From Sphingorhabdus sp. M41 (GTDB taxonomy: Bacteria > Pseudomonadota > Alphaproteobacteria > Sphingomonadales > Sphingomonadaceae): a stretch of 64,000 nucleotides of DNA. Where the stretch lies: NCBI RefSeq assembly GCF_001586275.1, contig NZ_CP014545.1, forward strand, positions 3,126,501 to 3,190,500. The letters run 5' to 3'. The notes beneath the pieces were generated by a model. That model made no database searches and was not told the origin of the DNA. It saw nothing but the letters and a program-made list of their open reading frames with translations. Both the position numbers and the translations under genes were made by a program. This document shows positions 1 to 64,000 of this stretch, piece after piece (within the stretch, counting starts at the first letter, position 1; each line of letters begins with the position of its first letter).

Positions 1-1
1 T

Positions 2-316
2 TATCTCGAAATGAAAGCCAGCGACCTGCCCGCCAGCAAGGCCTTCTACGAACAGGCCTTCGGCTTTGCCTTCACCGATTATGGTCCGGGCTATGCCGCT
101 GTCGAAGGAGGGCCGGTCGATATCGGGCTGGCCGCAGGACCCGAACCGGTCGCCCCGATGCCCACGTTCCAGACCGATGATCTGGAAGCCTCGCTCGCAC
201 AGGTCAGAACGGCAGGCGGGGAAATCGTCAAGGAGATTTTTGCCTTTCCCGGCGGACGGCGTTTCGAATGTCTGGACCCGGCGGGCAATCGGCTGGCTAT
301 CTATCAGCCGGACTAG
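2..316 (+). CDS. VOC (glyoxalase/bleomycin-resistance fold) family protein, 5' end outside window
   Basis: The last 104 residues of a vicinal-oxygen-chelate protein. The frame is open to the left edge (residues YLE precede the first in-window ATG at 11), so the true start lies outside. Visible are a VOC module opening (DLPASKAFYEQAFGF) and the closing strand FECLDPAGNRLAIYQPD, whose Glu is the usual metal-ligand position. Family members bind a divalent metal and act on small electrophiles or serve as resistance proteins; the substrate cannot be read from this fragment. A stand-alone single-module VOC protein is the likeliest identity. Confidence 0.8.
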   Translation, partial: YLEMKASDLPASKAFYEQAFGFAFTDYGPGYAAVEGGPVDIGLAAGPEPVAPMPTFQTDDLEASLAQVRTAGGEIVKEIFAFPGGRRFECLDPAGNRLAIYQPD

Positions 317-428
317 GTTGCTCACAATTTCCGGCTAGCGCATGGGATTGAAAAGACAAGCTGCACAATCTGTCCGTCCGTCATCAAAGCTCTTCCCCAA
401 AATCCTATTCGCGACTAACACCAACAGC

Positions 429-1100
429 ATGTGGCAGCTGTACCAATTCCCCCTATGTCCGTTTTCCCGCAAAGTCCGCTTGTTGCTGGGCGAGAAGTCG
501 GTTGGCTATGAGCTTGTCCGCGAATCGCCATGGGATCAGCGCGACGAATTTCTGTCGATGAACCCGACCGGCCGAACACCGGTGATGAAACATAGCGAGC
601 GCGACATCCATCTGGTCGACAGCGTCGCCATCTGCGAATATATCGAGGAAACGGTCGAGAAGGTTCCGATGATCAACGGCACGGCAGTGAACCGGGCCGA
701 GATCCGGCGTCTTGTTGCCTGGTTTGACGAGCAATTTTACGGCGACGTGACCGCGCCAATGATGCACGAGCGGATGCACAAACGACTGGTCCGGCGGGAG
801 CCACCCGAGGCCAAGATCCTCCGCGAAGCGATGCGCCGGGCGAACGTCCACCTCGACTATATCGACTATCTGATCGACCACCGCAGCTGGCTGGCCGGGG
901 CGACGATGAGCCTCGCCGACCTTGCCGCGGCGGCCCAGATTTCCGTCGCGGATTATCTCGGTGCGATTGACTGGGCCGGACATGAACAGACCAAGGCCTG
1001 GTACAGCATGTTTAAGTCACGCCCCTCGTTCCGGCCGCTGCTGTCCGAACGCATGGAAGTGATTGCGCCACCAGCGCATTACGAAAAAGTGGATTTTTGA
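429..1100 (+). CDS. Glutathione S-transferase family protein
   Basis: A 223-residue cytosolic-type glutathione S-transferase. The N-terminal thioredoxin-like half starts WQLYQFPLCPFSRKVRLLLG, with the Cys-Pro-x-Ser active-site loop, and carries the cis-proline loop NPTGRTPVMK near residue 45. The helical C-terminal half contains the SLADLAAAAQISVADYLGAIDW helix that usually follows the N-capping box. The frame extends upstream to 342, but the 29 extra residues do not look like GST sequence, so ATG 429 is preferred. Expected role is glutathione conjugation or reduction in the cytoplasm; substrate unknown. A second, unrelated GST lies at 24856. Confidence 0.85.
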   Translation: MWQLYQFPLCPFSRKVRLLLGEKSVGYELVRESPWDQRDEFLSMNPTGRTPVMKHSERDIHLVDSVAICEYIEETVEKVPMINGTAVNRAEIRRLVAWFDEQFYGDVTAPMMHERMHKRLVRREPPEAKILREAMRRANVHLDYIDYLIDHRSWLAGATMSLADLAAAAQISVADYLGAIDWAGHEQTKAWYSMFKSRPSFRPLLSERMEVIAPPAHYEKVDF

Positions 1101-1157
1101 TACAGGACGGATATGGCTTTTCGCAGAGTCAACTCCGAACCTGTACCGGAGACTTGC

Positions 1158-1598
1158 CTAGAGTGGCTTGATCATCAGCACTTTGTCCATGCCGGGCGCA
1201 AATCCGTCTTTTTCCCGACCGGTTTCGACAAATCCGAATTTTTCGAAAAAGGGAGCGATTCTGGGCGTGGTGGACAAGTCGGCTTCGCTATAGTCGCCGG
1301 CTTTGGCAATTTCCTGCAGCCGGTGCTCGGTGAGCAAGCGTCCGAGACCATCACCATGATGCGCCTGGTCGACCATGCCCCAGGTAAAGCGCGCCTGCCC
1401 GCGTTCCTCTCTGGCGAAGCCGCCGCAACCGACTATCCGGCCATGCTGCTCGATGCAGAAATAATCGCCAGCCGGCTGGTCGAGAAATTCGACAAACAGG
1501 TGACGCTCTGTCGGATCAAAGAAATCCGGGACATTGCTGTCAAACAAGGCCAGGCAGGCATATTTGTCGCCAGGGGCATAGGGCCGGACAATGGTCAT
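1158..1598 (-). CDS. GNAT family N-acetyltransferase
   Basis: A 146-residue single-domain GNAT protein. The acetyl-CoA pyrophosphate loop is visible as QAHHGDGLGRLLTEHRL (about residues 79-95), followed by the TTPRIAPFFEKFGFVETGR strand-helix that closes the fold. It overlaps the end of ubiG by four bases (ATGA, 1595-1598), so the two are probably translated from one mRNA. Substrate is unknown. Coupling to ubiG may only reflect shared transcription rather than a role in ubiquinone synthesis. Confidence 0.82.
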   Translation of the reverse strand: MTIVRPYAPGDKYACLALFDSNVPDFFDPTERHLFVEFLDQPAGDYFCIEQHGRIVGCGGFAREERGQARFTWGMVDQAHHGDGLGRLLTEHRLQEIAKAGDYSEADLSTTPRIAPFFEKFGFVETGREKDGFAPGMDKVLMIKPL

Positions 1599-2326
1599 GA
1601 GGTCCGCACAATCGTCATCAGATAGTTGAGCGACAGATTGTCGGACAGCACAAAGCCTTTGGCCGGACTGTAGGAGAGACCGGTGGTGTCAATCACTGCG
1701 AGCCCGGCGTTGTTCAACAGTTTCTCCAGCTCGTCCGGGGTGAGAAACTGATCATGATGATGGGTCCCGCGCGGAACCTGCCCGGTCCGCTCGGCCAGTT
1801 CGACCAGCAGCAGGTTGGAAAGCGCGGTGCGATTGGGGGTCGAGATGATCATCAGCCCGTCGTCAGCCATGCTGGCAGCGAGCCCATCGACGAAGCCCTG
1901 CGGATCCTCGACATGTTCGAGCACCTCGAGCGACGTGACCAGATCGAAATCCTTCCCGCCAAAATCCTCGATGGCCTCGTTGCGATAGTCGATGTCCAGC
2001 CCTTGCGGTCCGGAATGGGCCCGCGCCACAGCGATATTCTCCGCCGCCGCGTCAAGGCCGGTCACGCTGGCGCCCAGCCTTGCCAATGGTTCGCACAGCA
2101 AGCCGGCACCGCAACCGACATCAAGCGCTGTTTTGCCGGAAAGCGGCTTCAACAGGCTGCTGTCGCTATGAAAATGCAGATCAATCGCGTCGCGGATATA
2201 GGCAAGCCTGACCGGATTCAGACGGTGCAACATGGCCGAAGAGCCCTTCGGGTCCCACCAGTCCGCTGCGAGTGCGCCGAAATGCGCGGCTTCTTGGGGC
2301 TTGATTGTGCTACTTGCCTTTGTCAT
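1595..2326 (-). CDS. ubiG: Ubiquinone biosynthesis O-methyltransferase UbiG
   Basis: A 243-residue class I SAM-dependent methyltransferase that performs both O-methylations of the ubiquinone ring (2-polyprenyl-6-hydroxyphenol and 3-demethylubiquinol). The family opening EAAHFGALAADWWDP, then HRLNPVRLAYIRDAI, is diagnostic; SAM motif I is ALDVGCGAGLLCEPLARLG (about residues 67-85), followed by SLEVLEHVEDPQGFV. A strong ribosome site (AGAGGGGGC) sits directly before the ATG. It is divergent from lysC across a 68-base gap. Another quinone gene, coq7, lies at 9830. Confidence 0.95.
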   Translation of the reverse strand: MTKASSTIKPQEAAHFGALAADWWDPKGSSAMLHRLNPVRLAYIRDAIDLHFHSDSSLLKPLSGKTALDVGCGAGLLCEPLARLGASVTGLDAAAENIAVARAHSGPQGLDIDYRNEAIEDFGGKDFDLVTSLEVLEHVEDPQGFVDGLAASMADDGLMIISTPNRTALSNLLLVELAERTGQVPRGTHHHDQFLTPDELEKLLNNAGLAVIDTTGLSYSPAKGFVLSDNLSLNYLMTIVRTS

Positions 2327-2394
2327 GCCCCCTCTTTATCAGGCTTTTCAATCCTGTTCAGGCCCTTTTTATCGAAAGTTTTACCGACAGCAGC

Positions 2395-3663
2395 ATGGCA
2401 CGCATAGTGATGAAATTCGGCGGCACCTCAATGGCCGGAATCGAACGTATCCGCCGGGTGGCGCAGATCGTCAAACAACAGGCCGACGCCGGTCATGAAG
2501 TGGCGGTGGTGGTATCCGCCATGGCCGGCGATACCGACCGGCTGGTCAATTTCTGCCGCGAAGCCAGTTCGCTTTATGATCCGGCCGAATATGACGTCGT
2601 CGTGGCGTCGGGCGAACAGGTGACTTCGGGACTGCTCGCGATCGCGCTGCAATCTCTGGGAGCCAAGGCGCGCAGCTGGCTTGGCTGGCAAATGCCGATC
2701 CACACGATCGAGGCGCATAGCAAGGCACGGATTGATTCGATTGACGCAACGGCGCTGAGCGCAGCGATGCAGAGCGGCGAAATCGCTATCATCCCCGGTT
2801 TTCAGGGCATCAGCGACGATGGCCGGATCACGACATTGGGTCGCGGTGGTTCCGATACCAGCGCGGTTGCCATAGCCGCAGCGGTCAAGGCTGACCGCTG
2901 CGACATCTATACCGATGTCGATGGCGTCTACACCTCCGATCCCCGCATCGTGACCCGCGCGCGCAAGCTGAAGACCGTGACCTTCGAGGAAATGCTGGAA
3001 CTGGCGAGTGTCGGGGCCAAGGTGTTGCAGACCCGCTCGGTCGGCCTGGCGATGAAGGAAGGCGTGCGGATCCAGGTCCTCTCTTCCTTCACCGACGAAA
3101 ATACCAACTGGACCGCCGACGACCTGCCCGGAACAATGATTATCAGCGAAGACGAAATGGAGACGGACGATATGGAAGGCCAATTGATTACCGGCATCGC
3201 CCACGACAAGAATGAATCCAAGATCACTTTAACGCGCGTTCCCGACAAGCCGGGTGCGGTCGCCAATATTTTTGCGCCGCTCGCCGATGCGGCGATCAAT
3301 GTCGACATGATCATCCAGAATGTCGGCCGCGAAAAGGGCGAGACCGATGTGACCTTCACCGTGCCCAGCGCCGATCTCGACCAGGCGATGCAGGTGCTGG
3401 AAGGCGCCCAGGACAGCATCGGCTACAACCGCCTGATCCCCGACAGCAATGTCGCAAAAATCTCCGTCGTCGGCGTCGGCATGAAGAGCCATGCCGGCAT
3501 CGCTGCCACCATGTTCAAGGCGCTGGCCGAGCGCGGCGTCAATATCCAGGCGATCACCACATCGGAAATCAAGGTCAGTGTGCTGATCGAGGAAGATTAT
3601 ACCGAACTGGCGCTGCGCGTGCTGCACACGGCTTACGGCCTGGACGCAGAAGACGCCGCCTAA
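2395..3663 (+). CDS. lysC: Aspartate kinase LysC
   Basis: A 422-residue aspartokinase (EC 2.7.2.4), first step of the lysine/threonine/methionine and diaminopimelate pathway. It opens with MARIVMKFGGTSMAG, the lysine-containing ATP/aspartate motif. The kinase domain (GRGGSDTSAVAIAAA near residue 150) is followed by two ACT domains, recognisable at VPDKPGAVANIFAPLADAAI and at VVGVGMKSHAGIAATMFKAL, which normally confer feedback inhibition by lysine and/or threonine. The open frame begins at 2305, but those 30 residues are not family-like; ATG 2395 gives the standard N-terminus. dapE of the same pathway is at 25538. Confidence 0.96.
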   Translation: MARIVMKFGGTSMAGIERIRRVAQIVKQQADAGHEVAVVVSAMAGDTDRLVNFCREASSLYDPAEYDVVVASGEQVTSGLLAIALQSLGAKARSWLGWQMPIHTIEAHSKARIDSIDATALSAAMQSGEIAIIPGFQGISDDGRITTLGRGGSDTSAVAIAAAVKADRCDIYTDVDGVYTSDPRIVTRARKLKTVTFEEMLELASVGAKVLQTRSVGLAMKEGVRIQVLSSFTDENTNWTADDLPGTMIISEDEMETDDMEGQLITGIAHDKNESKITLTRVPDKPGAVANIFAPLADAAINVDMIIQNVGREKGETDVTFTVPSADLDQAMQVLEGAQDSIGYNRLIPDSNVAKISVVGVGMKSHAGIAATMFKALAERGVNIQAITTSEIKVSVLIEEDYTELALRVLHTAYGLDAEDAA

Positions 3664-3670
3664 ATATTTT

Positions 3671-3756
3671 CCCTCCCCTTCAGGGGCGGGATCAAGGAAG
3701 GGGGAGTCATAGTGAACTGCCCCCTCTCCCAACCCTCTTCCCGGAAGGGAAGCGGG
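3671..3756. repeat. Intergenic palindromic GC-rich element between lysC and the nitronate monooxygenase
   Basis: A run of C-rich and G-rich blocks that can fold: CCCTCCCCTTCAGGGGCGGG at the left, GGAAGGGGGAG in the middle, then CCCCCTCTCCC and CTTCCCGGAAGGGAAG at the right. It resembles the other CCCTCCC...GGGAGGG elements at 52783 and 53507. It may act as a transcription stop or stabilising hairpin after lysC, but no T-run follows. The class is inferred from shared motifs within this window only. Confidence 0.55.
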
Positions 3757-3773
3757 CTTTAGAAAGAAACCCT

Positions 3774-4778
3774 ATGACCCATTCCAAACTTCAGCATCTC
3801 ATGCAACGCGGCACCGATTTTCTCGGCTGCGAAACCGCGATCATGTGCGGGGCGATGTCCTGGGTCTCGGAACGCAATCTGGTCAGCGCGATTTCCAATG
3901 CCGGCGGCTTTGGCGTGATTGCCTGCGGCGCGATGACGCCGGAATTGCTCGACACGGAAATTGCCGAGACCAAGAAACGCACCGACAAGCCGTTCGGCGT
4001 CAATCTGATCACCATGCATCCCGATCTGATGGCGCTGATTGCCGTCTGCGGCAAACATGCGGTAACCCATGTTGTTCTGGCCGGCGGTCTGCCGCCCAAG
4101 GGCAGTCTGGAGGCGATCAAGGAAACTGGCGCAAAGGTAATCTGCTTCGCTCCCGCCATGGCGCTGGCGAAGAAATTCGTCCGCTCCGGCGTCGACGCGC
4201 TGGTCATCGAAGGCATGGAAGCGGGCGGTCATATCGGTCCGGTGTCGACCTCGGTGCTGGCGCAGGAAATATTGCCCGAGATCGCGAGCCAGCTTCCCGT
4301 CTTCGTCGCCGGCGGTATCGGCACCGGCGAGATGATCGCCGCCTATCTCGAAATGGGGGCCAGCGGCGTCCAGCTCGGCACCCGCTTTGTCTGCGCCCAT
4401 GAATCCATCGCCCATCCCGATTTCAAGAAAGCCTTCATCCGCGGCAATGCCCGCGATGCGATCACCAGCGTCCAGGTCGATCCGCGCCTGCCGGTGATCC
4501 CGGTCCGCGCGCTGAAGAACAAGGGCACCGAAGAATTCACCCGCAAGCAGATCGAGGTCGCCAAATTACTGGATTCGGGCGAGATAGAAATGGGCGAAGC
4601 ACAGCTGCAAATTGAACATTTTTGGGCAGGAGCGTTACGAAAAGCGGTCATAGATGGCGATATTGAGCATGGAAGTGTCATGGCCGGACAGTCGGTCGGC
4701 ATGGTCAAGGCAGAAGAATCCGTGGCCGAAATTATCAAATCTCTGATCGAACAGGCCGAAACCGCACTGGCCCGCTAG
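3774..4778 (+). CDS. Nitronate monooxygenase / NAD(P)H-dependent flavin oxidoreductase
   Basis: A 334-residue FMN-dependent TIM-barrel enzyme of the 2-nitropropane dioxygenase-like family, which oxidises alkyl nitronates (for example propionate-3-nitronate) or reduces small substrates in the cytoplasm. The flavin-binding signatures are visible: IEGMEAGGHIGP in the middle, then the phosphate loop FVAGGIGTGEMIAAYLEMGA with GVQLGTRFVCAHES. Length fits the family. The ATG follows a repeat element that separates it from lysC. FabK-type enoyl reductases share the fold, so the exact substrate is unresolved. Confidence 0.85.
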   Translation: MTHSKLQHLMQRGTDFLGCETAIMCGAMSWVSERNLVSAISNAGGFGVIACGAMTPELLDTEIAETKKRTDKPFGVNLITMHPDLMALIAVCGKHAVTHVVLAGGLPPKGSLEAIKETGAKVICFAPAMALAKKFVRSGVDALVIEGMEAGGHIGPVSTSVLAQEILPEIASQLPVFVAGGIGTGEMIAAYLEMGASGVQLGTRFVCAHESIAHPDFKKAFIRGNARDAITSVQVDPRLPVIPVRALKNKGTEEFTRKQIEVAKLLDSGEIEMGEAQLQIEHFWAGALRKAVIDGDIEHGSVMAGQSVGMVKAEESVAEIIKSLIEQAETALAR

Positions 4779-4825
4779 CGGTCAACCGTCTTGCCTGAAC
4801 GATACAGCTTGGGCATAGGCAGAGC

Positions 4826-5371
4826 ATGACCGAACATGCTTCCAAATCTTCCAATGCTGATCGATTCGGCGCGATGGAAACTGACTCGTCGCACAACTAT
4901 AACCAGGGCCTGACACCGCTACATCCGCCGCAGAAAAGCCTGATCCGGTTCAATATGATCCTGCGCGCGCTGGTCCTGCTGATCCTCGCCTCGGTCGCCG
5001 AAACGCTGCTCTATATGCATCACGAGATACAGCCAGGAATGGTCCTTTTTCCTGCGGCATTCTTCGCCATTTTGCTTGTCTTCGTCCTGCCGAACCGCAT
5101 CTACCGCCGCTGGGGCTATGACATGGGCGACGAGCAATTGCGGGTGCTGCGCGGCTTTCTCTGGCGCAAGGACACAATCGTCCCGTTCAACCGAATCCAG
5201 CATATCGATGTCGCCCAGGGTCCGCTGCAGCGCCTGTTCGGCCTCTCGACCCTGATCGTGCACACCGCCGGGACGCACAACAGCATCGTCACCCTGCCCG
5301 GCCTCGCCACCATCGATGCCGAGGATATGCGCGAGACGATCAAGGGCCATATCCGCCAAGACATGATATGA
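4826..5371 (+). CDS. PH domain-containing membrane protein (YdbS-like, bPH2)
   Basis: A 181-residue protein with a polar N-terminus, two closely spaced membrane helices (about residues 43-62 and 72-89), and then one bacterial PH-like (bPH2) module. The module has the characteristic run LRVLRGFLWRKDTIVPFNRI, then QHIDVAQGPLQRLFGLSTL. This is the layout of YdbS of Bacillus. Its stop overlaps the start of the three-module partner at 5368 by four bases (ATGA), which implies co-translation and probably a two-subunit membrane complex. The molecular role of the pair is unknown. Confidence 0.85.
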   Translation: MTEHASKSSNADRFGAMETDSSHNYNQGLTPLHPPQKSLIRFNMILRALVLLILASVAETLLYMHHEIQPGMVLFPAAFFAILLVFVLPNRIYRRWGYDMGDEQLRVLRGFLWRKDTIVPFNRIQHIDVAQGPLQRLFGLSTLIVHTAGTHNSIVTLPGLATIDAEDMRETIKGHIRQDMI

Positions 5372-6882
5372 GCGAGCCATCCGCCAACCCGGCGCCGAAC
5401 AATAGCGCCCCTTTTCAACATCTTCATCCGCTCAGTATCATCCTGAAATCCGTCGGCACGCTGGGTCAGAATCTTTTTGCGATCCTCGTCCTCCATTTCA
5501 GCCTGTTCGATCAGAACGTGCTCTACACCGGGATCGCAGCTGTAGCGCTGATAACGCTGATCGTCGGAGTGACCGCGCTGATCTGGTCGCGCTTCACCTA
5601 TCAGGTCACCGCCAGGGAAATCCGGATCAAGAGCGGCCTGCTCAACCGCAACAATCGCTCGATCCCATTCGACCGGATTCAGGATGTCAGCCTCGAACAG
5701 AAGCTGATCAGCCGCCTCCTGGGCCTTGCCACCGTCGCGCTGGAAACCGGTTCTGGCGGTGGCGAAGATGGCCAGCTCGATGCGCTTTCTCGAAGAGATG
5801 CCGAGATGCTGCGCGACACGATCCGCGACTATAAGGCTGGGTTAGGTGCCGACGATAGCCGGTTGGAAGACCATCAGGTCATGGCAGACACCCCGCCGCT
5901 GTTCGCGATGGACAACCGCCGCATAGTCATCGCCGGACTGTTCAACTTCTCCTTCGTCCTGCTGGCAATACTCGGCGCCCTTGCCCAGAACCTGGATTTC
6001 CTGCTGCCCGACGGCTTTTTCGATCCGCGCAGCTGGATCGACGCTTTTCCGGAACAGGAGACCATCAATGGGTATAGCTCATGGGTGCGTCTGGGAGGTG
6101 CGCTGGCCGCAATCCTGTCGTTGATCACCATCGGCTTTGTCAGCGGTATCGTCCGGACATTCGTCCGCGAATATGGCTTCCGCCTCGACCGGATCGACAC
6201 TGGACAGCCCGGATTCCGGCGACGACGCGGGCTATTCACCCTGACCGACATGGTCATGCCGATCCACCGGGTTCAGGCCGCAATATTGCAGACCGGTCCG
6301 GTTCGCGCGCGCTTCGGCTGGTATCATCTCAAATTCACATCGCTGGCGGGAGACGGCAAGGGCGAGACGGACCATAGCGCGGCTCCCTGTGCAACGCTCG
6401 CCGAAATCGAACCGATCCTCGATGACTGTGCCATCCGCCAGCCCCCGGCCGATCTTATATTTCAGGGCGTCAACCCCGCCTTCTGGTGGCGCGGTGCACT
6501 CATGATCTCGCTGCTGCTCATCGCTATCGCCCTCGGCAGCGGCCTGTTCGTCCATCCCGGCTTGTTCGCAATCATCCTGCTCGCTGGTCCGGTTGGCCTG
6601 ATTCAATTTCTCAACTGGCGGCACCATCAATATGCCTTGAGCAATGGCCAGCTATACGTCCGGTCCGGCTGGTGGCGACGCAAGTTGACCATCCTCCCGC
6701 TCCGCAAGATTCAGACCGTCGATGTCAGCCAAAGGCCGCTTGATCATCCGCTGGACCTCGCAACGCTCACTATCGGCATTGCCGGAGGATCGACGATCGC
6801 GCCGCTCACCATCGCCGCTATCGGCTTTCAAAACGCCATGAATTTGCGCGCCCGGATACTCCACCTCCAAAATCAGGCTTGA
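5368..6882 (+). CDS. PH domain-containing membrane protein (YdbT-like, three bPH2 modules)
   Basis: A 504-residue polytopic membrane protein with three bPH2 modules separated by pairs of transmembrane helices. The modules are recognisable by the repeated pattern of aromatic/basic strand, P-hydrophobic-x-R-I/V-Q and a following LGL/FG turn: LNRNNRSIPFDRIQDVSLEQ, then LTDMVMPIHRVQAAI, then RRKLTILPLRKIQTVDVSQ. This matches YdbT. The start codon overlaps the stop of the YdbS-like gene. In Bacillus the homologous pair has been linked to antimicrobial resistance; here the function is open. Confidence 0.85.
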   Translation: MSEPSANPAPNNSAPFQHLHPLSIILKSVGTLGQNLFAILVLHFSLFDQNVLYTGIAAVALITLIVGVTALIWSRFTYQVTAREIRIKSGLLNRNNRSIPFDRIQDVSLEQKLISRLLGLATVALETGSGGGEDGQLDALSRRDAEMLRDTIRDYKAGLGADDSRLEDHQVMADTPPLFAMDNRRIVIAGLFNFSFVLLAILGALAQNLDFLLPDGFFDPRSWIDAFPEQETINGYSSWVRLGGALAAILSLITIGFVSGIVRTFVREYGFRLDRIDTGQPGFRRRRGLFTLTDMVMPIHRVQAAILQTGPVRARFGWYHLKFTSLAGDGKGETDHSAAPCATLAEIEPILDDCAIRQPPADLIFQGVNPAFWWRGALMISLLLIAIALGSGLFVHPGLFAIILLAGPVGLIQFLNWRHHQYALSNGQLYVRSGWWRRKLTILPLRKIQTVDVSQRPLDHPLDLATLTIGIAGGSTIAPLTIAAIGFQNAMNLRARILHLQNQA

Positions 6883-6945
6883 CTAAAGCCGCCGATCATT
6901 CACGATAGTTGCCAGAGATATTATCGAGGCAATTTCGGAGAGAAG

Positions 6946-8715
6946 ATGATGCGCAGAACAAGTTTAGCCATGCTGGCACCGCTGGCAATGCTGGTCGGTG
7001 CGCCGGTCCATGCACAAGCGGATGCCAACCGGACATCCTCCGAGTTACATGATATCATCGATGATTATTGGGCCTATCAGCTGGAACAATATCCGGAATT
7101 TGCATCCTCCCTCGGGGTTGACGATCCGATTGGCCGGGTCAGCGACTACAGTCTGGAAGCGGAAGACAGTCGCGTCGTAAAAGCGAAGGCCTGGCTCGCG
7201 CAACTCGACGCGATAGACACCGCGACCCTGAGCGAGGATGACAAGACCAACTATGGCATATTGCGCCGGACGCTCGCAGAGCAGATCGAAGCGAATAACT
7301 ACGGCCAGCGGACGATCAATTTCACCAATCGCGGCGGCTGGCACCAGAATTTTGCCAGCATGCAGAACAACCTGCCGTTCCGCAACGCGCAGGATTATCA
7401 GACCTATATCAACCGGCTGAAGCAATATGCCACGGTCAATGACCAGTCGATCACGGTCGCCAACCAGGCCCTCGCCGGCGGCTATGTCCAGCCCTGCGTT
7501 TCGATGGTCGGCTATGAAACCAGTATCTCCGGCCTGCTCACCGATGATGCCAGAGAGTCGCGTTTCTACCAGCCCTTCACACGCAAACGGCCTGAGACGA
7601 TTAACGAAGAGACGTTCGACAAGCTGGCAGCAGAAGCCGCCGGAACCATCACCAGCGTCATCAACCCCGCAGTGAAAAAGCATCTCGACTGGTATAACAA
7701 AGACTATGCCCCGAACTGCGCCCAGGCACCCGGGGTCTCGGCCCAGCCCGGCGGTGCGAAATATTATGATTTCCGCATCCGCCAGATGACGACCACCGAC
7801 AAGACGGCCGACGAAATCCACAATATCGGCCTAAGCGAAGTGGCGCGGATCCGGGCCGAGATGGTGGATGTCGCCAAGGAGGCTGGGTACGATACCCGCG
7901 AAGCCTTTATCGAACATCTGCGGACCGACCCGCAATATTATGCCAAGACGCCGGAAGAGCTGATGGAGAAAGTCGCCCGGGTGACAAAGACCATTGATGG
8001 CAAAATGCCATCGATCATCGGCAAGCTGGCACGGCTGCCTTATGGCATCAAGGAAATCCCGGCAGAGACGGCCGAAGGCACGACCACCGCTTATTATAAT
8101 CCCGGTTCGCCAGATGTTGGCATTGCTGGCTTTTATTATGTAAACACGTCGAAACTCGACCAGCGGCCCTTCTGGGAAATTCCGGCGCTGAGCGTTCACG
8201 AAGCGGTGCCCGGCCACCATCAGCAGATCGCGTTGCAGCAGGAACTCGACATGCCGGACTTCCGCAAACATGGCGCATTTTTCACCGCCTTTGTCGAAGG
8301 CTGGGGACTCTATTCGGAACGGCTCGGTATCGAAATGGACCTTTACGATACGCCAGCCAAGAATATGGGCCGGCTATCCTACGAAATGTGGCGCGCCTGC
8401 CGGCTGGTCGTCGATACCGGCATTCACAGCAAGGGCTGGAGCAAGCAGCGGGCGATCGATTTCATGACCGACAATACCGCGCTCAGCGAGGCCAATATCG
8501 AGGCGGAAGTGAATCGCTATATCAGCTGGCCCGGTCAGGCTTTGGCCTATAAAATGGGCGAACTGAAAATCCGCGAGCTACGCGGCAAGGCGACCCGCGA
8601 ACTGGGCGACAAGTTCGACCTGCGCGAATTTCACGATGTCGTACTGGGTCAGGGCGCTGTCCCGCTCGATATGCTCGAGGCGCAAGTAAATCGGTGGATA
8701 GAAGGACAGAAATAG
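6946..8715 (+). CDS. Secreted DUF885 family protein (predicted metallopeptidase-like)
   Basis: A 589-residue exported protein with a signal peptide ending at PVHAQA (about residue 25). The DUF885 hallmark HEAVPGHHQQ lies near residue 424, followed by FVEGWGLYSERLGIEMDLYD and the downstream MWRACRLVVDTGIHSKGW block. The HE-x-x-PGHH motif resembles a zinc-peptidase site, and the family is usually annotated as a putative peptidase, although activity is rarely shown. A GGAGAGAAG ribosome site precedes ATG 6946. The next gene starts immediately after its stop. A paralogue lies at 60884. Confidence 0.85.
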   Translation: MMRRTSLAMLAPLAMLVGAPVHAQADANRTSSELHDIIDDYWAYQLEQYPEFASSLGVDDPIGRVSDYSLEAEDSRVVKAKAWLAQLDAIDTATLSEDDKTNYGILRRTLAEQIEANNYGQRTINFTNRGGWHQNFASMQNNLPFRNAQDYQTYINRLKQYATVNDQSITVANQALAGGYVQPCVSMVGYETSISGLLTDDARESRFYQPFTRKRPETINEETFDKLAAEAAGTITSVINPAVKKHLDWYNKDYAPNCAQAPGVSAQPGGAKYYDFRIRQMTTTDKTADEIHNIGLSEVARIRAEMVDVAKEAGYDTREAFIEHLRTDPQYYAKTPEELMEKVARVTKTIDGKMPSIIGKLARLPYGIKEIPAETAEGTTTAYYNPGSPDVGIAGFYYVNTSKLDQRPFWEIPALSVHEAVPGHHQQIALQQELDMPDFRKHGAFFTAFVEGWGLYSERLGIEMDLYDTPAKNMGRLSYEMWRACRLVVDTGIHSKGWSKQRAIDFMTDNTALSEANIEAEVNRYISWPGQALAYKMGELKIRELRGKATRELGDKFDLREFHDVVLGQGAVPLDMLEAQVNRWIEGQK

Positions 8716-9135
8716 ATGAAATTGTTTCGAGCCATTTTATATATAATCAGCCTTGCCGTCGCGACTCCCTCGCTGGCGCAAGCAACGCCGGAAACACTGG
8801 CCAACGATGTTTTGGTTGCCTACCAAAAAGGCAATGTCGACGAATTTAGCAAATTGGTGACGGCCTCTCCGTTACTGGACAAAACCGCCACACTGAAAGC
8901 CCAGATCAAGACCAATATTCAGACATTGCTGGATATTTATGGACCCGTTGAAGGATGGGAACTGGTGCGAGCAAAATCTGCTTCCGACCGATATGTCGAG
9001 AATAGCTATCTCATTTTTCAAAATGAATATGCGACGCGATTGAAACTCTCGTTTTACAAGCGTTCTTCTGGATGGATTATCGCCAGTTTTAAAATAGATG
9101 ACAGCATTAGCGAGTTGCTGGAAGAAGCAGACTGA
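8716..9135 (+). CDS. Small secreted protein of unknown function
   Basis: A 139-residue protein with a clear signal peptide (MKLFRAILYIISLAVATPSLAQA). The mature part is mixed alpha/beta (VLVAYQKGNVDEFSKLV, then a C-terminal strand pair WIIASFKIDD), which recalls DUF3887/NTF2-like small periplasmic proteins, but I do not recognise the family with certainty. Its ATG abuts the TAG of the DUF885 gene, so the two are likely co-transcribed. My hand count gives about 47% GC over 8761-9120, well below the neighbours, which suggests different ancestry or relaxed codon use. Confidence 0.7.
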   Translation: MKLFRAILYIISLAVATPSLAQATPETLANDVLVAYQKGNVDEFSKLVTASPLLDKTATLKAQIKTNIQTLLDIYGPVEGWELVRAKSASDRYVENSYLIFQNEYATRLKLSFYKRSSGWIIASFKIDDSISELLEEAD

Positions 9136-9155
9136 ACCAACGCAGCCAATGACGG

Positions 9156-9776
9156 TCAGTCGTCTTTTTCAGGGGTTTCATCCGCCCCCGGTGGCACAGC
9201 AAGATCATTGGTGGCATTAACCGCACCTGCATCCTTTGCATCAAGCCGGTCTCTTGCTTCCTCTGCCGCTGCCTCCCGCGCTTCACGGTCGGCTTCGATT
9301 TCCAGCACCCGCTCTTCCACGGCATCGGATTCCGCATCGATCCGGGAAAGCCGATTCTGCCGTTCCTCTTCGATCAGCTGTCCCCAGTTGACCGTGTCAT
9401 CAATGCCTTTTTCGGCATAGGCCTGACTGAGTAGCGCTTGTGTGCATCCGGTAAAACCACCGGCCCCTGTCGGCGAACAGCTGCTCGTCCCCGATTTTCC
9501 GACATATTCATAGGAACGGACGCGTTCCGACCAGGCCTGATTCTTGGCATCGCCCAGACTGCCGCTTCTCAGCGTTTCTGGGATGCGGTAGCGCTCGCCC
9601 TCATCCTTGCGTGCGCAGACGACAATCTCGTCCTCACTGCTCTGTGGGCAAGGGTCGTCGCCATAAATGACCAGCTGATTGACCCGGTCTCCTGGCTGGT
9701 CCTGCGCCTGTGCGGGAAATACCAGAAGGCCTGCACCTGACAGCGCGGCAGCGGAGATCAAAAATTTCTTCATCAT
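9156..9776 (-). CDS. Exported hypothetical protein with acidic, Arg/Glu-rich C-terminus
   Basis: A 206-residue protein (or 205 from the second ATG) with signal peptide MKKFLISAAALSGAGLLVFPAQAQ. The mature N-terminal part has DEIVVCARKDEGERYRIPE with a Cys-Pro...Cys pair and two more cysteines (TSSCSPTGAGGFTGCTQAL), which could form periplasmic disulfides. About residues 130-185 are a charged, probably coiled-coil stretch rich in E, R and A. The VVCAR pattern occurs in small secreted proteins common in sphingomonads. Function unknown. It converges with the small secreted gene at 8716. Confidence 0.7.
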   Translation of the reverse strand: MMKKFLISAAALSGAGLLVFPAQAQDQPGDRVNQLVIYGDDPCPQSSEDEIVVCARKDEGERYRIPETLRSGSLGDAKNQAWSERVRSYEYVGKSGTSSCSPTGAGGFTGCTQALLSQAYAEKGIDDTVNWGQLIEEERQNRLSRIDAESDAVEERVLEIEADREAREAAAEEARDRLDAKDAGAVNATNDLAVPPGADETPEKDD

Positions 9777-9829
9777 ATCGTTCCTTTGTCCACCCGGGTG
9801 TGAACCGGCGCTGAAGCGGGTTTCGCTTC

Positions 9830-10369
9830 CTAAATTCGTTTCGACAATCCTATCGCCACCCGGCAGCCCAGCCGGATCGCCGCGCTCAAAACCGGATAGC
9901 CTGGCGTGTCTTCCGCTCCCGATGCAATGGCTGTTGCCTTATGCTCCAATTCCTCTTCGCGAAACTCCGCAATCATACGGGTCAGTTCGGGATCATTTTC
10001 CGATTTGAGCGCATCCAGCTGTTCCTGATAATGGTGGTCGATTTCGGTTTCCACCGCCGCCGTACAGGACATTGCCGCCCGGGGACCCATCGCTGCCGTT
10101 GTCGCGCCCAGTGCATAGCCGGCGATTTTCCAGAATGGCTGTAGCGCCGTGGGCCGGACACCACGATCTGCGATCATCTGGTCAAAAGCATCAAGATGCC
10201 GCTGTTCCTGCTCCGCCATATGGTGGATCGCGCTGCTGTGCGGCGCATTATCGCCCATCACCGCCAGCTGGCCCTTGTAGATTTGAGCCGCGCCATATTC
10301 TCCAGCCTGATTGACCCGGATCATCGACGCAATGTCGGCTTCTTCTCGTCCCAATTTTGGCTCAGACAT
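9830..10369 (-). CDS. coq7: Demethoxyubiquinone hydroxylase family protein Coq7
   Basis: A 179-residue di-iron monooxygenase catalysing the 2-octaprenyl-3-methyl-6-methoxy-benzoquinol hydroxylation late in ubiquinone synthesis. The ferritin-like metal ligands are visible as QAGEYGA, EQEQRHLDAF and EEELEHKATA (two E-x-x-H type motifs). An open frame reaches 10396, but AAAGGA nine bases before ATG 10369 decides for the shorter form. The start lies inside the last codons of dsbB (eight-base overlap), so translation is probably coupled. It complements ubiG at 1595. Confidence 0.93.
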   Translation of the reverse strand: MSEPKLGREEADIASMIRVNQAGEYGAAQIYKGQLAVMGDNAPHSSAIHHMAEQEQRHLDAFDQMIADRGVRPTALQPFWKIAGYALGATTAAMGPRAAMSCTAAVETEIDHHYQEQLDALKSENDPELTRMIAEFREEELEHKATAIASGAEDTPGYPVLSAAIRLGCRVAIGLSKRI

Positions 10370-10847
10370 AGTCGCTATCCTTTCGCCGCTTTGCAATCAT
10401 CATCAAGATGAGGATCGCGCCACTCACTGACAAGAGAAAGTTAAAACCGGCCAGTGAAATACCGAACAGCGTCCATGGCGCGACATCGCAGCGGACTAGC
10501 GGCGCGTTCATGATTGAATCGAGCATGTCGCCCCCCGCCGCAATATTGGTCGCGCATGAGGTAAGCCCTTCCCACCAGTCATATTCCACCCCGGCATGAA
10601 AGCCGCCGATCAGTCCGCTGGTCAATATTGCCATTGTCGCAGCAACAACCAATGGCAACGCCGCGCTTCTGGCGCGCAACAACAGCGCAGAAAGAGCAAG
10701 AACTATTGCCGCAAGATGCGGCCATCTTTGCCACATGCACATTTCACAGGGATAAAGCCCAAAACCATATTGGCTTATCAACGCGCCGCCGAGCAAAGCT
10801 GTGGGCAACAAGAAAGCCAGCCAATTGGCACTGCGGATCGTTGCCAT
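10362..10847 (-). CDS. dsbB: Disulfide bond formation protein B (DsbB)
   Basis: A 161-residue four-helix inner-membrane oxidoreductase that passes electrons from DsbA to the quinone pool. The quinone-side pair is YPCEMCMWQRWPH (Cys34 and Cys37); the periplasmic loop carries Cys98 and Cys120, matching the second redox pair of DsbB. No dsbA is in the window. It lies nine bases downstream of ctpA and overlaps coq7, so it is an inner gene of the minus-strand run that starts at proA. Confidence 0.92.
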   Translation of the reverse strand: MATIRSANWLAFLLPTALLGGALISQYGFGLYPCEMCMWQRWPHLAAIVLALSALLLRARSAALPLVVAATMAILTSGLIGGFHAGVEYDWWEGLTSCATNIAAGGDMLDSIMNAPLVRCDVAPWTLFGISLAGFNFLLSVSGAILILMMIAKRRKDSDYV

Positions 10848-10856
10848 CAGCCGGTC

Positions 10857-12221
10857 CTATTTTTTCGCGACCACAGTTTTCTTGGCGGGCTTTTTCGCCG
10901 CCTTGTTCATCGCCATTTTCAATCCGTCGGGCCCGAGACGTCCAATAGTCTGAAGCGCATAGTGCAGCTGGAAATCTTCCACGCCCTGCTCCTTCAATTC
11001 TTCGGCACTCTGGGTGAAGCGCGGATCTTCCTTGCTGTCTTCTTCCAGCACATCGTCTTTCAACTTGATCTCGTTGATCAGATGACGGCGCAAATCGGAT
11101 TCCCGGAACCGCGGACGGGTCTTGTAATCCGGGTCGGACAATTGCGGCACATTGATGTCGGGCTCGATCCCGCCCTCCTGCACCGACTTGCCCGATGGCG
11201 TGTAATAGCGCGCTGTGGTCAGACGCAGCGCGCTGCTGTTGGAAAGTGGCAGCAATGTTTGCACCGACCCCTTGCCAAAACTGCGCTCGCCCATGACCAA
11301 GGCGCGGTGATGATCCTGCAGGGCACCGGCCACAATTTCGGAAGCCGAAGCCGAACCGGCGTCAATCAGGACAATGACCGGCAGGCCGCCAGCGGCATCG
11401 CCACTCTTGGCAAAATAGCGCTCAATATCGGATTTTTCGCGTCCGCGCTGCGATACGATTTCGCCACGCGACAGGAAGACGTCTGATACCGACACCGCTT
11501 CATCAAGCAAGCCGCCGGGATTGGAACGCAGATCCAGCACATAACCGAGTGGCTTCTTGCCGAGAGATTTGTCGATACCGACAATAGCGGCAGCGACATC
11601 GGCACCCGTGTCGTTCGAGAAGCTGTTGATGCTGATCACACCGATCTGATCCTTGATCTCCCATGTGACCGGCTTGAGATCGATAATCGCGCGCTTCATC
11701 GATACATCAAATGGCTTATCCCGACCGGGGCGGACGATCGTTATGGTGATCGGTTCACCCGGCTTGCCGCGCATTTCCTCGACCGCTTCATCCAGCGTGC
11801 CGCCATAAATCAGCTCGCCATCGATATGGGTGATATAATCGCCTGCTTTCACGCCTGCCTTGTCTGCCGGAGTATCCTTGAATGGCGCAATGACTTTCAC
11901 CGCACCGTCTTCCAGCGTTACCGAAAGACCCAGGCCACCGTAATTGCCATCCGTCTGCGTGCGCAGATTTTCAAAATCCCGGGCATCGAGAAAACTGCTG
12001 TGGGGATCGAGACTGCCCAGCATGCCTTCAATCGCCCCCTTGATCAGATCGGCATCGTCCACCTGATCGACATAGTCATTCCGCACCCGTTCAAAGACGC
12101 TCATGAACTGTTCCATCTCGCGATAGGTATTGGCATCCACAGCAGAAATTGCAGAAGTCGTGGCGGGCAAAAGCGCGACGGTCAAAACAAGGGCGGCGGC
12201 TTGCAAAACGGGCTTTTTCAT
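10857..12221 (-). CDS. ctpA: S41 family C-terminal processing peptidase (CtpA-like)
   Basis: A 454-residue exported serine protease. After a signal peptide (about residues 1-25, ending SAISAVDA) comes a PDZ domain (GGLGLSVTLEDGAVKVIAPF) and then the S41 core. The catalytic serine sits in DAGSASASEIVAGALQD and the lysine in GERSFGKGSVQTLLPL, giving the Ser/Lys dyad. The C-terminus is an unusual Lys/Ala-rich tail (AAKKPAKKTVVAKK). The first in-frame codon at 12224 is TTG; ATG 12221 is preferred. Such proteases trim periplasmic proteins and peptidoglycan hydrolases, which fits the EnvC-like neighbour. Confidence 0.92.
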   Translation of the reverse strand: MKKPVLQAAALVLTVALLPATTSAISAVDANTYREMEQFMSVFERVRNDYVDQVDDADLIKGAIEGMLGSLDPHSSFLDARDFENLRTQTDGNYGGLGLSVTLEDGAVKVIAPFKDTPADKAGVKAGDYITHIDGELIYGGTLDEAVEEMRGKPGEPITITIVRPGRDKPFDVSMKRAIIDLKPVTWEIKDQIGVISINSFSNDTGADVAAAIVGIDKSLGKKPLGYVLDLRSNPGGLLDEAVSVSDVFLSRGEIVSQRGREKSDIERYFAKSGDAAGGLPVIVLIDAGSASASEIVAGALQDHHRALVMGERSFGKGSVQTLLPLSNSSALRLTTARYYTPSGKSVQEGGIEPDINVPQLSDPDYKTRPRFRESDLRRHLINEIKLKDDVLEEDSKEDPRFTQSAEELKEQGVEDFQLHYALQTIGRLGPDGLKMAMNKAAKKPAKKTVVAKK

Positions 12222-12348
12222 CAATCGTGTCCTGTCGGTCTAAATCGTCGTCAAATATAGGCTGGAAACGTTTGTAAAGCAAAGCAGCTTAACCAATAAT
12301 GACGGAAAGCTTCGACGAACAGCGATTTGCGATTCCCTTTGCCCCGCA

Positions 12349-13548
12349 TCAGCCAATCAGTGCGGCAATATCAATGGGTCTGCCATGACGGCGCAATTCG
12401 ACGGTCACGGTAGGATCATCGGACCCGGACTGCCCGACCGGTGCACCCTGTACGACCCGATCGCCAACCGCGACCCTGCTGGTCGCCATATTGGTGATCA
12501 AACTGGTCCAGCCGGCATCATGTTCGATGATCAGGATATTGCCATAGCCGCGATAACGGCCAGAATAAGCCACCCGGCCGGCTGCCGGTGCGACAATCTG
12601 GGCGCCGGGATCAACAGCGATGGTAAGGCCGCGAGAGCGATAACCGCTATCGGATAGTTCGCCGAGGCCAGCTACAATTTCACCGATCACGGGCAAGCGG
12701 TACGCATTGCCGACATCGTCACCTTGCTTGGCAGGCCGAACCCGTGACTCCTGCCCCTGACCGGGTCGCAAGACGGGTCCATCCAGTTCAGCCAGTGATT
12801 CCCGAACCGCGCCGCTTTCGCGGATTTGGTCCATCAGATCCAATATATCCCGCGCTTCCTCGCCGAGGGCGAGCGCTTGCTCCTGCTCGATTCCGGCATC
12901 GCTGGAAAATTGCGCGGCTTCAATCCGTCCGCTGGCTTCCAGTCCCGCCAGTTGTCGCCGCCGTTCGATCAGCTGTCGCTGACTTTCGTCGAGCGAGGCA
13001 ATGGCCCGCGCCGACTGCAGCCGAAGCTGTTCGCCCTGTCTGACTTCATCGCGCAGGCTGGCGGTACGCTGTTCGATTTCCGGCATCACGGCGGACAGGA
13101 TTGAACGCATATAGATAAGTTCGTCGAGCGAGCGCGGCTCAACAAGAGCAAGGGCGGTCGGCTTGCGAGTCATCATCTGCAGCGCAGCCGTCAGCCGGAT
13201 CATCGGCCCCTGCTTTTCCGCCAGCCGCGCGCGCTGGCGCTGCTGAAGCTGAGTCACAATGGCAATGCGGGTGCGGGCAGCCTTGATATCCGCCTCTGCG
13301 GCCTGGATGCGGGCAGCCAGAGCTGCAGCTTCGCTGGCGATCCGGTCGGCATCATTGCTGGCCGATTCAGCCTGACGCAGCAAAGCATCACTACGCTGCC
13401 GGGCGCGGTCAGATTGCTGGCGCGCCGACAACAGGCTCCGCTGCTGCTCCGAGAGGCTCGTTCCCGGTGTCTGCGCGGAGAGTAGCGCCGCTCCGGTCGT
13501 CGCCAAGCCAAGAACAGTGATCAAAGCGAGAGCAGAACGCATCATCAT
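12349..13548 (-). CDS. EnvC-like murein hydrolase activator (degenerate LytM/M23 domain)
   Basis: A 399-residue exported protein: signal peptide, a long coiled coil rich in Arg/Gln/Ala (about residues 30-250), and a C-terminal LytM fold. The LytM catalytic residues are missing: the H-x-x-x-D position reads TIAVDPGAQIVAPAAG, the usual YAHL reads ITNM and the usual HLHFE reads TVTVELR. Loss of zinc ligands is typical of EnvC/NlpD-type activators of cell-separation amidases. GGGAGGGG five bases upstream favours ATG 13548 over the GTG at 13554 that overlaps the rlmH stop. Divisome role is by analogy. Confidence 0.88.
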   Translation of the reverse strand: MMMRSALALITVLGLATTGAALLSAQTPGTSLSEQQRSLLSARQQSDRARQRSDALLRQAESASNDADRIASEAAALAARIQAAEADIKAARTRIAIVTQLQQRQRARLAEKQGPMIRLTAALQMMTRKPTALALVEPRSLDELIYMRSILSAVMPEIEQRTASLRDEVRQGEQLRLQSARAIASLDESQRQLIERRRQLAGLEASGRIEAAQFSSDAGIEQEQALALGEEARDILDLMDQIRESGAVRESLAELDGPVLRPGQGQESRVRPAKQGDDVGNAYRLPVIGEIVAGLGELSDSGYRSRGLTIAVDPGAQIVAPAAGRVAYSGRYRGYGNILIIEHDAGWTSLITNMATSRVAVGDRVVQGAPVGQSGSDDPTVTVELRRHGRPIDIAALIG

Positions 13549-13550
13549 GT

Positions 13551-13973
13551 TCACCCCTCCCGGTGGTAAGGGTGGCCGGCAATGATTGATGTCGCCCGGA
13601 ACAACTGTTCCGCCAACATCGCCCGTGCCATCATATGCGGCCAGGTTGCCTTGCCGAAAGAGAAGAAATGGTCGGCGCTGGCTCGCTCGTCCGCGCTCAA
13701 GCCATCCGCGGCACCGATCAGGAAACGCGCCTCGCGCGCACCGTCATCGCGCCAGGCCGACAGCAAATCCGAAAATTTCTTGGAGCTCCAGTTTTCGCCG
13801 GCTTCGTCCATCGCAATAATCTTGGTGACACCTTGCAGCTTTGGCGACTTGCCGCCCTGGTCGGGCAGCTCGCTGATCTTCACGTCCCAGCCGATCCGCT
13901 TCACATAGCGGTCGACAAGCTCCGCTTCCGGGCTGCGGCCGATTTTGCCGCGGGCGACGATATGCAGTCTCAT
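13551..13973 (-). CDS. rlmH: 23S rRNA (pseudouridine1915-N3)-methyltransferase RlmH
   Basis: A 140-residue SPOUT-class methyltransferase acting on helix 69 of 23S rRNA in the assembled ribosome. The trefoil-knot SAM site is visible as FLIGAADGLSADE, and the invariant C-terminus as RAMLAEQLFRATSIIAGHPY then HREG. Length is near the usual 155. It sits 12 bases downstream of rsfS; the rlmH-rsfS-nadD order is widely conserved in bacteria. Confidence 0.96.
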   Translation of the reverse strand: MRLHIVARGKIGRSPEAELVDRYVKRIGWDVKISELPDQGGKSPKLQGVTKIIAMDEAGENWSSKKFSDLLSAWRDDGAREARFLIGAADGLSADERASADHFFSFGKATWPHMMARAMLAEQLFRATSIIAGHPYHREG

Positions 13974-13985
13974 CGCCCGGCTATA

Positions 13986-14393
13986 TCAGGCTTCGACGAC
14001 TTCCGCCGCATCGCCTTCCTCGTCGACAGCCCACATCCGCTCAAGATTGTAGAAGCTGCGGACTTCCGGCCGGAACAGGTGGACGATTACATCGCCAGCA
14101 TCGATCAATACCCAGTCGGCATTGGCGAGTCCTTCGATTCGCGCGGTGCCGCCTGCTTGCTTGACACGCTCGGCAAGCTTTTGGGCGATAGACGCAACCT
14201 GTCTGGTCGAGCGCCCTTCGGCGATCACCATATGGTCCGCAATATTGCTTTTGCCCGCCAGTGGAATGGAGACCACGTCCTGCGCCTGATCATCGTCGAG
14301 CGACTTCATGACCAGTGCATGGAGCGCGTCCGACTCCGCCTTTCCTTCCTTGGAAGTGGCAGATTTCAGAGCTTTTACCTTCGGTTTCGTCAA
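13986..14393 (-). CDS. rsfS: Ribosome silencing factor RsfS
   Basis: A 135-residue RsfS/Iojap protein that binds L14 and blocks subunit joining when nutrients are short. The core is recognisable at LVMKSLDDDQAQDVVSIPLA, GKSNIADHMVIAEGRSTRQV and the later WVLIDAGDVIVHLF. The only start that keeps the N-terminus is TTG at 14393, supported by AGGA seven bases upstream; the Lys/Ser-rich first 24 residues could also be a lineage extension. It lies eight bases after nadD and 12 bases before rlmH. Confidence 0.95.
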   Translation of the reverse strand: MTKPKVKALKSATSKEGKAESDALHALVMKSLDDDQAQDVVSIPLAGKSNIADHMVIAEGRSTRQVASIAQKLAERVKQAGGTARIEGLANADWVLIDAGDVIVHLFRPEVRSFYNLERMWAVDEEGDAAEVVEA

Positions 14394-14401
14394 CTTAAAT
14401 C

Positions 14402-15043
14402 CTAATCTTCTGGGCCAATCAACCGGTGTGTCACCGCGTCACGAACGCGGCGATCATCATATTGCTGATGCCAATGGGGCCGAGCCATCCGGATCGCGGT
14501 GGCTGAGCGTGGGTCGGGACGATAGCGCAGGAATGTCAGCGCCGGCGTACTCCAGTTGGTCCAGTTACCACGCTGGCTCGCGGGGTGGACGAAGCGCCGC
14601 AGCCAGGCCATTGCGGGAGCCGCAAAAGCATCGTCATCATAGCCGGGTCTCGATATAACTGCAATCGGCAATAATCGGGCAATTTTTCGCCAGTCTTTCC
14701 AGCGATGAAATTGCGCCAGATTATCCGCCCCCATGATCCAGACAAATTGCCGTTTGGGATAGCGACGAACGAGTTTGAGCAACGTATTATAAGTATATTT
14801 CGTGCCGAACTGCTGTTCAATAGCCGTCGGCTGGATGGTGCTGCGCCGCGCCATTTTCTGGGCCGATGCCAGGCGCGCATGCAGCGGTGCCATATCCCTC
14901 GCACCTTCTTTCAACGGATTGCCCGGTGACACCAGCCACCAGAATTCGTCAAGATCCAGCTCTTCCATCGCAAACAGGCTGATCGAGCGATGGGCGCCAT
15001 GGGCCGGATTAAACGATCCGCCGAGCAGGCCGGTTGTCTTCAC
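14402..15043 (-). CDS. nadD: Nicotinate-nucleotide adenylyltransferase NadD
   Basis: A 213-residue nucleotidyltransferase making nicotinate adenine dinucleotide for NAD synthesis. The ATP-binding motif is GGSFNPAHGAHRSIS (G-S-F-N-P-x-H-x-x-H), followed by FWWLVSPGNPLKEG and the WIMGADNLAQFHRWKDWRKI helix typical of NadD. The C-terminal RSATAIR corresponds to the family's S-x-T-x-I-R loop. The start is GTG at 15043, ten bases after the proA stop. Confidence 0.94.
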   Translation of the reverse strand: MKTTGLLGGSFNPAHGAHRSISLFAMEELDLDEFWWLVSPGNPLKEGARDMAPLHARLASAQKMARRSTIQPTAIEQQFGTKYTYNTLLKLVRRYPKRQFVWIMGADNLAQFHRWKDWRKIARLLPIAVISRPGYDDDAFAAPAMAWLRRFVHPASQRGNWTNWSTPALTFLRYRPDPRSATAIRMARPHWHQQYDDRRVRDAVTHRLIGPED

Positions 15044-15053
15044 GGATTCATGC

Positions 15054-16307
15054 TCAAGGGCGGACTTGCCCGGTTCCGCGCACCACCCATTTATAGGTTG
15101 TCAGCCCTTCCAGTGCGACCGGACCGCGGGCGTGAAGGCGTCCCGTAGAAATGCCGATTTCCGCACCCAGGCCAAATTGCCCGCCATCGGCAAACTGGCT
15201 TGAGGCATTGTGCATCACAATCGCGCTGTCGGCGCGCAGGATGAAATATTCTGCCATTTCCGAATCTTCGGTGACGATGACATCCGTATGATGCGACCCA
15301 TGTTCGGCAATATGTGCAAGCGCCTCGTCGACCCCGTTCACCATCGCGACGGATAATATGGGGGCGAGATATTCGGTATCCCAGTCCGTCTCGTCTGCCG
15401 AGACGATTCGCTCGTCCAGTTCGAGCACGGCGTCATCGCCGCGCACTTGACAGCCAGCATCAAGCAGGGCGCGGACCAAGGGGCCGGGAGCCGGATAATC
15501 CTGATCGATAAGCAATGTCTCCATCGCGCCACAGATTCCGGTTCGCCGCATCTTGGCATTGACCGCTATCGCCGTCGCTTTTTCCGGATCGGCTTCCTTG
15601 CCGATATAAGTATGGTTGATGCCATCAAGATGCGCGAGCACGGGCACCCGCGCCTCGTCCTGCACCCGCTTGACCAGCGACTTGCCGCCGCGCGGAATGA
15701 TGATGTCGATCAGCCCGCTGGCTTTCAGCATCGCCCCCACCGCAGCGCGGTCGGTGGTCTGGACCAGCTGGATAGCATCAGCGGGAAGGCCCGCCTCGAC
15801 GACGCCCGCTGCCATGGCGTCAAAAATCGCACCGTTGCTGTGTATTGCCTCCGATCCCCCGCGAAGGATGACGGCATTGCCCGAACGCAGCGTCAGGGCA
15901 GCGGCATCGGCGGTAACATTGGGCCGGCTTTCATAAATGATTCCGATAACGCCCAGCGGCACCCGGATGCGCTCCATGACGAGACCATTGGGTCGTTCGG
16001 TGGTGTCGATAACTTGGCCAACCGGGTCCGGAAGCTCGGCCACATGCTCCACGGCCGAGGCGATGGCTTCAAGCCGTTCGGCGTCGATCATCAGCCGATC
16101 GAGCATGGAGTCACTCAGTTCCCGGGCCCGCGCATTTTCCATATCGCGCTGATTGGCGGCCAGAATAATATTCTGACTGTCGCGCAAATGCCGTGCAGCC
16201 GCTTTCAGGGCGGCAGCCTTTTGGGCATCGGTCACCCCGGTCAGCATGGAGAAGGCGGCGCGCGCCTTGCGCCCCATATCGATAATCAGTTGTGCAGGTT
16301 CTGTCAT
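15054..16307 (-). CDS. proA: Glutamate-5-semialdehyde dehydrogenase ProA
   Basis: A 417-residue enzyme reducing glutamyl-5-phosphate to the semialdehyde in proline synthesis. Aldehyde-dehydrogenase fold motifs include GVIGIIYESRPNVTADAAAL near residue 118, the catalytic cysteine in RRTGICGAMETLLID and the C-terminal family ending LTTYKWVVRGTGQVRP. Its partner proB is not in the window. It is the first gene of the minus-strand run proA-nadD-rsfS-rlmH-envC-ctpA-dsbB-coq7. The 247-base region upstream holds the GANTC cluster. Confidence 0.96.
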   Translation of the reverse strand: MTEPAQLIIDMGRKARAAFSMLTGVTDAQKAAALKAAARHLRDSQNIILAANQRDMENARARELSDSMLDRLMIDAERLEAIASAVEHVAELPDPVGQVIDTTERPNGLVMERIRVPLGVIGIIYESRPNVTADAAALTLRSGNAVILRGGSEAIHSNGAIFDAMAAGVVEAGLPADAIQLVQTTDRAAVGAMLKASGLIDIIIPRGGKSLVKRVQDEARVPVLAHLDGINHTYIGKEADPEKATAIAVNAKMRRTGICGAMETLLIDQDYPAPGPLVRALLDAGCQVRGDDAVLELDERIVSADETDWDTEYLAPILSVAMVNGVDEALAHIAEHGSHHTDVIVTEDSEMAEYFILRADSAIVMHNASSQFADGGQFGLGAEIGISTGRLHARGPVALEGLTTYKWVVRGTGQVRP

Positions 16308-16395
16308 AAGCGGCTGCTAGCATGCCGACGTCTGCAATTTAACCCAAAATCGCCAGATAATTTGAGCAAGAAAATTTTCTTCCCAGGCAATAATC

Positions 16396-16524
16396 GAGTC
16401 CTTTTACAGGCGATTGTTGCAGACCGATTATCGGGAATCCTGCAATTCACCCCGCGACTCATTCGACTCGTCACGAGTCACGCCCTCACGATTCGCCAGC
16501 CTCGAATCCCTCTGTTAGCGAATC
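16396..16524. promoter_or_regulatory. Cluster of eight GANTC (CcrM-type methylation) sites in the proA / M23-peptidase divergent region
   Basis: GANTC occurs at 16396, 16435, 16456, 16465, 16475, 16490, 16504 and 16520, eight times in 129 bases, where about one per 256 bases is expected by chance. Two of the copies form the perfect palindrome GACTCGT-C-ACGAGTC (16465-16479). The cluster lies 31-159 bases upstream of the M23 peptidase start. In alphaproteobacteria GANTC is methylated by the cell-cycle methyltransferase CcrM and can tune promoters. Binding or regulation here is inference. Confidence 0.6.
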
Positions 16525-16554
16525 AATGGGGATTACGAATAACAACGGCGGGTC

Positions 16555-17748
16555 ATGCACAAACAAAATACCGGAACAGGGTTTAAAGCCCGGCTGGACC
16601 ATATGTTTACGGATCGTGAGTTTTTCATGCGATCACACGGACAGGTCCGCTTTATCACCATATCGGCAATATTGCAGAAACGGGTGTTCTATTCTGTCAT
16701 TGCAGCGCTGGCTTTCTGGCTGCTGATCACGCTGGCGATGATGGTCAATCAGCTGACTGTCACCGGCGAACGCATGGCCCTCGCTCAAAAAGAGGCCGAG
16801 GTGAACAGCACCGAAAGCCGCGTCGCCGATTATAAGGCATCGATTGACGATGTCGCCGCGGACCTCCAGCAACGTCAGGACATCCTGGACCAGATGACCG
16901 AACAATTTGTCGGCGAACAATCCGAAGCTGCTGATTCATCAGAGCAGAAGCAAGCCGACGAACAATTGTCCGAAAATACGCGGAAAATCAGCAGGGCTTT
17001 CCCCGAAGCGGTCCATCTTGCCAAACTGGAAGCCCGTCAGATTATATTCGCCCGGCGCCTGACGATGGCTGCCATTCGACGCACCGAGCAAGCCGCAGAA
17101 GCGATTCGCAAATTCGGGCTGAACCCTGACAAGCTGACCAAAAATTCGGTGGATGCCATGGGTGGTCCGCTGATCCCTTTCTTCAAACAGCAAGACCAGC
17201 AGCTGCATCCCACACTCGAACGGCTTAATCTTGCGCTGCAACGGATGGATGCGCTGGAGCGGACGTTGATCGCTATCCCGTCTGGCAAGCCCTCCAGCAC
17301 CGGAATGATTTCCAGCAGCTACGGTTATCGTCGTGATCCATTCACCGGCGGCGGCGCCATGCACAGCGGCATGGATTTCAAGGGGCCGCATGGCCAGCCG
17401 ATCCTTGCTGCCGCTGGTGGCAAGGTCACCCATGCCGGCTGGAAATCGGGCTATGGCAAAACCGTGGAAGTGACTCATGGCAATGGATTGATGACCCGCT
17501 ATGCGCATTTGTCCAAAATTGGCGTGACCACTGGCCAAAAAGTCGAACAAGGACTACAATTGGGAGCAATGGGAAGCACCGGACGTTCGACCGGTACGCA
17601 TCTCCATTTTGAGGTGCGGATGAACGGACGCGCTATCAACCCCCGACCATTTTTAGAGGCGAATACAGATGTTCTCAAGATCAAAGCCATCGCACGACAA
17701 CGTGCAAAAACGCCCAGCCGCGGCAAGTCAGGCCCCGGCCGTGGCTAG
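16555..17748 (+). CDS. M23 family metallopeptidase (active LytM-type endopeptidase), membrane anchored
   Basis: A 397-residue peptidoglycan DD-endopeptidase candidate. It has a short cytosolic N-terminus, one membrane helix (SVIAALAFWLLITLAMMV, about residues 47-64), a coiled-coil periplasmic region and a C-terminal M23 domain. Zinc ligands are intact: HSGMDFKGPHG, then RYAHLS and THLHFEVRMNG. That contrasts with the degenerate EnvC-like protein at 12349. The last 80 bases overlap the bactofilin gene in another frame. Pairing of M23 peptidase with bactofilin is a known arrangement for localised wall remodelling. Confidence 0.93.
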   Translation: MHKQNTGTGFKARLDHMFTDREFFMRSHGQVRFITISAILQKRVFYSVIAALAFWLLITLAMMVNQLTVTGERMALAQKEAEVNSTESRVADYKASIDDVAADLQQRQDILDQMTEQFVGEQSEAADSSEQKQADEQLSENTRKISRAFPEAVHLAKLEARQIIFARRLTMAAIRRTEQAAEAIRKFGLNPDKLTKNSVDAMGGPLIPFFKQQDQQLHPTLERLNLALQRMDALERTLIAIPSGKPSSTGMISSSYGYRRDPFTGGGAMHSGMDFKGPHGQPILAAAGGKVTHAGWKSGYGKTVEVTHGNGLMTRYAHLSKIGVTTGQKVEQGLQLGAMGSTGRSTGTHLHFEVRMNGRAINPRPFLEANTDVLKIKAIARQRAKTPSRGKSGPGRG

Positions 17749-18163
17749 AAGCAGCGGTACCAGCGGCTCGAGTTTTTCGATCATTGGTGACGGCATAGTC
17801 ATTACCGGCAATATCGAATCGAAAGTTGATCTGCATATCGACGGCGAAGTGATCGGCGACGTGAAATGCCTTTCGCTGGTTCAGGGGCCATCGAGCAAAA
17901 TCAAGGGTGCGATCATCGCGCAAAACGCCAGCCTGTCCGGCTCGGTCGAAGGCTCGATTGACGCGGGCGATCTTGCCATCGCCTCGACCGCCCGCATCGG
18001 CGGGGACGTTACTTATGAAAATGTGACGATCGAGCAAGGCGGTCATGTCGACGGCAAATTCAAGCACCGCAGCAGCAAGGCACCCAATCTTGCCAAATCG
18101 ACGGTGAACATGAATGAAATGGCTATCCCGCTGGAGCTGACCCCAGGCGACAAAGCAGCCTGA
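17669..18163 (+). CDS. Bactofilin (polymer-forming cytoskeletal protein)
   Basis: A 164-residue bactofilin: disordered Ser/Ala/Lys-rich N-terminus (about 1-33), then the beta-helical DUF583 core (SFSIIGDGIVITGNIES, HIDGEVIGDVKCLSL, SGSVEGSIDAGDLAI, ARIGGDVTYENVTIEQGGHV) and a disordered tail. Bactofilins polymerise without nucleotide and scaffold wall enzymes. ATG 17669 lies 80 bases inside the M23 gene with GAGG upstream; a GTG at 17741 would cut the overlap to eight bases but has less support. Tight overlap implies coordinated expression with the peptidase. Confidence 0.92.
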   Translation: MFSRSKPSHDNVQKRPAAASQAPAVARSSGTSGSSFSIIGDGIVITGNIESKVDLHIDGEVIGDVKCLSLVQGPSSKIKGAIIAQNASLSGSVEGSIDAGDLAIASTARIGGDVTYENVTIEQGGHVDGKFKHRSSKAPNLAKSTVNMNEMAIPLELTPGDKAA

Positions 18164-18208
18164 AGACGCCATTCTGCGCTAACATCTGATCGAAAACCGC
18201 CGCCAGTG

Positions 18209-19720
18209 CTAGTTTCTGGGCGCCTGTCTGCGATAGCTGAGCGCCTCCGCCACATGAATCCGACCAATTTCACTCGCGCCAGCCAGATCGGCGATGGTAC
18301 GGGCTACGCGCAAAACCCGGGTATAGCCGCGCGCGGTTAACCGCATCGCTTCAGCCGCCTGCATCAGCAAGGCCTGTCCCGGCTCGTCGGGCGTGGCAAA
18401 TTGTTTCAGCGCTTCGCCGTCGATTTCGCTATTGGTCCGTGCCTCCAGATCAGCATAGCGTTCACACTGAATTGATCGCGCGCTTGCAACCCGCGCTGCC
18501 ACCGTTTCCGACCCCTCTGCTGACGGCGGCATGGTCAGGTCTGCGGCGGACAAAGCTTGCACCTCGATATGCAAATCAATCCGGTCGAGCAGCGGCCCGG
18601 AGACCTTCGCCTGATAATCGGCTGCGCAGCGGGGTGCCCGCGAACAAGCCAGGGCGGCATCGCCCAAATGGCCACAGCGACAGGGATTCATCGCGGCGAC
18701 CATCTGGACGCGAGCAGGAAAGGTGACATGTGCATTGGCCCGGGCCACGCTGACTTCTCCGGTTTCCAGCGGTTGCCGCAACGAATCGAGCACCGGTCGC
18801 TGGAATTCGGGAAGCTCGTCCAAGAAAAGCACCCCGAGATGCGCCATGCTGACCTCACCGGGGCGAACTTTCAGCCCGCCGCCAACCAGCGCCGCCATCG
18901 ATGCGCTGTGATGCGGTGCGCGAAATGGTCGCTGGCGGGACATCTGGCCGCCTTCCAGTGTGCCGGCGACCGAAGCCACCATTGATACTTCCAGAGCTTC
19001 CGACGCTGACAAGGGCGGCAAAATGCCCGGCAAGCAAGAGGCAAGCAAAGATTTTCCCGATCCCGGCGGACCATTCATCAGCAGATTATGGCCGCCAGCC
19101 GCCGTGATTTCCAATGCCCGCTTCGCGGTTTCCTGGCCCTTCACATCCTTGAGGTCCGGTCCATAATCCGGCTCGGGCGCGGCCCCGGTTTCCGGTGGCG
19201 TCAATATCGACTGGCCCTTGAAATGATTCAGCAGCGCCAGCAAGTCAGCCGGTGCCAGCACTTCTATGTCACCGGCCCAGGCCGCCTCGGACCCCTGCAA
19301 GGCCGGGCAGATCAAGCCGAGACTTTTACCCGATGCGTGGAGCGCCGCCAGCAATACGCCCGGCGTTATCGCCAGCCGGCCATCAAGCGACAATTCTCCG
19401 ACCACGACATAATTTGCCAAGGTCTCGGCATCGATAATCCCCATCGCGCCAAGCAGCGCCAGCGCAATGGGCAGATCATAATGCGAACCGGCTTTTGGCA
19501 AGTCGGCGGGCGACAGATTGACCGTGATGCGTTTCGGGGGCAGCGAAAGTCCCATCGCTGCGATGGCTGCCCGTACGCGCTCCCGGCTTTCCGCGACTGC
19601 CTTGTCCGGCAGACCGACAACATTAAACGCCGGCAATCCCGGTGCAACCTGACATTGCACTTCGACACCACGCGCCTCCAGTCCGAGATAGGCCACCGTC
19701 TGAACCAGCGCCACCATCAT
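18209..19720 (-). CDS. comM: YifB/ComM family magnesium-chelatase-like AAA ATPase
   Basis: About 503 residues: an N-terminal Lon-protease-like fold domain (AYLGLEARGVEVQCQVAPGL, then PAFNVVGLPDKAVAESRER), an AAA domain with Walker A NGPPGSGKSLLASC, the Mg-chelatase motif GEVSMAHLGVLFLDELPEF, and a C-terminal domain. ComM is a hexameric helicase promoting branch migration during natural transformation. The open frame reaches 19804, but the family N-terminus is at the ATGATG at 19720/19717 behind GGGG. No other competence genes are present nearby. Confidence 0.93.
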   Translation of the reverse strand: MMVALVQTVAYLGLEARGVEVQCQVAPGLPAFNVVGLPDKAVAESRERVRAAIAAMGLSLPPKRITVNLSPADLPKAGSHYDLPIALALLGAMGIIDAETLANYVVVGELSLDGRLAITPGVLLAALHASGKSLGLICPALQGSEAAWAGDIEVLAPADLLALLNHFKGQSILTPPETGAAPEPDYGPDLKDVKGQETAKRALEITAAGGHNLLMNGPPGSGKSLLASCLPGILPPLSASEALEVSMVASVAGTLEGGQMSRQRPFRAPHHSASMAALVGGGLKVRPGEVSMAHLGVLFLDELPEFQRPVLDSLRQPLETGEVSVARANAHVTFPARVQMVAAMNPCRCGHLGDAALACSRAPRCAADYQAKVSGPLLDRIDLHIEVQALSAADLTMPPSAEGSETVAARVASARSIQCERYADLEARTNSEIDGEALKQFATPDEPGQALLMQAAEAMRLTARGYTRVLRVARTIADLAGASEIGRIHVAEALSYRRQAPRN

Positions 19721-19894
19721 AGCTGCCCCAATTTCATGTCCGGAATACTGACAATGACGAGAGATTGAGTCGAGCGGCAACCACGCCATGGCCGTAACCG
19801 TCAAAACCAGAGAGATAAACGAATGCCAGTGGTTAATATCGGGTAACTAAACCCCGATACTCTCTGGCAAGCGCCAGCCCCCCAAAGCAACCGT

Positions 19895-20626
19895 ATGAGT
19901 AAGAGTAACCAGATATACATTCCACAGAATCGCACCGATTCGGCTAATTCAAGCGGCGGTTTCCTTGTCAGCGCCTTGCTGCTTGTTGCGCTGCTCCTCT
20001 TCCCGGCCCAACCCGCGATTAGCGCTAGCAGCTATATCGTCACCGAGACGGTCGAGGTTTTCGAATATGATTTGTACGAACCAGAAGCACCGGCTGCACA
20101 GGCTAGCGCGGCATTCGGCCAATATGGTCCGTTTCGCGTAATCGCAGCGGATACGGTGGAAATGACTGGAACCGTAGACAGTTACACTCCTGCAGTCTTT
20201 CGTCAGATGATGAAACATTTCCCGGCAATCAAGCGCATCGAAATGGTTGATTGTGACGGATCCGTAGATGAGGAAGCCAATCTTAATCTGGCACGCATGA
20301 TCCGCCGCGCGGGAATCAGCACCCATGTGCCGGCCAATGGTTCGATACGCTCCGGTGCCGTAGAGCTATTTCTCGCTGGCGTCACACGAACAGCGCACCC
20401 CAATGCGGAGTTCGTTGTGCACAGCTGGATGGACGAAGATGGTCGGGAAGCGAACGATTATCCGGCCAGTGATCCGGTCCATTCGGAATATCTCGATTAT
20501 TATGCCGAAATGGGCGTACCTTCAGGGACGGCAAAAGCATTTTACGCTTTGACCAACAGCGTTCCCTTCTCGGAACAGTTGCATCTGTCGCGTAATGATA
20601 TGGCCCGCTTCCAGATGGTCCATTAA
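19895..20626 (+). CDS. Exported/membrane-anchored protein with ClpP/crotonase-like fold signature (COG3904-like)
   Basis: A 243-residue protein with an N-terminal membrane segment (FLVSALLLVALLLFPAQPAI, about 24-43) acting as signal or anchor. The middle follows the layout of predicted periplasmic ClpP-class proteins: strand and turn IKRIEMVDCDGSVDE, helix LNLARMIRRAGISTHVP, then SIRSGAVELFLAGVTRTAHP and VVHSW. The Ser in RSG and the His in VVHSW sit where such proteins place nucleophile and base. Activity is not established, and homology is inferred from pattern only. It is divergent from comM. Confidence 0.6.
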   Translation: MSKSNQIYIPQNRTDSANSSGGFLVSALLLVALLLFPAQPAISASSYIVTETVEVFEYDLYEPEAPAAQASAAFGQYGPFRVIAADTVEMTGTVDSYTPAVFRQMMKHFPAIKRIEMVDCDGSVDEEANLNLARMIRRAGISTHVPANGSIRSGAVELFLAGVTRTAHPNAEFVVHSWMDEDGREANDYPASDPVHSEYLDYYAEMGVPSGTAKAFYALTNSVPFSEQLHLSRNDMARFQMVH

Positions 20627-20749
20627 TCTTCCTCATCCGCACCCCCCGTTCACGTCTTATGCATGGTTCGGGAACAATAATCACTTCCACGCGCTTTAGT
20701 TAACGAAGCAAGCTTGCGACTCTGCCCGCAAAGCACCAAGTGGAACGAG

Positions 20750-21085
20750 ATGAACGACAAAATTAACAAGAAGCGGTGGAAATATACCTCCGGATCCCGA
20801 TTCCTCCTCTCGGTGATCGGATTCACGCTGATTCTCGTTTCGCCGATCATCGGCGCAATCCCCGGCCCGGGATTCATAATCGTCTTTCCGATCGGCCTGG
20901 CGCTGGTTCTGCAAAATTCACGATGGGCGAAGAAACGCTATGTCGATTTCAAGCGTCGATTCCCCAATTACGGCAAATGGACCGACTGGGCGATGCGCCG
21001 ACACCACCACAAGACGATTCCTGAAGATTTTGAACTGCCTATTTTCGGCAAGGTGAAAACTGGCAATCGGGACAAGAAAGTCTAG
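20750..21085 (+). CDS. PGPGW-type small transmembrane protein
   Basis: A 111-residue membrane protein. Two hydrophobic segments are split by the PGPG turn (LLSVIGFTLILVSPIIGAIP, then GFIIVFPIGLALVLQ), followed by a basic amphipathic tail (SRWAKKRYVDFKRRFPNYGK and RRHHHK). The IPGPGFIIVFPIGLA pattern matches the PGPGW-type putative transmembrane family of unknown function. The frame extends to 20714, but the ATG at 20750 after AACGAG gives the better N-terminus. It precedes the rpmH region without an obvious terminator. Confidence 0.7.
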   Translation: MNDKINKKRWKYTSGSRFLLSVIGFTLILVSPIIGAIPGPGFIIVFPIGLALVLQNSRWAKKRYVDFKRRFPNYGKWTDWAMRRHHHKTIPEDFELPIFGKVKTGNRDKKV

Positions 21086-21360
21086 AGTCAGGGCCTCTTA
21101 AAAGTACCGGCGTGGCATCAACATGGCAATATTATCGAATCAAAGCGCCCGCCAGCCATGTTTTTTGCCGTTTCAGAGAAGCTTCGGTTCGAGATTCCAG
21201 CCATTTTGTCTAGCGAAGGATTTGACCGATTTTCCCCTGTGCGCTGTTAAGAAAGCGTGCGATAGCACCGCTCTGGCTCCGCTTGCCTTCGTCGCGCAAA
21301 GCCAAATCGCGTCAAACCACGCTCCACGCATTTAATCCGCCCTGGCTCTAGCGCAAACGC
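21086..21360. other. Gene-poor spacer upstream of rpmH
   Basis: About 275 bases between the PGPGW protein and the rpmH promoter with no convincing gene. A 70-codon plus-strand frame at 21123-21335 has no family resemblance and no ribosome site. Three GANTC sites and several short purine/pyrimidine runs are present, but no clear hairpin. Probably a leader or spacer. Confidence 0.5.
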
Positions 21361-21389
21361 TTGACTTTCCGCGCCTGGCTGCCTAATCG
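21361..21389 (+). promoter_or_regulatory. Probable rpmH operon promoter
   Basis: TTGACT (21361-21366), a 17-base spacer, then TAATCG (21384-21389). The -35 box is near consensus and the spacer ideal; the -10 box is weak against TATAAT but is identical to the proposed etfB -10 box in this window. Predicted transcription start is near 21396, leaving a leader of about 60 bases that contains a terminator-like hairpin before rpmH. Confidence 0.5.
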
Positions 21390-21404
21390 CAGCCACAACG
21401 TATC

Positions 21405-21430
21405 GGCCGCAGCTTATGGCGGCCTTTTTT
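21405..21430 (+). terminator. Terminator-like hairpin in the rpmH leader
   Basis: GGCCGC (21405-21410), an eight-base loop, GCGGCC (21419-21424), then six T residues (21425-21430). It has the shape of an intrinsic terminator but lies between the proposed rpmH promoter and its start codon (21459). It could stop read-through from upstream or attenuate the rpmH operon itself. Confidence 0.6.
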
Positions 21431-21458
21431 ATCGAAATTTTGACGTAGGATATTCGCG

Positions 21459-21593
21459 ATGAAGCGTACATTTCAACCGAGCCGCCTGGTCCGCAAACGG
21501 CGCCATGGTTTCCGCGCCCGCAAAGCCACAGTTGGCGGCCGCAAAGTACTAGCCGCCCGCCGTAGCCGTGGCCGCAAGAAGCTCTCTGCCTAA
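21459..21593 (+). CDS. rpmH: 50S ribosomal protein L34
   Basis: A 44-residue, strongly basic protein: it begins [20 protein letters not shown] and ends in [10 protein letters not shown], diagnostic for L34 of the large subunit. It is the head of the conserved rpmH-rnpA-yidD-yidC-engB group. The stop lies seven bases before the proposed rnpA start, so the two are expected on one message. Confidence 0.97.
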
Positions 21594-21600
21594 AACCGAC

Positions 21601-22050
21601 GTGACCGCTCGTGCTACGCATGTCGAAGCACGCCCATCGCTAAATCATTTGGACTCGGAGCATTCTTCGACCGATTCGAATCAATCTGATTCAAACGGAT
21701 CGATCGAAGTGATTCGGAAGCGCGCAGATTTTCTTGCTGCCAATCGCGGCAAGCGATTCGTTACCCCCAACTTTGTCCTGCTGGCGCATCGTCGCCACAG
21801 CGATCATCCCATTCCAGCCGACACGATTCGCCGCGGCATCACGGTCACCAAGAAAATTGGCAATGCCGTGGCGCGCAATCGTATGAAACGTCGATTTCGC
21901 GCGTTGCTCGCGCATACATTGCCCAGCCATGGTATAGTTGGCGTCGATCACGTCATGATTGGCCGTAAAACCAACAAAGAAGCAGGTTTCGCGACGATGC
22001 AGGCCGATCTGGAAAAGGGCTTGCGATATCTGGCCAAGAAGCTGGGTTAG
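21601..22050 (+). CDS. rnpA: Ribonuclease P protein component RnpA
   Basis: A 149-residue protein cofactor of RNase P, which matures the 5' ends of tRNAs. The hallmark RNR motif is [19 protein letters not shown], preceded by [16 protein letters not shown]. It is longer than the usual 115-125 residues because of a Ser/Asp/Asn-rich extension of about 35 residues ([17 protein letters not shown] region). I chose GTG 21601, just after the rpmH stop; a GTG at 21568 would overlap rpmH by 26 bases. The first 230 bases hold seven GANTC sites. Confidence 0.93.
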
Positions 22051-22052
22051 AA

Positions 22053-22265
22053 ATGCTGAAATCCATTTTCATCTTCTGCGTACGATGCTGGCAATGGGGA
22101 CCATCCCGCATTTTGCCTCCCACTTGCCGTTATATGCCGACCTGTAGCGCCTATGCGATCGAAGCGATCGAGAAACATGGTGCAATTAGGGGTAGCTGGC
22201 TGGGGGCGAAACGGCTATTGCGCTGCCATCCTTGGGGAGGCTCGGGCTATGACCCAGTGCCGTGA
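22053..22265 (+). CDS. yidD: Membrane protein insertion efficiency factor YidD
   Basis: A 70-residue amphipathic protein associated with YidC-dependent insertion at the inner membrane. The family signatures are the cysteine-containing [20 protein letters not shown] and the C-terminal [17 protein letters not shown]. It starts two bases after the rnpA stop and is followed by yidC after a 53-base gap. Confidence 0.96.
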
Positions 22266-22318
22266 CACCCTGAACACCGATCCTATTTGCAACAAATGGC
22301 CGAAAGCGGGACGAAATA

Positions 22319-24178
22319 GTGGACGATAAGCGTAATATTATCATGGCGGTGCTTCTCACCGGGATCATCCTCTTTGGCTGGCCCGTGCTGATGGAACAGT
22401 TTTTCCCGGACATGGCGAACAAGAATGACGCGGTCGAACAGGCTGACGCTCCCGCCAATGACCAGGCTGCTGGAGGCATATCAGCGCCAACGGCCGGCTC
22501 CACCGCTGGCGGCACAGACATTGCTGCCGCATCGGTACCAGAGAAAATTCGTCCATTGGCGACAGTGTTGCGCGAAAATCCTCGTGTCCTGATTGAAACG
22601 CCGCGACTGAAGGGTTCTATCAACCTCAAGGGCGGGCGCATCGATGATCTCACACTGACCGATCATACCGTTGATATGAGCAAGAACAGCGAACCTGTTC
22701 GGCTCTTTGCCCCGTCCGGAACCGAAAACGCCTATTTCAGCCGCGTTGGCTGGGCCGGTGAGGGCGTTGCGGTTCCCAATGACAATACAATCTGGTCCGC
22801 TGACCAGAGCCGTTTGACTCCGGACACGCCGGTCACCTTGAGCTGGTCCAACGAGACCGGGCAAACCTTCACGATAAAGCTGTCGATTGACGCCGACTAT
22901 CTGATCACCACCGAACAAAGCGTCACCAATCGCGGCGAGAACGCTATCGCGCTTAAACCTTATGGCCTGATCAACCGGAAACGGGATTTGAATAATATCC
23001 CGGCCAATGAAGCCAGCACCTGGACGATCCATTCCGGCCCGGTCGGTGTCTATGAAGGCGCTGCAAATTACGATGTCGACTATGAGAATCTCGCCGGCGA
23101 AGAACCGGGTTTCTTTTCAGGCCTGTTCGGCACCTCCGCGGTTGCCGGAACCAATTCCTATGACACGGAAGTCAGTTGGCTGGGCTTTACCGACAAATAT
23201 TGGCTCGGGGCATTGATCCCGGACAATATCAACGACGTCGATGCCAGATTCCGGTCTGGCGGCGGGGATATCTTCCAGGCCGAGATCGCTAAAAAGAACG
23301 CGCAGATAATCGCGCCTGGCAAACAGCTGACAACGACGACCCGTCTATTTGCCGGAGCCAAGGAAAACGCGCTTCTGGAAAAATATGAAAAAGAATTTGG
23401 TATCAAGAATCTGGATCGCGCCATCGACTGGGGCTGGTTCTACTGGTTCGAAAAGCCACTTTTCTATCTGCTCAACTGGCTGTTCAAGCTGGTTGGGAAT
23501 TTCGGTGTAGCGATCATCTTGATGACCTTCATCGTCCGTGGGATCATGTTCCCGATCGCTCAGAAACAATTCGCCTCCATGGCGCAAATGCGCGCTGTGC
23601 AGCCGAAAATGAAGGCCATTCAGGCCAAGCATAAAGACGACAAGCAGCAACAGCAGCAGGAAATCATGAAGCTGTACAAGGACGAGAAGGTCAATCCGCT
23701 TGCCGGCTGCCTTCCGATATTCCTGCAAATTCCGATCTTCTTCGCTTTGTACAAAGTCCTGATGCTCTCCATCGAAATGCGTCACCAGCCCTTTGCCCTG
23801 TGGATCAAGGATCTGAGCGCACCCGATCCGTTAACCCCGGTCAATCTGTTTGGCTTGCTGCCATTTGATCCGCCAACCTTCCTGGCCGTCGGCATATTGC
23901 CGATCCTGATGGGTATCACCATGCACCTTCAGTTCAAGCTCAACCCGGCACCGATGGATCCGATGCAGAAGCAGATATTCAGCATCATGCCATGGATTTT
24001 GGTGTTCATCATGGCGCCATTTGCTGCCGGTCTGCAACTCTACTGGACCGTCTCCAACATTCTGACCATCGCGCAGCAGAAGTGGCTCTATTCGCGCCAC
24101 CCGCAGATGAAGGAAATGATGGCAAAGGAAGCGGAAGAAAAAGCGAAAAAAGCTGCTGCTGACAAGGCCGAGGCATGA
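22319..24178 (+). CDS. yidC: Membrane protein insertase YidC
   Basis: A 619-residue Oxa1-family insertase. It has an N-terminal helix (NIIMAVLLTGIILFGWPVLM), a large periplasmic beta-sandwich (about 60-370), then the conserved core of five helices beginning at WFYWFEKPLFYLLNWLFKLV, with the hydrophilic groove Arg in FIVRGIMFPIAQKQ and the signature LAGCLPIFLQIPIFFALYKV. The tail is Lys/Ala/Glu rich and may contact ribosomes. The start is GTG at 22319. The stop overlaps engB by four bases. Confidence 0.97.
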   Translation: MDDKRNIIMAVLLTGIILFGWPVLMEQFFPDMANKNDAVEQADAPANDQAAGGISAPTAGSTAGGTDIAAASVPEKIRPLATVLRENPRVLIETPRLKGSINLKGGRIDDLTLTDHTVDMSKNSEPVRLFAPSGTENAYFSRVGWAGEGVAVPNDNTIWSADQSRLTPDTPVTLSWSNETGQTFTIKLSIDADYLITTEQSVTNRGENAIALKPYGLINRKRDLNNIPANEASTWTIHSGPVGVYEGAANYDVDYENLAGEEPGFFSGLFGTSAVAGTNSYDTEVSWLGFTDKYWLGALIPDNINDVDARFRSGGGDIFQAEIAKKNAQIIAPGKQLTTTTRLFAGAKENALLEKYEKEFGIKNLDRAIDWGWFYWFEKPLFYLLNWLFKLVGNFGVAIILMTFIVRGIMFPIAQKQFASMAQMRAVQPKMKAIQAKHKDDKQQQQQEIMKLYKDEKVNPLAGCLPIFLQIPIFFALYKVLMLSIEMRHQPFALWIKDLSAPDPLTPVNLFGLLPFDPPTFLAVGILPILMGITMHLQFKLNPAPMDPMQKQIFSIMPWILVFIMAPFAAGLQLYWTVSNILTIAQQKWLYSRHPQMKEMMAKEAEEKAKKAAADKAEA

Positions 24179-24795
24179 CCCCTCTCCACCCGAAGATCTT
24201 CTCCGGACCGATCAGCTTCCTGAAAAGTGCGCCGCAGCTGCAATTTCTGCCCGAACCGACGGTGCCGGAAATCGCCTTTGCCGGTCGATCCAATGTCGGC
24301 AAGTCGTCGTTGATCAACGCCCTGACCAATCGCAATGGTCTGGCGCGAACGTCAAACACGCCCGGACGGACTCAGGAGCTCAATTTTTTTGATGTCGGTG
24401 ATCCGCTGGTCTTTCGGATCTGTGACATGCCGGGCTATGGCTACGCCAAAGCGCCACCAAAAGTGGTGCAAAAATGGCGTTTCCTGATCAACGACTATCT
24501 GCGTGGGCGGGCGGTACTGAAACGGACCTTCGTCCTGATCGACTCACGGCACGGTATCAAACCGGTCGATGAGGAAGTCATGGAAATGCTCGACAAGGCG
24601 GCGGTCAGCTACCGGGTAGTGCTGACCAAGGCGGACAAGGTGAAGCAGGAAGAGCTGGATATCACCGCCGCAAAGGTCGCAGAAATTGCCAAGAAACATC
24701 CAGCCGCCCATCCCGATCTGCTGCTGACCTCTTCTGAAAAGAAACAGGGTATCGACGAACTGCGACTGGCCGTGCTCGAGGCTGTGCAGAGCTAG
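24175..24795 (+). CDS. engB: YihA/EngB family ribosome biogenesis GTP-binding protein
   Basis: A 206-residue GTPase needed for 50S assembly and division. G1 is FAGRSNVGKSSLINAL, the switch I region ARTSNTPGRTQELNFF, G3 DMPGYGYAKAP, and G4 VLTKADKV. It overlaps the yidC stop through ATGA (24175-24178), so it is translationally coupled to the insertase operon. Length and motifs are standard. Confidence 0.96.
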   Translation: MTPLHPKIFSGPISFLKSAPQLQFLPEPTVPEIAFAGRSNVGKSSLINALTNRNGLARTSNTPGRTQELNFFDVGDPLVFRICDMPGYGYAKAPPKVVQKWRFLINDYLRGRAVLKRTFVLIDSRHGIKPVDEEVMEMLDKAAVSYRVVLTKADKVKQEELDITAAKVAEIAKKHPAAHPDLLLTSSEKKQGIDELRLAVLEAVQS

Positions 24796-24855
24796 ATCGC
24801 AGCCTGGCGACGCTTTTCTATACACAGCGCACCATATTTGGTTATGGGACAGAAT

Positions 24856-25527
24856 ATGAAACTGATAATCGGAAACAAAGCCTATTCCAGCTGGTCGATG
24901 CGCGGCTGGCTCGCCTGCAAACAGTCGGGCCTGTCTTTCGAGGAACTGACCGTGCCATTGTTTGGCGACGACTGGGACCATGTCCGCGAAAGCGAAAATT
25001 TCGCCCCTTCTGGCGGGAAAGTCCCGATACTGTGGGATGGAGAGACCGTGGTCTGGGATAGTCTGGCGATTATCGACTGGCTTGCTGACAAGACGCACCG
25101 GGACCGCTTCTGGCCCAAAGACGAGACCGCACGCGGCATGGCCCGTTCAATGGCTGCAGAAATGCATTGCGGTTATATGGCGCTGCGCCGGCAATGTCCG
25201 ATGAATACGCGGAAAATCTACGAAGGCCTGGACTTGAGCGACGAGGTCAAGGCTGATGCCGCCCGGATTATCGAACTCTGGGCGCAGGCGCGCGCGCGCT
25301 TTGGCAGCGGCGGACCGTTTCTGTTCGGCACTTATGGCGCTGCGGACATCATGTATGCGCCAGTGGTTTCGCGCTTCCAAACTTACGGCCTGCGCCTTCC
25401 CGGCTTTGCCACCAGCTATATGCAGACCATACTCGATCATGAGTGGACCGCGCAATGGATGGAAGCTGCCGAAGAGGAACCCTGGGTGATCGAACGCCTC
25501 GAACAGCCGGAAGCGGCGAATAGCTGA
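24856..25527 (+). CDS. Glutathione S-transferase family protein
   Basis: A 223-residue GST. The N-terminus MKLIIGNKAYSSWSMRGWLA resembles the YfcF/maleylacetoacetate-isomerase-like group with Ser active site (SSWSMR). The thioredoxin-like half ends with the GKVPILWDGETVVWDSLAII segment, and the C-terminal half has GTYGAADIMYAPVVSRFQTY. In-frame starts at 24838 (TTG) and 24844 exist, but GGGA upstream of ATG 24856 and family alignment favour the latter. Substrate unknown. It lies upstream of dapE with only an 11-base gap. Confidence 0.87.
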   Translation: MKLIIGNKAYSSWSMRGWLACKQSGLSFEELTVPLFGDDWDHVRESENFAPSGGKVPILWDGETVVWDSLAIIDWLADKTHRDRFWPKDETARGMARSMAAEMHCGYMALRRQCPMNTRKIYEGLDLSDEVKADAARIIELWAQARARFGSGGPFLFGTYGAADIMYAPVVSRFQTYGLRLPGFATSYMQTILDHEWTAQWMEAAEEEPWVIERLEQPEAANS

Positions 25528-25537
25528 TCGGCCGCCA

Positions 25538-26680
25538 ATGACCCGAGCATCCACTCTCGACTATGCAAAAAGGCTGATTGCCCAGCCCAGCATCACTCCC
25601 GCAACCGGCAGCGTGTTTGACGAGATGGAAGCGATGCTCGCGCCGCTCGGCTTTGAAACAACCCGATTCATTGCTGGCGATGCGGCCGAAGATGCCGAAC
25701 AGGGCGGCCCGGTCGAGAATCTCTTCGCGATTCGCAAGGGTCCCGCCGGATCACACCATTTTGCTTATGCCGGTCATCTCGATGTCGTTCCGCCCGGTCA
25801 GGGTTGGCAAACGGATCCCTTCGCTCCCGAAATCCGCGGCGACCTTCTCTACGGTCGCGGTGCTGTCGACATGAAAGGCAGCATTGCCGCCTTTGTCGCT
25901 GCACTCCACGAAATTCCCGAAAATTTGGGTACGATCAGCCTGATCATCACCGGTGACGAAGAAGGGCCAGCACGGTTTGGCACCGTCGCGATCATGGACC
26001 TCATGGCCGAGCGTGGCATTACTCCCGACCTCTGTCTCGTCGGCGAACCGACATCGGTCCACCAGCTTGGCGACATGATGAAAATTGGACGGCGTGGTTC
26101 GGTCAATATGTGGATCACGGTGAACGGCATGCAGGGCCATGTCGCCTATCCCCATAATGCCGACAATCCGATCACCAAGCTTGGCAAGATTCTCACCGAG
26201 ATTGATGCGCTTCAACTCGACGAAGGGACCGACTGGTTCCAGCCGAGCAATATCGAATTTACCGATCTCCACGTCGGCAATCCGGCCCATAATGTCATTC
26301 CGGCCAAGGCAGAAGGACGGCTGTCGATCCGATTCAACGATCGGCACAGCGGCGAAAGCCTCAGTGCCCTGGTCGAGGAGATTGTCGAGCGGCATGGCGG
26401 CGAGCTGAAGCCGATCATTTCCGGCGAACCCTTCCTGACGCCACCGGGAGAATTTTCGGACATAGTCGCGGGCGCGATTCGCGAAGTGACCGGGGTGGAA
26501 CCTGAACTGTCCACCTCGGGCGGCACCTCCGACGCGCGCTTTCTGGCCAAGATCATGCCAGTGGTTGAATTTGGCCTCTGCAACGCCACCATGCACAAGC
26601 TCGACGAAGCGGTAGCGATTGACGACCTCGATCAGCTGTCCAAAATCTTTGCGCTGATCGTGACCCGCGCGCTGTCCTGA
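25538..26680 (+). CDS. dapE: Succinyl-diaminopimelate desuccinylase DapE
   Basis: A 380-residue di-zinc M20 hydrolase that releases LL-diaminopimelate for lysine and peptidoglycan. Metal ligands appear in AYAGHLDVVPPG, GRGAVDMKGSIAAF and IITGDEEGPA; the dimerisation domain contains NGMQGHVAYPHNADNPI, and the C-terminal ligand is in the CNATMHKLDE segment. Length is normal. It probably shares a transcript with the GST immediately upstream. Confidence 0.96.
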   Translation: MTRASTLDYAKRLIAQPSITPATGSVFDEMEAMLAPLGFETTRFIAGDAAEDAEQGGPVENLFAIRKGPAGSHHFAYAGHLDVVPPGQGWQTDPFAPEIRGDLLYGRGAVDMKGSIAAFVAALHEIPENLGTISLIITGDEEGPARFGTVAIMDLMAERGITPDLCLVGEPTSVHQLGDMMKIGRRGSVNMWITVNGMQGHVAYPHNADNPITKLGKILTEIDALQLDEGTDWFQPSNIEFTDLHVGNPAHNVIPAKAEGRLSIRFNDRHSGESLSALVEEIVERHGGELKPIISGEPFLTPPGEFSDIVAGAIREVTGVEPELSTSGGTSDARFLAKIMPVVEFGLCNATMHKLDEAVAIDDLDQLSKIFALIVTRALS

Positions 26681-26744
26681 CCGGCTTCGGCAAATAGCTG
26701 CCTGAGCCAGCCGACGCGCTGGATCAGAAAGCAAAGTCTGGCGC

Positions 26745-27305
26745 TCAGCGCCGTCGCCGCAAAATAATATATAGCGCGCCTGCGCCGCCATGTCGGGGAT
26801 GCGCGCGCCGCACCGTTGCAATATGCGCGTGATGCCGGGACGCCGCCAACCAATCAGAAATTGCCGCCCGGATCGCCCCGCGACCACCCTCCCGACGGCG
26901 TTCGTCATCATTGCGCGCCTTGCCGGTGATCAGCAATATCGCGCGATGACCGGCGGCAATGCTGAGCTCCAGCGCACTGTCGAGTCGGCCATGCGCTGAT
27001 GACAGCGTATAGCCATGCAAATCGACGGTGACATCGGGCTGGACCATGCCCTTGGCAAGCCGGCGATCCCAACCGCCGTCGAGGCCGTGGCGCGTGGGCA
27101 CCGGCTTCTGATCGCGCAGCGGGACGGCTTTGGTCGATTTTCCGCCAAAGCTTTCCGCGGTGATTGGTCCAGATAAATCACGGGGCCGCTTGGCAACGGG
27201 AAGGCTTTCGACCCGTTTCACCCGTCCCGGATCAATCGGCTCGACACTTTCGATGAACTTCTGCCAGAGCGCCTTTTCGCCGGCGGTAAGAGGCCGGTCC
27301 GACAT
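26745..27305 (-). CDS. Smr/MutS2-domain protein
   Basis: A 186-residue protein with a charged, disordered N-terminal third and a C-terminal Smr domain (VTVDLHGYTLSSAHGRLDSA with the D-L-H-G motif, then LLITGKARN and RRAHPRHGGAGALYIILRRR with H-x-G-x-G). Small Smr proteins nick or cleave nucleic acid; in several bacteria SmrB cleaves mRNA at collided ribosomes. It starts three bases after the mltA stop and belongs to the minus operon tim44-mltA-smr. The role in this organism is unproven. Confidence 0.87.
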   Translation of the reverse strand: MSDRPLTAGEKALWQKFIESVEPIDPGRVKRVESLPVAKRPRDLSGPITAESFGGKSTKAVPLRDQKPVPTRHGLDGGWDRRLAKGMVQPDVTVDLHGYTLSSAHGRLDSALELSIAAGHRAILLITGKARNDDERRREGGRGAIRAAISDWLAASRHHAHIATVRRAHPRHGGAGALYIILRRRR

Positions 27306-27308
27306 AAA

Positions 27309-28616
27309 TTACTTGCCCGCGTTTTGACGGACTGCGACCAGCCTGGAGACAGTGCCTCTGGGCAGGAACAGCAACGCCTGCCCGTTTGAAGACATGCCGC
27401 CCGCGATTCTGGCCGCTTCTTCCCCTGCGCCCCAGAATGTATCGAAGCGGTTGGCCCCCTTGATCGCGCCACCGCTGTCCTGTGCAACCCAAAGGCCGTC
27501 GGCAATATCATGGGCCATGTCGAGAAAGACGGGCGCGCCCAGCGGTACGAACATCCGGTCTGCTGCAACCGACGTGCGTGCAACCACCGGATGGCCCATC
27601 GCCCCCAATGGTCCCGGGCCGGTCAGTTCGTTGAAGAATACATAGCTTTTATTCTCGCGCATGATCTTCATGCCGTCCTGCGGGTTGGCCCGCAGCCATT
27701 CGACGATACCCTGCATGTTGGTCTTGCCATCAGCCAGCAATCCGCGTTCCCGCATCACTTTGCCGATACCGGTATAATCCTGGCCATTCTGGCCGGCATA
27801 GCCGATCCGCATGACCGACCCGTCGGGCAGCGCCAGACGGCCACTGCCCTGAATCTGCAGAAAGAAAAATTCGATATAATCCTGTGCCCAGGCGATCTCC
27901 AGGCCCTGACCTGCCAGTGCGCCATCATCAATCTGCGCCCGGTCTTCAAACGGCACCAATTTGGTTCCGTCGACCTTGCCACGAATGCGCTTGTCTTTCA
28001 GCGCTTCGGAAAACAGGCCAAGATCCACGTCGAGCAGATTGTCGGGGCGCCGATAGACCGGCACCGGATATTTGGCGCTCCTGATCCTGGAACCGTTAAT
28101 CTGCGGCTCGAAATAGCCAGTAGCGAAAGCCTTGCCATCGCCAATCTGCACTGTTTCGAAATAGGATTCAAAAAAGCGCGCGGCATCTTTTTCTTGCCAG
28201 CTCTGGGCGGCGGTGCAGGACGATTGCCAGTCGGCACCATTGGTCAGACCGCTGTTATCCTCGCGGCGGACCAGCGACATGCAGCTGGTGCGATAAGATT
28301 GCAAAGCTGATGCAGCTTTTGACTCCGTCAGATTTAGGCTTGCTACATCTGGCCCCAGTGCGACACCGGAACCCGTTGCACGGGTCGAGTCATCACCGAT
28401 ACTTACGAGCTGTGCGGGATTGACGGGCTGGAATCTGGCCGGCGCGCCGTTTTTGTAGAGGGGTGGCGGAACGGCGGCATCGGGCGCATCGCCAGCAACC
28501 CATTCACTGTCCTGTGATGCCGGACGGCTTTGCGCGGCACCCTCAGGAATGATCGACATGGAACAGGCGCTGAGCATCGCCATTGCCCCGAAAAGCACCC
28601 CTGTTTTCATGACCAT
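27309..28616 (-). CDS. mltA: Membrane-bound lytic murein transglycosylase A (MltA)
   Basis: A 435-residue lipoprotein that cleaves the glycan strand of peptidoglycan with 1,6-anhydro formation. The signal ends in a lipobox (GAMAMLSAC), the MltA barrel domain contains FATGYFEPQINGSR, and the C-terminal 3D domain ends VAQDSGGAIKGANRFDTFWG with catalytic Asp. The frame runs to 28745, inside tim44; ATG 28616 (or 28610) is chosen because it directly precedes the lipoprotein signal. It is followed by smr. Confidence 0.93.
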   Translation of the reverse strand: MVMKTGVLFGAMAMLSACSMSIIPEGAAQSRPASQDSEWVAGDAPDAAVPPPLYKNGAPARFQPVNPAQLVSIGDDSTRATGSGVALGPDVASLNLTESKAASALQSYRTSCMSLVRREDNSGLTNGADWQSSCTAAQSWQEKDAARFFESYFETVQIGDGKAFATGYFEPQINGSRIRSAKYPVPVYRRPDNLLDVDLGLFSEALKDKRIRGKVDGTKLVPFEDRAQIDDGALAGQGLEIAWAQDYIEFFFLQIQGSGRLALPDGSVMRIGYAGQNGQDYTGIGKVMRERGLLADGKTNMQGIVEWLRANPQDGMKIMRENKSYVFFNELTGPGPLGAMGHPVVARTSVAADRMFVPLGAPVFLDMAHDIADGLWVAQDSGGAIKGANRFDTFWGAGEEAARIAGGMSSNGQALLFLPRGTVSRLVAVRQNAGK

Positions 28617-28635
28617 GCTACTCGTCAACCGAGAG

Positions 28636-29301
28636 TCAGGCCTCATCGGTTTCGTCAAGCAACCAGTTTGGGTCGGCACTGGAGAGATCGCGGCTGAAGG
28701 TCCAGACATCATGGGTTTCTGCCGCGTCGGATAGCGAACCACCAATCAGATTGCCCTTCTTGTCCTTCACCACCGCAGCGATATCGGCATCAAATTGCAC
28801 CGTGATACGAGCCACAGGTCGCCGATATTCCGCAGCGGAAATGCGCGCATTGTCGATTCGCACAAGCTGGTTTTCCAATATTTCGCCCCGCTTCTCCCGC
28901 GCGTCGATGACTTCAGCAAAGCTTTCGTAAACATCTTCATCACAAAGCGTTTTCAATTCTTCCTTGTCGCCCTTCCAGAAGGCTTCCAGAATCATGCCAT
29001 AGGCGGCTTGTGAACCTTCGACAAACCGGCCGACATCGAAATTGCGATCAGCGCTCAGAATATCCCGCATCCCGGCTTCCGCACTGCTGTCATAGACCAT
29101 ATTGGCTGTGCCAGCTGGTGCGGGAACAATATCCGGAACATGCGGCTTGGCATCGCCCAGCGGTCTGCGATCACTGGCACGCGGCTCGATGTTACGCGGC
29201 ATATGTTCCTGCTCATGACCACTGCGCTTGCCCAGCACAGAATAGAGGCGCAAGCCCAGAAAGGCCGCTACCATTGCCAATAATACGATTTCGATGGTCA
29301 C
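28636..29301 (-). CDS. Tim44/TimA domain-containing membrane-anchored protein
   Basis: About 221 residues: an N-terminal membrane helix (IEIVLLAMVAAFLGLRLYSV), a disordered linker, then a Tim44-like NTF2-fold domain (VEGSQAAYGMILEAFWKGDK, ARITVQFDADIAAVV). Bacterial TimA proteins are related to the mitochondrial import motor subunit; their role in bacteria is envelope-associated and unclear. A TTG at 29313 would add four residues; GTG 29301 fits the family start better. Divergent from secB, a synteny common in alphaproteobacteria, so a protein-export link is plausible. Confidence 0.88.
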   Translation of the reverse strand: MTIEIVLLAMVAAFLGLRLYSVLGKRSGHEQEHMPRNIEPRASDRRPLGDAKPHVPDIVPAPAGTANMVYDSSAEAGMRDILSADRNFDVGRFVEGSQAAYGMILEAFWKGDKEELKTLCDEDVYESFAEVIDAREKRGEILENQLVRIDNARISAAEYRRPVARITVQFDADIAAVVKDKKGNLIGGSLSDAAETHDVWTFSRDLSSADPNWLLDETDEA

Positions 29302-29578
29302 TTCGGTATCCAATCTTTTCTTTGACCCTATACATAGGCGGAAATAGGGGCGGTTTCAAATAGCATTCGTGAAAAAGCCGCTTTGCCGCAATTGGCCCGC
29401 CTCTTCTATCGGCCAATTTGTGAACCTGCCCTTACAAATACGCTTGCATGCCGGATGCCGTAATAGCAGTTTACTCTTTGATTGCCCTAGGTTCCGTCCC
29501 CTGCTAGGCGCGCTTCGAACGGCGCCGCAATATGCGCCATAGGACATGTTTGACTGATTTTCCGAAAGGACAGGCCCG

Positions 29579-30121
29579 ATGGCTGATGAGAATGATAAAA
29601 ACGAATCCGACGCAAATACCGCCGGGAATGTAACGACGCCGGACCCGCTTGCTAATGGTGCAGACACCGCGCCGCAGATCGGCGTGATTTCGCAATATGT
29701 GAAGGATCTTTCGGTCGAAAACCCGAACGCACCGGACGTTTACCAGTGGAATGCACAGCCACAGATTGATGTGCAGTTCAATATCGGCTCTTCGCAAGTC
29801 TCCGATGAAGTCCATGAAGTCGAATTGAAAATTGACGTCACCGCCAAGGCGGACGAAGGCGTCGCGTTCGCGATAGAGCTTCTTTATTGTGGCCTTTTCG
29901 GTCTGCGCAACGTCTCCGAAGAGCAGGCGCATCCATTCCTGTTTGCCGAAGCACCGCGGCTCCTCTTCCCCTTTGCCCGGGCGATTATTTCCGATGCCGT
30001 GCGCGACGCCGGATTCCAGGCCTTGTTGCTTGAGCCGATTGATTTCACCGCGCTCTACATGCAGCAACGCGAACAGATGGCAGCACAGCAAGCGGGCGAG
30101 CAGCCGGTTGGCAACGCTTAA
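29579..30121 (+). CDS. secB: Protein-export chaperone SecB
   Basis: A 180-residue tetrameric chaperone that keeps preproteins unfolded and hands them to SecA. Core sequence includes ISQYVKDLSVENPNAPDVYQ, LLYCGLFGLRNVSEEQAHPF and the hydrophobic LLFPFARAIISDAVRDAGFQ. The first 32 residues are a disordered Asp/Asn/Thr-rich extension and the C-terminus is Gln/Ala rich, as in alphaproteobacterial SecB. Divergent from tim44 across 277 bases; murJ follows after 23 bases. Confidence 0.96.
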   Translation: MADENDKNESDANTAGNVTTPDPLANGADTAPQIGVISQYVKDLSVENPNAPDVYQWNAQPQIDVQFNIGSSQVSDEVHEVELKIDVTAKADEGVAFAIELLYCGLFGLRNVSEEQAHPFLFAEAPRLLFPFARAIISDAVRDAGFQALLLEPIDFTALYMQQREQMAAQQAGEQPVGNA

Positions 30122-30144
30122 ACGACCTTGCTAGGGTAGCAGGT

Positions 30145-31734
30145 ATGAACCTGCTCAAATCCACAGGAACCATTGCCGGGCTGACTCTGGTCAGCCGCAT
30201 ATTCGGCTTCGTCCGCGATATTCTGCTGGCCCGGATACTCGGTGCCGGTGCAGCGGCCGATGCCTGGCAGCTCGCATTTCAGCTACCCAATATTTTTCGC
30301 CGTCTGTTCGCCGAAGGCGCGTTTTCGGCTGCCTTTGTGCCGCTGTTCAACCGCAAGATGGAAGCGGACGAGGATCGGACGGCAGCGCAGAATTTCGCAG
30401 TCGACGTGCTGTCGGTGTTCGTGCCCCTGTTGCTGGTCTTTTCGGCAATCATGATGCTGGCCATGCCGGGTATCATCTGGCTGATCGACGATTTTGGGCG
30501 CGGAGGCCGCACCGACGGCTTTTCGGTGTCGCTGGCCCGGATAACCTTCCCCTATCTCGGCCTGATCAGCATCACCACCCTGTTCGCGGCGATATTGAAT
30601 TCGCTGAGCAAGTTCGCGGCAGCCGCGGCGGCGCCGATCATGCTCAATATCTGCATGATCACCGCGCTTCTCGCCTCCCAACTGGTCAATGACGGGAACG
30701 ATCCGCGTCAAACTGCCTATTTTCTGGCGATTGCAGTGGCCACGGCCGGACTGGTGCAAATGCTCTGGCTCTATTACTGGGCGCGCAAGACCGGCTTTCG
30801 CTTTCCTCTCAAAATGCCGAAATTCAAGGCCGATGTGAAAGAACTGGGCGTGCTTATCCTGCCCGCCGTTTTTGGTGCCGGTATTTACCAGATCAGCCGC
30901 TTCATCGACCTGTTCTTTCTCGGACGCCTGCCGGAGGGGTCGTTCGTCTATCTGGCAATGGCGGATCGGCTGAACCAGCTGCCGCTCGGGATTATCGGCA
31001 TTGCCCTTGGCACCGCTATCCTCCCGGCGCTGTCGCGCTTCATCGCCAAGGACGATCTCGGCGGCGCGCAGCGACTGCAAAGCAACGCCATCGAACTGGG
31101 CATGCTGCTCACCATTCCGGCCGCCATCGCCCTGTTTTTCGCCGCGGGACCGCTGGTCACCTCCTTTTATGTGGGTGGCAATTTCACCGCCGCCGATGGC
31201 CAGACCACCTCTGCTGTCGTCGCCGCACTTGTTGTCGGATTGCCTGCCTATGTGCTGGTAAAAGTACTGATCCCGGGGTTCTTCGCGCGCAAGGATACCA
31301 AGACACCGGTCTATACTGCCGCTATTTCCCTGCTCATCAACATCACGCTCAACCTGCTGCTGATCCCCGTCTATGGCATCAAGGGCCTTGCCTTTGCCGG
31401 TGCGGTAGCCGCCTGGTGCAATTGCGCGATGCTTTACACCATGCTCCACCGGCGCGGCCATTTTCATCTGGAATGGACATTGCTGCTGCGGATCGGGCGG
31501 ATCACGCTGTCAGCCGCTGGCATGGCCGTGGTGCTGGTCTACGCCGCGCCGATTGGCGATGGTCTCTATGACGGGACGATCTGGCAGCGAGTCGGATCGA
31601 TCACCGCTCTGGTCAGCGTCGGCGGACTGGTTTATGCCGCACTTGCATGGCTGACCGGCGCGATCGATCGCGACAAGATCACCATGCTGACGAAGAAGAA
31701 AGCGGCAGAGGAAGCCGCCAGCGAAGGAAGTTAA
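30145..31734 (+). CDS. murJ: Lipid II flippase MurJ
   Basis: A 529-residue MATE-like inner-membrane protein with about 14 helices that moves lipid II to the periplasmic face. The MVF-family N-terminus TIAGLTLVSRIFGFVRDILL is intact, as are FQLPNIFRRLFAEGAFSAAF and the central RFIDLFFLGRLPEGSFVYLA. Essential for peptidoglycan synthesis and complementary to murA at 32812 in this gene group. trpS starts four bases after its stop. Confidence 0.96.
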   Translation: MNLLKSTGTIAGLTLVSRIFGFVRDILLARILGAGAAADAWQLAFQLPNIFRRLFAEGAFSAAFVPLFNRKMEADEDRTAAQNFAVDVLSVFVPLLLVFSAIMMLAMPGIIWLIDDFGRGGRTDGFSVSLARITFPYLGLISITTLFAAILNSLSKFAAAAAAPIMLNICMITALLASQLVNDGNDPRQTAYFLAIAVATAGLVQMLWLYYWARKTGFRFPLKMPKFKADVKELGVLILPAVFGAGIYQISRFIDLFFLGRLPEGSFVYLAMADRLNQLPLGIIGIALGTAILPALSRFIAKDDLGGAQRLQSNAIELGMLLTIPAAIALFFAAGPLVTSFYVGGNFTAADGQTTSAVVAALVVGLPAYVLVKVLIPGFFARKDTKTPVYTAAISLLINITLNLLLIPVYGIKGLAFAGAVAAWCNCAMLYTMLHRRGHFHLEWTLLLRIGRITLSAAGMAVVLVYAAPIGDGLYDGTIWQRVGSITALVSVGGLVYAALAWLTGAIDRDKITMLTKKKAAEEAASEGS

Positions 31735-31738
31735 AACG

Positions 31739-32734
31739 ATGCGGACGGTATCGGGCATACAGCCCACGGGTAATCTCCATCTCGGCAATTATCTGGGTGC
31801 GATCAAGAACTGGGTGAAGATGCAGGACGAAGGCGAATGCCTGTTTTTCCTCGCCGACTTGCACGCCATCACCGTCCACAACGACCCGGCGGAACTAGCG
31901 TCCAATTGCCGTGAAATGGTCGCGGCACTGGTCGCCGCCGGAGTCGATCCCGACAAATCGATCCTGTTTAATCAGGCGCGCGTACCCGCTCACGCAGAAC
32001 TGGCCTGGATGCTGATCTGCAACACCCCGATGGGCTGGCTCGACCGGATGACCCAGTTCAAGGAAAAGTCCGGCAAGCACAAACAAAGAGCCTCGCTCGG
32101 TCTTTATGGCTATCCGGTGCTGCAGGCGGCAGACGTGCTGGTCTATCAGGCGACCCATGTTCCCGTCGGCGAGGATCAGAAACAGCATCTCGAGCTGGCC
32201 CGCGATATTGCCTCGAAGTTCAACAGCGATACGAGCACTGAAACCTTCACCCTGCCCGAACCCTTTATCGGCAAGACAGCAGCCCGGATCATGAGCCTGC
32301 GCGATGGCAATGCGAAAATGAGCAAGTCGGACCCGTCCGATCTCAGCCGCATCAACATGAGCGACGATGACGAGACGATCGCCCGCAAGATGAAGAAGGC
32401 AAAGACCGATCCCGAGCCATTGCCCGACAATATGGCCGATCTCGCCGAACGCCCGGAAGCGAGAAATCTGATCGGCATTTATGCCGCGCTCGCCGACCAA
32501 TCGCAGGACGCGGTGATCGCCGAATATGCGGGCAAGGGCTTTGGCGATTTCAAACCGGCGCTGGCCGATCTGGCGGTAAGCAAATTGTCGCCGATCCGCG
32601 AGCGGTTCGAAGAATTGCGCAAGGATACGTCAGCGATCGACGCAATTTTACGCGACGGTTCGGAAAAAGCCTCGGCAATGGCACGGCCAACGGTGGAAGC
32701 CGCTTATGCCGCGCTCGGATTGCTGAGAAACTAG
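31739..32734 (+). CDS. trpS: Tryptophanyl-tRNA synthetase
   Basis: A 331-residue class Ic aminoacyl-tRNA synthetase. The HIGH-type motif is PTGNLHLGNYLGAIKNW near the N-terminus, and the KMSKS loop appears as NAKMSKSDPSDLSRINMSDD. Length agrees with bacterial TrpRS. It is four bases downstream of murJ and presumably co-transcribed; a GC-rich hairpin without a T-run follows at 32749-32769. Confidence 0.97.
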   Translation: MRTVSGIQPTGNLHLGNYLGAIKNWVKMQDEGECLFFLADLHAITVHNDPAELASNCREMVAALVAAGVDPDKSILFNQARVPAHAELAWMLICNTPMGWLDRMTQFKEKSGKHKQRASLGLYGYPVLQAADVLVYQATHVPVGEDQKQHLELARDIASKFNSDTSTETFTLPEPFIGKTAARIMSLRDGNAKMSKSDPSDLSRINMSDDDETIARKMKKAKTDPEPLPDNMADLAERPEARNLIGIYAALADQSQDAVIAEYAGKGFGDFKPALADLAVSKLSPIRERFEELRKDTSAIDAILRDGSEKASAMARPTVEAAYAALGLLRN

Positions 32735-32811
32735 CCCGTCATGCCGCTGCGCCGGCTTTCAACCGGCGCAATAGACTTGCCTGCATCGCCATTTCCGGTA
32801 AATGCTAGACC

Positions 32812-34095
32812 ATGGATATTATCTCGATACGCGGCGGCAATCGCCTGTCTGGCTCAATCCCCATTTCGGGAGCCAAAAATAGCGCACTGACCCTGCTGCC
32901 ATGTGCGCTGCTGACCGATGAACCGGTCACCCTGCGCAACCTACCGCGACTCGCCGATGTCGACAGTTTCGGCCATCTGCTCAACCAGCTGGGCGTTTCG
33001 ACCACGATTGAGGGCGCGAGACCGGAAGATTTCGGCCGGGTGATGACGCTGAAAGCAGGCCGGATCACCTCGACCGAAGCACCTTATGACATTGTTCGCA
33101 AGATGCGCGCCTCGATATTGGTATTGGGTCCGCTGCTGGCCCGCGCTGGCGAATGCCGCGTCTCGCTGCCCGGTGGCTGCGCGATCGGCAACCGGCCGAT
33201 CGATCTGCATTTGAAAGCAATTGAAGCCCTCGGCGCCACCATTGAAACCACGAGCGGCTATGTGATTGCACGCGTACCCGATGGCGGCTTGCCCGGCGGC
33301 GATTTCACCTTCCCTGTGGTATCGGTCGGTGCAACGGAAAATGCGTTAATGGCAGCGGTGCTGGCCAATGGCACAAGCATCCTGAGAAACGCAGCGCGGG
33401 AACCGGAAATTGTCGACCTGTGCAACATGCTGGTTGCCATGGGTGCTGAAATCGAAGGCATTGGCTCTTCGACATTGACCATCACCGGTGTCGACCGGCT
33501 GCACGGCTGCACCTATCGGGTGATGTCGGACCGGATCGAAGCGGGCAGCTACGCCTGCGCGGTCGGCATCGCCGGCGGCGAAGTCGATCTGCTCGCCGCC
33601 AAGGCTGACGAAATGGAAGCCACCCTGGACGCGCTGCGGCTCGCTGGCCTGAATATCGACGTTCATGCCAAGGGGATAAGAGTCGCCTCTGACGGCAAGC
33701 TCAAACCACTCACCCTGTCCACTGCTCCCTATCCCGGTCTTGCCACGGACATGCAGGCGCAGCTGATGGCGATGCTCTGCCTCGCCGATGGTGCCAGCGT
33801 GCTGACCGAAACGATTTTCGAAAATCGCTATATGCACGTGCCCGAACTCAACCGGATGGGTGCCGATATCGAGACCAAGGGCCGCACCGCCGTGGTCCGG
33901 GGCGTCCAGAAACTGACCGGCGCGCCGGTGATGGCGACCGATCTGCGCGCCTCGATGAGTCTGGCGATTGCCGGACTGGCAGCGGAAGGCGAAACCCGCC
34001 TGCAACGCATCTACCATCTTGATCGCGGCTATGAACGGCTGGAAGAGAAACTGGCGGCGGTGGGCGCGGATATCGAACGGATCAGCGGCGATTGA
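32812..34095 (+). CDS. murA: UDP-N-acetylglucosamine 1-carboxyvinyltransferase MurA
   Basis: A 427-residue enzyme for the first committed step of peptidoglycan synthesis (enolpyruvyl transfer to UDP-GlcNAc). The substrate Lys is in [16 protein letters not shown], and the fosfomycin-target cysteine is Cys123 in [16 protein letters not shown]. The catalytic Arg/Asp region ([19 protein letters not shown]) and the C-terminal [20 protein letters not shown] are standard. The presence of Cys at the active site predicts fosfomycin sensitivity of the enzyme. Confidence 0.97.
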
Positions 34096-34179
34096 GCCAC
34101 TCTCGCTAGCACTTATGGCAGCTTGTTTTTCCGGCGCTTTTGCCGTGTAGTCTCTCCATAATCAGGAGAGGATGAGTCC

Positions 34180-34590
34180 ATGTTTTCAGGACCAATAGAA
34201 GACCGGCTGGCCATCCGGGAATTGCACGACAGCTATTGCGACGCGGTGCTGCGCAAGGACCCGGATGACTGGGGCGCGCTGTGGACGGAAGATGCAGTCT
34301 GGTCGCTGATGGGCACCGAAGTGGTCGGCCGCGACAATATCGTCAATCTCTGGAACGGCGCGATGGCCCAGTTTGATGCCGTCAGCTTTCTCGGCATTCC
34401 GGGCAGCCTTGCCGTCACTGGCGACACTGCATCCGGCCGCTACCAGACCCACGAAATCCTGGTCGAAAAGGGCGTGCCGCGCGTTGCGGGCGGGCGCTAT
34501 GACGATGAATTTGTCAAAGTCGATGGCCAGTGGCTTTACAGCAAACGCATATTTGTCATCGTCGCCCAATTGGGCGGAAACAAGCTTTAG
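34180..34590 (+). CDS. SnoaL-like / NTF2-fold protein, first gene of P450 operon
   Basis: A 136-residue cone-shaped NTF2-like protein. Typical features are the N-terminal helix RLAIRELHDSYCDAVLRKDP, then DDWGALWTEDAVWSLMG, and closing strands RYDDEFVKVDGQWLYSKRIF. Members range from polyketide cyclases to ring dehydratases and small-molecule binders, so catalysis is unknown. GGAGAGG precedes the ATG. It heads a compact plus-strand set SnoaL-ABM-P450-SDR (spacers of 13, 18 and 31 bases) that looks like a catabolic operon. Confidence 0.82.
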   Translation: MFSGPIEDRLAIRELHDSYCDAVLRKDPDDWGALWTEDAVWSLMGTEVVGRDNIVNLWNGAMAQFDAVSFLGIPGSLAVTGDTASGRYQTHEILVEKGVPRVAGGRYDDEFVKVDGQWLYSKRIFVIVAQLGGNKL

Positions 34591-34603
34591 GAGCATCTGG
34601 AAC

Positions 34604-34945
34604 ATGGCAAAAATATTGATCGCGGCGCATATCGACGTTGAACCGGCGACGCGCGAAGAATGTCTGAAAAAGGCGCAACCCTTTATCGATGGCGCGCTGA
34701 GCCAGGAAGGGTGCCTCTGCTATAGCTGGGCCGCCGACATGCATAACCCGTCGCGCATCGAAGTGTTCGAGGAATGGACCGACGAGGAAGCCCTCGCCCG
34801 GCATTTTCAGAATGTCCATTATGCCAATATGCTTGCCCATATCGGCAGCTTCGGCCTGATCAACGCCGTCAGCGCCAAATATCGGGTCGATGCCGAAGGA
34901 CCGGTTTATAATGCTGAAGGCAAGCCCACACCTTCCTTCGACTGA
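34604..34945 (+). CDS. Antibiotic biosynthesis monooxygenase (ABM) domain protein
   Basis: A 113-residue ferredoxin-like ABM protein (YgiN/quinol-monooxygenase type). Visible are the substrate-pocket strand ILIAAHIDVEPATREECLKK, GALSQEGCLCYSW, and EVFEEWTDEEALARHFQN. These enzymes oxidise quinols or aromatics without metal or flavin. The longer frame from 34373 runs inside the upstream gene and is not family-like; ATG 34604 is chosen. Placement beside a P450 and SDR suggests a joint pathway, substrate unknown. Confidence 0.83.
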   Translation: MAKILIAAHIDVEPATREECLKKAQPFIDGALSQEGCLCYSWAADMHNPSRIEVFEEWTDEEALARHFQNVHYANMLAHIGSFGLINAVSAKYRVDAEGPVYNAEGKPTPSFD

Positions 34946-34963
34946 CCAGAACAGGAACTTGCC

Positions 34964-36211
34964 ATGAACGAAGCAGTCTCCAAATCCCTTTTTCAACCGG
35001 ACATATTGGTTGATCCATTTGATTTCTATGAAGAGAAGCGCGCCAAAAGCCCGGTTTTCTTCGATGAAGCCAGCGGCACCTATGTTGTGCTGGACTATGA
35101 CCTGATCTCCGAAGCTGTCGGCCGGTTGGATGATTTTTCCAACAATTTCAACGCACTGCTCTCAGGCGGAAAATCCGAAGAAGAGCTTGAGAATGACGAG
35201 GAATTGCAGGCGATTCAGGCAAAGGGCTGGCCGCAAGTCAACACTCTGCTGACCGCCGACCAGCCAGTCCACACGCGGTTCCGGAAGCTGGTCAATCTCG
35301 CCTTTTCAATGCCGAAAGTGAACAAGCTGGAAGACAGTATGCGGGAAATGTCGAACGAGCTGATCGACAATTTTATCGACAAGGGCGAATGCGAATTTGT
35401 CGAGGAATATGCGATCCCGATGCCCGTCCGGACGATTGCCGTGCAACTGGGCCTCGACATCGCCGACGCCCACACGATCAAGCGCTGGACCAACGCCTTT
35501 GTTGACCGTCTGTCCGGCATGATGACACGCGAGCGGCAACTGGAAACCGAGCGCGAGGTGGTCGAATATCAGCACGCGCTGAAGGCCAATATGGACGAAC
35601 GGCGCAAGGAGGCGAAGAACGACATCCTCTCCGACCTGGTCAACGCCCGGGTTGATGGCGAACGTCCGCTTGACGATGCAGAATCCCTGTCGATCGTGCA
35701 GCAGCTGATGGTCGCCGGCAATGAAACCACGACCGCGGCGCTGGCCGAAGGCATGCGGCTTTTCGCCACCAACCCGGATCAGTATAAGAAGATCCAGGAT
35801 GATCCATCGCTGATCCCCAATGCGGTCGAGGAAGTGCTGCGCATGTCGAGCGGTTCCTCGGGTATCTGGCGGGTCATGCACCGCGATGCCGAACTGGGCG
35901 GCGTGATGCTGCCCAAGGGCGCGATGGTGATGATGCGCTATCACGCCGCCAACCGCGATCCCAAGCAGTTTGAAAATCCGAACCAATTCCGGGTCGACCG
36001 CAAGAATGCGCGCACCCATCTGGCATTCGGCAAGGGCATCCACATGTGCGTTGGCAATATGCTCTCGCGCAAGGAAATGACCGTATCGTTCCAGCAATTT
36101 GCCAAACGGATGGACAATATCCGCATCAGGGAAGGCGCGGAACTCAACTATCCGCCCAATATGATGCTGCGGGGACTGGCCAATCTGCCAATCCTGTTCG
36201 ACAAGAAATAG
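34964..36211 (+). CDS. Cytochrome P450
   Basis: A 415-residue soluble class I-type P450. The I-helix oxygen motif is MVAGNETTTAALAEGMRLF, the K-helix E-x-x-R lies in VEEVLRM, and the heme loop is LAFGKGIHMCVGNMLSRKEM with Cys362 as thiolate ligand. It needs a ferredoxin and reductase for electrons; neither is in the window. The operon partners (NTF2-like, ABM, SDR) point to hydroxylation followed by alcohol oxidation of a hydrophobic substrate such as a terpenoid, steroid or hydrocarbon, which is inference. Confidence 0.94.
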   Translation: MNEAVSKSLFQPDILVDPFDFYEEKRAKSPVFFDEASGTYVVLDYDLISEAVGRLDDFSNNFNALLSGGKSEEELENDEELQAIQAKGWPQVNTLLTADQPVHTRFRKLVNLAFSMPKVNKLEDSMREMSNELIDNFIDKGECEFVEEYAIPMPVRTIAVQLGLDIADAHTIKRWTNAFVDRLSGMMTRERQLETEREVVEYQHALKANMDERRKEAKNDILSDLVNARVDGERPLDDAESLSIVQQLMVAGNETTTAALAEGMRLFATNPDQYKKIQDDPSLIPNAVEEVLRMSSGSSGIWRVMHRDAELGGVMLPKGAMVMMRYHAANRDPKQFENPNQFRVDRKNARTHLAFGKGIHMCVGNMLSRKEMTVSFQQFAKRMDNIRIREGAELNYPPNMMLRGLANLPILFDKK

Positions 36212-36242
36212 ACCAAAGACAGGCTAGGAACGGGAATCTAAA

Positions 36243-37013
36243 ATGGGCATGATGGACGGAAAAGTCGCGCTGATATCGGGCGGCGCAGAAGGTATTGGCG
36301 GCACCGCCGGTCGGCGCGTCGTCGAGGAAGGCGGATCGGTGATGCTGGCCGATATCCAGATCGACAAGGCGAAAGAACTGGCGGAATCCCTGGGTGACCG
36401 CGCCGATGCGGTCGAGCTCGATGTCCGCAATCTCGACCAGTGGCAGGCCGCTGTCGATGCCACGAAGAAACGCTTTGGCAAGATGACGACCCTGTTCAAT
36501 GTCGCAGGCATTTCGGAACCCGGCTCGGTTGACGAGGTCGATCTCGAAAGCTGGAACCGGACGATTGATATCAATCTCCAGGGCACATTTTACGGCTGCC
36601 GTGTCGGACTTCCCGCAATTATCGAAAGCGGCGAGGACGGTGCGATCGTGAATATCGGTTCGATGCTCGCGATGCGTCCCGGCGCCCAGTTCGCAGCCTA
36701 TTGCGCCAGCAAGGCAGCGGTCACATCGCTGAGCAAATCGCTCGCGCTGCATTGTGCGGCCGAAAAATATCCGGTCCGGGTGAACACCGTGCATCCCGGC
36801 GCGATCGACACGCCAATGTACCAGCGCTATCTCGCCGCCTATCCCGGCCCGCATGACGAAGCGGTGGAACTGTTCAACCGCAACCATCCGATCAACCGGG
36901 TTGGGCAAGCGGTCGAAGTCGCCAATGCGATGCTATGGCTGGCCAGCGACCTGAGCAGCTTCACCACCGCCAATGACATTACCGTCGATGGCGGCGGCAG
37001 CTACCGCGAATAG
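36243..37013 (+). CDS. SDR family NAD(P)-dependent oxidoreductase
   Basis: A 256-residue classical short-chain dehydrogenase/reductase. The nucleotide loop is SGGAEGIGGTAGRRVVEEGG (a G-x-x-x-G-I-G variant), the acidic residue after strand two (MLADIQ) suggests NAD preference, and the catalytic set is IGSML...YCASK. The C-terminus SFTTANDITVDGGGSYRE is usual. As last gene of the P450 operon it may oxidise the alcohol made by the P450. It converges with the lipoprotein at 37099, whose terminator starts only eight bases after its stop. Confidence 0.93.
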   Translation: MGMMDGKVALISGGAEGIGGTAGRRVVEEGGSVMLADIQIDKAKELAESLGDRADAVELDVRNLDQWQAAVDATKKRFGKMTTLFNVAGISEPGSVDEVDLESWNRTIDINLQGTFYGCRVGLPAIIESGEDGAIVNIGSMLAMRPGAQFAAYCASKAAVTSLSKSLALHCAAEKYPVRVNTVHPGAIDTPMYQRYLAAYPGPHDEAVELFNRNHPINRVGQAVEVANAMLWLASDLSSFTTANDITVDGGGSYRE

Positions 37014-37020
37014 AGCGGAC

Positions 37021-37049
37021 AAAAAAAAGGTGGCCGGAGCGGGCCACCT
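37021..37049 (-). terminator. Rho-independent terminator of the minus-strand lipoprotein gene
   Basis: AGGTGGCC (37028-37035), six-base loop, GGCCACCT (37042-37049). Eight A residues at 37021-37028 read as a T-run on the minus strand, so it terminates transcripts from the gene at 37099-37830. On the plus strand, where the SDR gene ends, there is no T-run. Confidence 0.8.
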
Positions 37050-37098
37050 CTGAAAGCCGAATAGCTACAACGAACCATCCGGTGCAGTCTCTTCCAAA

Positions 37099-37830
37099 CT
37101 AGCCGCCGTTGCTGGCGACAATATCGACAACCGTGCCACCGCCCGAGCGTTTGTTCAGGGTGATCACATAGGCACTATTTTCATTCGGTTTTGAGCCGCC
37201 CAGAACATGCTCGCTGCCCCGCAACAGATATTCGGCGTCATATCCACCACGTTTTGCCTTGGTATAATAATAATCGACGATGCTCTTGATCGGCGTCGCG
37301 GTGATGAAGCTGACCACGCGAAGATCGCATTTGCCAGCCGCTTCCTGCACATTTGCGTGTGGGTAGACCGCAAATTCCGGAGGCATCTTGTTGGCCCAGC
37401 CCATGTCGTAGGTCAGCTTGTCCTTGCATACCGGCTTGTTCTGCCGCGTCTCCTGCAGTTCGGCTTTGTCACCCAGCGTCAGGCCTTCATCGTCCGATGT
37501 CATCTGCCGCGGCTTCGGCGCCGCAAGGATTTTGCCGCCTAGCGCTGCCTTGGCAGCGGCTCGCCCGTCTTTACCTGTTCCCGGCGGTACCGCGCCATCT
37601 GCTGCACCATTGGCCCCGCGAATTGCGTTGCGGTTCGCCTGATCCGTGAGTTCGGGATCGACCAGGATAGCATCTTCCAGCGCATCGTTCATCGCCGGAT
37701 CGGAGGTCAGATTGTCGTCCAGCTTTGCCAGTTCTTCATCACTCGCTTCATTGCTGCCACAGGCGGCAAGTGTCAGGGGCAGCGCGAAAGCCGCAGCGGA
37801 CAGCCAAAGGGAACGGGAAAGATTGGACAT
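37099..37830 (-). CDS. Predicted lipoprotein of unknown function
   Basis: A 243-residue lipoprotein: signal MSNLSRSLWLSAAAFALPLT ending in the lipobox LAAC (Cys about 24). The mature part begins with an acidic disordered region (SNEASDEELAKLDDNLTSDP), an Ala/Gly linker, and a folded C-terminal half with two cysteines (KPVCKDKLTYDMGWANKMP; AAGKCDLRVVSF), ATPIKSIVDYYYTKAKRGGY and a Gly/Val ending. I do not recognise a named family. AGGAG eight bases upstream supports the ATG. Its upstream region carries a 10-base inverted repeat. Confidence 0.75.
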   Translation of the reverse strand: MSNLSRSLWLSAAAFALPLTLAACGSNEASDEELAKLDDNLTSDPAMNDALEDAILVDPELTDQANRNAIRGANGAADGAVPPGTGKDGRAAAKAALGGKILAAPKPRQMTSDDEGLTLGDKAELQETRQNKPVCKDKLTYDMGWANKMPPEFAVYPHANVQEAAGKCDLRVVSFITATPIKSIVDYYYTKAKRGGYDAEYLLRGSEHVLGGSKPNENSAYVITLNKRSGGGTVVDIVASNGG

Positions 37831-37868
37831 GCAATTTGCTCCTGAATTTGGGGAAACACATGCAATAA

Positions 37869-37927
37869 AAAGAGTTAATATTCCGTTAGGGAAACTGGTT
37901 AATCCGGTGACTATTCGTTAACTCTTT
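37869..37927. promoter_or_regulatory. 10-base inverted repeat with CtrA-like half-site upstream of the lipoprotein gene
   Basis: AAAGAGTTAA (37869-37878) and TTAACTCTTT (37918-37927) are perfect inverted copies 39 bases apart, 39 bases upstream of the lipoprotein start. The left arm also opens TTAA-N7-TTAG (37875-37889), one mismatch from the CtrA consensus TTAA-N7-TTAA of alphaproteobacteria. A regulatory role is inference. Confidence 0.4.
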
Positions 37928-37943
37928 GTCCCGAATCGGGACT

Positions 37944-38381
37944 TCATCCGAACGTATTCGGCCCGTCCATTTCACCGAAACGGATCAGACGGGACGTCAG
38001 AACGGCGGCCTGACGGTTGACCACGGCCTTTTGATATTCCGGATCGGTGACCATTTCCATGAATGCACCGCTGTTCGGATAGCGGGCGATGAAGGAAGAA
38101 TCCCACTGCTTGTCATCGGGCCCGATGACCATGCATTCCATCCGACCCCGCCAGAGTATCGTTCCGCCAACCCGTTCGAATATCGGTCCGCTGGTCTTGC
38201 CATATTCTTCGTAGGCGCGCGCACCGCTCCATCCCTTGCCCGCATTGGGATGATCCGCAAGATATTGTGCCGTCTCGTGAAAGCGCAGCAGATTCAGCAT
38301 ATTGATCGGCACATCGCGCGGCAACGCCTTGAAGGCGTCAAAACTTTCGCGTGTGGGATCGAGATAGCGATCTTCGGCCAT
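37944..38381 (-). CDS. DUF1330-like small ferredoxin-fold protein
   Basis: A 145-residue protein with the DUF1330 pattern: PINMLNLLRFHETAQYL near the start, then a middle ARAYEEYGKTSGPIFERVGG, strand ECMVIGPDDKQWDSSFIARY and the conserved P-N-S-G-A-F-x-x-M box with DPEYQKAVVNRQAAVLTSRL. The frame extends to 38459, but GGAGAA before ATG 38381 fixes the start. Function of the dimeric alpha/beta barrel family is mostly unknown. The gene follows the GNAT at 38392 by ten bases. Confidence 0.8.
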   Translation of the reverse strand: MAEDRYLDPTRESFDAFKALPRDVPINMLNLLRFHETAQYLADHPNAGKGWSGARAYEEYGKTSGPIFERVGGTILWRGRMECMVIGPDDKQWDSSFIARYPNSGAFMEMVTDPEYQKAVVNRQAAVLTSRLIRFGEMDGPNTFG

Positions 38382-38391
38382 GGCTGTTCTC

Positions 38392-38949
38392 CTACTGGAA
38401 ATCTTTTCTATTCTCTTGCCATTGTTCGCGCGATTGCCCCCAGTCGTCAACCCGCGCATCCTGATAAGGGTCTGGCAATCTTGTCGGTCCGCGATTGGTC
38501 GAACCCAGCCGCTGCGCCAATCTGATCGACGCCAGATTGGCGGGATCTATCGTATGACAGATATCGCTCCAGCCCAGCGTATCGACCGCATAGTTCATGC
38601 TGGCTACCGCTGCTTCCAGCGCATAGCCCTTGCCGGCATAGTCCGGTGCCACGCCCCAGCCCACTTCCGTGCCCGGCCAGCCGTCGGGGTACCAGGGTCC
38701 GATGCGGCCAATCCACTTGCCGCTGTCTTTGAGTATCAGCGAGAACATCGCATAGCCGCGAACGTGCCAGGCCCCAACCATGGCGCATAAGTCCCGCCAG
38801 CTTTCGGCACGGCTTTTGACGCCGCCGATAAAGGTCATCGTGGATTCATCCGCCTGAAACGCGGCCCATTGCTCGAAATCATCGCTATTGGGCGGACGCA
38901 GGATCAACCGCTCCGTTTCTATCCTGATCTCGTCAATGGCCATGTTCAT
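38392..38949 (-). CDS. GNAT family N-acetyltransferase (RimJ/RimL-like)
   Basis: A 185-residue acetyltransferase. The N-terminus ETERLILRPPNSDDFEQWA is the usual RimJ/RimL opening; the acetyl-CoA region is EVGWGVAPDYAGKGYALEAA; then IDPANLASIRLAQRLGSTN completes the fold. Substrate could be a ribosomal protein N-terminus or a small molecule. A second ATG two codons in is equally possible. It probably forms a two-gene transcript with the DUF1330-like gene. Confidence 0.9.
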   Translation of the reverse strand: MNMAIDEIRIETERLILRPPNSDDFEQWAAFQADESTMTFIGGVKSRAESWRDLCAMVGAWHVRGYAMFSLILKDSGKWIGRIGPWYPDGWPGTEVGWGVAPDYAGKGYALEAAVASMNYAVDTLGWSDICHTIDPANLASIRLAQRLGSTNRGPTRLPDPYQDARVDDWGQSREQWQENRKDFQ

Positions 38950-38997
38950 TCTCCCCCGAACAGCCAGACTAGTATGAGCATGTTGATTTGCAAATGC

Positions 38998-39026
38998 TTG
39001 AAATGCTGGTGCACTATGGCTATAAT
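38998..39026 (+). promoter_or_regulatory. Strong sigma70-type promoter, probably giving a leaderless mRNA
   Basis: TTGAAA (38998-39003), 17-base spacer, TATAAT (39021-39026). The -10 box is perfect and the spacer ideal. The predicted transcription start, seven bases after the -10 box, is 39033, which is the A of the ATG of the small membrane protein. No ribosome site precedes that ATG. Confidence 0.65.
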
Positions 39027-39032
39027 ACAGTA

Positions 39033-39254
39033 ATGTTCAATCTTATCTCCATTTTCATCGGCGTTATCGCCCTCATTCTCTCCTTCATCGGCCTGGTCCC
39101 CCTGCTCGGATGGACCAACTGGCTGATCCTGCCGATCGCCGGCATCGGCGCTCTGTTCGGCCTGATCTCTTCCCGCACCAGCGGCATGTATTTCTGCATG
39201 ATCGTCATGGGTATCTGCGCCTTGCGGCTGTGGATTGGCGGCGGCATTATCTGA
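39033..39254 (+). CDS. Small integral membrane protein (73 aa) of unknown function
   Basis: A 73-residue, almost entirely hydrophobic protein: two or three helices (LISIFIGVIALILSFIGLVP, WLILPIAGIGALFGLI, FCMIVMGICALRLWI) with very short loops (RTSGMY). In-frame TTG/ATG codons upstream (38988, 38994, 39003) would lie within the promoter, so ATG 39033 is chosen. I do not recognise a named family. The promoter suggests initiation without a leader. rarD follows after 66 bases. Confidence 0.7.
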   Translation: MFNLISIFIGVIALILSFIGLVPLLGWTNWLILPIAGIGALFGLISSRTSGMYFCMIVMGICALRLWIGGGII

Positions 39255-39320
39255 TCCTGTTTTCCGGACAATAGGATTTCTTGATTGCCCGGCGGCAGCG
39301 CGAAGCCTAAGCGCTGCACC

Positions 39321-40241
39321 ATGTCCAGAGCACTATCCTCCAGCCGAATCGGTCTCTTCCAGGCGCTGACGGCCTGCGTCTTCTGGGGCCTGATGCCGGT
39401 CTATTTCAAGCTGCTGCAAAGCGTCGACGCGCTCGAGATCGTCGCCCATCGCATCATCTGGTCGGTGCCGCTGCTGCTTGTCATTCTCTATTTCCGCAAA
39501 AATATCGCCAGTCTGGGCCCTGCATTCACCGACAGAAAACTGCGCTGGGCAATGCTGGCCAGCGCCTCGCTGATTGCCGCCAACTGGCTGATCTATGTCT
39601 GGGCCGTGCACGAGGATCATATTCTTGCGGCAAGTCTCGGCTATTTTATCAGCCCTCTGCTCAGCGTCTTGTGGGGCAGGATATTTCTCGGTGAAAAACT
39701 CTCCCGCAACAAATGGATTGCCATCGCGATTGCCACGGCCGGCGTTTCGGTACTGGCCGTGCAGGCACTGGACACGCTGTGGATCAGTCTCGCACTGGCG
39801 GTGTCCTGGAGCAGCTACGGGCTGGTTCGCAAGATCGCGGACATCGGGCCGATCGTCGGCCTGACGGCAGAGACCAGCATCCTGTTCCTTCCCTTCACCC
39901 TGTTTTTGATCTGGCTGACTTTCGGCCTTCCCCCATCAACGGCGAGCCAGCATCTCGGCGACGACCGGATGATTGACCTGCTGCTGATCGGCGGCGCCCT
40001 GGTCACCGCAATTCCGCTGGTGCTGTTCGCGTCAGCGGTCAAGAAAATGACGCTCAGCGCCATCGGCCTGCTGAATTATCTGGCACCGACGATCCAGTTT
40101 CTGGTCGGCGTATTGATCTACAAGGAAGCGCTGACGCCATCCCACATCATTTGCTTTGCACTGATCTGGATCAGTCTGGCGATCTACTCGACCGATTCCT
40201 TTCTGTCGGGCAAGGCTGCGCGGAAACCGCAGTCCGTCTGA
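39321..40241 (+). CDS. rarD: EamA family transporter RarD
   Basis: A 306-residue drug/metabolite transporter of the RarD subfamily with ten predicted helices and two EamA repeats. The subfamily opening GLFQALTACVFWGLMPVYFK and LEIVAHRIIWSVPL are diagnostic; later LNYLAPTIQFLVGVLIYKEA matches the end of the second repeat. Transported substrate is unknown (RarD is linked to chloramphenicol phenotypes in other bacteria). ATG 39321 is preferred to a TTG at 39285. Confidence 0.92.
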   Translation: MSRALSSSRIGLFQALTACVFWGLMPVYFKLLQSVDALEIVAHRIIWSVPLLLVILYFRKNIASLGPAFTDRKLRWAMLASASLIAANWLIYVWAVHEDHILAASLGYFISPLLSVLWGRIFLGEKLSRNKWIAIAIATAGVSVLAVQALDTLWISLALAVSWSSYGLVRKIADIGPIVGLTAETSILFLPFTLFLIWLTFGLPPSTASQHLGDDRMIDLLLIGGALVTAIPLVLFASAVKKMTLSAIGLLNYLAPTIQFLVGVLIYKEALTPSHIICFALIWISLAIYSTDSFLSGKAARKPQSV

Positions 40242-40260
40242 GCTTGCTGGCGGTTCAGGA

Positions 40261-41295
40261 TTACAGAATTCGCCAATGCAAATCAGAGCCCGCATGGAAC
40301 GGAACCAGCCTGGAGCCGGCCGATTCCATATCGTCCGGCACATGGATATTGCTCCGCTCCAGACTGACCATCGCTTCATTCAGCGGCAAGCCGTAAAAAT
40401 TGGGTCCATGTTCCGAAGCAAAAGCTTCCAGCCGGTCGAGCGCGCCCTCTTCCTCGAACACCGCCGCATAGCTTTCCAATGCATAAGGCGCATTAAAAAT
40501 CCCGGCGCAACCACAGGCCGATAGTTTGGCGTGAATCTCGTGCGGCGCGCTGTCGGTGCCGAGGAAATATTTCGGCGAGCCGGACGTGGCCGCCTTGCGC
40601 AGCGCCAGCCGGTGCTGTTCCCGCTTCGCCACGGGCAGACAATAGGCATGCGGGCGGATCCCGCCAGCGAACATCGCGTTGCGATTGATATGCAGATGGT
40701 GCGGCGTGATGGTTGCCGCGATATTCGGGCCGCAGCTGTCGACAAACTGGACCGCCTGCTCGGTCGTGATATGCTCGAACACGATTTTCAGATCCGGCAA
40801 TGCCGCGATCAATTGCTTCAACACCCGTTCGATGAACACCGCTTCGCGATCAAAAATATCGATGTCACCGTCGGTCACTTCGCCATGGACCAGCAGCGGC
40901 ATGCCGATATCCTGCATCCGCTCGAGCACCGGCATGATATGCGCCACATCGGTCACACCATGAGCGCTGTTGGTCGTGGCATTGGCAGGATAGAGTTTCG
41001 CAGCGGTGAAAATACCGGCGGCGTGACCCGCAGCAATATCGTCCGCATCGGCATCATCGGTGAGATAACAGGTCATCAGGGGTGTGAAATCCGTACCCTC
41101 CGGCAGCGCTGCCATGATCCGGTCCCGATAGGCCGCTGCACTTGCGGCGGTGGTAACGGGCGGCGACAGATTGGGCATGATGATCGCCCGGGCAAATTGC
41201 CGCGCGGTGAACGGCGCCACCGCTTCCAGCATAGCGCCATCGCGGAGGTGCACGTGCCAGTCGTCCGGACGGCGTATGGTAATAGTATCGGTCAT
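40261..41295 (-). CDS. pyrC: Dihydroorotase PyrC
   Basis: A 344-residue zinc amidohydrolase closing carbamoyl-aspartate to dihydroorotate in pyrimidine synthesis. Metal ligands are in [13 protein letters not shown] (H-x-H), the carboxylated lysine in [15 protein letters not shown], and later His residues in [15 protein letters not shown] and [13 protein letters not shown]. This is the E. coli PyrC type, not the allantoinase-like type. It converges with rarD and is divergent from ygfZ. Confidence 0.96.
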
Positions 41296-41347
41296 ATAGC
41301 TCCGCGTAAGGCTTGGTTTTTCGCTCCGCGCACCCTACCTAAATGCC

Positions 41348-42082
41348 ATGACCGAAACCAGACTTAATGACCGCGCCCTGATCCGCCTTTCACCAACGGA
41401 CGGATCGGAAGACATCCGGGCGTTTCTGCAGGGACTGGTAACGCAGGATATGACCGCCGTGGCAGAGGGTGCGCCGCAATGGTCGGCGCTGCTCACCGCG
41501 CAGGGGAAGGTCCTGTTCGATTTCTTTCTGTGGGCCGATGGCAATGATATTCTGATCGACTGCGAACAGGATCAGGCCGAAGCATTGGCCAAGCGCCTGA
41601 AACTCTATCGATTGCGTCGCAAGATCGATATTGCCCCGGATGATTCACGCAATGTGCATTGGGCCCTGGCGGCGGAAGGCCGGCCAGTCGATCCGCGTTT
41701 GCCTGCATTGGGCCACCGTTGGCTTGACGCTGCAGAGACCGATGCATGCGTCGACGAAGCCTATAGGAAACACCGCCTGTCACTCGGCGTGACCGAGGGC
41801 GCGGCAGAACTTGGCAGCGACAAGACATTGTGGCTCGAATGCAATGCAGCAGAGCTGAATGGCGTGAGCTTCACCAAAGGTTGTTATGTCGGACAGGAAA
41901 ATACGGCGCGGATGAATTACCGGCAAAAGGTCAACCGGCGGCTGGTCGTCGTGCCGGTCGCGCAGGCCGACGAAAAGCGCCAGCGCATCGCCTATCCGGA
42001 TTACGGTCTGTCGGTTGAACATCGTCGCGTCGATGATCTGAAAGCGCTCGACCTGCCCGACTGGCTGGCACAGGCACTTTAG
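41348..42082 (+). CDS. ygfZ: Folate-binding protein YgfZ / CAF17-like
   Basis: A 244-residue tetrahydrofolate-binding protein that helps repair or mature some Fe-S enzymes. The signature K-G-C-Y-x-G-Q-E lies in SFTKGCYVGQENTARMNYRQ; the N-terminal part IRAFLQGLVTQDMTAV is typical of the GcvT-like fold. Divergent from pyrC (52-base gap). Functionally it complements the SUF operon at 53-59 kb. Confidence 0.93.
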   Translation: MTETRLNDRALIRLSPTDGSEDIRAFLQGLVTQDMTAVAEGAPQWSALLTAQGKVLFDFFLWADGNDILIDCEQDQAEALAKRLKLYRLRRKIDIAPDDSRNVHWALAAEGRPVDPRLPALGHRWLDAAETDACVDEAYRKHRLSLGVTEGAAELGSDKTLWLECNAAELNGVSFTKGCYVGQENTARMNYRQKVNRRLVVVPVAQADEKRQRIAYPDYGLSVEHRRVDDLKALDLPDWLAQAL

Positions 42083-42148
42083 CTAGAAATTGGCGGGCAA
42101 CAGCCTGGCTGCTATGCCCGCCCCTGTTTCCATCAGGCGAAGCCTTGC

Positions 42149-42859
42149 TTAAAGAGCGTCGCTTTCTTCGGTTGCCTTGGGCTTGACCACCCGCTTTTTG
42201 CGCGGGGGTTTCTTTTCCACTTCCACGCCGACCGATTGCGAAATCGCAGGCGGCAGAGCGCTGGCATCCAGTCCGTTGGACTCGCCATTTTTTTCCGTAT
42301 TTTCGGAGCGGGTCGCTACATTTTCGACCTTGCGGGGACGCCGACTGCGAACCGGCTTCTTTTCTTCCGGAGCAGCTTCTTTCGCGGTCACATCGTCGCG
42401 ATCATTCCGATCTTCACGCTGTGGGCGATTCTTCTGCGCTTGCTGCGGACGGCTGCGCTGGTTGTCACCATCTCCGCTATCGCTGGAATCATCCTGGCTG
42501 GAGCCATTGCCGCGATTGTCATTACGGTTGTCCGAACGATTGTCATTGCGGTTATCGGACCGATTGTCTCCGCGCGGTTCTTCGCGAGCGATCCGCTGCT
42601 CTTCGCGGCGGGCAATGGTATCGGCATTTACACGGAAATAATGATCGGCAAATTGATGATAATATTCGGCCTGGACGCGGTCGCCATTGACCTGCGCATC
42701 CTGCGCCATTTTCTTGAATTTCTCGAGCATCTGCGCAGCGTTGCCACGCGCGCGGTTGTCGATCCGGTTATCACGGTCCGATCCGCCACCGCGGTTGCCC
42801 TGGGGGCGGTTATTGGTGTTCCGGCTGCGCCCACGGCGGCCAGGCTGACGATTGTTCAT
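42149..42859 (-). CDS. DUF4167 domain-containing protein
   Basis: A 236-residue protein. The N-terminal domain (RRGRSRNTNNRPQGNRGGG, AAQMLEKFKKMAQDAQVNGD, YYHQFADHYFRVN) is DUF4167, an alphaproteobacterial family. The rest is low complexity: a tandem Asp-Asn-Arg array at about residues 97-116, then Ser/Asp/Arg-rich and Lys/Pro-rich stretches ending PPRKKRVVKPKA. Composition suggests an RNA-binding or ribonucleoprotein factor, which is inference. The codon at 42862 is TTG; ATG 42859 is chosen. The 237 bases upstream hold no gene. Confidence 0.9.
   Translation of the reverse strand: MNNRQPGRRGRSRNTNNRPQGNRGGGSDRDNRIDNRARGNAAQMLEKFKKMAQDAQVNGDRVQAEYYHQFADHYFRVNADTIARREEQRIAREEPRGDNRSDNRNDNRSDNRNDNRGNGSSQDDSSDSGDGDNQRSRPQQAQKNRPQREDRNDRDDVTAKEAAPEEKKPVRSRRPRKVENVATRSENTEKNGESNGLDASALPPAISQSVGVEVEKKPPRKKRVVKPKATEESDAL
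42512..42571 (-). repeat. Tandem repeat inside the DUF4167 gene encoding Asp-Asn-Arg units
   Basis: Two and a half copies of a 24-base unit encode DNRSDNRN-type octads, giving a run of five D-N-R triplets. The copies differ at few bases, so the array is likely recent and length-variable. It lies in the disordered linker after the DUF4167 domain. Confidence 0.75.
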
Positions 42860-43096
42860 CAAATTTTAGGTATCCTTATACCGATAATAAACTTGGTCTT
42901 TCTCAAGTCATAGCCACACACTGGTGGCGATTGCGCTGAAGACAACCCGTCGACAGCGGCCCATACAAGACAAATGTACGCCGAAAACCAGCAACATTAT
43001 CGAGTTGGGGGCAGGCCAGAGATTTAGGGAAAAAGCCAGAAATCCTCTGGGCCTGAGCAAGTCTTAGCGACTCGCTTCGGCAAAACCAAGCCCTTT

Positions 43097-43933
43097 TTAC
43101 CGGCGAAGCGTCAACAAACGGTCATTGCCGCCTAAATCTTGTTTTAACTCAACAAGATAACCGTTATTTGCGGCGATTTTGGAAACTGGTTCTGCCTGAT
43201 CAAAGCCGATTTCAAGCAGGGCGATTCCGGTCGGCGAGAGCAGCTTTTCCAGCGCCGGGATGATGATCTTATAGTCGTCCAGCCCGTCTTCGCCGGCGAA
43301 CAGCGCCTTGTGCGGTTCAAAACCAGCAACATCCGCAGACAATCGGGCGCTGGTCGAAACATAGGGCGGATTGGCGAGGATCAGATCGAAACCGGATCCG
43401 AGCGAATTTGTCCAATCTGCCTCTGTCCAGTCCAGCAGCACAAAGCTGGCACGATCCGACAATCCAAGCGCATCGGCATTATTGTGCGCAATCTGCAAGG
43501 CGGCAGCGCTGGCATCCATACCCAGACCCCGGGCTTGCGGAAACTCGTGCAAGGCTGCGAGCAAAAGCGCGCCGCTGCCCGTGCCCAGATCGACTATCCG
43601 TTGCGGAGGCGCGGATGCGCATATGCGAACCGCCTCCTCGATCAGCACTTCGCTGTCGGGCCGGGGGATCAGGACATCCGGTGTCACCTGAAAATCCAGA
43701 CCCCAGAATTCCTTTTGGCCGATGATATGGGCAATCGGTTCCGACTTCTGCCGTCGTTCGACCAGAGCGGAAAATTCAGCCGGTGCTTCCAGTTCAGGCA
43801 GCTTCAGCAGCAGTTCGGACCGCTCGATCTGCAAGCCATGGGCCATCAGCAATTCCGCATCAAGGCGCGGGCTTTCGGAAATATCGGACAGTCTCTGCGC
43901 CGCTTCGCGCAGGGCAACGGCGGCATCACCCAT
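43097..43933 (-). CDS. prmC: Peptide chain release factor N5-glutamine methyltransferase PrmC
   Basis: A 278-residue SAM methyltransferase that methylates the Gln of the GGQ motif of release factors. The catalytic N-P-P-Y is in [19 protein letters not shown] motif I is [17 protein letters not shown]. The first codons overlap the prfA stop by eight bases, and its substrate PrfA is the gene directly upstream, so coupling is functional. An upstream start at 43960 is possible but adds nothing family-like. Confidence 0.95.
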
Positions 43934-45002
43934 CCAGATTGGCGAGCCGGCTGGCCTCATCCTCGGCGATCAGCGCATCGATCATCTCGCCCAGCGCCGT
44001 GCCCTCGATGATTTCGGGCAGCTTGTGCAGAGTCAGGTTGATTCGGTGATCGGTGACCCGGCCCTGCGGATAATTATAGGTGCGGATGCGCTCGCTTCGA
44101 TCGCCACTGCCAACCATCGACTTGCGCGCTTCGGCTTCCTCGCTCTGCACCGCATCGCGCTCCTGCTCGTACAGCCGCGCCGCCAATACCTTTAGCGCCT
44201 GCGCCTTGTTCTTGTGCTGCGACTTGCCGTCCTGGCACTGCACGACGAGCCCTGTCGGCAAGTGGGTGATGCGGATCGCGCTGTCGGTCTTGTTGACATG
44301 CTGGCCACCGGCGCCGCTCGCCCGATAGGTATCGATGCGCAAATCCTCGGTGCGGATCTTGATGTCGACTTCTTCCGGCTCCGGCAGGATCGCGACTGTC
44401 GCGGCGGAGGTATGGATACGCCCGCCGCTCTCCGTTTCCGGCACGCGCTGCACCCGGTGGACACCGGATTCAAACTTGAGCTTGGCAAACACGCCCTTGC
44501 CCTGAATATTGGCGACGACTTCCTTGAATCCGCCGACTTCCGAGGCATTGGCCGAGATCATCTCGACCTTCCAGCCCTGATCCTCGGCATAGCGGGTATA
44601 CATGCGGAAAAGATCACCGGCGAAAAGCGCGGCCTCGTCGCCACCGGTACCAGCACGAATTTCGAGCATTGCGGGGCGATCATCGGCGCTGTCCTTCGGT
44701 AGCAATTGCAGCGCGAGGGCATGTTCGGCCTTTTCGAGCGCCTTTTTCACACCATCCACTTCGTCTGCCGCCATCGCCTTCATCTCGGCGTCGTCCCCGG
44801 CGAGCATCTCGGCCAAGCCATCTTGCTCATCGCGTAGGTTTTTGACCTGCGCTGCCGCCTCGGCGACCGGCTCGATCTCGGCATATTCCTTGGAGACGGC
44901 GACAAATTTGTCGCTGTCGAGATCGCCGGACGCCATCATCGCCTGCAACTCGGCAAAACGCGCCTCGATCTGCGCCAGTCTTTGCGGGGTAATGCTGGTC
45001 AT
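43926..45002 (-). CDS. prfA: Peptide chain release factor 1
   Basis: A 358-residue release factor reading UAA and UAG. The peptidyl-tRNA hydrolysis motif GGQ is in [19 protein letters not shown], and the stop-codon recognition P-x-T loop region precedes it ([18 protein letters not shown]). The start overlaps the hisS stop by four bases (ATGA, 44999-45002), so hisS-prfA-prmC is one translation unit. Confidence 0.97.
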
Positions 45003-46246
45003 GCAGTCAACGCCTCGACCAGGCCGCTCAAGACAATTTCCCGCTGATCACCGGTAGCCAGATTCTTGACCGCAGCCACACCATTGGCCAGTTCATTCTC
45101 GCCGATGATGATCACATGCGCCGCTCCAGCCGCATTGGCCTTTTGCATCCGCTTTTTCATATTGCCCTTATAGGCCATGTCGCAGCTGACGCCCGCTCGG
45201 CGCAACTCGCCTATGAGTTTCATCGCCGACGCTTCGCAGCCATCGCCCAGCGGAATGAAAATGGCATCGGGTCCAGCAGCTTTCGGCTCTTCCAGCAACA
45301 TTCCCAGCCGCTCGATCCCGGCAGCCCAGCCGACCGCAGGCGTGGCAGGTCCACCAAGAGATTCCATCAGGCCGTCATAACGGCCACCAGCCAGGACGGT
45401 TCCCTGCGCGCCGAGCCGGTCGGTGACAAATTCAAAGGCCGTATGGCGATAATAATCCAGACCGCGCACCAACCGGCTGTTGCGGGTCCATGCGACACCG
45501 CAAGCATCGAGCCCTTCAGTGACCTGGGCGAAAAATTCCTTCGCTTCGTTCGACAGATAGGCATCAATATCCGGTGCAGCATCGGCAATCGGGCGGTCCT
45601 GCCGTTCCTTGCTGTCAAGAATCCTCAGCGGATTGCGCTCCAGCCGGTCCTGACTGTCCTGCGACAGCTCCGCTTTATGCGCCTGGAAATGCTCGACCAG
45701 AGCATCGCGCCACGCGTCGCGGCTTTCGGCATCGCCCAGAGTATTGAGCTGCAAGGTCACACCATCAGCAATGCCCAGCTCGTTCAGAAGCTGATCGGCA
45801 AAGCACAATAGTTCGACATCCGCAGCGGCTTCGCCCGCGCCGATAATCTCTGCATCGAGCTGGTGAAATTGCCGGTAGCGCCCCTTTTGCGGCCGTTCAT
45901 AACGGAACAAAGGCCCGTGCGCCGACAGTTTCAGCGGCACATGCTGCTGCCAGCCGTTGCTCAGAAACGCCCGGCAAATGCCCGCGGTAAATTCGGGGCG
46001 CAGGGTCAGGCTGTCGCCACCGCGATCCTCGAAACTGTACATTTCCTTGGACACGACATCGGTGGTCTCTCCGAGCGAACGGGCGAATACCGCAGTCGGT
46101 TCAAACACCGGCATTTCGACGCCCTTGAACCCGTATAACCGCCGCACGCGTTCGAATGTCTCGACGACATGATGAAAGCGTTCCTGCTCTTCGCCGAAAA
46201 TATCCTGCGTGCCGCGCACCGGCTGGGGTGTCTGTATCTTTGCCAT
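44999..46246 (-). CDS. hisS: Histidyl-tRNA synthetase
   Basis: A 415-residue class II aminoacyl-tRNA synthetase. It opens with [20 protein letters not shown], has motif 2 around [20 protein letters not shown], the histidine signature [15 protein letters not shown] and the motif 3 Gly-rich loop near [15 protein letters not shown]. The C-terminal anticodon domain is present. First gene of hisS-prfA-prmC; divergent from the M61 peptidase at 46396. Confidence 0.96.
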
Positions 46247-46395
46247 GCGCAGCCTTTAGACGGTGATCGGGAAAAGCGGAATATGTTTTTCAATCGTCTT
46301 GCATGGCCCCGTCGAAGGGGAGGTTCGCAACCACTAGACGGCGCAGTCAAAAAGCTTCATTTGCGAAAGGAACATATTCAGAGGATTTTCTTCAC

Positions 46396-48336
46396 ATGCG
46401 TGTCGTTGCTGTACTGGGCGTTATCTTGAGCCTGACAATTTTTGCACCCGCTTCGGCGATGCCCAAGAATCTCAGCAAACCGAACTATGTCGCACCGCAA
46501 GAAACGATCCCGGCGCCGCAGGACGTGGCCTATCCCGGTATCATAAAATTGAAAGTCGATGCCCGCGATCATGACCAGGGCATATTCCGCGTCATCCAGA
46601 CGATTCCGGTGGCCCAAGCGGGTCGCCTGACCCTGCTTTACCCTGAATGGCTGCCCGGCAATCATGCTCCGCGCGGCGAGATCGAGAAAATCACCGGGCT
46701 GGAATTCACTGCCAATGGCGATAAACTGGCGTGGGTCCGCGACGATGTCGATGTTTTCGCCTTTCACCTGACCATTCCCGAAAATATCCGCACGATTACT
46801 GCAAAATTCGAATTTGTCTCGGCCACCACCAGCAGCCATGGCCGCATCGTCATGGCGCCATCGATGCTCAACCTGCGCTGGCATCAGGTGTCGCTCTATC
46901 CGGCCGGCTATTATGTCCGCCAGATTCCAGTCGAGGCAACCGCCATCTATCCCGATGGCTGGCAGGCAGCGAGCGCCCTGCGTCCGAAATCAACCAGCGG
47001 CAATATGGTCGTCTATCAGAAGACCGATTATGACACTCTGGTCGATAGCCCGGTCTTTGCCGGACAGAATTTTCGGTCCTACCCGCTGACCAGCCGGGCC
47101 CATCTCAATATTGTGGCCGATGACGCAAAATATTTGCAGCCTTCGAAAGCGCAGATTGCTCCGCATATCGCACTGGTCAAGGAGGCCGAGGCCCTGTTCG
47201 GCAGCCATCCCTATGACCGTTATGATTTTCTGCTCGCGATGACCGACGAAATGGGCGGCATCGGCCTGGAGCATCACCGCTCATCTGAAAATGGCGTGAA
47301 CCGTGAATATTTCACCGACTGGGATAGCGGGCCGGGTCGCCGCAACCTGCTGCCGCACGAGATCACCCATGCATGGAATGGCAAATATCGTCGCCCGCAA
47401 GGCATGTGGACGCCCGATTTTCGGCAACCGATGCGCAACAATCTGCTATGGGTCTATGAAGGACAAACGCAATTTTGGGGCTATGTGCTGGGCGCGCGAT
47501 CCGGACTCTATTCCAAACAGGATACGCTCGATGCCCTGGCAGCCATCGCAGCGGGCATGGGTCAGCAAGTCGGACGGAGCTGGCGCCCTCTGATCGACAC
47601 CACGCATGATCCGATCATCGCCGCGCGACGACCAAAACCCTGGGCCAGCTGGCAGCGGTCCGAGGATTATTATAATGAAGGCCTGCTGATCTGGCTCGAA
47701 GCCGACCAGATCATCCGCCGCGAATCGGGTGGCAAGAAGTCGCTGGAGGATTTTGCTCAGAGCTTTTTTGGCGGCGAGGATGGCGACTGGGGCGTCGTTA
47801 CCTACGGGCGGCAGGATGTTGTGGCTGCGCTCACCAAGGTCCAGCCCTATGACTGGGACGGGTTCATCGAGGAGCGGGTTTACCAGTCCGGCATCGAAGT
47901 CCCCCACAATGGCCTCAAGCTCGGCGGCTACCGGCTTGTCTTTGTCGACACGCCAAGCGCCTATATACTCGCCAATGACAAGCGCCGCAAACAGGTCGAC
48001 CTCAGCCACAGCATTGGACTGATCATGGGTGGCAAGGGAACCATAAAGTCTGTGGTCTGGGACAGCCCGGCGTTCGCCGCCGGTCTGAAATCCGGCCTGA
48101 CTATCTCCGCAGTCAATGGCAAGGCCTATAGCGAAGAAGCACTCAAGCAGGCGATCGAGGAAAATCGCGGCAGTGACGGCAAGATCGAAATCTTTGCAAA
48201 AAATGGCGAAGCCTATCACAATTTTATGGTCGACCATTCCGGTGGCCTGCGCTATCCGGCGCTCGAGAAAATCACCGGAGAGGGTGTTGATCAAGAAGGC
48301 GGCATAGACCGGCTGTTGCAACCGAAAACCAGATAA
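46396..48336 (+). CDS. M61 family metallopeptidase with C-terminal PDZ domain
   Basis: A 646-residue exported glycyl-aminopeptidase-like enzyme. Signal peptide RVVAVLGVILSLTIFAPASA; beta-sandwich N-terminal domain; zinc motif H-E-x-x-H in LLPHEITHAWNGKYRRP with the downstream Glu in LWVYEGQTQFWGYVLG; PDZ domain near the C-terminus (VWDSPAFAAGLKSGLTISAV). The frame opens at 46303, but ATG 46396 starts the signal peptide and has GAGGA upstream. Probably periplasmic peptide degradation. Confidence 0.92.
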   Translation: MRVVAVLGVILSLTIFAPASAMPKNLSKPNYVAPQETIPAPQDVAYPGIIKLKVDARDHDQGIFRVIQTIPVAQAGRLTLLYPEWLPGNHAPRGEIEKITGLEFTANGDKLAWVRDDVDVFAFHLTIPENIRTITAKFEFVSATTSSHGRIVMAPSMLNLRWHQVSLYPAGYYVRQIPVEATAIYPDGWQAASALRPKSTSGNMVVYQKTDYDTLVDSPVFAGQNFRSYPLTSRAHLNIVADDAKYLQPSKAQIAPHIALVKEAEALFGSHPYDRYDFLLAMTDEMGGIGLEHHRSSENGVNREYFTDWDSGPGRRNLLPHEITHAWNGKYRRPQGMWTPDFRQPMRNNLLWVYEGQTQFWGYVLGARSGLYSKQDTLDALAAIAAGMGQQVGRSWRPLIDTTHDPIIAARRPKPWASWQRSEDYYNEGLLIWLEADQIIRRESGGKKSLEDFAQSFFGGEDGDWGVVTYGRQDVVAALTKVQPYDWDGFIEERVYQSGIEVPHNGLKLGGYRLVFVDTPSAYILANDKRRKQVDLSHSIGLIMGGKGTIKSVVWDSPAFAAGLKSGLTISAVNGKAYSEEALKQAIEENRGSDGKIEIFAKNGEAYHNFMVDHSGGLRYPALEKITGEGVDQEGGIDRLLQPKTR

Positions 48337-48350
48337 GGACCCCCTTTTCA

Positions 48351-48884
48351 ATGGACATTAACAAAATCCCGATCGGCGATAACCCGCCGGAAAGCCTGAA
48401 CGTCGTAATAGAAGTTCCGGTTGGTGGCGAACCCGTCAAATATGAATTCGACAAGGAATCCGGCGCACTGTTCGTCGACCGCATCCTTCACACGCCGATG
48501 CGTTATCCTGCCAATTACGGCTTCGTCCCGCACACTTTGTCGCCCGATGGTGACCCGCTCGACGCACTGGTCGTCGCCCGCTCGCCTTTCATGCCCGGCT
48601 GCGTCGTACGCTGCCGTCCGATTGCCGTGCTCAACCTCGAAGACGAACATGGCGGCGATGAAAAGCTGCTCTGCGTGCCGATTGACGCGACCTTCCCATA
48701 TTATCGCAAGATCGACGAGGGCAGCCATCTGCCGGAAATCGTGATGCAGCAGATTGAGCATTTCTTCACCCATTATAAAGACCTAGAACCCGAAAAATGG
48801 GTCCGGGTTGGCAAATGGGGCGACGCCGACGAAGCACGGCGAGTCGTGCTTGAAGCGATCGAACTGGCGAAGAGCAAGAAATGA
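48351..48884 (+). CDS. ppa: Inorganic pyrophosphatase
   Basis: A 177-residue family I soluble pyrophosphatase. The signature D-G-D-P-L-D is in LSPDGDPLDALVVARSPF; other metal and phosphate ligands appear in MRYPANYGFVPHTL and LCVPIDATFPYY. It drives biosynthetic reactions by hydrolysing PPi in the cytoplasm. The gene is 14 bases downstream of the M61 peptidase, and its stop overlaps the small lipoprotein start (ATGA). Confidence 0.97.
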   Translation: MDINKIPIGDNPPESLNVVIEVPVGGEPVKYEFDKESGALFVDRILHTPMRYPANYGFVPHTLSPDGDPLDALVVARSPFMPGCVVRCRPIAVLNLEDEHGGDEKLLCVPIDATFPYYRKIDEGSHLPEIVMQQIEHFFTHYKDLEPEKWVRVGKWGDADEARRVVLEAIELAKSKK

Positions 48885-49195
48885 ACGCACCCCGCATCAT
48901 TGTGATGATGACGGCACTATTGGCCCTGGCGGCTTGCGCCACCCCCGAAACCCGGGTCCGCAACGGTTTGATAAGTGCGGGATTATCCGCACCTATATCA
49001 GCCTGCATGGCGGACCGGATGGTGGATCGCCTGTCGCTGGGGCAATTGAGCAAGCTCAATGGTCTGGGAAAGCTCAGAAAACACAAAGCCGGTGATGTGA
49101 CGATCAACGAATTTGTCAAACAGACCCGGGCCCTCCAGGATCCGGAGATCGTCGGCGTTGTCACGTCGTCCGGTGTTGTCTGCGCAGTGAAATAG
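48881..49195 (+). CDS. Small predicted lipoprotein
   Basis: A 104-residue protein with signal RIIVMMTALLALAAC giving lipidation at about Cys19. The mature region is helical (TRVRNGLISAGLSAPISACM, VDRLSLGQLSKLNGL) and ends SSGVVCAVK with a possible disulfide to the internal Cys. This resembles small sphingomonad lipoproteins of unknown function. It overlaps ppa by four bases and so is co-translated with it. Confidence 0.78.
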   Translation: MNAPRIIVMMTALLALAACATPETRVRNGLISAGLSAPISACMADRMVDRLSLGQLSKLNGLGKLRKHKAGDVTINEFVKQTRALQDPEIVGVVTSSGVVCAVK

Positions 49196-49544
49196 CGTTT
49201 CGATCTGACGCGCAAATGGCGCCGAAAATTTCGCAACCTGCGGCTTTTGTCAATTTCGGCCCGGATCAGATGATAGTCCCGCCAGAGCCGTCATTCTTCG
49301 CCAGCACGACGGGAGTCGGTTTCCACTCGGGAACCGACGGCGCAAAAAGCCAAATGTCGCCGCGATAGCGACCGTTTTGCCCATGCTCATGGTGAAATTT
49401 GTCACCAGTTGCATATGCGTCAAGCGCCATTGGTTTCACGCGTAACCTATATTCGCACATCAGCAGAGCCAACCGACAATTATCATGAATCAGGGTGGAA
49501 ATGCGCCACCATCTGTGCTTAAGCCTCACGCAAGACTCGTACCT
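49196..49544. other. Gene-poor spacer between the small lipoprotein and sucC
   Basis: About 350 bases. One minus-strand frame (49266-49529, GTG start; ATG at 49430) encodes 87 or 54 residues with a protein-like core (RYRGDIWLFAPSVPEW), but it has no ribosome site or known family, so I do not call it a gene. Two GANTC sites (near 49482 and 49534) and no clear terminator hairpin are present. Confidence 0.4.
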
Positions 49545-49573
49545 TTGACAAGATCATTTTCAAGCTCGATGAA
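49545..49573 (+). promoter_or_regulatory. Possible sucC promoter
   Basis: A perfect -35 box TTGACA (49545-49550) is followed after 17 bases by GATGAA (49568-49573), a poor -10 box. Transcription would start near 49580, about ten bases before the ATG, leaving almost no leader. Only the -35 box is convincing. Confidence 0.35.
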
Positions 49574-49590
49574 AGGCTTAACATCTTTCC

Positions 49591-50790
49591 ATGAACATTC
49601 ACGAATATCAGGGCAAGGAACTGCTTGCCAAACACGGCATCGCCGTACCCGCCGGCTATGCTGCGCTCACCGTTGAAGATGCGGTCGCCGCAGCCGAAAA
49701 GCTCCCCGGACCGCTCTATGTGGTCAAGGCGCAGATTCATGCGGGCGGACGCGGCAAGGGCAAATATAAGGAACTGGGACCCGACGCCAAAGGCGGCGTT
49801 CGGCTGTCCAAGTCGATCGACGACGTGCGCACCAATGCCGAGGAAATGCTCGGCAATACTCTGGTGACCATCCAGACCGGTGACGAAGGCAAGCAGGTCA
49901 ACCGTCTCTATGTCACCGACGGCGTCGATATCGAGAAAGAATTCTACCTCTCCATGCTGGTCGACCGGGCCAGTGGCCGCGTCGCCATAGTCGTCTCGAC
50001 CGAAGGCGGAATGGACATCGAAGACGTTGCCCATAATACACCGGAAAAAATCAAGACGATCACCATTGATCCGGCCCAGGGTTTCATGCCGCATCATGGC
50101 CGGACCATTGCCTTCGCGCTCGGACTCGACGGCGACCTCAACAAGCAGGCACAGAAGCTCGGCAAGAAACTCTACGACGCGTTCATGGCGATGGATTGCG
50201 AAATGGTCGAGATCAACCCGCTGGTGGTGACCGAAGATCAGCAACTGATCGTGCTCGACACCAAGATGAGCTTTGACGGCAACGCGCTGATGCGCCATCC
50301 CGATATCGCAGCGCTGCGCGACGAAACCGAGGAAGACCCGGCGGAAGTCGAGGCCAGCAAGTCCGACCTCGCCTATATCAAGCTCGACGGCAATATCGGC
50401 TGCATGGTCAATGGTGCCGGCCTGGCGATGGCGACGATGGATATCATCAAGCTCAATGGCGCATTTCCTGCCAACTTCCTCGACGTGGGCGGCGGCGCGA
50501 CCAAGGAAAAGGTTACCGCAGCGTTCAAGATCATCCTCGCCGATCCTGCGGTCGAAGGCATTCTCGTCAACATTTTTGGCGGCATCATGAAATGCGACAT
50601 CATCGCCGAGGGCATCGTTGCCGCGGCCAAGGAAGTCGATCTTTCGGTGCCACTGGTGGTTCGTCTTGAAGGAACCAATGTCGAAAAGGGCAAGGAAATC
50701 CTCGCCAACAGCGGTCTGCCGATCGTGTCGGCCGATGATCTCGGCGATGCTGCTAAAAAGATTGTCGCGCAGGTCAAAGAAGCGGCCTGA
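49591..50790 (+). CDS. sucC: Succinyl-CoA synthetase (ADP-forming) beta subunit
   Basis: A 399-residue ATP-grasp subunit of succinate-CoA ligase in the TCA cycle. It starts [20 protein letters not shown], has the nucleotide lysine region [20 protein letters not shown], and the CoA-side signature [17 protein letters not shown] with [16 protein letters not shown]. The alpha subunit sucD, usually next, is not here; instead etfBA follows after a repeat. The 487-residue open frame on the opposite strand is a shadow. Confidence 0.97.
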
Positions 50791-50808
50791 GGCAAAGAGG
50801 AGCGGGTC

Positions 50809-50880
50809 CCGTTCGTGCTGAGCTTGTCGAAGTACGAACCTGCGCGCTCCCTCGTCCTTCGACAGGCTCAGGACGAACGG
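50809..50880. repeat. Interspersed palindromic element, class A, between sucC and etfB
   Basis: Two inverted arms: CCGTTCGTGCTGAGCTTGTC followed by GAAGTACG on the left (50809-50836), and its near-inverse ending GGCTCAGGACGAACGG on the right (50853-50880). The same 72-base structure recurs at 51750 and, inside sufC, at 57025. Such elements are common in sphingomonad genomes. In this place it could form a hairpin in the sucC 3' UTR. Confidence 0.85.
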
Positions 50881-50923
50881 AGAGTTGGACAGGAATCGCA
50901 AATGCTGCATCGCAGCGTAAAAC

Positions 50924-50952
50924 TTGACGTTTACGTGAACGTAAGCTAATCG
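50924..50952 (+). promoter_or_regulatory. etfBA promoter with MerR/LiuR-like operator in its spacer
   Basis: TTGACG (50924-50929), 17-base spacer, TAATCG (50947-50952). The spacer holds the perfect palindrome TTACGT-GA-ACGTAA (50931-50944). Operators between -35 and -10 are the hallmark of MerR-family activators, and LiuR, a MerR-type regulator of branched-chain and fatty acid catabolism in proteobacteria, uses ACGT-containing palindromes and includes etf genes in its regulon. The assignment to LiuR is from memory of that regulon; the palindrome is directly visible. Predicted start near 50959. Confidence 0.6.
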
Positions 50953-50981
50953 GTTAGTGAAATTTGAAAAAGGAAACAGCA

Positions 50982-51728
50982 ATGAAAATCCTGGTGCCCG
51001 TAAAACGGGTCATAGATTATAACGTAAAACCCCGGGTCAAGTCCGACGGCAGCGGCGTCGATCTCGCCAATGTCAAAATGTCGATGAACCCGTTTGACGA
51101 AATCTCGGTTGAAGAAGCCATCCGCCTGAAAGAGGCCGGCAAGGCAGAAGAAATCATCGCTGTATCGGTTGGCCCGCAGAAAGCGCAGGAAACTCTCCGT
51201 ACCGCTCTCGCCATGGGTGCAGACCGCGCGATCCTGGTTGTGACCGACGAAGAAGTCGAACCATTGGCCGTCGCCAAGATCCTTGCGAAGATCGTTGCAG
51301 AAGAAGCACCGCAGCTGGTCATCACCGGCAAGCAGGCAATCGATGACGATTCGAACCAAACCGGCCAGATGCTCGCAGCTCTGCTCGGCTGGGGTCAGGG
51401 TACCTTTGCCAACACCGTCGAACTCGACAGCGACAGCATCACCGTCAAACGCGAAATCGACGGTGGCCTGCAGACGGTCAAGCTGAACCTGCCCGCCGTG
51501 GTCACCACCGACCTGCGCCTCAACGAACCGCGCTATGCATCGCTGCCGAACATCATGAAGGCAAAGAAAAAACCGATGGATGAGAAAACGCCAGCCGATT
51601 ACGGCGTCGACATCAGCCCGCGTCTCACCACCATCACCGTCACCGAGCCCCCGGTTCGCCAGGCCGGTGAAAAGGTCGAAGACGTCGATGCGCTGGTCGC
51701 GAAACTCAAAGCTGTGGGAGCCATTTAA
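50982..51728 (+). CDS. etfB: Electron transfer flavoprotein beta subunit
   Basis: A 248-residue AMP-binding subunit of ETF, which takes electrons from acyl-CoA dehydrogenases to ETF-ubiquinone oxidoreductase. It starts [20 protein letters not shown] and contains [20 protein letters not shown] and the AMP loop [19 protein letters not shown]. The frame begins at 50964, but AAGGAAAC before ATG 50982 fixes the start. etfA follows after a repeat-filled 114-base gap. Confidence 0.96.
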
Positions 51729-51749
51729 CCGTTTGAGCCCAATCACCCC

Positions 51750-51813
51750 CGTTCATCCTGAGCTTGTCGAAGGATGGTGGGACAAGGTGCTTCGACAGGC
51801 TCAGCACGAACGG
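51750..51813. repeat. Interspersed palindromic element, class A, between etfB and etfA
   Basis: Left arm CGTTCATCCTGAGCTTGTCG then AAGGATG, right arm GTGCTTCGACAGGCTCAGCA then CGAACGG. It is a second copy of the element at 50809, with a shorter centre. Lying inside the etfBA operon, it places a hairpin between the two subunits and could affect their relative expression. Confidence 0.85.
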
Positions 51814-51842
51814 TTTTTGAAAGAATTTGAAGGAGTTACAAA

Positions 51843-52772
51843 ATGAAAACTCTCGTACTCGTAGAACATGACAACACGAACATGAAAGACGCGACGCTGG
51901 CCGTTGTCACCGCCGCGTCGCAACTGGGCGAAGTCCACGCTCTCGTCATCGGTTCCGGCTGCGCCAGCGTTGCCGAACAGGTTGCCAAGGTCGCCGGCGT
52001 CGCCACCGTCCACGTCGCCGACGATGCCGCGCTCGCCAACCAGCTCGCGGAAAATGCCGCGCCGCTGATCGCCAGCCTGATGGACACGCACGATGCGTTC
52101 CTCGCGCCAGCCACCACCACCGGCAAGAATATCGCCCCGCGCGTCGCAGCCCTGCTCGACGTCATGCAGATCAGCGATATTCTCTCGGTCGAAAGCGAAG
52201 ACACGTTCACCCGGCCAATCTACGCCGGCAACGCGATTGCCACGGTCAAATCGTCGGATGCCAAGAAGATCATCACCGTGCGCGGCACGGCTTTTGACAA
52301 GGCAGCCACCGAAGGCGGCTCCGGCACGATCGAAGCCGTTGGCGGCGCCAGCGACGCTGGCCTGTCCAGCTTCGTCAGCGAGGAAATCGCCAAGTCCGAA
52401 CGCCCCGAACTGACCAGCGCCAAGATCATCGTCTCCGGTGGTCGTGCTCTCGGATCGGGCGAGAAGTTCGAGGAAGTGATCACGCCACTGGCAGACAAGC
52501 TCGGTGCCGGCATCGGTGCCTCGCGCGCTGCGGTCGATGCGGGCTATGTCCCGAACGACTATCAGGTCGGCCAGACCGGCAAGATCGTCGCTCCGGAAGT
52601 CTATATCGCCATCGGCATCTCCGGCGCGATCCAGCATCTCGCCGGCATGAAGGACAGCAAGATCATCGTCGCCATCAACAAGGACGAAGACGCCCCGATT
52701 TTCCAGGTTGCGGATATCGGGCTGGTTGCGGATCTGTTTGATGCGGTTCCGGAACTGACAAGCAAGGTTTAA
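51843..52772 (+). CDS. etfA: Electron transfer flavoprotein alpha subunit
   Basis: A 309-residue FAD-binding subunit of ETF. The C-terminal FAD domain shows [19 protein letters not shown], the [20 protein letters not shown] segment, and the signature [16 protein letters not shown] followed by [20 protein letters not shown]. Start ATG 51843 has GGAG upstream. The electron source and quinone reductase genes are not in the window. Transcription probably ends in the GC hairpin and T-rich run at 52878-52908. Confidence 0.96.
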
Positions 52773-52782
52773 GCACACTTAG

Positions 52783-52899
52783 CCCCTCCTCTTCAGAGGA
52801 GGGGTTGGGGTGGTGTCTATCCTCACCCACAAATTCGGAGACTGGCATCGAGCCAGCCTCCTCATAAACCACCCCTACCCCTCCTTTGAAAAGGAGGGG
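52783..52899. repeat. Paired CCCCTCC...GGAGGGG palindromic element after etfA
   Basis: Two hairpins bracket the element: CCCCTCCTCTTCAGAGGAGG then GG (52783-52804) and CCCCTCCTTTGAAAAGGAGG then GG (52878-52899). The inner flanks TTGGGGTGGTG and CCACCCCTA are also complementary, so the whole can fold as one branched structure. TTTGTTTTT follows the right hairpin, which makes it a plausible etfA terminator. A further small hairpin (CCTTCTCT...AGAGAAGG) lies at about 52927-52951. Confidence 0.75.
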
Positions 52900-52965
52900 T
52901 TTGTTTTTGGCAATCGTTGCTCACAGCCTTCTCTCTTAAAAAAAGAGAAGGAAATTCGCCCCTCA

Positions 52966-53063
52966 CGTCATGCTGAACTTGTTTCAGCACCTCGTTAGGC
53001 AAGCGCGATCAGCATGAGATCCTGAGCCGAAGGCCACCCAAGGTAAACAAGTTCAGGATGACG
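52966..53063. repeat. Interspersed palindromic element, class D (CGTCATGCTGAACTTG type)
   Basis: Left arm CGTCATGCTGAACTTGTTTC, right arm AACAAGTTCAGGATGACG, with a roughly 60-base centre containing GATCAGCATGAGATCCTGAG. The arms are near-inverse copies. It abuts the terminator at 53064. The unit resembles repeats common in sphingomonads and is the only copy of this class in the window. Confidence 0.7.
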
Positions 53064-53107
53064 AAATAAAAAGACCCCGGCGTTTTCACGTCGGGGTCTT
53101 TTTATTT
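53064..53107. terminator. Bidirectional rho-independent terminator between etfA and sufA
   Basis: Arms of 19 bases, AAATAAAAAGACCCCGGCG and CGTCGGGGTCTTTTTATTT, pair with a single mismatch around a TTTTCA loop. A-rich and T-rich flanks give a T-run on both strands, so it can end both the plus-strand etf transcript and the minus-strand SUF transcript, whose last gene stops 23 bases away. Confidence 0.92.
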
Positions 53108-53129
53108 GCTACCGTGGCTAGAAAAACTT

Positions 53130-53492
53130 CTAAACCGTAAAACTCTCCCCACAACCGCAAGCACCCTTGGCGTTCGGATTCTCAAACACAAAACCAGCGG
53201 TGAAATCATCCTCCACCCAGTCCATCGTGCTGCCGATCAGGTAGAGCACCGATCCACCATCAACATAGAATATCCCGCCGGGGGTGATGATCTTCTCGTC
53301 GAACGGGACTTCCTCAGTGATATAATCGACCGAATAGGCAAGGCCCGAGCAGCCGCGGCGCGGGGTGGATAGTTTCACGCCGATCGCGTCGTCGGGTGCC
53401 TTGGCCATCAGGTCGGCAATGCGCTGCTCCGCCGCCGGCGTCAGATTGATCGCGGCGGGTATTTCGCGGGTTTTGGTTTTCGTGTCGGTCAT
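53130..53492 (-). CDS. sufA: A-type iron-sulfur carrier protein (SufA/ErpA-like)
   Basis: A 120-residue scaffold/carrier for Fe-S clusters. The three ligand cysteines are in TPRRGCSGLAYSVDYI and the C-terminal GACGCGESF. The N-terminus up to NLTPAAEQRI is family-typical. As last gene of the SUF operon it likely delivers clusters to targets; assignment to SufA rather than ErpA or IscA rests on context. It is separated from sufT by a repeat element of about 150 bases. Confidence 0.92.
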   Translation of the reverse strand: MTDTKTKTREIPAAINLTPAAEQRIADLMAKAPDDAIGVKLSTPRRGCSGLAYSVDYITEEVPFDEKIITPGGIFYVDGGSVLYLIGSTMDWVEDDFTAGFVFENPNAKGACGCGESFTV

Positions 53493-53506
53493 TTCATTCT
53501 CCTTCT

Positions 53507-53647
53507 CCCCTCCCGTTTACGGGAGGGGTCGGGGGTGGGATTGTGGATGGCCCGAAAGCTCACTGTAGCCCCACCCAGTTTGGCAGCAGCCTCGTCCCCC
53601 GGACGAGGCCAAGAGCCGCCGAACTCCCCTCCCGCAAGCGGGAGGGG
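53507..53647. repeat. Composite palindromic element between sufT and sufA
   Basis: Hairpins CCCCTCCCGTTTACGGGAGG then GG (53507-53528) and CCCCTCCCGCAAGCGGGAGG then GG (53626-53647) bracket a core with its own hairpin CTCGTCC-CCC-GGACGAG (53591-53607); the inner flanks GGGGGTGGG and CCCCACCC also pair. It fills nearly the whole gap between the two genes and may act as an RNA-stabilising or attenuating structure in the operon message. Confidence 0.8.
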
Positions 53648-53653
53648 AATTGA

Positions 53654-54253
53654 TCACAACATCCCCAGTTCAAGCTTCGCTTCGTCGCTCATCTTCTGCG
53701 GGTCCCATGGCGGGTCCCAGACGAGATTGACTTCGGCGTGGCCGACGCCGGGCACGCTGCCGACTTGCAGCTCTATCTCGCCGGGCATCGATTCGGCGAC
53801 CGGGCAATGCGGCGTGGTCAGGGTCATGGTCACGATCGCGTGATTATCCGCCGTAATCTCGACGCCGTAGATCAGGCCGAGATCATAGATATTCACCGGA
53901 ATTTCCGGATCGAAGATGGATTTCAGCGTATCGATCACCGCTTCGTAGAGATCGCCACCGGCTTCACCGGCCGGTGCCTCGGTCGGTTTCTGCGCCAGAA
54001 AGCCTTCGAGATAATCCTTCTTGCGATTGAGCTTCGCCGCATCGCTTTCCGCTTCGAAAGGCGATGGCGCCATGACGGGTGTCGCTTTGCTGTTCGTGTC
54101 GAGCGTAGTCGAGACACTTTGCTCGCCATCATCCGGTCTCTCGACTTCGCTCGAGACGAACGGAGTGTCCTCGACAGCATCCTCGACTTTCGCCAGTTTC
54201 GGCTTTTCGACCGAATCGACTTCTTCGACCAATATCTTGCGTTCTTCGTTCAT
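53654..54253 (-). CDS. sufT: SUF system DUF59/MIP18 protein SufT
   Basis: A 199-residue protein. The C-terminal DUF59 domain (about 100-199) has the motif VNIYDLGLIYGVEI, MTLTTPHCPVAESMPGEIEL and VNLVWDPPWDPQKMSDEAKL. The first 100 residues are a disordered acidic extension, and residues 31-54 are encoded by a palindromic repeat (54092-54163) that reads through in frame. SufT assists Fe-S maturation. It follows sufS by nine bases. Confidence 0.9.
   Translation of the reverse strand: MNEERKILVEEVDSVEKPKLAKVEDAVEDTPFVSSEVERPDDGEQSVSTTLDTNSKATPVMAPSPFEAESDAAKLNRKKDYLEGFLAQKPTEAPAGEAGGDLYEAVIDTLKSIFDPEIPVNIYDLGLIYGVEITADNHAIVTMTLTTPHCPVAESMPGEIELQVGSVPGVGHAEVNLVWDPPWDPQKMSDEAKLELGML
54092..54163 (-). 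repeat. Class B palindromic element inserted in frame in sufT
   Basis: Inverted arms GTTCGTGTCGAGCGTAGTCG (then AGACAC) at 54092-54117 and CTCTCGACTTCGCTCGAGAC (then GAACGG) ending at 54163. The unit is 72 bases, exactly 24 codons, and encodes PF-V-SSEVE-R-P then SVSTTLDTN. The same unit, read in the same frame, lies in sufS. Confidence 0.9.
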
Positions 54254-54262
54254 ATCGTCACC

Positions 54263-55552
54263 TTACCCGAAAATCTTTCTGACCCGATTGATGCCGTCCA
54301 CCAGAGCGGCGACATCCCTGTCATCACTGTAAATCCCGAAACTCGCCCGCGCCGTTGCTGCTACACCGAGATAGTCCATCAGCGGCTGCGCGCAATGATG
54401 GCCGGCGCGGATCGCAACCCCGCCTTCATCCAATATAGTGGCGACATCATGCGGATGCACGTCGCCGACCGCGAAACTCAAAATTCCCATGCTCTTGTCC
54501 GGACCAAAGACCCGTACCGAGTTGATCCCGGACAAGGCTTCCCGCGCCTTGGCCAAGGTCGCATTTTCATGATCCGAAATCACGTCGAGACCGATGCCCT
54601 CGACATATTGGATCGCGGCATCCAGCCCGACCACGCCGACGATATGCGGCGTCCCCGCTTCAAAGCGGCCCGGCGGCGGCGCGTAGGTCGTGCCGTCAAA
54701 AGACACGCGGTCGATCATCGACCCGCCACCCTTCCAGGGCGGCATGGCTTCGAGCGTCGCATAAGGCGCCCATAGAGCCCCGATGCCGGTCGGCCCGTAA
54801 ATCTTGTGCCCCGAAAAGACGTAAAAATCGCAACCGAGATCCTGTACATCGACGGGCAGACGCGGCGCGGCCTGACAGCCGTCGAGCAACAGCTTCGCGC
54901 CAACCTTGTGCGCGATGGCCGCCGCCCGTTTACCGTCGAGCAAGGACCCGAGCACGTTGGAAACATGGGCCAGCGCGACCAGCTTATGCTGTTCGGTCAG
55001 ATGCGCTTCGATCCAGTCGAGATCAATCTGGCCATCCTCGGTCAGCGGCGCGACATCGATATGCGCGCCGACCCGCTCGGCCAGCATCTGCCACGGCACG
55101 ATATTCGAATGATGCTCAAGCTGCGACAGCATGATGCGGTCGCCCTGCCCGACAAATTTGTTGCCCCAGCTTTCGGCGACCAGATTGATACTGTCCGTCG
55201 CGCCGCTGGTGAAGACGATTTCATTTTCGGATGCAGCGCCGAGAAAACCGGCAACGCGTTTGCGCGCGGCTTCATAGGCCAAAGTCATATTGGCGGACCG
55301 GGCATAGACGCCGCGGTGGACGGTGGCATAATCCGGGCCGTAGGCGCGGGCGATGGCGTCCAGAACCGCCTTGGGTTTCTGTGCGGTGGCGGCGGAGTCG
55401 AGATAGTGCCAGTCAGCGGCTATGCCGGGGAAGTCCGCCCGATAAGATGGTGCAACACCGTTCGTGTCGAGCGCAGTCGAGACACCGCTATCGGCCACAA
55501 CCGGCTTCTCGACTTCGCTCGAAGCGAACGGAAGAGAGCTGCTCTGGCTCAC
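54263..55552 (-). CDS. sufS: Cysteine desulfurase SufS
   Basis: A 429-residue PLP enzyme that removes sulfur from cysteine for cluster assembly. The PLP lysine is in VFSGHKIYGPTGIGALW and the persulfide cysteine in IRAGHHCAQPLMDYLG. Residues 8-32 are encoded by a palindromic element (55458-55531), so the conserved domain begins only at YRADFPGIAADWHYLDSAAT. The start is GTG 55552, overlapping the sufD stop (GTGA). SufE, the usual partner, is not in the window. Confidence 0.95.
   Translation of the reverse strand: MSQSSSLPFASSEVEKPVVADSGVSTALDTNGVAPSYRADFPGIAADWHYLDSAATAQKPKAVLDAIARAYGPDYATVHRGVYARSANMTLAYEAARKRVAGFLGAASENEIVFTSGATDSINLVAESWGNKFVGQGDRIMLSQLEHHSNIVPWQMLAERVGAHIDVAPLTEDGQIDLDWIEAHLTEQHKLVALAHVSNVLGSLLDGKRAAAIAHKVGAKLLLDGCQAAPRLPVDVQDLGCDFYVFSGHKIYGPTGIGALWAPYATLEAMPPWKGGGSMIDRVSFDGTTYAPPPGRFEAGTPHIVGVVGLDAAIQYVEGIGLDVISDHENATLAKAREALSGINSVRVFGPDKSMGILSFAVGDVHPHDVATILDEGGVAIRAGHHCAQPLMDYLGVAATARASFGIYSDDRDVAALVDGINRVRKIFG
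55458..55531 (-). repeat. Class B palindromic element inserted in frame at the sufS N-terminus
   Basis: Left arm CCGTTCGTGTCGAGCGCAGT then CGAGACACC, right arm CTTCTCGACTTCGCTCGAAG then CGAACGG. It encodes PF-A-SSEVE-K-P and VSTALDTN, the same frame and orientation as in sufT. The frame of sufS is preserved through it. Confidence 0.9.
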
Positions 55553-56301
55553 GACAAAGCCTCCAACACCTCAAGCGCCTTGCCTTCGATCGCGTCCCGC
55601 ACCGCATCATCATCAACCGAAACAAAAGCATCGGCAATAAACGCCTGCAGCATCAATTTCTTCGCCAGCGCCGGCGGCAGGCCGCGCGAGGCGAGGTAGA
55701 AAAGCGCCTGCTTGTCGAGTTCACCGACGGTCGCGCCATGGGCGCATTTCACATCATCGGCGAAAATTTCCAACTCGGGCTTGGCGTTCGCGGTCGCACC
55801 GCGATCGAGCAGCATCGATTTGACCGACTGCGCCGCATCGGTTTTCTGCGCGTGGCGGGCCACGTTGATGCTGCCGAGGAAGCTTCCGGTCGCCGTGTCC
55901 GCCAGTACCGAGCGCACCACCTGGTTGGAGGTCGCATTGGGCTCGGCGTGGATCGTCTCGGTGACGATTTCCAGCGTCTGCTTGCCCGACCCGAGAATCG
56001 CGCCACCCAGTTCAAAATGCGAGCCATTGCCAAGCGTTGCCTTGACCTGAATCCGGCCATAGTCGGCATTGTGCGCCAGCACATGGATATTGAACGTCGC
56101 CTTGTCGCCAATGGTGACATCAAGATCGATCACGCCAACGCCGTCGATCACCGGCAATTCGGAAATCTGGCGAGAGACAGTTTCGCCCGCAGGCACGTTG
56201 ATTTTCTCGGGGCCGTCTAGCTTCGCCCAGACGGTTTCGAGCGCCTTGAGATCAGCATAACGCCAAGCCTCGTCACGACGCGTAGGAAGCGGAGCGTTCA
56301 T
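55549..56301 (-). CDS. sufD: Fe-S cluster assembly protein SufD
   Basis: A 250-residue SufD, shorter than typical enterobacterial SufD (about 420) but like alphaproteobacterial forms. It opens PTRRDEAWRYADLKALETVW, and the parallel beta-helix C-terminal region shows VKCAHGATVGELDKQALFYL then ASRGLPPALAKKLMLQAF. It forms the SufBCD scaffold with SufB and SufC. The stop overlaps sufS; a repeat separates it from sufC. Confidence 0.94.
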   Translation of the reverse strand: MNAPLPTRRDEAWRYADLKALETVWAKLDGPEKINVPAGETVSRQISELPVIDGVGVIDLDVTIGDKATFNIHVLAHNADYGRIQVKATLGNGSHFELGGAILGSGKQTLEIVTETIHAEPNATSNQVVRSVLADTATGSFLGSINVARHAQKTDAAQSVKSMLLDRGATANAKPELEIFADDVKCAHGATVGELDKQALFYLASRGLPPALAKKLMLQAFIADAFVSVDDDAVRDAIEGKALEVLEALS

Positions 56302-56309
56302 ATCATTTT

Positions 56310-56433
56310 CCTCCCTGTGCCGAAGGCATGGGGAGGGGGACCATGCGAAGCATGGTGGAGGGGTAATGCGCGAACCGCCCCTCCGTCACGCCTGCGGCGT
56401 GCCACCTCCCCATGTCCTGCGGACACGGGGAGG
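56310..56433. repeat. Composite palindromic element between sufC and sufD
   Basis: Blocks CCTCCCTGTGCCGAAGGCAT then GGGGAGG at the left, CCATGCGAAGCATGG next, CACGCCTGCGGCGTG on the right, and CCTCCCCATGTCCTGCGGAC then ACGGGGAGG at the end. All are hairpin-forming. It fills most of the 151-base gap between sufD and sufC and would structure that part of the operon message. Confidence 0.8.
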
Positions 56434-56452
56434 AAAGAGTTAGCGCACAACA

Positions 56453-57289
56453 TCATGCCGCCTCCGCGATCGCTTCATAGCCTTCATTCTCAAGCTGCAG
56501 CGCCAGTTCCGGCCCGCCGGTCTTCACAATCCGGCCGTTCGCCAGAACATGGACAAAATCCGGCTTCACTTCGTCGAGCAAGCGTTGGTAATGGGTGATC
56601 AGCAATACCGCTTTGTCCGACTTGCGCATGATCGCGTTGATGCCCGATCCAACGGTCCGCAGCGCGTCGATGTCGAGGCCGCTGTCGGTCTCGTCGAGGA
56701 TCGCCAGCCTGGGGTTGAGAATGCCCATCTGCACCATCTCATTGCGCTTCTTCTCGCCGCCAGAAAAGCCGACATTGACCGCCCGTTTAAGCATATCCAT
56801 GTCCATCTTCAGCAGCTCCGCCTTTTCCTTGGCCAGCTTGATGAACTCCGCGCCATTGAGCGCTTCTTCACCGCGCGCCAGCCGCTGCGCATTCAGGCTC
56901 TCGCGCAGAAATTGCAGGTTGGACACGCCGGGAATTTCGACCGGATATTGGAAGCCGAGGAAAATACCCGCGGCAGCCCGCTCGTGCGGATCGAGGGCGA
57001 GCAAATCCACCGTTTCGCCTTCTCCCGTTCGTGCTGAGCTTGTCGAAGCACCTCTCTCCTCCGCACCCGGTCCTTCGACAGGCTCAGGACGAACGGATGG
57101 CGTAAAGCTAACACTGCCAGCAGTCACTTCATAACCGGGCCGTCCGCCCAGCGCATAGGCCAGCGTCGACTTGCCCGCCCCATTGGGTCCCATGATCGCA
57201 TGGATTTCGCCCGCGTTGAGCGTGAGCGAAAGCCCCTTGAGGATTTCGGTATCGCCGACTGTGGCGTGGAGGTTTTCAATTTTTAGCAT
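56453..57289 (-). CDS. sufC: SUF Fe-S assembly ATPase SufC (with repeat-encoded insertion)
   Basis: A 278-residue ABC-type ATPase of SufBCD, about 28 residues longer than usual (about 250). Walker A is GPNGAGKST (34-42), Q-loop Gln114 in GFQYPVEIPG, signature FSGGEKKRNE (175-184) and Walker B LAILDETDSG. The extra residues (about 65-89, [15 protein letters not shown] and [11 protein letters not shown]) are encoded by a class A palindromic element at 57025-57096 and lie between the SVSF strand and DLLALDPHERAAAG. Catalytic motifs are intact. Confidence 0.95.
   Translation of the reverse strand: MLKIENLHATVGDTEILKGLSLTLNAGEIHAIMGPNGAGKSTLAYALGGRPGYEVTAGSVSFTPSVRPEPVEGPGAEERGASTSSARTGEGETVDLLALDPHERAAAGIFLGFQYPVEIPGVSNLQFLRESLNAQRLARGEEALNGAEFIKLAKEKAELLKMDMDMLKRAVNVGFSGGEKKRNEMVQMGILNPRLAILDETDSGLDIDALRTVGSGINAIMRKSDKAVLLITHYQRLLDEVKPDFVHVLANGRIVKTGGPELALQLENEGYEAIAEAA
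57025..57096 (-). repeat. Class A palindromic element inserted in frame in sufC
   Basis: Left arm CCGTTCGTGCTGAGCTTGTC then GAAGCACC (57025-57052), right arm GGTCCTTCGACAGGCTCAGG then ACGAACGG (57069-57096). It is 72 bases, 24 codons, with no stop in the sufC frame. Same family as the intergenic copies at 50809 and 51750. Confidence 0.92.
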
Positions 57290-57680
57290 TAAACGCTTTC
57301 CGAATTTGGTATTGAGAACAAGGCGGCCATGGAAGCTCCGAATTCAGCAACGATCGCGCTAGAAACCACCGCAATCCCTAAGGCATCAAGACTACCGCCG
57401 GGAAAATGAGCCAGTGCAAATGCTACTGAAAACAACGCTGCACAGCCAAGAACCAGTCGAAGTGTGACTCGAGACATTCCTGGGTGTTGGACATGCCCCA
57501 GCCATCGACCCGGCTTGGTCATAAATGCAACCAAACCGTAAGCCCCCGCAAAATTGACGCAGATGAGCAATGCTACAATTGAACTTTCGGTTTCTCGAAA
57601 GATCAAAAAAACAACCAATAATGGAGCCAAAAGCATTGCCAGCAGCAAATGCTGTCTTCCTAGCCTTTGAAGAGGACTAC

Positions 57681-57684
<4 letters not shown>
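57289..57684 (-). CDS. Four-helix membrane protein of unknown function inside the SUF operon
   Basis: A 131-residue protein with four hydrophobic segments ([77 protein letters not shown]). Start GTG 57684 overlaps the sufB stop (GTGA), and its TAA overlaps the sufC ATG (TAATG), so it is translationally coupled on both sides. I know no SUF component like it. My hand count over 57301-57660 is 178/360 (49%) G+C, against about 62% in adjacent sufB, which suggests insertion or transfer. Confidence 0.8.
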
Positions 57685-59188
<1,504 letters not shown>

Positions 59189-59192
<4 letters not shown>

Positions 59193-59644
59193 GCTTTTTC
59201 CATCATTCGAATTTTGGGGGCGACTGGCAAATCCGACAGGTTCGCCAGGCTGACATCGGCCAGTGCCTTGCGGATCGTCCGGTTTACAACGCCCCAATGG
59301 GGTTTCACGGTGCAGCCGTCCTCCAACATGCAATCATGATTGCCGTCAATGGTACAACTGGTAATCGCCAGCGGGCCTTCGACCGCCTCGACAATATCGG
59401 CGAGGCTGATCGCGGATGGGGGCCGGGCGAGCCGGATGCCACCACCAATGCCGCGCGTCGATTCGAACAGGCCGGCAGCGGTCAGGCGGCTGACCAGCTT
59501 TTTCGCGGTCGGCAGCGGAACACCGGTTTCCTGCGACAGCTTTGTTGCGTTGAGCTTTCCCTCTGCGAGCAGCGCAGCACCACAATGGCGCGCCGCAGCG
59601 GACATCAGGACAACAGCATAGTCGGCGAGGTTGGAAAGACGCAT
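59189..59644 (-). CDS. SUF system Rrf2-family transcriptional regulator
   Basis: A 151-residue winged-helix Rrf2 protein. N-terminal [20 protein letters not shown] and [20 protein letters not shown] form the helix-turn-helix; three cysteines that can hold an Fe-S cluster are in [20 protein letters not shown]. This is the IscR/SufR-like regulator of SUF operons. It probably represses its own operon when loaded with a cluster, through the operator at 59680-59692. It overlaps sufB. Confidence 0.94.
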
Positions 59645-59679
59645 TTTTCTCGAATCACTGGGGGTTGAACACTAAACAA

Positions 59680-59712
59680 GACCAATTTAGTCTCATTTAT
59701 CCAACATTGCAA
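59680..59712 (-). promoter_or_regulatory. SUF operon promoter with IscR-type operator
   Basis: On the minus strand: -35 TTGCAA (59712-59707), 17-base spacer, -10 TAAATT (59689-59684). The -10 box is embedded in GACTAAATTGGTC (59692-59680), which matches 12 of 13 positions of the IscR type 1 core GACT-R-WWW-Y-AGTC. A repressor bound there would block polymerase. Start is near 59677 and the leader is about 33 bases. Confidence 0.65.
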
Positions 59713-59771
59713 GCATAGCGCGGCTTTGCAGGATCAGGCCGAGGCCGGAAACATGCTTCCAATTCTTCCAA

Positions 59772-60614
59772 TCAGGTATCAGAACTCAGCGATGTAATCT
59801 TGCCCTTCAGATTGCCGCGCTTGTCGATCAGGCGAGCGGTTTCTCCCTCGCCCACCCGCAGCTGGGTCGGGGTCACGCCGGCGAAGAATTTCACTTCCCG
59901 GATCATGTGCGACTGATCGTAAAAGGCATCGACCAGTTCCAGCAATTCTTCTTCATTATGTTCGGCATAAGCCCGGGCCGCCCGCAAAGCGCGATATTTG
60001 CGCGCCAGATATTTGGGCGGCATGCCGTAAAGCTTGTTCACCGTGCGCAGCACCTGTCGCGAGCTTTGCGGCGACCGTTCCATCAGGCTGCTGACCGGCG
60101 GCGACGGTTCCGACGACAACCAATCATCGACCATCTTGGTGAAACTGGCGGTTTCCGGCTTCAGCCGCGGCTTCAGTTCCCGGTAGATCTTGTCCGCCCA
60201 GGCCACCATTTCCTCGGGGGATCCGCACCGCCGCAGCACATCCAGATTCTTGTCGATCTCATGGGTAAATATGTCACTGGCCGGAATCGCCATATCGACA
60301 AAATCTGCCGCAGACTTCTTGGTGGAAATAGCCCATCCTCCGGGCAGGACCCCGACTCCGAACATGCGGAACGGTCCATTGACGTCGAATCGCATCGCTC
60401 CGGTTGACGGCCCCACCAACATTGCGTCGGCGACTGGAAATGACGCCCCGTTGGCGAAGCTGAGCTGGCCATCGCCTTCCAGAATGAACCGCAACTGGGC
60501 AATTGCCGCGCGCTCATTGTCCACGAATTTCGGTGAGTTCAATTCGAACAGATAATAGACCGAAACCAGATCCCGGACATCCTCTGCAGGCGCAAAATAT
60601 CTCAGACTTATCAA
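59772..60614 (-). CDS. AraC family transcriptional regulator
   Basis: A 280-residue regulator with a cupin-like N-terminal sensing domain (LRFILEGDGQLSFANGASFP; MLVGPSTGAMRFDVNGPFRM) and a C-terminal AraC helix-turn-helix pair (SSRQVLRTVNKLYGMPPKYL; FYDQSHMIREVKFFAGVTPT). The start is TTG 60614, supported by AAAGGGG seven bases upstream. Target genes are unknown; the neighbours are SUF (minus) and the second DUF885 gene. Confidence 0.92.
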   Translation of the reverse strand: MISLRYFAPAEDVRDLVSVYYLFELNSPKFVDNERAAIAQLRFILEGDGQLSFANGASFPVADAMLVGPSTGAMRFDVNGPFRMFGVGVLPGGWAISTKKSAADFVDMAIPASDIFTHEIDKNLDVLRRCGSPEEMVAWADKIYRELKPRLKPETASFTKMVDDWLSSEPSPPVSSLMERSPQSSRQVLRTVNKLYGMPPKYLARKYRALRAARAYAEHNEEELLELVDAFYDQSHMIREVKFFAGVTPTQLRVGEGETARLIDKRGNLKGKITSLSSDT

Positions 60615-60695
60615 AAGACGACCCCTTTAATCTGTCCCTCCTCCAGGTTCAGACTGACTATCTGATGCGCTTTTATAGCTGAAAAACATAGTTAA

Positions 60696-60729
60696 AAAAA
60701 AGGCCTGACTAAATAAATAGTCAGGCCAA
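60696..60729 (-). terminator. Strong rho-independent terminator downstream of the DUF885 gene
   Basis: Perfect ten-base stem GGCCTGACTA / TAGTCAGGCC (60704-60713, 60720-60729) with loop AATAAA. Eight A residues (60696-60703) read as a T-run on the minus strand. It lies about 155 bases downstream of the DUF885 stop, so it ends that transcript with a long 3' UTR or ends a separate small RNA. Confidence 0.88.
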
Positions 60730-60883
60730 TAAGGAAAAGAACCCAGTTACCACCGGTTTACGATGGCAAGAGCCCTTCGGGTCGCAACGCCCCTATCACC
60801 CCAATTTACGGAGATTCATTGGACAGAAACGACACATTAGCCTCTTATCTTTGACATTTTAGGACAATTACCCTCGCTTGCCG

Positions 60884-62701
60884 CTAACTGCTCGCTGCAA
60901 TCCAGGCGTTTATCCGTTCTTCGAGGATGTTGAGTGGCACCGGACCGCTGTTCAAGACAACGTCATGGAATCCGCCCATCGTGAACTTGTCGCCAAGCGC
61001 GTCCTGGGCCCGTCCCCGAAGCTCGAGAATTTTCAGCTTGCCGATCATATAGGCGGTCGCCTGCCCCGGATAGACAACATAGCGCTCAATTGCCTTGCGA
61101 ATATCGCCATCCGGATTGGGTGTATTATCCGTCAAATATTGAATCGCTTCTTCACGACTCCAGCGCTTGTGATGAATGCCGGTGTCGACAACCAGCCGAC
61201 AGGCACGCCACAATTCCATCCCGAGCCGGCCGAAATCACTATAGGGATCCTCATAGAAGCCCATATCCTTGCCAAGCTCTTCCGAATAAAGCCCCCAGCC
61301 TTCTGTATAGGCGGTCCATCCACCAAATCGCCGGAATGGCGGCAAATCGCCAAGTTCGGTCTGGATCGTTCTCTGCAGATGGTGACCAGGCAAACCTTCG
61401 TGATAGGCGAGCGCTTCCAGCTCGGTCTTCGACATGCTCTGCAAATTATAGAGGTTTACATAATAGGTCCCGGGACGCGAACCATCTGGTGCCGGGCCAT
61501 TATAAAAAGCCTTGCCCGCTGATTTTTCGCGAAATGCTTCGACTGGCTTGATGACGAGCGGTGCTTTCGGCAACGTATTGAAAAACTCAGGCAGCTTCGC
61601 TTCCATTGCCGCCAGCTTGCTATCGACATCAGCGAGATAGGCTTCGCGCGTATCATAATAAAATTCATCACTGGTCCGCAAATGCTGGAAGAAGTCCTGC
61701 AGATTACCTTCAAAACCGACGTCCGTCATGATCTTGCGCATCAACCCATGGATTCGCGCGACATTATCAAGTCCGATTTGGTGAATTTCATCCGCTGTCA
61801 GATCGGTCGTCGTATAATTGTTCAACCGTTCGGCATAATAAGCCGCGCCGTCCTTGAACCGCCAGATGCCGTCGCCATCGACAGCCATCGCCTGCTGACG
61901 CTCCATTTCCGCGATCAACTTCTTATAGGCTGGCTTCAGACTGTTGTTCAGCGCCACTTTGCCCCGCGCCACCAAATCGGCTTTTTCCGATTCCGAAATA
62001 TCAAGCGCCGCGACCTTCTTCTTCAGATCCGCATAGATTGGCGAGTCCGGGCCATCTTCGAAAGGAGCACCGCTGATCACATTTTTTGCGTCGGCGATCA
62101 CATAAGGGAAAACCCAGTCCGGCACGATGATCCCGTCATCAGCCCGCTCTGCCGATTGGACCACCAGTGATTCGATTAATGGGCCCGCAGCATCAAGACG
62201 GCTGACATAGGCCTCCGCATCCGATTGGCTTGAAACCCGGTGAATATTGATCATGAAGGCCGGGATCTGGCTTTGCGCGCCATTCATCTGGTCAAAAATA
62301 TAGCTATTGCGTCGGAACGGGAAAGCGTTGCTGGAGCGCTCGGCTCGCGCCTGAAACAGACGGTAGCTGAGCTGGCTGGCGTCACTCAATTTCCCCTTGT
62401 CAAACTCTGCCTCCAGCTGAGCAAGTGCCGCCTGACCGCGTTCATATTGCGCGATTTCAGCGGCGTCGCTCGCATCATCCCACTTGCCGTAATCGGCATC
62501 CCTCATGCCGCGATAGGCTTTCGATACCGGCGAGTGGACCAGTTCCTGATCGTCATAATCTTTGAAAAATGCGGACAAATGCGCATTGATGTCCTCCTTC
62601 GCCGGAGCAGAAACAGCAACCGTTTGTGCGTGGCTTGCGGATCCGATGGTGACACTGCTCAGAGCCAAGGCGGAGGCGGCGGTCAGCAACAAATATCTCA
62701 T
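60884..62701 (-). CDS. Secreted DUF885 family protein (predicted metallopeptidase-like)
   Basis: A 605-residue exported protein with signal peptide RYLLLTAASALALSSVTIGS ending at SHAQT. The DUF885 signature is LEALAYHEGLPGHHLQRTIQ, followed by RRFGGWTAYTEGWGLYSEEL and MELWRACRLVVDTGIHHKRW. It shares this layout with the protein at 6946, of which it is a diverged paralogue. Role is probably periplasmic peptide or ester hydrolysis, unproven. Divergent from the FAD oxidoreductase at 62857. Confidence 0.88.
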   Translation of the reverse strand: MRYLLLTAASALALSSVTIGSASHAQTVAVSAPAKEDINAHLSAFFKDYDDQELVHSPVSKAYRGMRDADYGKWDDASDAAEIAQYERGQAALAQLEAEFDKGKLSDASQLSYRLFQARAERSSNAFPFRRNSYIFDQMNGAQSQIPAFMINIHRVSSQSDAEAYVSRLDAAGPLIESLVVQSAERADDGIIVPDWVFPYVIADAKNVISGAPFEDGPDSPIYADLKKKVAALDISESEKADLVARGKVALNNSLKPAYKKLIAEMERQQAMAVDGDGIWRFKDGAAYYAERLNNYTTTDLTADEIHQIGLDNVARIHGLMRKIMTDVGFEGNLQDFFQHLRTSDEFYYDTREAYLADVDSKLAAMEAKLPEFFNTLPKAPLVIKPVEAFREKSAGKAFYNGPAPDGSRPGTYYVNLYNLQSMSKTELEALAYHEGLPGHHLQRTIQTELGDLPPFRRFGGWTAYTEGWGLYSEELGKDMGFYEDPYSDFGRLGMELWRACRLVVDTGIHHKRWSREEAIQYLTDNTPNPDGDIRKAIERYVVYPGQATAYMIGKLKILELRGRAQDALGDKFTMGGFHDVVLNSGPVPLNILEERINAWIAASS

Positions 62702-62856
62702 TCAAAATCTTCCTTATCTGATACGAATTGCACCGGTCCTATCATCCTGTTCGGATTTGCACAATTCTGCCGGGGGGGCTGGCCCTGGGCAGGGCGTGGT
62801 GATTTCGACAATTGGCGGTTGCTGCTAGTGTTGTCGGGCGGTAGCTTCGAACCGAT

Positions 62857-64000
62857 ATGCAAAAACAATCCCCGGACGCGTTGATCATCGGCGGAGGCCA
62901 TAACGGTCTGGTCTGCGCTTATTATCTTGCCCGCGCCGGCATGAAAGTCCGGATATTGGAAGCGCGCGACGTGATTGGCGGCGCAGCAGTGACCGAGGAA
63001 TTCCATCCGGGCTTCCGCAACAGCACGGCCAGCTACACGGTCTCGCTCTTGCAACCAAAAATAATTGCCGACATGGGTCTGGTGGAACGCGGCTACCGGG
63101 TGATCGAGCGTCCCAGAAGCAATTTCCTGCCGCTTGGCGATGGGAAATATTTGCTCGTCGGCGGCTCGCTGGAGGCAACGCAAAAGGAGATTGCGCGATT
63201 CTCCCCGGCCGACGCGGCGCGCCTGCCGGAATATTATGAGATGCTGGAATCGGCCGCAGCCATATTGCGCGATCTGGCACTGGAAATCCCGCCCAATGCC
63301 GGGGACGGAGCCCATGCCATGCTGGCGGGCATCAGGACCGCCCGTCGGTTCACCCGTCTTTCGGCGTTGGCACAACATAATATCCTCAAGCTGGTCACGC
63401 TGAGCGCACGCGAAATGCTCGACCAGTGGTTTGAAAGCGCGCCGATCAAGGCGGCATTCGGTTTTGACGCGATTGTCGGCAATTACGCCAGCCCCGATGC
63501 ACCGGGCAGCGCCTATGTCCTGCTCCATCATGTCTTTGGCGAGGTCAATGGCAAGCACGGCCAGTGGGGTCATGTGGTCGGCGGCATGGGCCGGATCACG
63601 CAGCTGATGGCAGACGCCTGCAAAGAAGCGGGTGTCGAGATCAGCCTCGAAACACCGGTGAAAAAGCTGCTGGTCGAGAAAGGAACGGTCGTCGGCATTT
63701 CCACCGTGGACGGCGAACAGATTCACGCACGGAAGATCATCGCCAATGTCGGGCCAAAGCTGCTCTACGAGCAGCTGATTGATCCTTCCGACCTGCCCGC
63801 TGATTTCCGCAGCATGATCGCCGGCTATCAATGCGGCTCCGGCAGCTTCCGGATGAATCTGGCGCTGGGCGGCCTGCCCGATTTCAAAGACCTTTCGGGG
63901 ACCGGGGATCATCTGAAATCCGGGATCATCATGGCGCCCTCGCTCGACTATATGGACCGGGCCTATCAGGACGCGCGTCGATACGGCTGGTCGCGCAAAC
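62857..64000 (+). CDS. FAD-dependent oxidoreductase, phytoene-desaturase-like, 3' end outside window
   Basis: The first about 381 residues of an FAD-dependent amine oxidase/phytoene dehydrogenase-like enzyme. The dinucleotide-binding start ALIIGGGHNGLVCAYYLARA is followed by ARDVIGGAAVTEEFHPGF, and a second FAD contact VVGGMGRITQLMADACKEAG appears later. Homologues (PYROXD2-like, COG1233) are usually about 520 residues; the frame remains open at the right edge. Substrate unknown; a carotenoid desaturase is less likely because the N-terminus is of the PYROXD2 type. Confidence 0.9.
   Translation, partial: MQKQSPDALIIGGGHNGLVCAYYLARAGMKVRILEARDVIGGAAVTEEFHPGFRNSTASYTVSLLQPKIIADMGLVERGYRVIERPRSNFLPLGDGKYLLVGGSLEATQKEIARFSPADAARLPEYYEMLESAAAILRDLALEIPPNAGDGAHAMLAGIRTARRFTRLSALAQHNILKLVTLSAREMLDQWFESAPIKAAFGFDAIVGNYASPDAPGSAYVLLHHVFGEVNGKHGQWGHVVGGMGRITQLMADACKEAGVEISLETPVKKLLVEKGTVVGISTVDGEQIHARKIIANVGPKLLYEQLIDPSDLPADFRSMIAGYQCGSGSFRMNLALGGLPDFKDLSGTGDHLKSGIIMAPSLDYMDRAYQDARRYGWSRK

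Follow-up and report, generated by a model that had tools for sequence, protein, structure and literature searches.

REPIN-like palindromic dimers encode segments of SufT, SufS and SufC in Sphingorhabdus sp. M41 and probably survive in genes only at tolerant sites

The sufT and sufS genes of Sphingorhabdus sp. M41 each contain a palindromic DNA segment that is read into the protein in the same frame and orientation. This raises the question of whether such a repeat spreads from gene to gene as a coding cassette, or whether only the in-frame copies survive. We addressed it in the window (the whole stretch of 64,000 nucleotides analysed here, positions 3,126,501 to 3,190,500 of NZ_CP014545.1), in the rest of the closed genome (3,339,521 bp) and in related genomes. 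The features concerned are the following, in window coordinates.

53654-54253, minus strand: sufT, 199 aa, FeS_assembly_P/DUF59 protein
about 54091-54164, minus strand: family-B dimer inside sufT, coding for SufT residues 31-54
54263-55552, minus strand: sufS, 429 aa, class-V aminotransferase, GTG start
about 55459-55532, minus strand: family-B dimer inside sufS, coding for SufS residues 8-32 and starting 18 nt past the sufD stop
55550-55564, minus strand: sufS GTG start (55550-55552), overlapping the sufD stop as GTGA, with GGAGG at 55560-55564, 7 nt upstream
55549-56301, minus strand: sufD
56453-57289, minus strand: sufC, 278 aa, ABC ATPase
57026-57095, minus strand: family-A dimer inside sufC, loop residues 67-89
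50810-50879, strand not assigned: intergenic family-A dimer between plus-strand ORFs 49591-50790 and 50964-51728
51750-51812, strand not assigned: intergenic family-A dimer between plus-strand ORFs 50964-51728 and 51843-52772

The sufT and sufS copies are direct repeats with 81% identity across 73 nt, and each is predicted to fold into one long hairpin on either strand (-37 to -46 kcal/mol). In identical orientation and frame, they encode PFVSSEVERPDDGEQSVSTTLDTN (SufT 31-54) and PFASSEVEKPVVADSGVSTALDTNG (SufS 8-32). The original prediction that copies of one repeat encode both segments was thus borne out, as was its claim that three suf genes carry repeat-encoded segments (sufT and sufS, family B; sufC, family A). 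Further palindromic-looking intergenic repeats of several types lie around the operon (window 52783-52899, 52966-53062, 53505-53640 and 56310-56440), and one such repeat near the operon was judged by eye to be of the CGTC type. A 131-residue ORF with no assigned function is located between sufB and sufC (window 57289-57684). The SufS core is 94% identical to that of a Parasphingorhabdus MAG, and plasmid sequences queried with a 2-kb segment of the region returned no match.

Exact patterns for the family-A arm and the family-B core matched the 3.34-Mb genome 66 and 37 times, respectively; because the backward patterns gave 0 matches each, these are not chance occurrences. A census of the window and 47 stretches round pattern matches (360,547 bases; arms with up to 4 mismatches) yielded 156 arm matches versus 2 for backward patterns. 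They form 45 A dimers and 20 B dimers (65 together) and leave 23 single arms, counts that may miss copies far from the exact patterns on which the census was built. A dimer consists of two imperfect hairpins arranged head to head over about 70 nt (about 72 nt in B), and folds into one long hairpin. Covariation analysis found 22 doubly changed stem cells in B and 37 in A, numbers that 0 of 500 shuffles reached, and stem covariation scores of 0.48 (B) and 0.49 (A) versus at most 0.16 in slid controls. The plan is common to both families, the paired stem bases differ and the B loop has one more base; A and B thus appear to be stem variants, or sisters, of one family of REPIN-like, non-autonomous elements. 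The predicted 'second class' of repeat is a stem variant of the first class. The whole dimer is evidently the copied unit, since near-identical copies have the spacer in common. For the sufS copy, the nearest copies at other sites are intergenic, a group represented by 1273112-1273183 of the same genome (score up to 68/72). Of 32 genomes of the genus, 16 carry exact B dimers, between 1 and 13 each.

Several known systems resemble these elements. CGTC-tagged REPs (Di Nocera et al. 2013, PMC3733652) are described as alphaproteobacterial hairpin repeats, mainly head-to-head dimers, seemingly without a dedicated transposase, with a terminal CGTC, TGTC or CCTC tag, A-T pairs at the stem base and a CCA tail; their hosts include 'S. 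alaskensis' and 'E. lithoralis'. Some are intragenic and encode 20-30 residues (DNA ligase, uvrA, tRNA synthetases, truB), and within one gene category they are reported at different sites, two recB excepted. Our elements are likewise head-to-head alphaproteobacterial dimers without a transposase of their own. By comparison with the text description only, they differ in a CGTTC tag (arms CGTTCG) and in first stem pairs that are T-A or C-G, and here several families occupy exact common sites, unlike the different sites described there save two recB. Rickettsia palindromic elements (PMC2229807, PMC10969869) also lie in frame in many unrelated protein genes. The likeness is in-frame insertion into conserved protein genes; by those accounts they measure 105-146 bp or about 150 bp, whereas the present units are about 70 nt and mostly intergenic. 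REPINs are described as mainly extragenic REP doublets in inverted arrangement, each folding into one hairpin and copied as a whole, with a link to RAYTs (Bertels and Rainey 2011, PMC3116915). We found such a copied unit of two inverted hairpins and a spacer (65 dimers versus 23 single arms, and covariation), but not the RAYT gene flanked by REPs that belongs to that description. Small non-autonomous repeats such as ERIC and Correia are likewise read as protein in MITE-ORF fusions, as far as PMC2229807 describes them, but those units are larger (about 100-200 bp) and come with target duplications. When empty and filled SufT and SufC alleles were compared by eye, no clear target duplication was seen between their diverged flanks. 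The papers searched contained neither the repeat core sequences, nor a RAYT/REPIN report for Sphingomonas, nor a report of unrelated families at one exact protein site, although some of our sites may be in the supplements of PMC3733652 that list intragenic REPs. The intragenic palindrome as a kind is known; several unrelated families at exact sites in close relatives are new as far as we found.

A search for a mover gave a mixed picture. The Y1 profile (PF01797) had no match in the M41 genome, compared with matches in 5 of 14 control genomes. Within the genus, matches were found in 10 of 16 B-bearing and 3 of 16 B-free genomes (Fisher p=0.03, kinship ignored), leaving 6 of the 16 B-bearing genomes without one. 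None of seven loci with weaker, RAYT-like matches had A or B on both sides; two of them (L217 and L218) have a variant of A on one side, at a distance of 370-460 nt. A Y1 enzyme elsewhere in the genus may yet be linked to the repeats.

How do the proteins accommodate the repeats? Among 27 SufT alleles of the genus, 6 have the full insert, 1 has half of it (L014) and 20 are empty. The flanks are conserved on both sides and the frame is open in every allele. The proposal that only in-frame copies survive fits the data. In the sufT genes of L014 and L087, half a B dimer is left (DDSEQDVSTTLDTNG), as though an internal in-frame deletion had occurred. The SufC stretch between two motifs is 31 residues long in 63 of 67 parsed loci (105 were tried; the rest were mostly short of sufC or lacked a motif match) and in 20 of 28 genomes of the genus (30 fetched, 2 unparsed), and here too the insert is internal and its flanks are conserved. 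AlphaFold2 gave pLDDT below 50 for SufS 1-33 and SufC 67-89, against whole-protein means of 85 and 86. On these models the inserted stretches of SufS and SufC are probably floppy or disordered, and those of the other proteins probably are as well.

The SufS insert is N-terminal, and the original prediction had named start-site choice as a possible artefact. Because the SufT and SufC inserts are internal with conserved flanks, such an artefact does not apply to them. That the true sufS start lies inside or past the repeat may be thought from a GTG with a 3/5 SD match within the M41 sufS insert, and from L013-L015, where an ATG follows a repeat in the sufD|sufS junction. However, the annotated start overlaps the sufD stop as GTGA and is preceded by a 5/5 GGAGG at 7 nt, and there is no in-frame start between the insert and the SufS core. 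Of 97 measured loci, 75 offer a start at -4 to the sufD stop and a further 4 offer one at -1; every one of the 79 junctions in frame with the overlap has a start at one of these positions. The junction is out of frame with a relocated start in 17 loci, and one locus was mis-measured. We regard a misplaced sufS start as very unlikely.

Genes were called with a simple codon-usage caller, by which 87% of the sampled DNA was coding. Of the M41 dimers, 8 of 20 in family B and 3 of 45 in family A are contained entirely within genes (Fisher p=0.0022), and 2 A dimers overlap a gene end. With 87% of the DNA coding, these low numbers mean that both families avoid genes, A more so than B. An ORF around 2743420 of the M41 genome with two repeats inside was rejected as spurious; it has no Pfam match, the related stretches L176, L184 and L196 were called intergenic, and its two copies were recounted as intergenic. 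In the stretches fetched from the genus, 37 B dimers were called intergenic and 18 in-gene among the matches listed, with orthologous copies counted apart; these numbers exclude the copies in sufS and sufT as well as two located next to sufT, and one in-gene dimer falls in a questionable ORF of 52 aa. For 70 intergenic elements both neighbours were visible: 50 are flanked by co-directional genes, 14 by convergent and 6 by divergent ones. The 50/70 is no enrichment, because all gaps (n=265) comprise 184 co-directional, 39 convergent and 42 divergent ones. Between co-directional genes, the element lies a median of 23 nt past the upstream stop, and within 32 nt in 33 of 50 cases. Of the six reading frames, 83% are open in unique intergenic B copies (n=49) versus 53% in A copies (n=52), and family A has a TGA in one frame of the first arm.

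In-frame palindromic inserts were found in SufC, SufS, SufT, LigA, GlyS, UvrA, TrmD, TruB, CarA, a BioB-like protein, a TrpE-like protein and a terminase (gene names from Pfam). The distinct in-gene B sites of the genus, 12 in number, use the following frames (first arm, second arm).

SufT: 1,1
SufS: 1,1
BioB-like: 1,1
UvrA: 1,1
CarA: 1,1
LigA site 1: 0,1
LigA site 2: 0,1
TrmD: 0,1
GlyS site a: 2,1
GlyS site b: 1,0
TruB: 2,1
terminase: 2,2

First-arm frames 0, 1 and 2 occur at 3, 6 and 3 sites, and second-arm frames at 1, 10 and 1 (p=0.0005, one-sided, uncorrected and chosen post hoc). The second-arm preference is not due to stops, because for any second-arm frame a fraction of 0.81-0.84 of the intergenic B copies is open. 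Translation in frame 1 gives acidic peptides without Cys, whereas frame 0 gives peptides with a charge of about +3.5 and second-arm frame 2 a mean of 0.8 Cys; selection on the encoded peptide may shape frame use. These counts do not support spread in one coding frame, as one reading of the original prediction had it, but the second arm shows a weaker preference (10/12). In the nearest-copy test (flanks masked; labels by hand for L129, L199, L253, L211 and L233), the nearest copy was itself in a gene for 3 of the 12 B sites (permutation mean 4.15, p=0.78) and for 2 of 4 A sites (p=0.05, too few to judge). In-gene B copies, by their sequence relationships, appear to have no lineage of their own. 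In UvrA, a cluster of about 55 codons comprises two single A arms and a short B dimer (L130:2761-2920; own genome 2757760-2757920).

The suf sites were compared across relatives; the repeat-type letters C, D, E, P and F are our own labels, and F may belong with C. For the sufD|sufS site, 83 junctions (4 from species seen twice) were compared with all collected DNA. Empty junctions are 62-89 nt long and show a few weak matches at most, whereas those with repeat matches that are in frame with the overlap start measure 110-200 nt. The latter carry B in one Parasphingorhabdus group, L057 and L096; A in L016, with L103 resembling a hybrid; C in L017, L035, L037 and L095, and part of it in L053; D in L018 and L019; and another type in L088. 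Nine of 16 out-of-frame junctions have copies elsewhere (L013-L015, L021, L043, L046, L048, L055 and L067), and the other 7 have none or only weak ones. The same is true of ten more long in-frame junctions (101-152 nt, one species per count), so not every long sufD|sufS junction is shown to be a repeat. The peptide RWENEGG recurs in the SufS N-terminus of L024, L028, L033 and L077, encoded by DNA without copies in the collected DNA. A folding-energy scan of the suf loci was abandoned for ranking junctions, as 12% of windows fell under -34 kcal/mol and this background was too high.

With a library of M41 copies outside suf only, and with many loci lacking a full sufC, matches were obtained at SufD|SufS in 24/89 (15 as junction, 9 counted within SufS), SufC|SufD in 13/88, SufT|ErpA in 17/90 and SufB|SufC in 7/57. 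SufS|SufT is also a junction but had 0/90, so position after a stop alone is not sufficient. Within genes there were matches in SufT (7/90, one group), SufB (1/57) and SufC (1/88), and none in SufD (0/89) or ErpA (0/90). SufD|SufS is thus the most matched junction but not a unique one; being coding is what distinguishes it.

In the genus, the SufC loop holds A in one version in G000, G007, G008 and G011, in two others in G006 and G009, and C in G010 and G022; in other genera, L041 has A, L056 and L066 have other repeats and L096 has a short scar-like stretch. At LigA site 1 (27 of 30 fetched parsed), 12 alleles have 9 residues, and the others are filled with B (5), A (2), E (3), P (3) or F (2). 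DNA of the A and B inserts was found at 89-110 places outside its own gene, that of C and F at 42-49, that of the L056 and L066 repeats at 12 and that of E and P at 2-8; the 15 neighbouring control stretches each gave 0. Orthologous places were counted apart here, and the compared DNA is biased to A and B. Mapped on the rpoB tree, the sites require at least 14 (sufS) and 8 (sufC) state changes over 28 species each, 4 (sufT) over 27 and 9 (LigA) over 26, counts that allele exchange between species could inflate. Within one genus, the SufC loop, LigA loop and SufS N-terminus are each either empty or filled with one of several repeat types, and other genera repeat the SufC and SufS sites. The ligA of G003 (L309) has a C-like repeat at LigA site 1 that brings stops into the ligA frame. 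In this single-contig genome, the only ligase adenylation-domain matches are the two ligA halves. Either the sequence is wrong at a G/C run, or the gene is truly split and goes against the tolerance rule.

Taken jointly, these data are probably best explained by REPIN-like dimers that are mostly intergenic and survive in genes only at tolerant sites, their frame being set by tolerance and not by a cassette. The dimers would settle mainly between genes, shortly past an upstream stop, and in-gene copies would persist where a disordered stretch of about 24 residues does no harm, as the models suggest for SufS and SufC and as may hold for tails and surface loops in the rest. The more frequent open frames of B, and the TGA in the first arm of A, would make B commoner in genes than A. 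The sufS copy would be an ordinary gene-junction insertion, coding because sufS starts upstream of it, overlapping the sufD stop; in some relatives stop-bearing repeats lie ahead of a relocated start at this junction. The common frame of sufS and sufT would then reflect tolerance of an acidic, Ser/Thr-rich, Cys-free reading. The originally proposed spread of the B unit from gene to gene as a translated one-frame module draws on the 1,1 frames of the SufT, SufS, BioB, UvrA and CarA copies, on the same peptide frame in the SufS copies of L057 (Sphingobium) and L096 (Sphingopyxis granuli), and on SufC and LigA A copies whose nearest copies are in-gene and in the same frame. But all three first-arm frames are in use, the nearest copy is intergenic for 9 of 12 in-gene B sites, and genes are avoided, 12 of the 20 M41 B dimers being intergenic; we consider such a cassette very unlikely. 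Control of suf expression by RNA hairpins, with the peptides as by-products, could call upon the strong hairpins predicted for the transcripts and the few copies between divergent genes (6/70 versus 42/265 gaps), but close relatives differ irregularly in whether the suf sites are filled (no fewer than 14, 8 and 4 changes for sufS, sufC and sufT), and unrelated genes carry the A and B repeats too. We give it a very small probability.

A further possibility is that palindromes replace a resident one in place, by recombination or by adjacent insertion and loss of the old copy. Unrelated repeats have identical boundaries at the SufC, LigA and SufS sites of one genus; in a 13-species clade none of 11 species with data has an empty LigA loop, despite B, A, E and P types; and where empty SufC alleles read (D/N)G, the filled ones share FT(P/T), or FNP in the case of L066. 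Independent insertion at the sole tolerant positions, combined with interspecies allele exchange, fits these data equally, however, and the A-A-B cluster of UvrA shows accumulation. A comparison of sufC flanks for allele exchange was too noisy beyond 150 nt. Replacement in place is rather unlikely in our estimate, and its specific form, in which the LigA and SufC loops and the SufS N-terminus are docking sites for in-frame exchange among palindrome families in species 5-11% apart (rpoB region), is a doubtful one; if true, an exchange process would act on palindromes in coding DNA, beyond tolerance of rare insertions.

Known in-frame palindromes in genes were scattered oddities. In the present set, a given site of a protein can be followed through about 30 related species, where it is seen empty or filled with unrelated repeats, in frame or, in one case, out of it. 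This makes it testable whether mobile-DNA insertion into core genes is limited by target choice or by tolerance, and whether inserts serve as neutral raw material for disordered protein segments. For annotators, it means that some sphingomonad SufS, SufC and LigA proteins carry repeat-derived stretches. A phage-type terminase large subunit gene (L132:4492-5880; own genome around 2909491-2910879) also contains a B dimer, so B is present in phage-like DNA as well.
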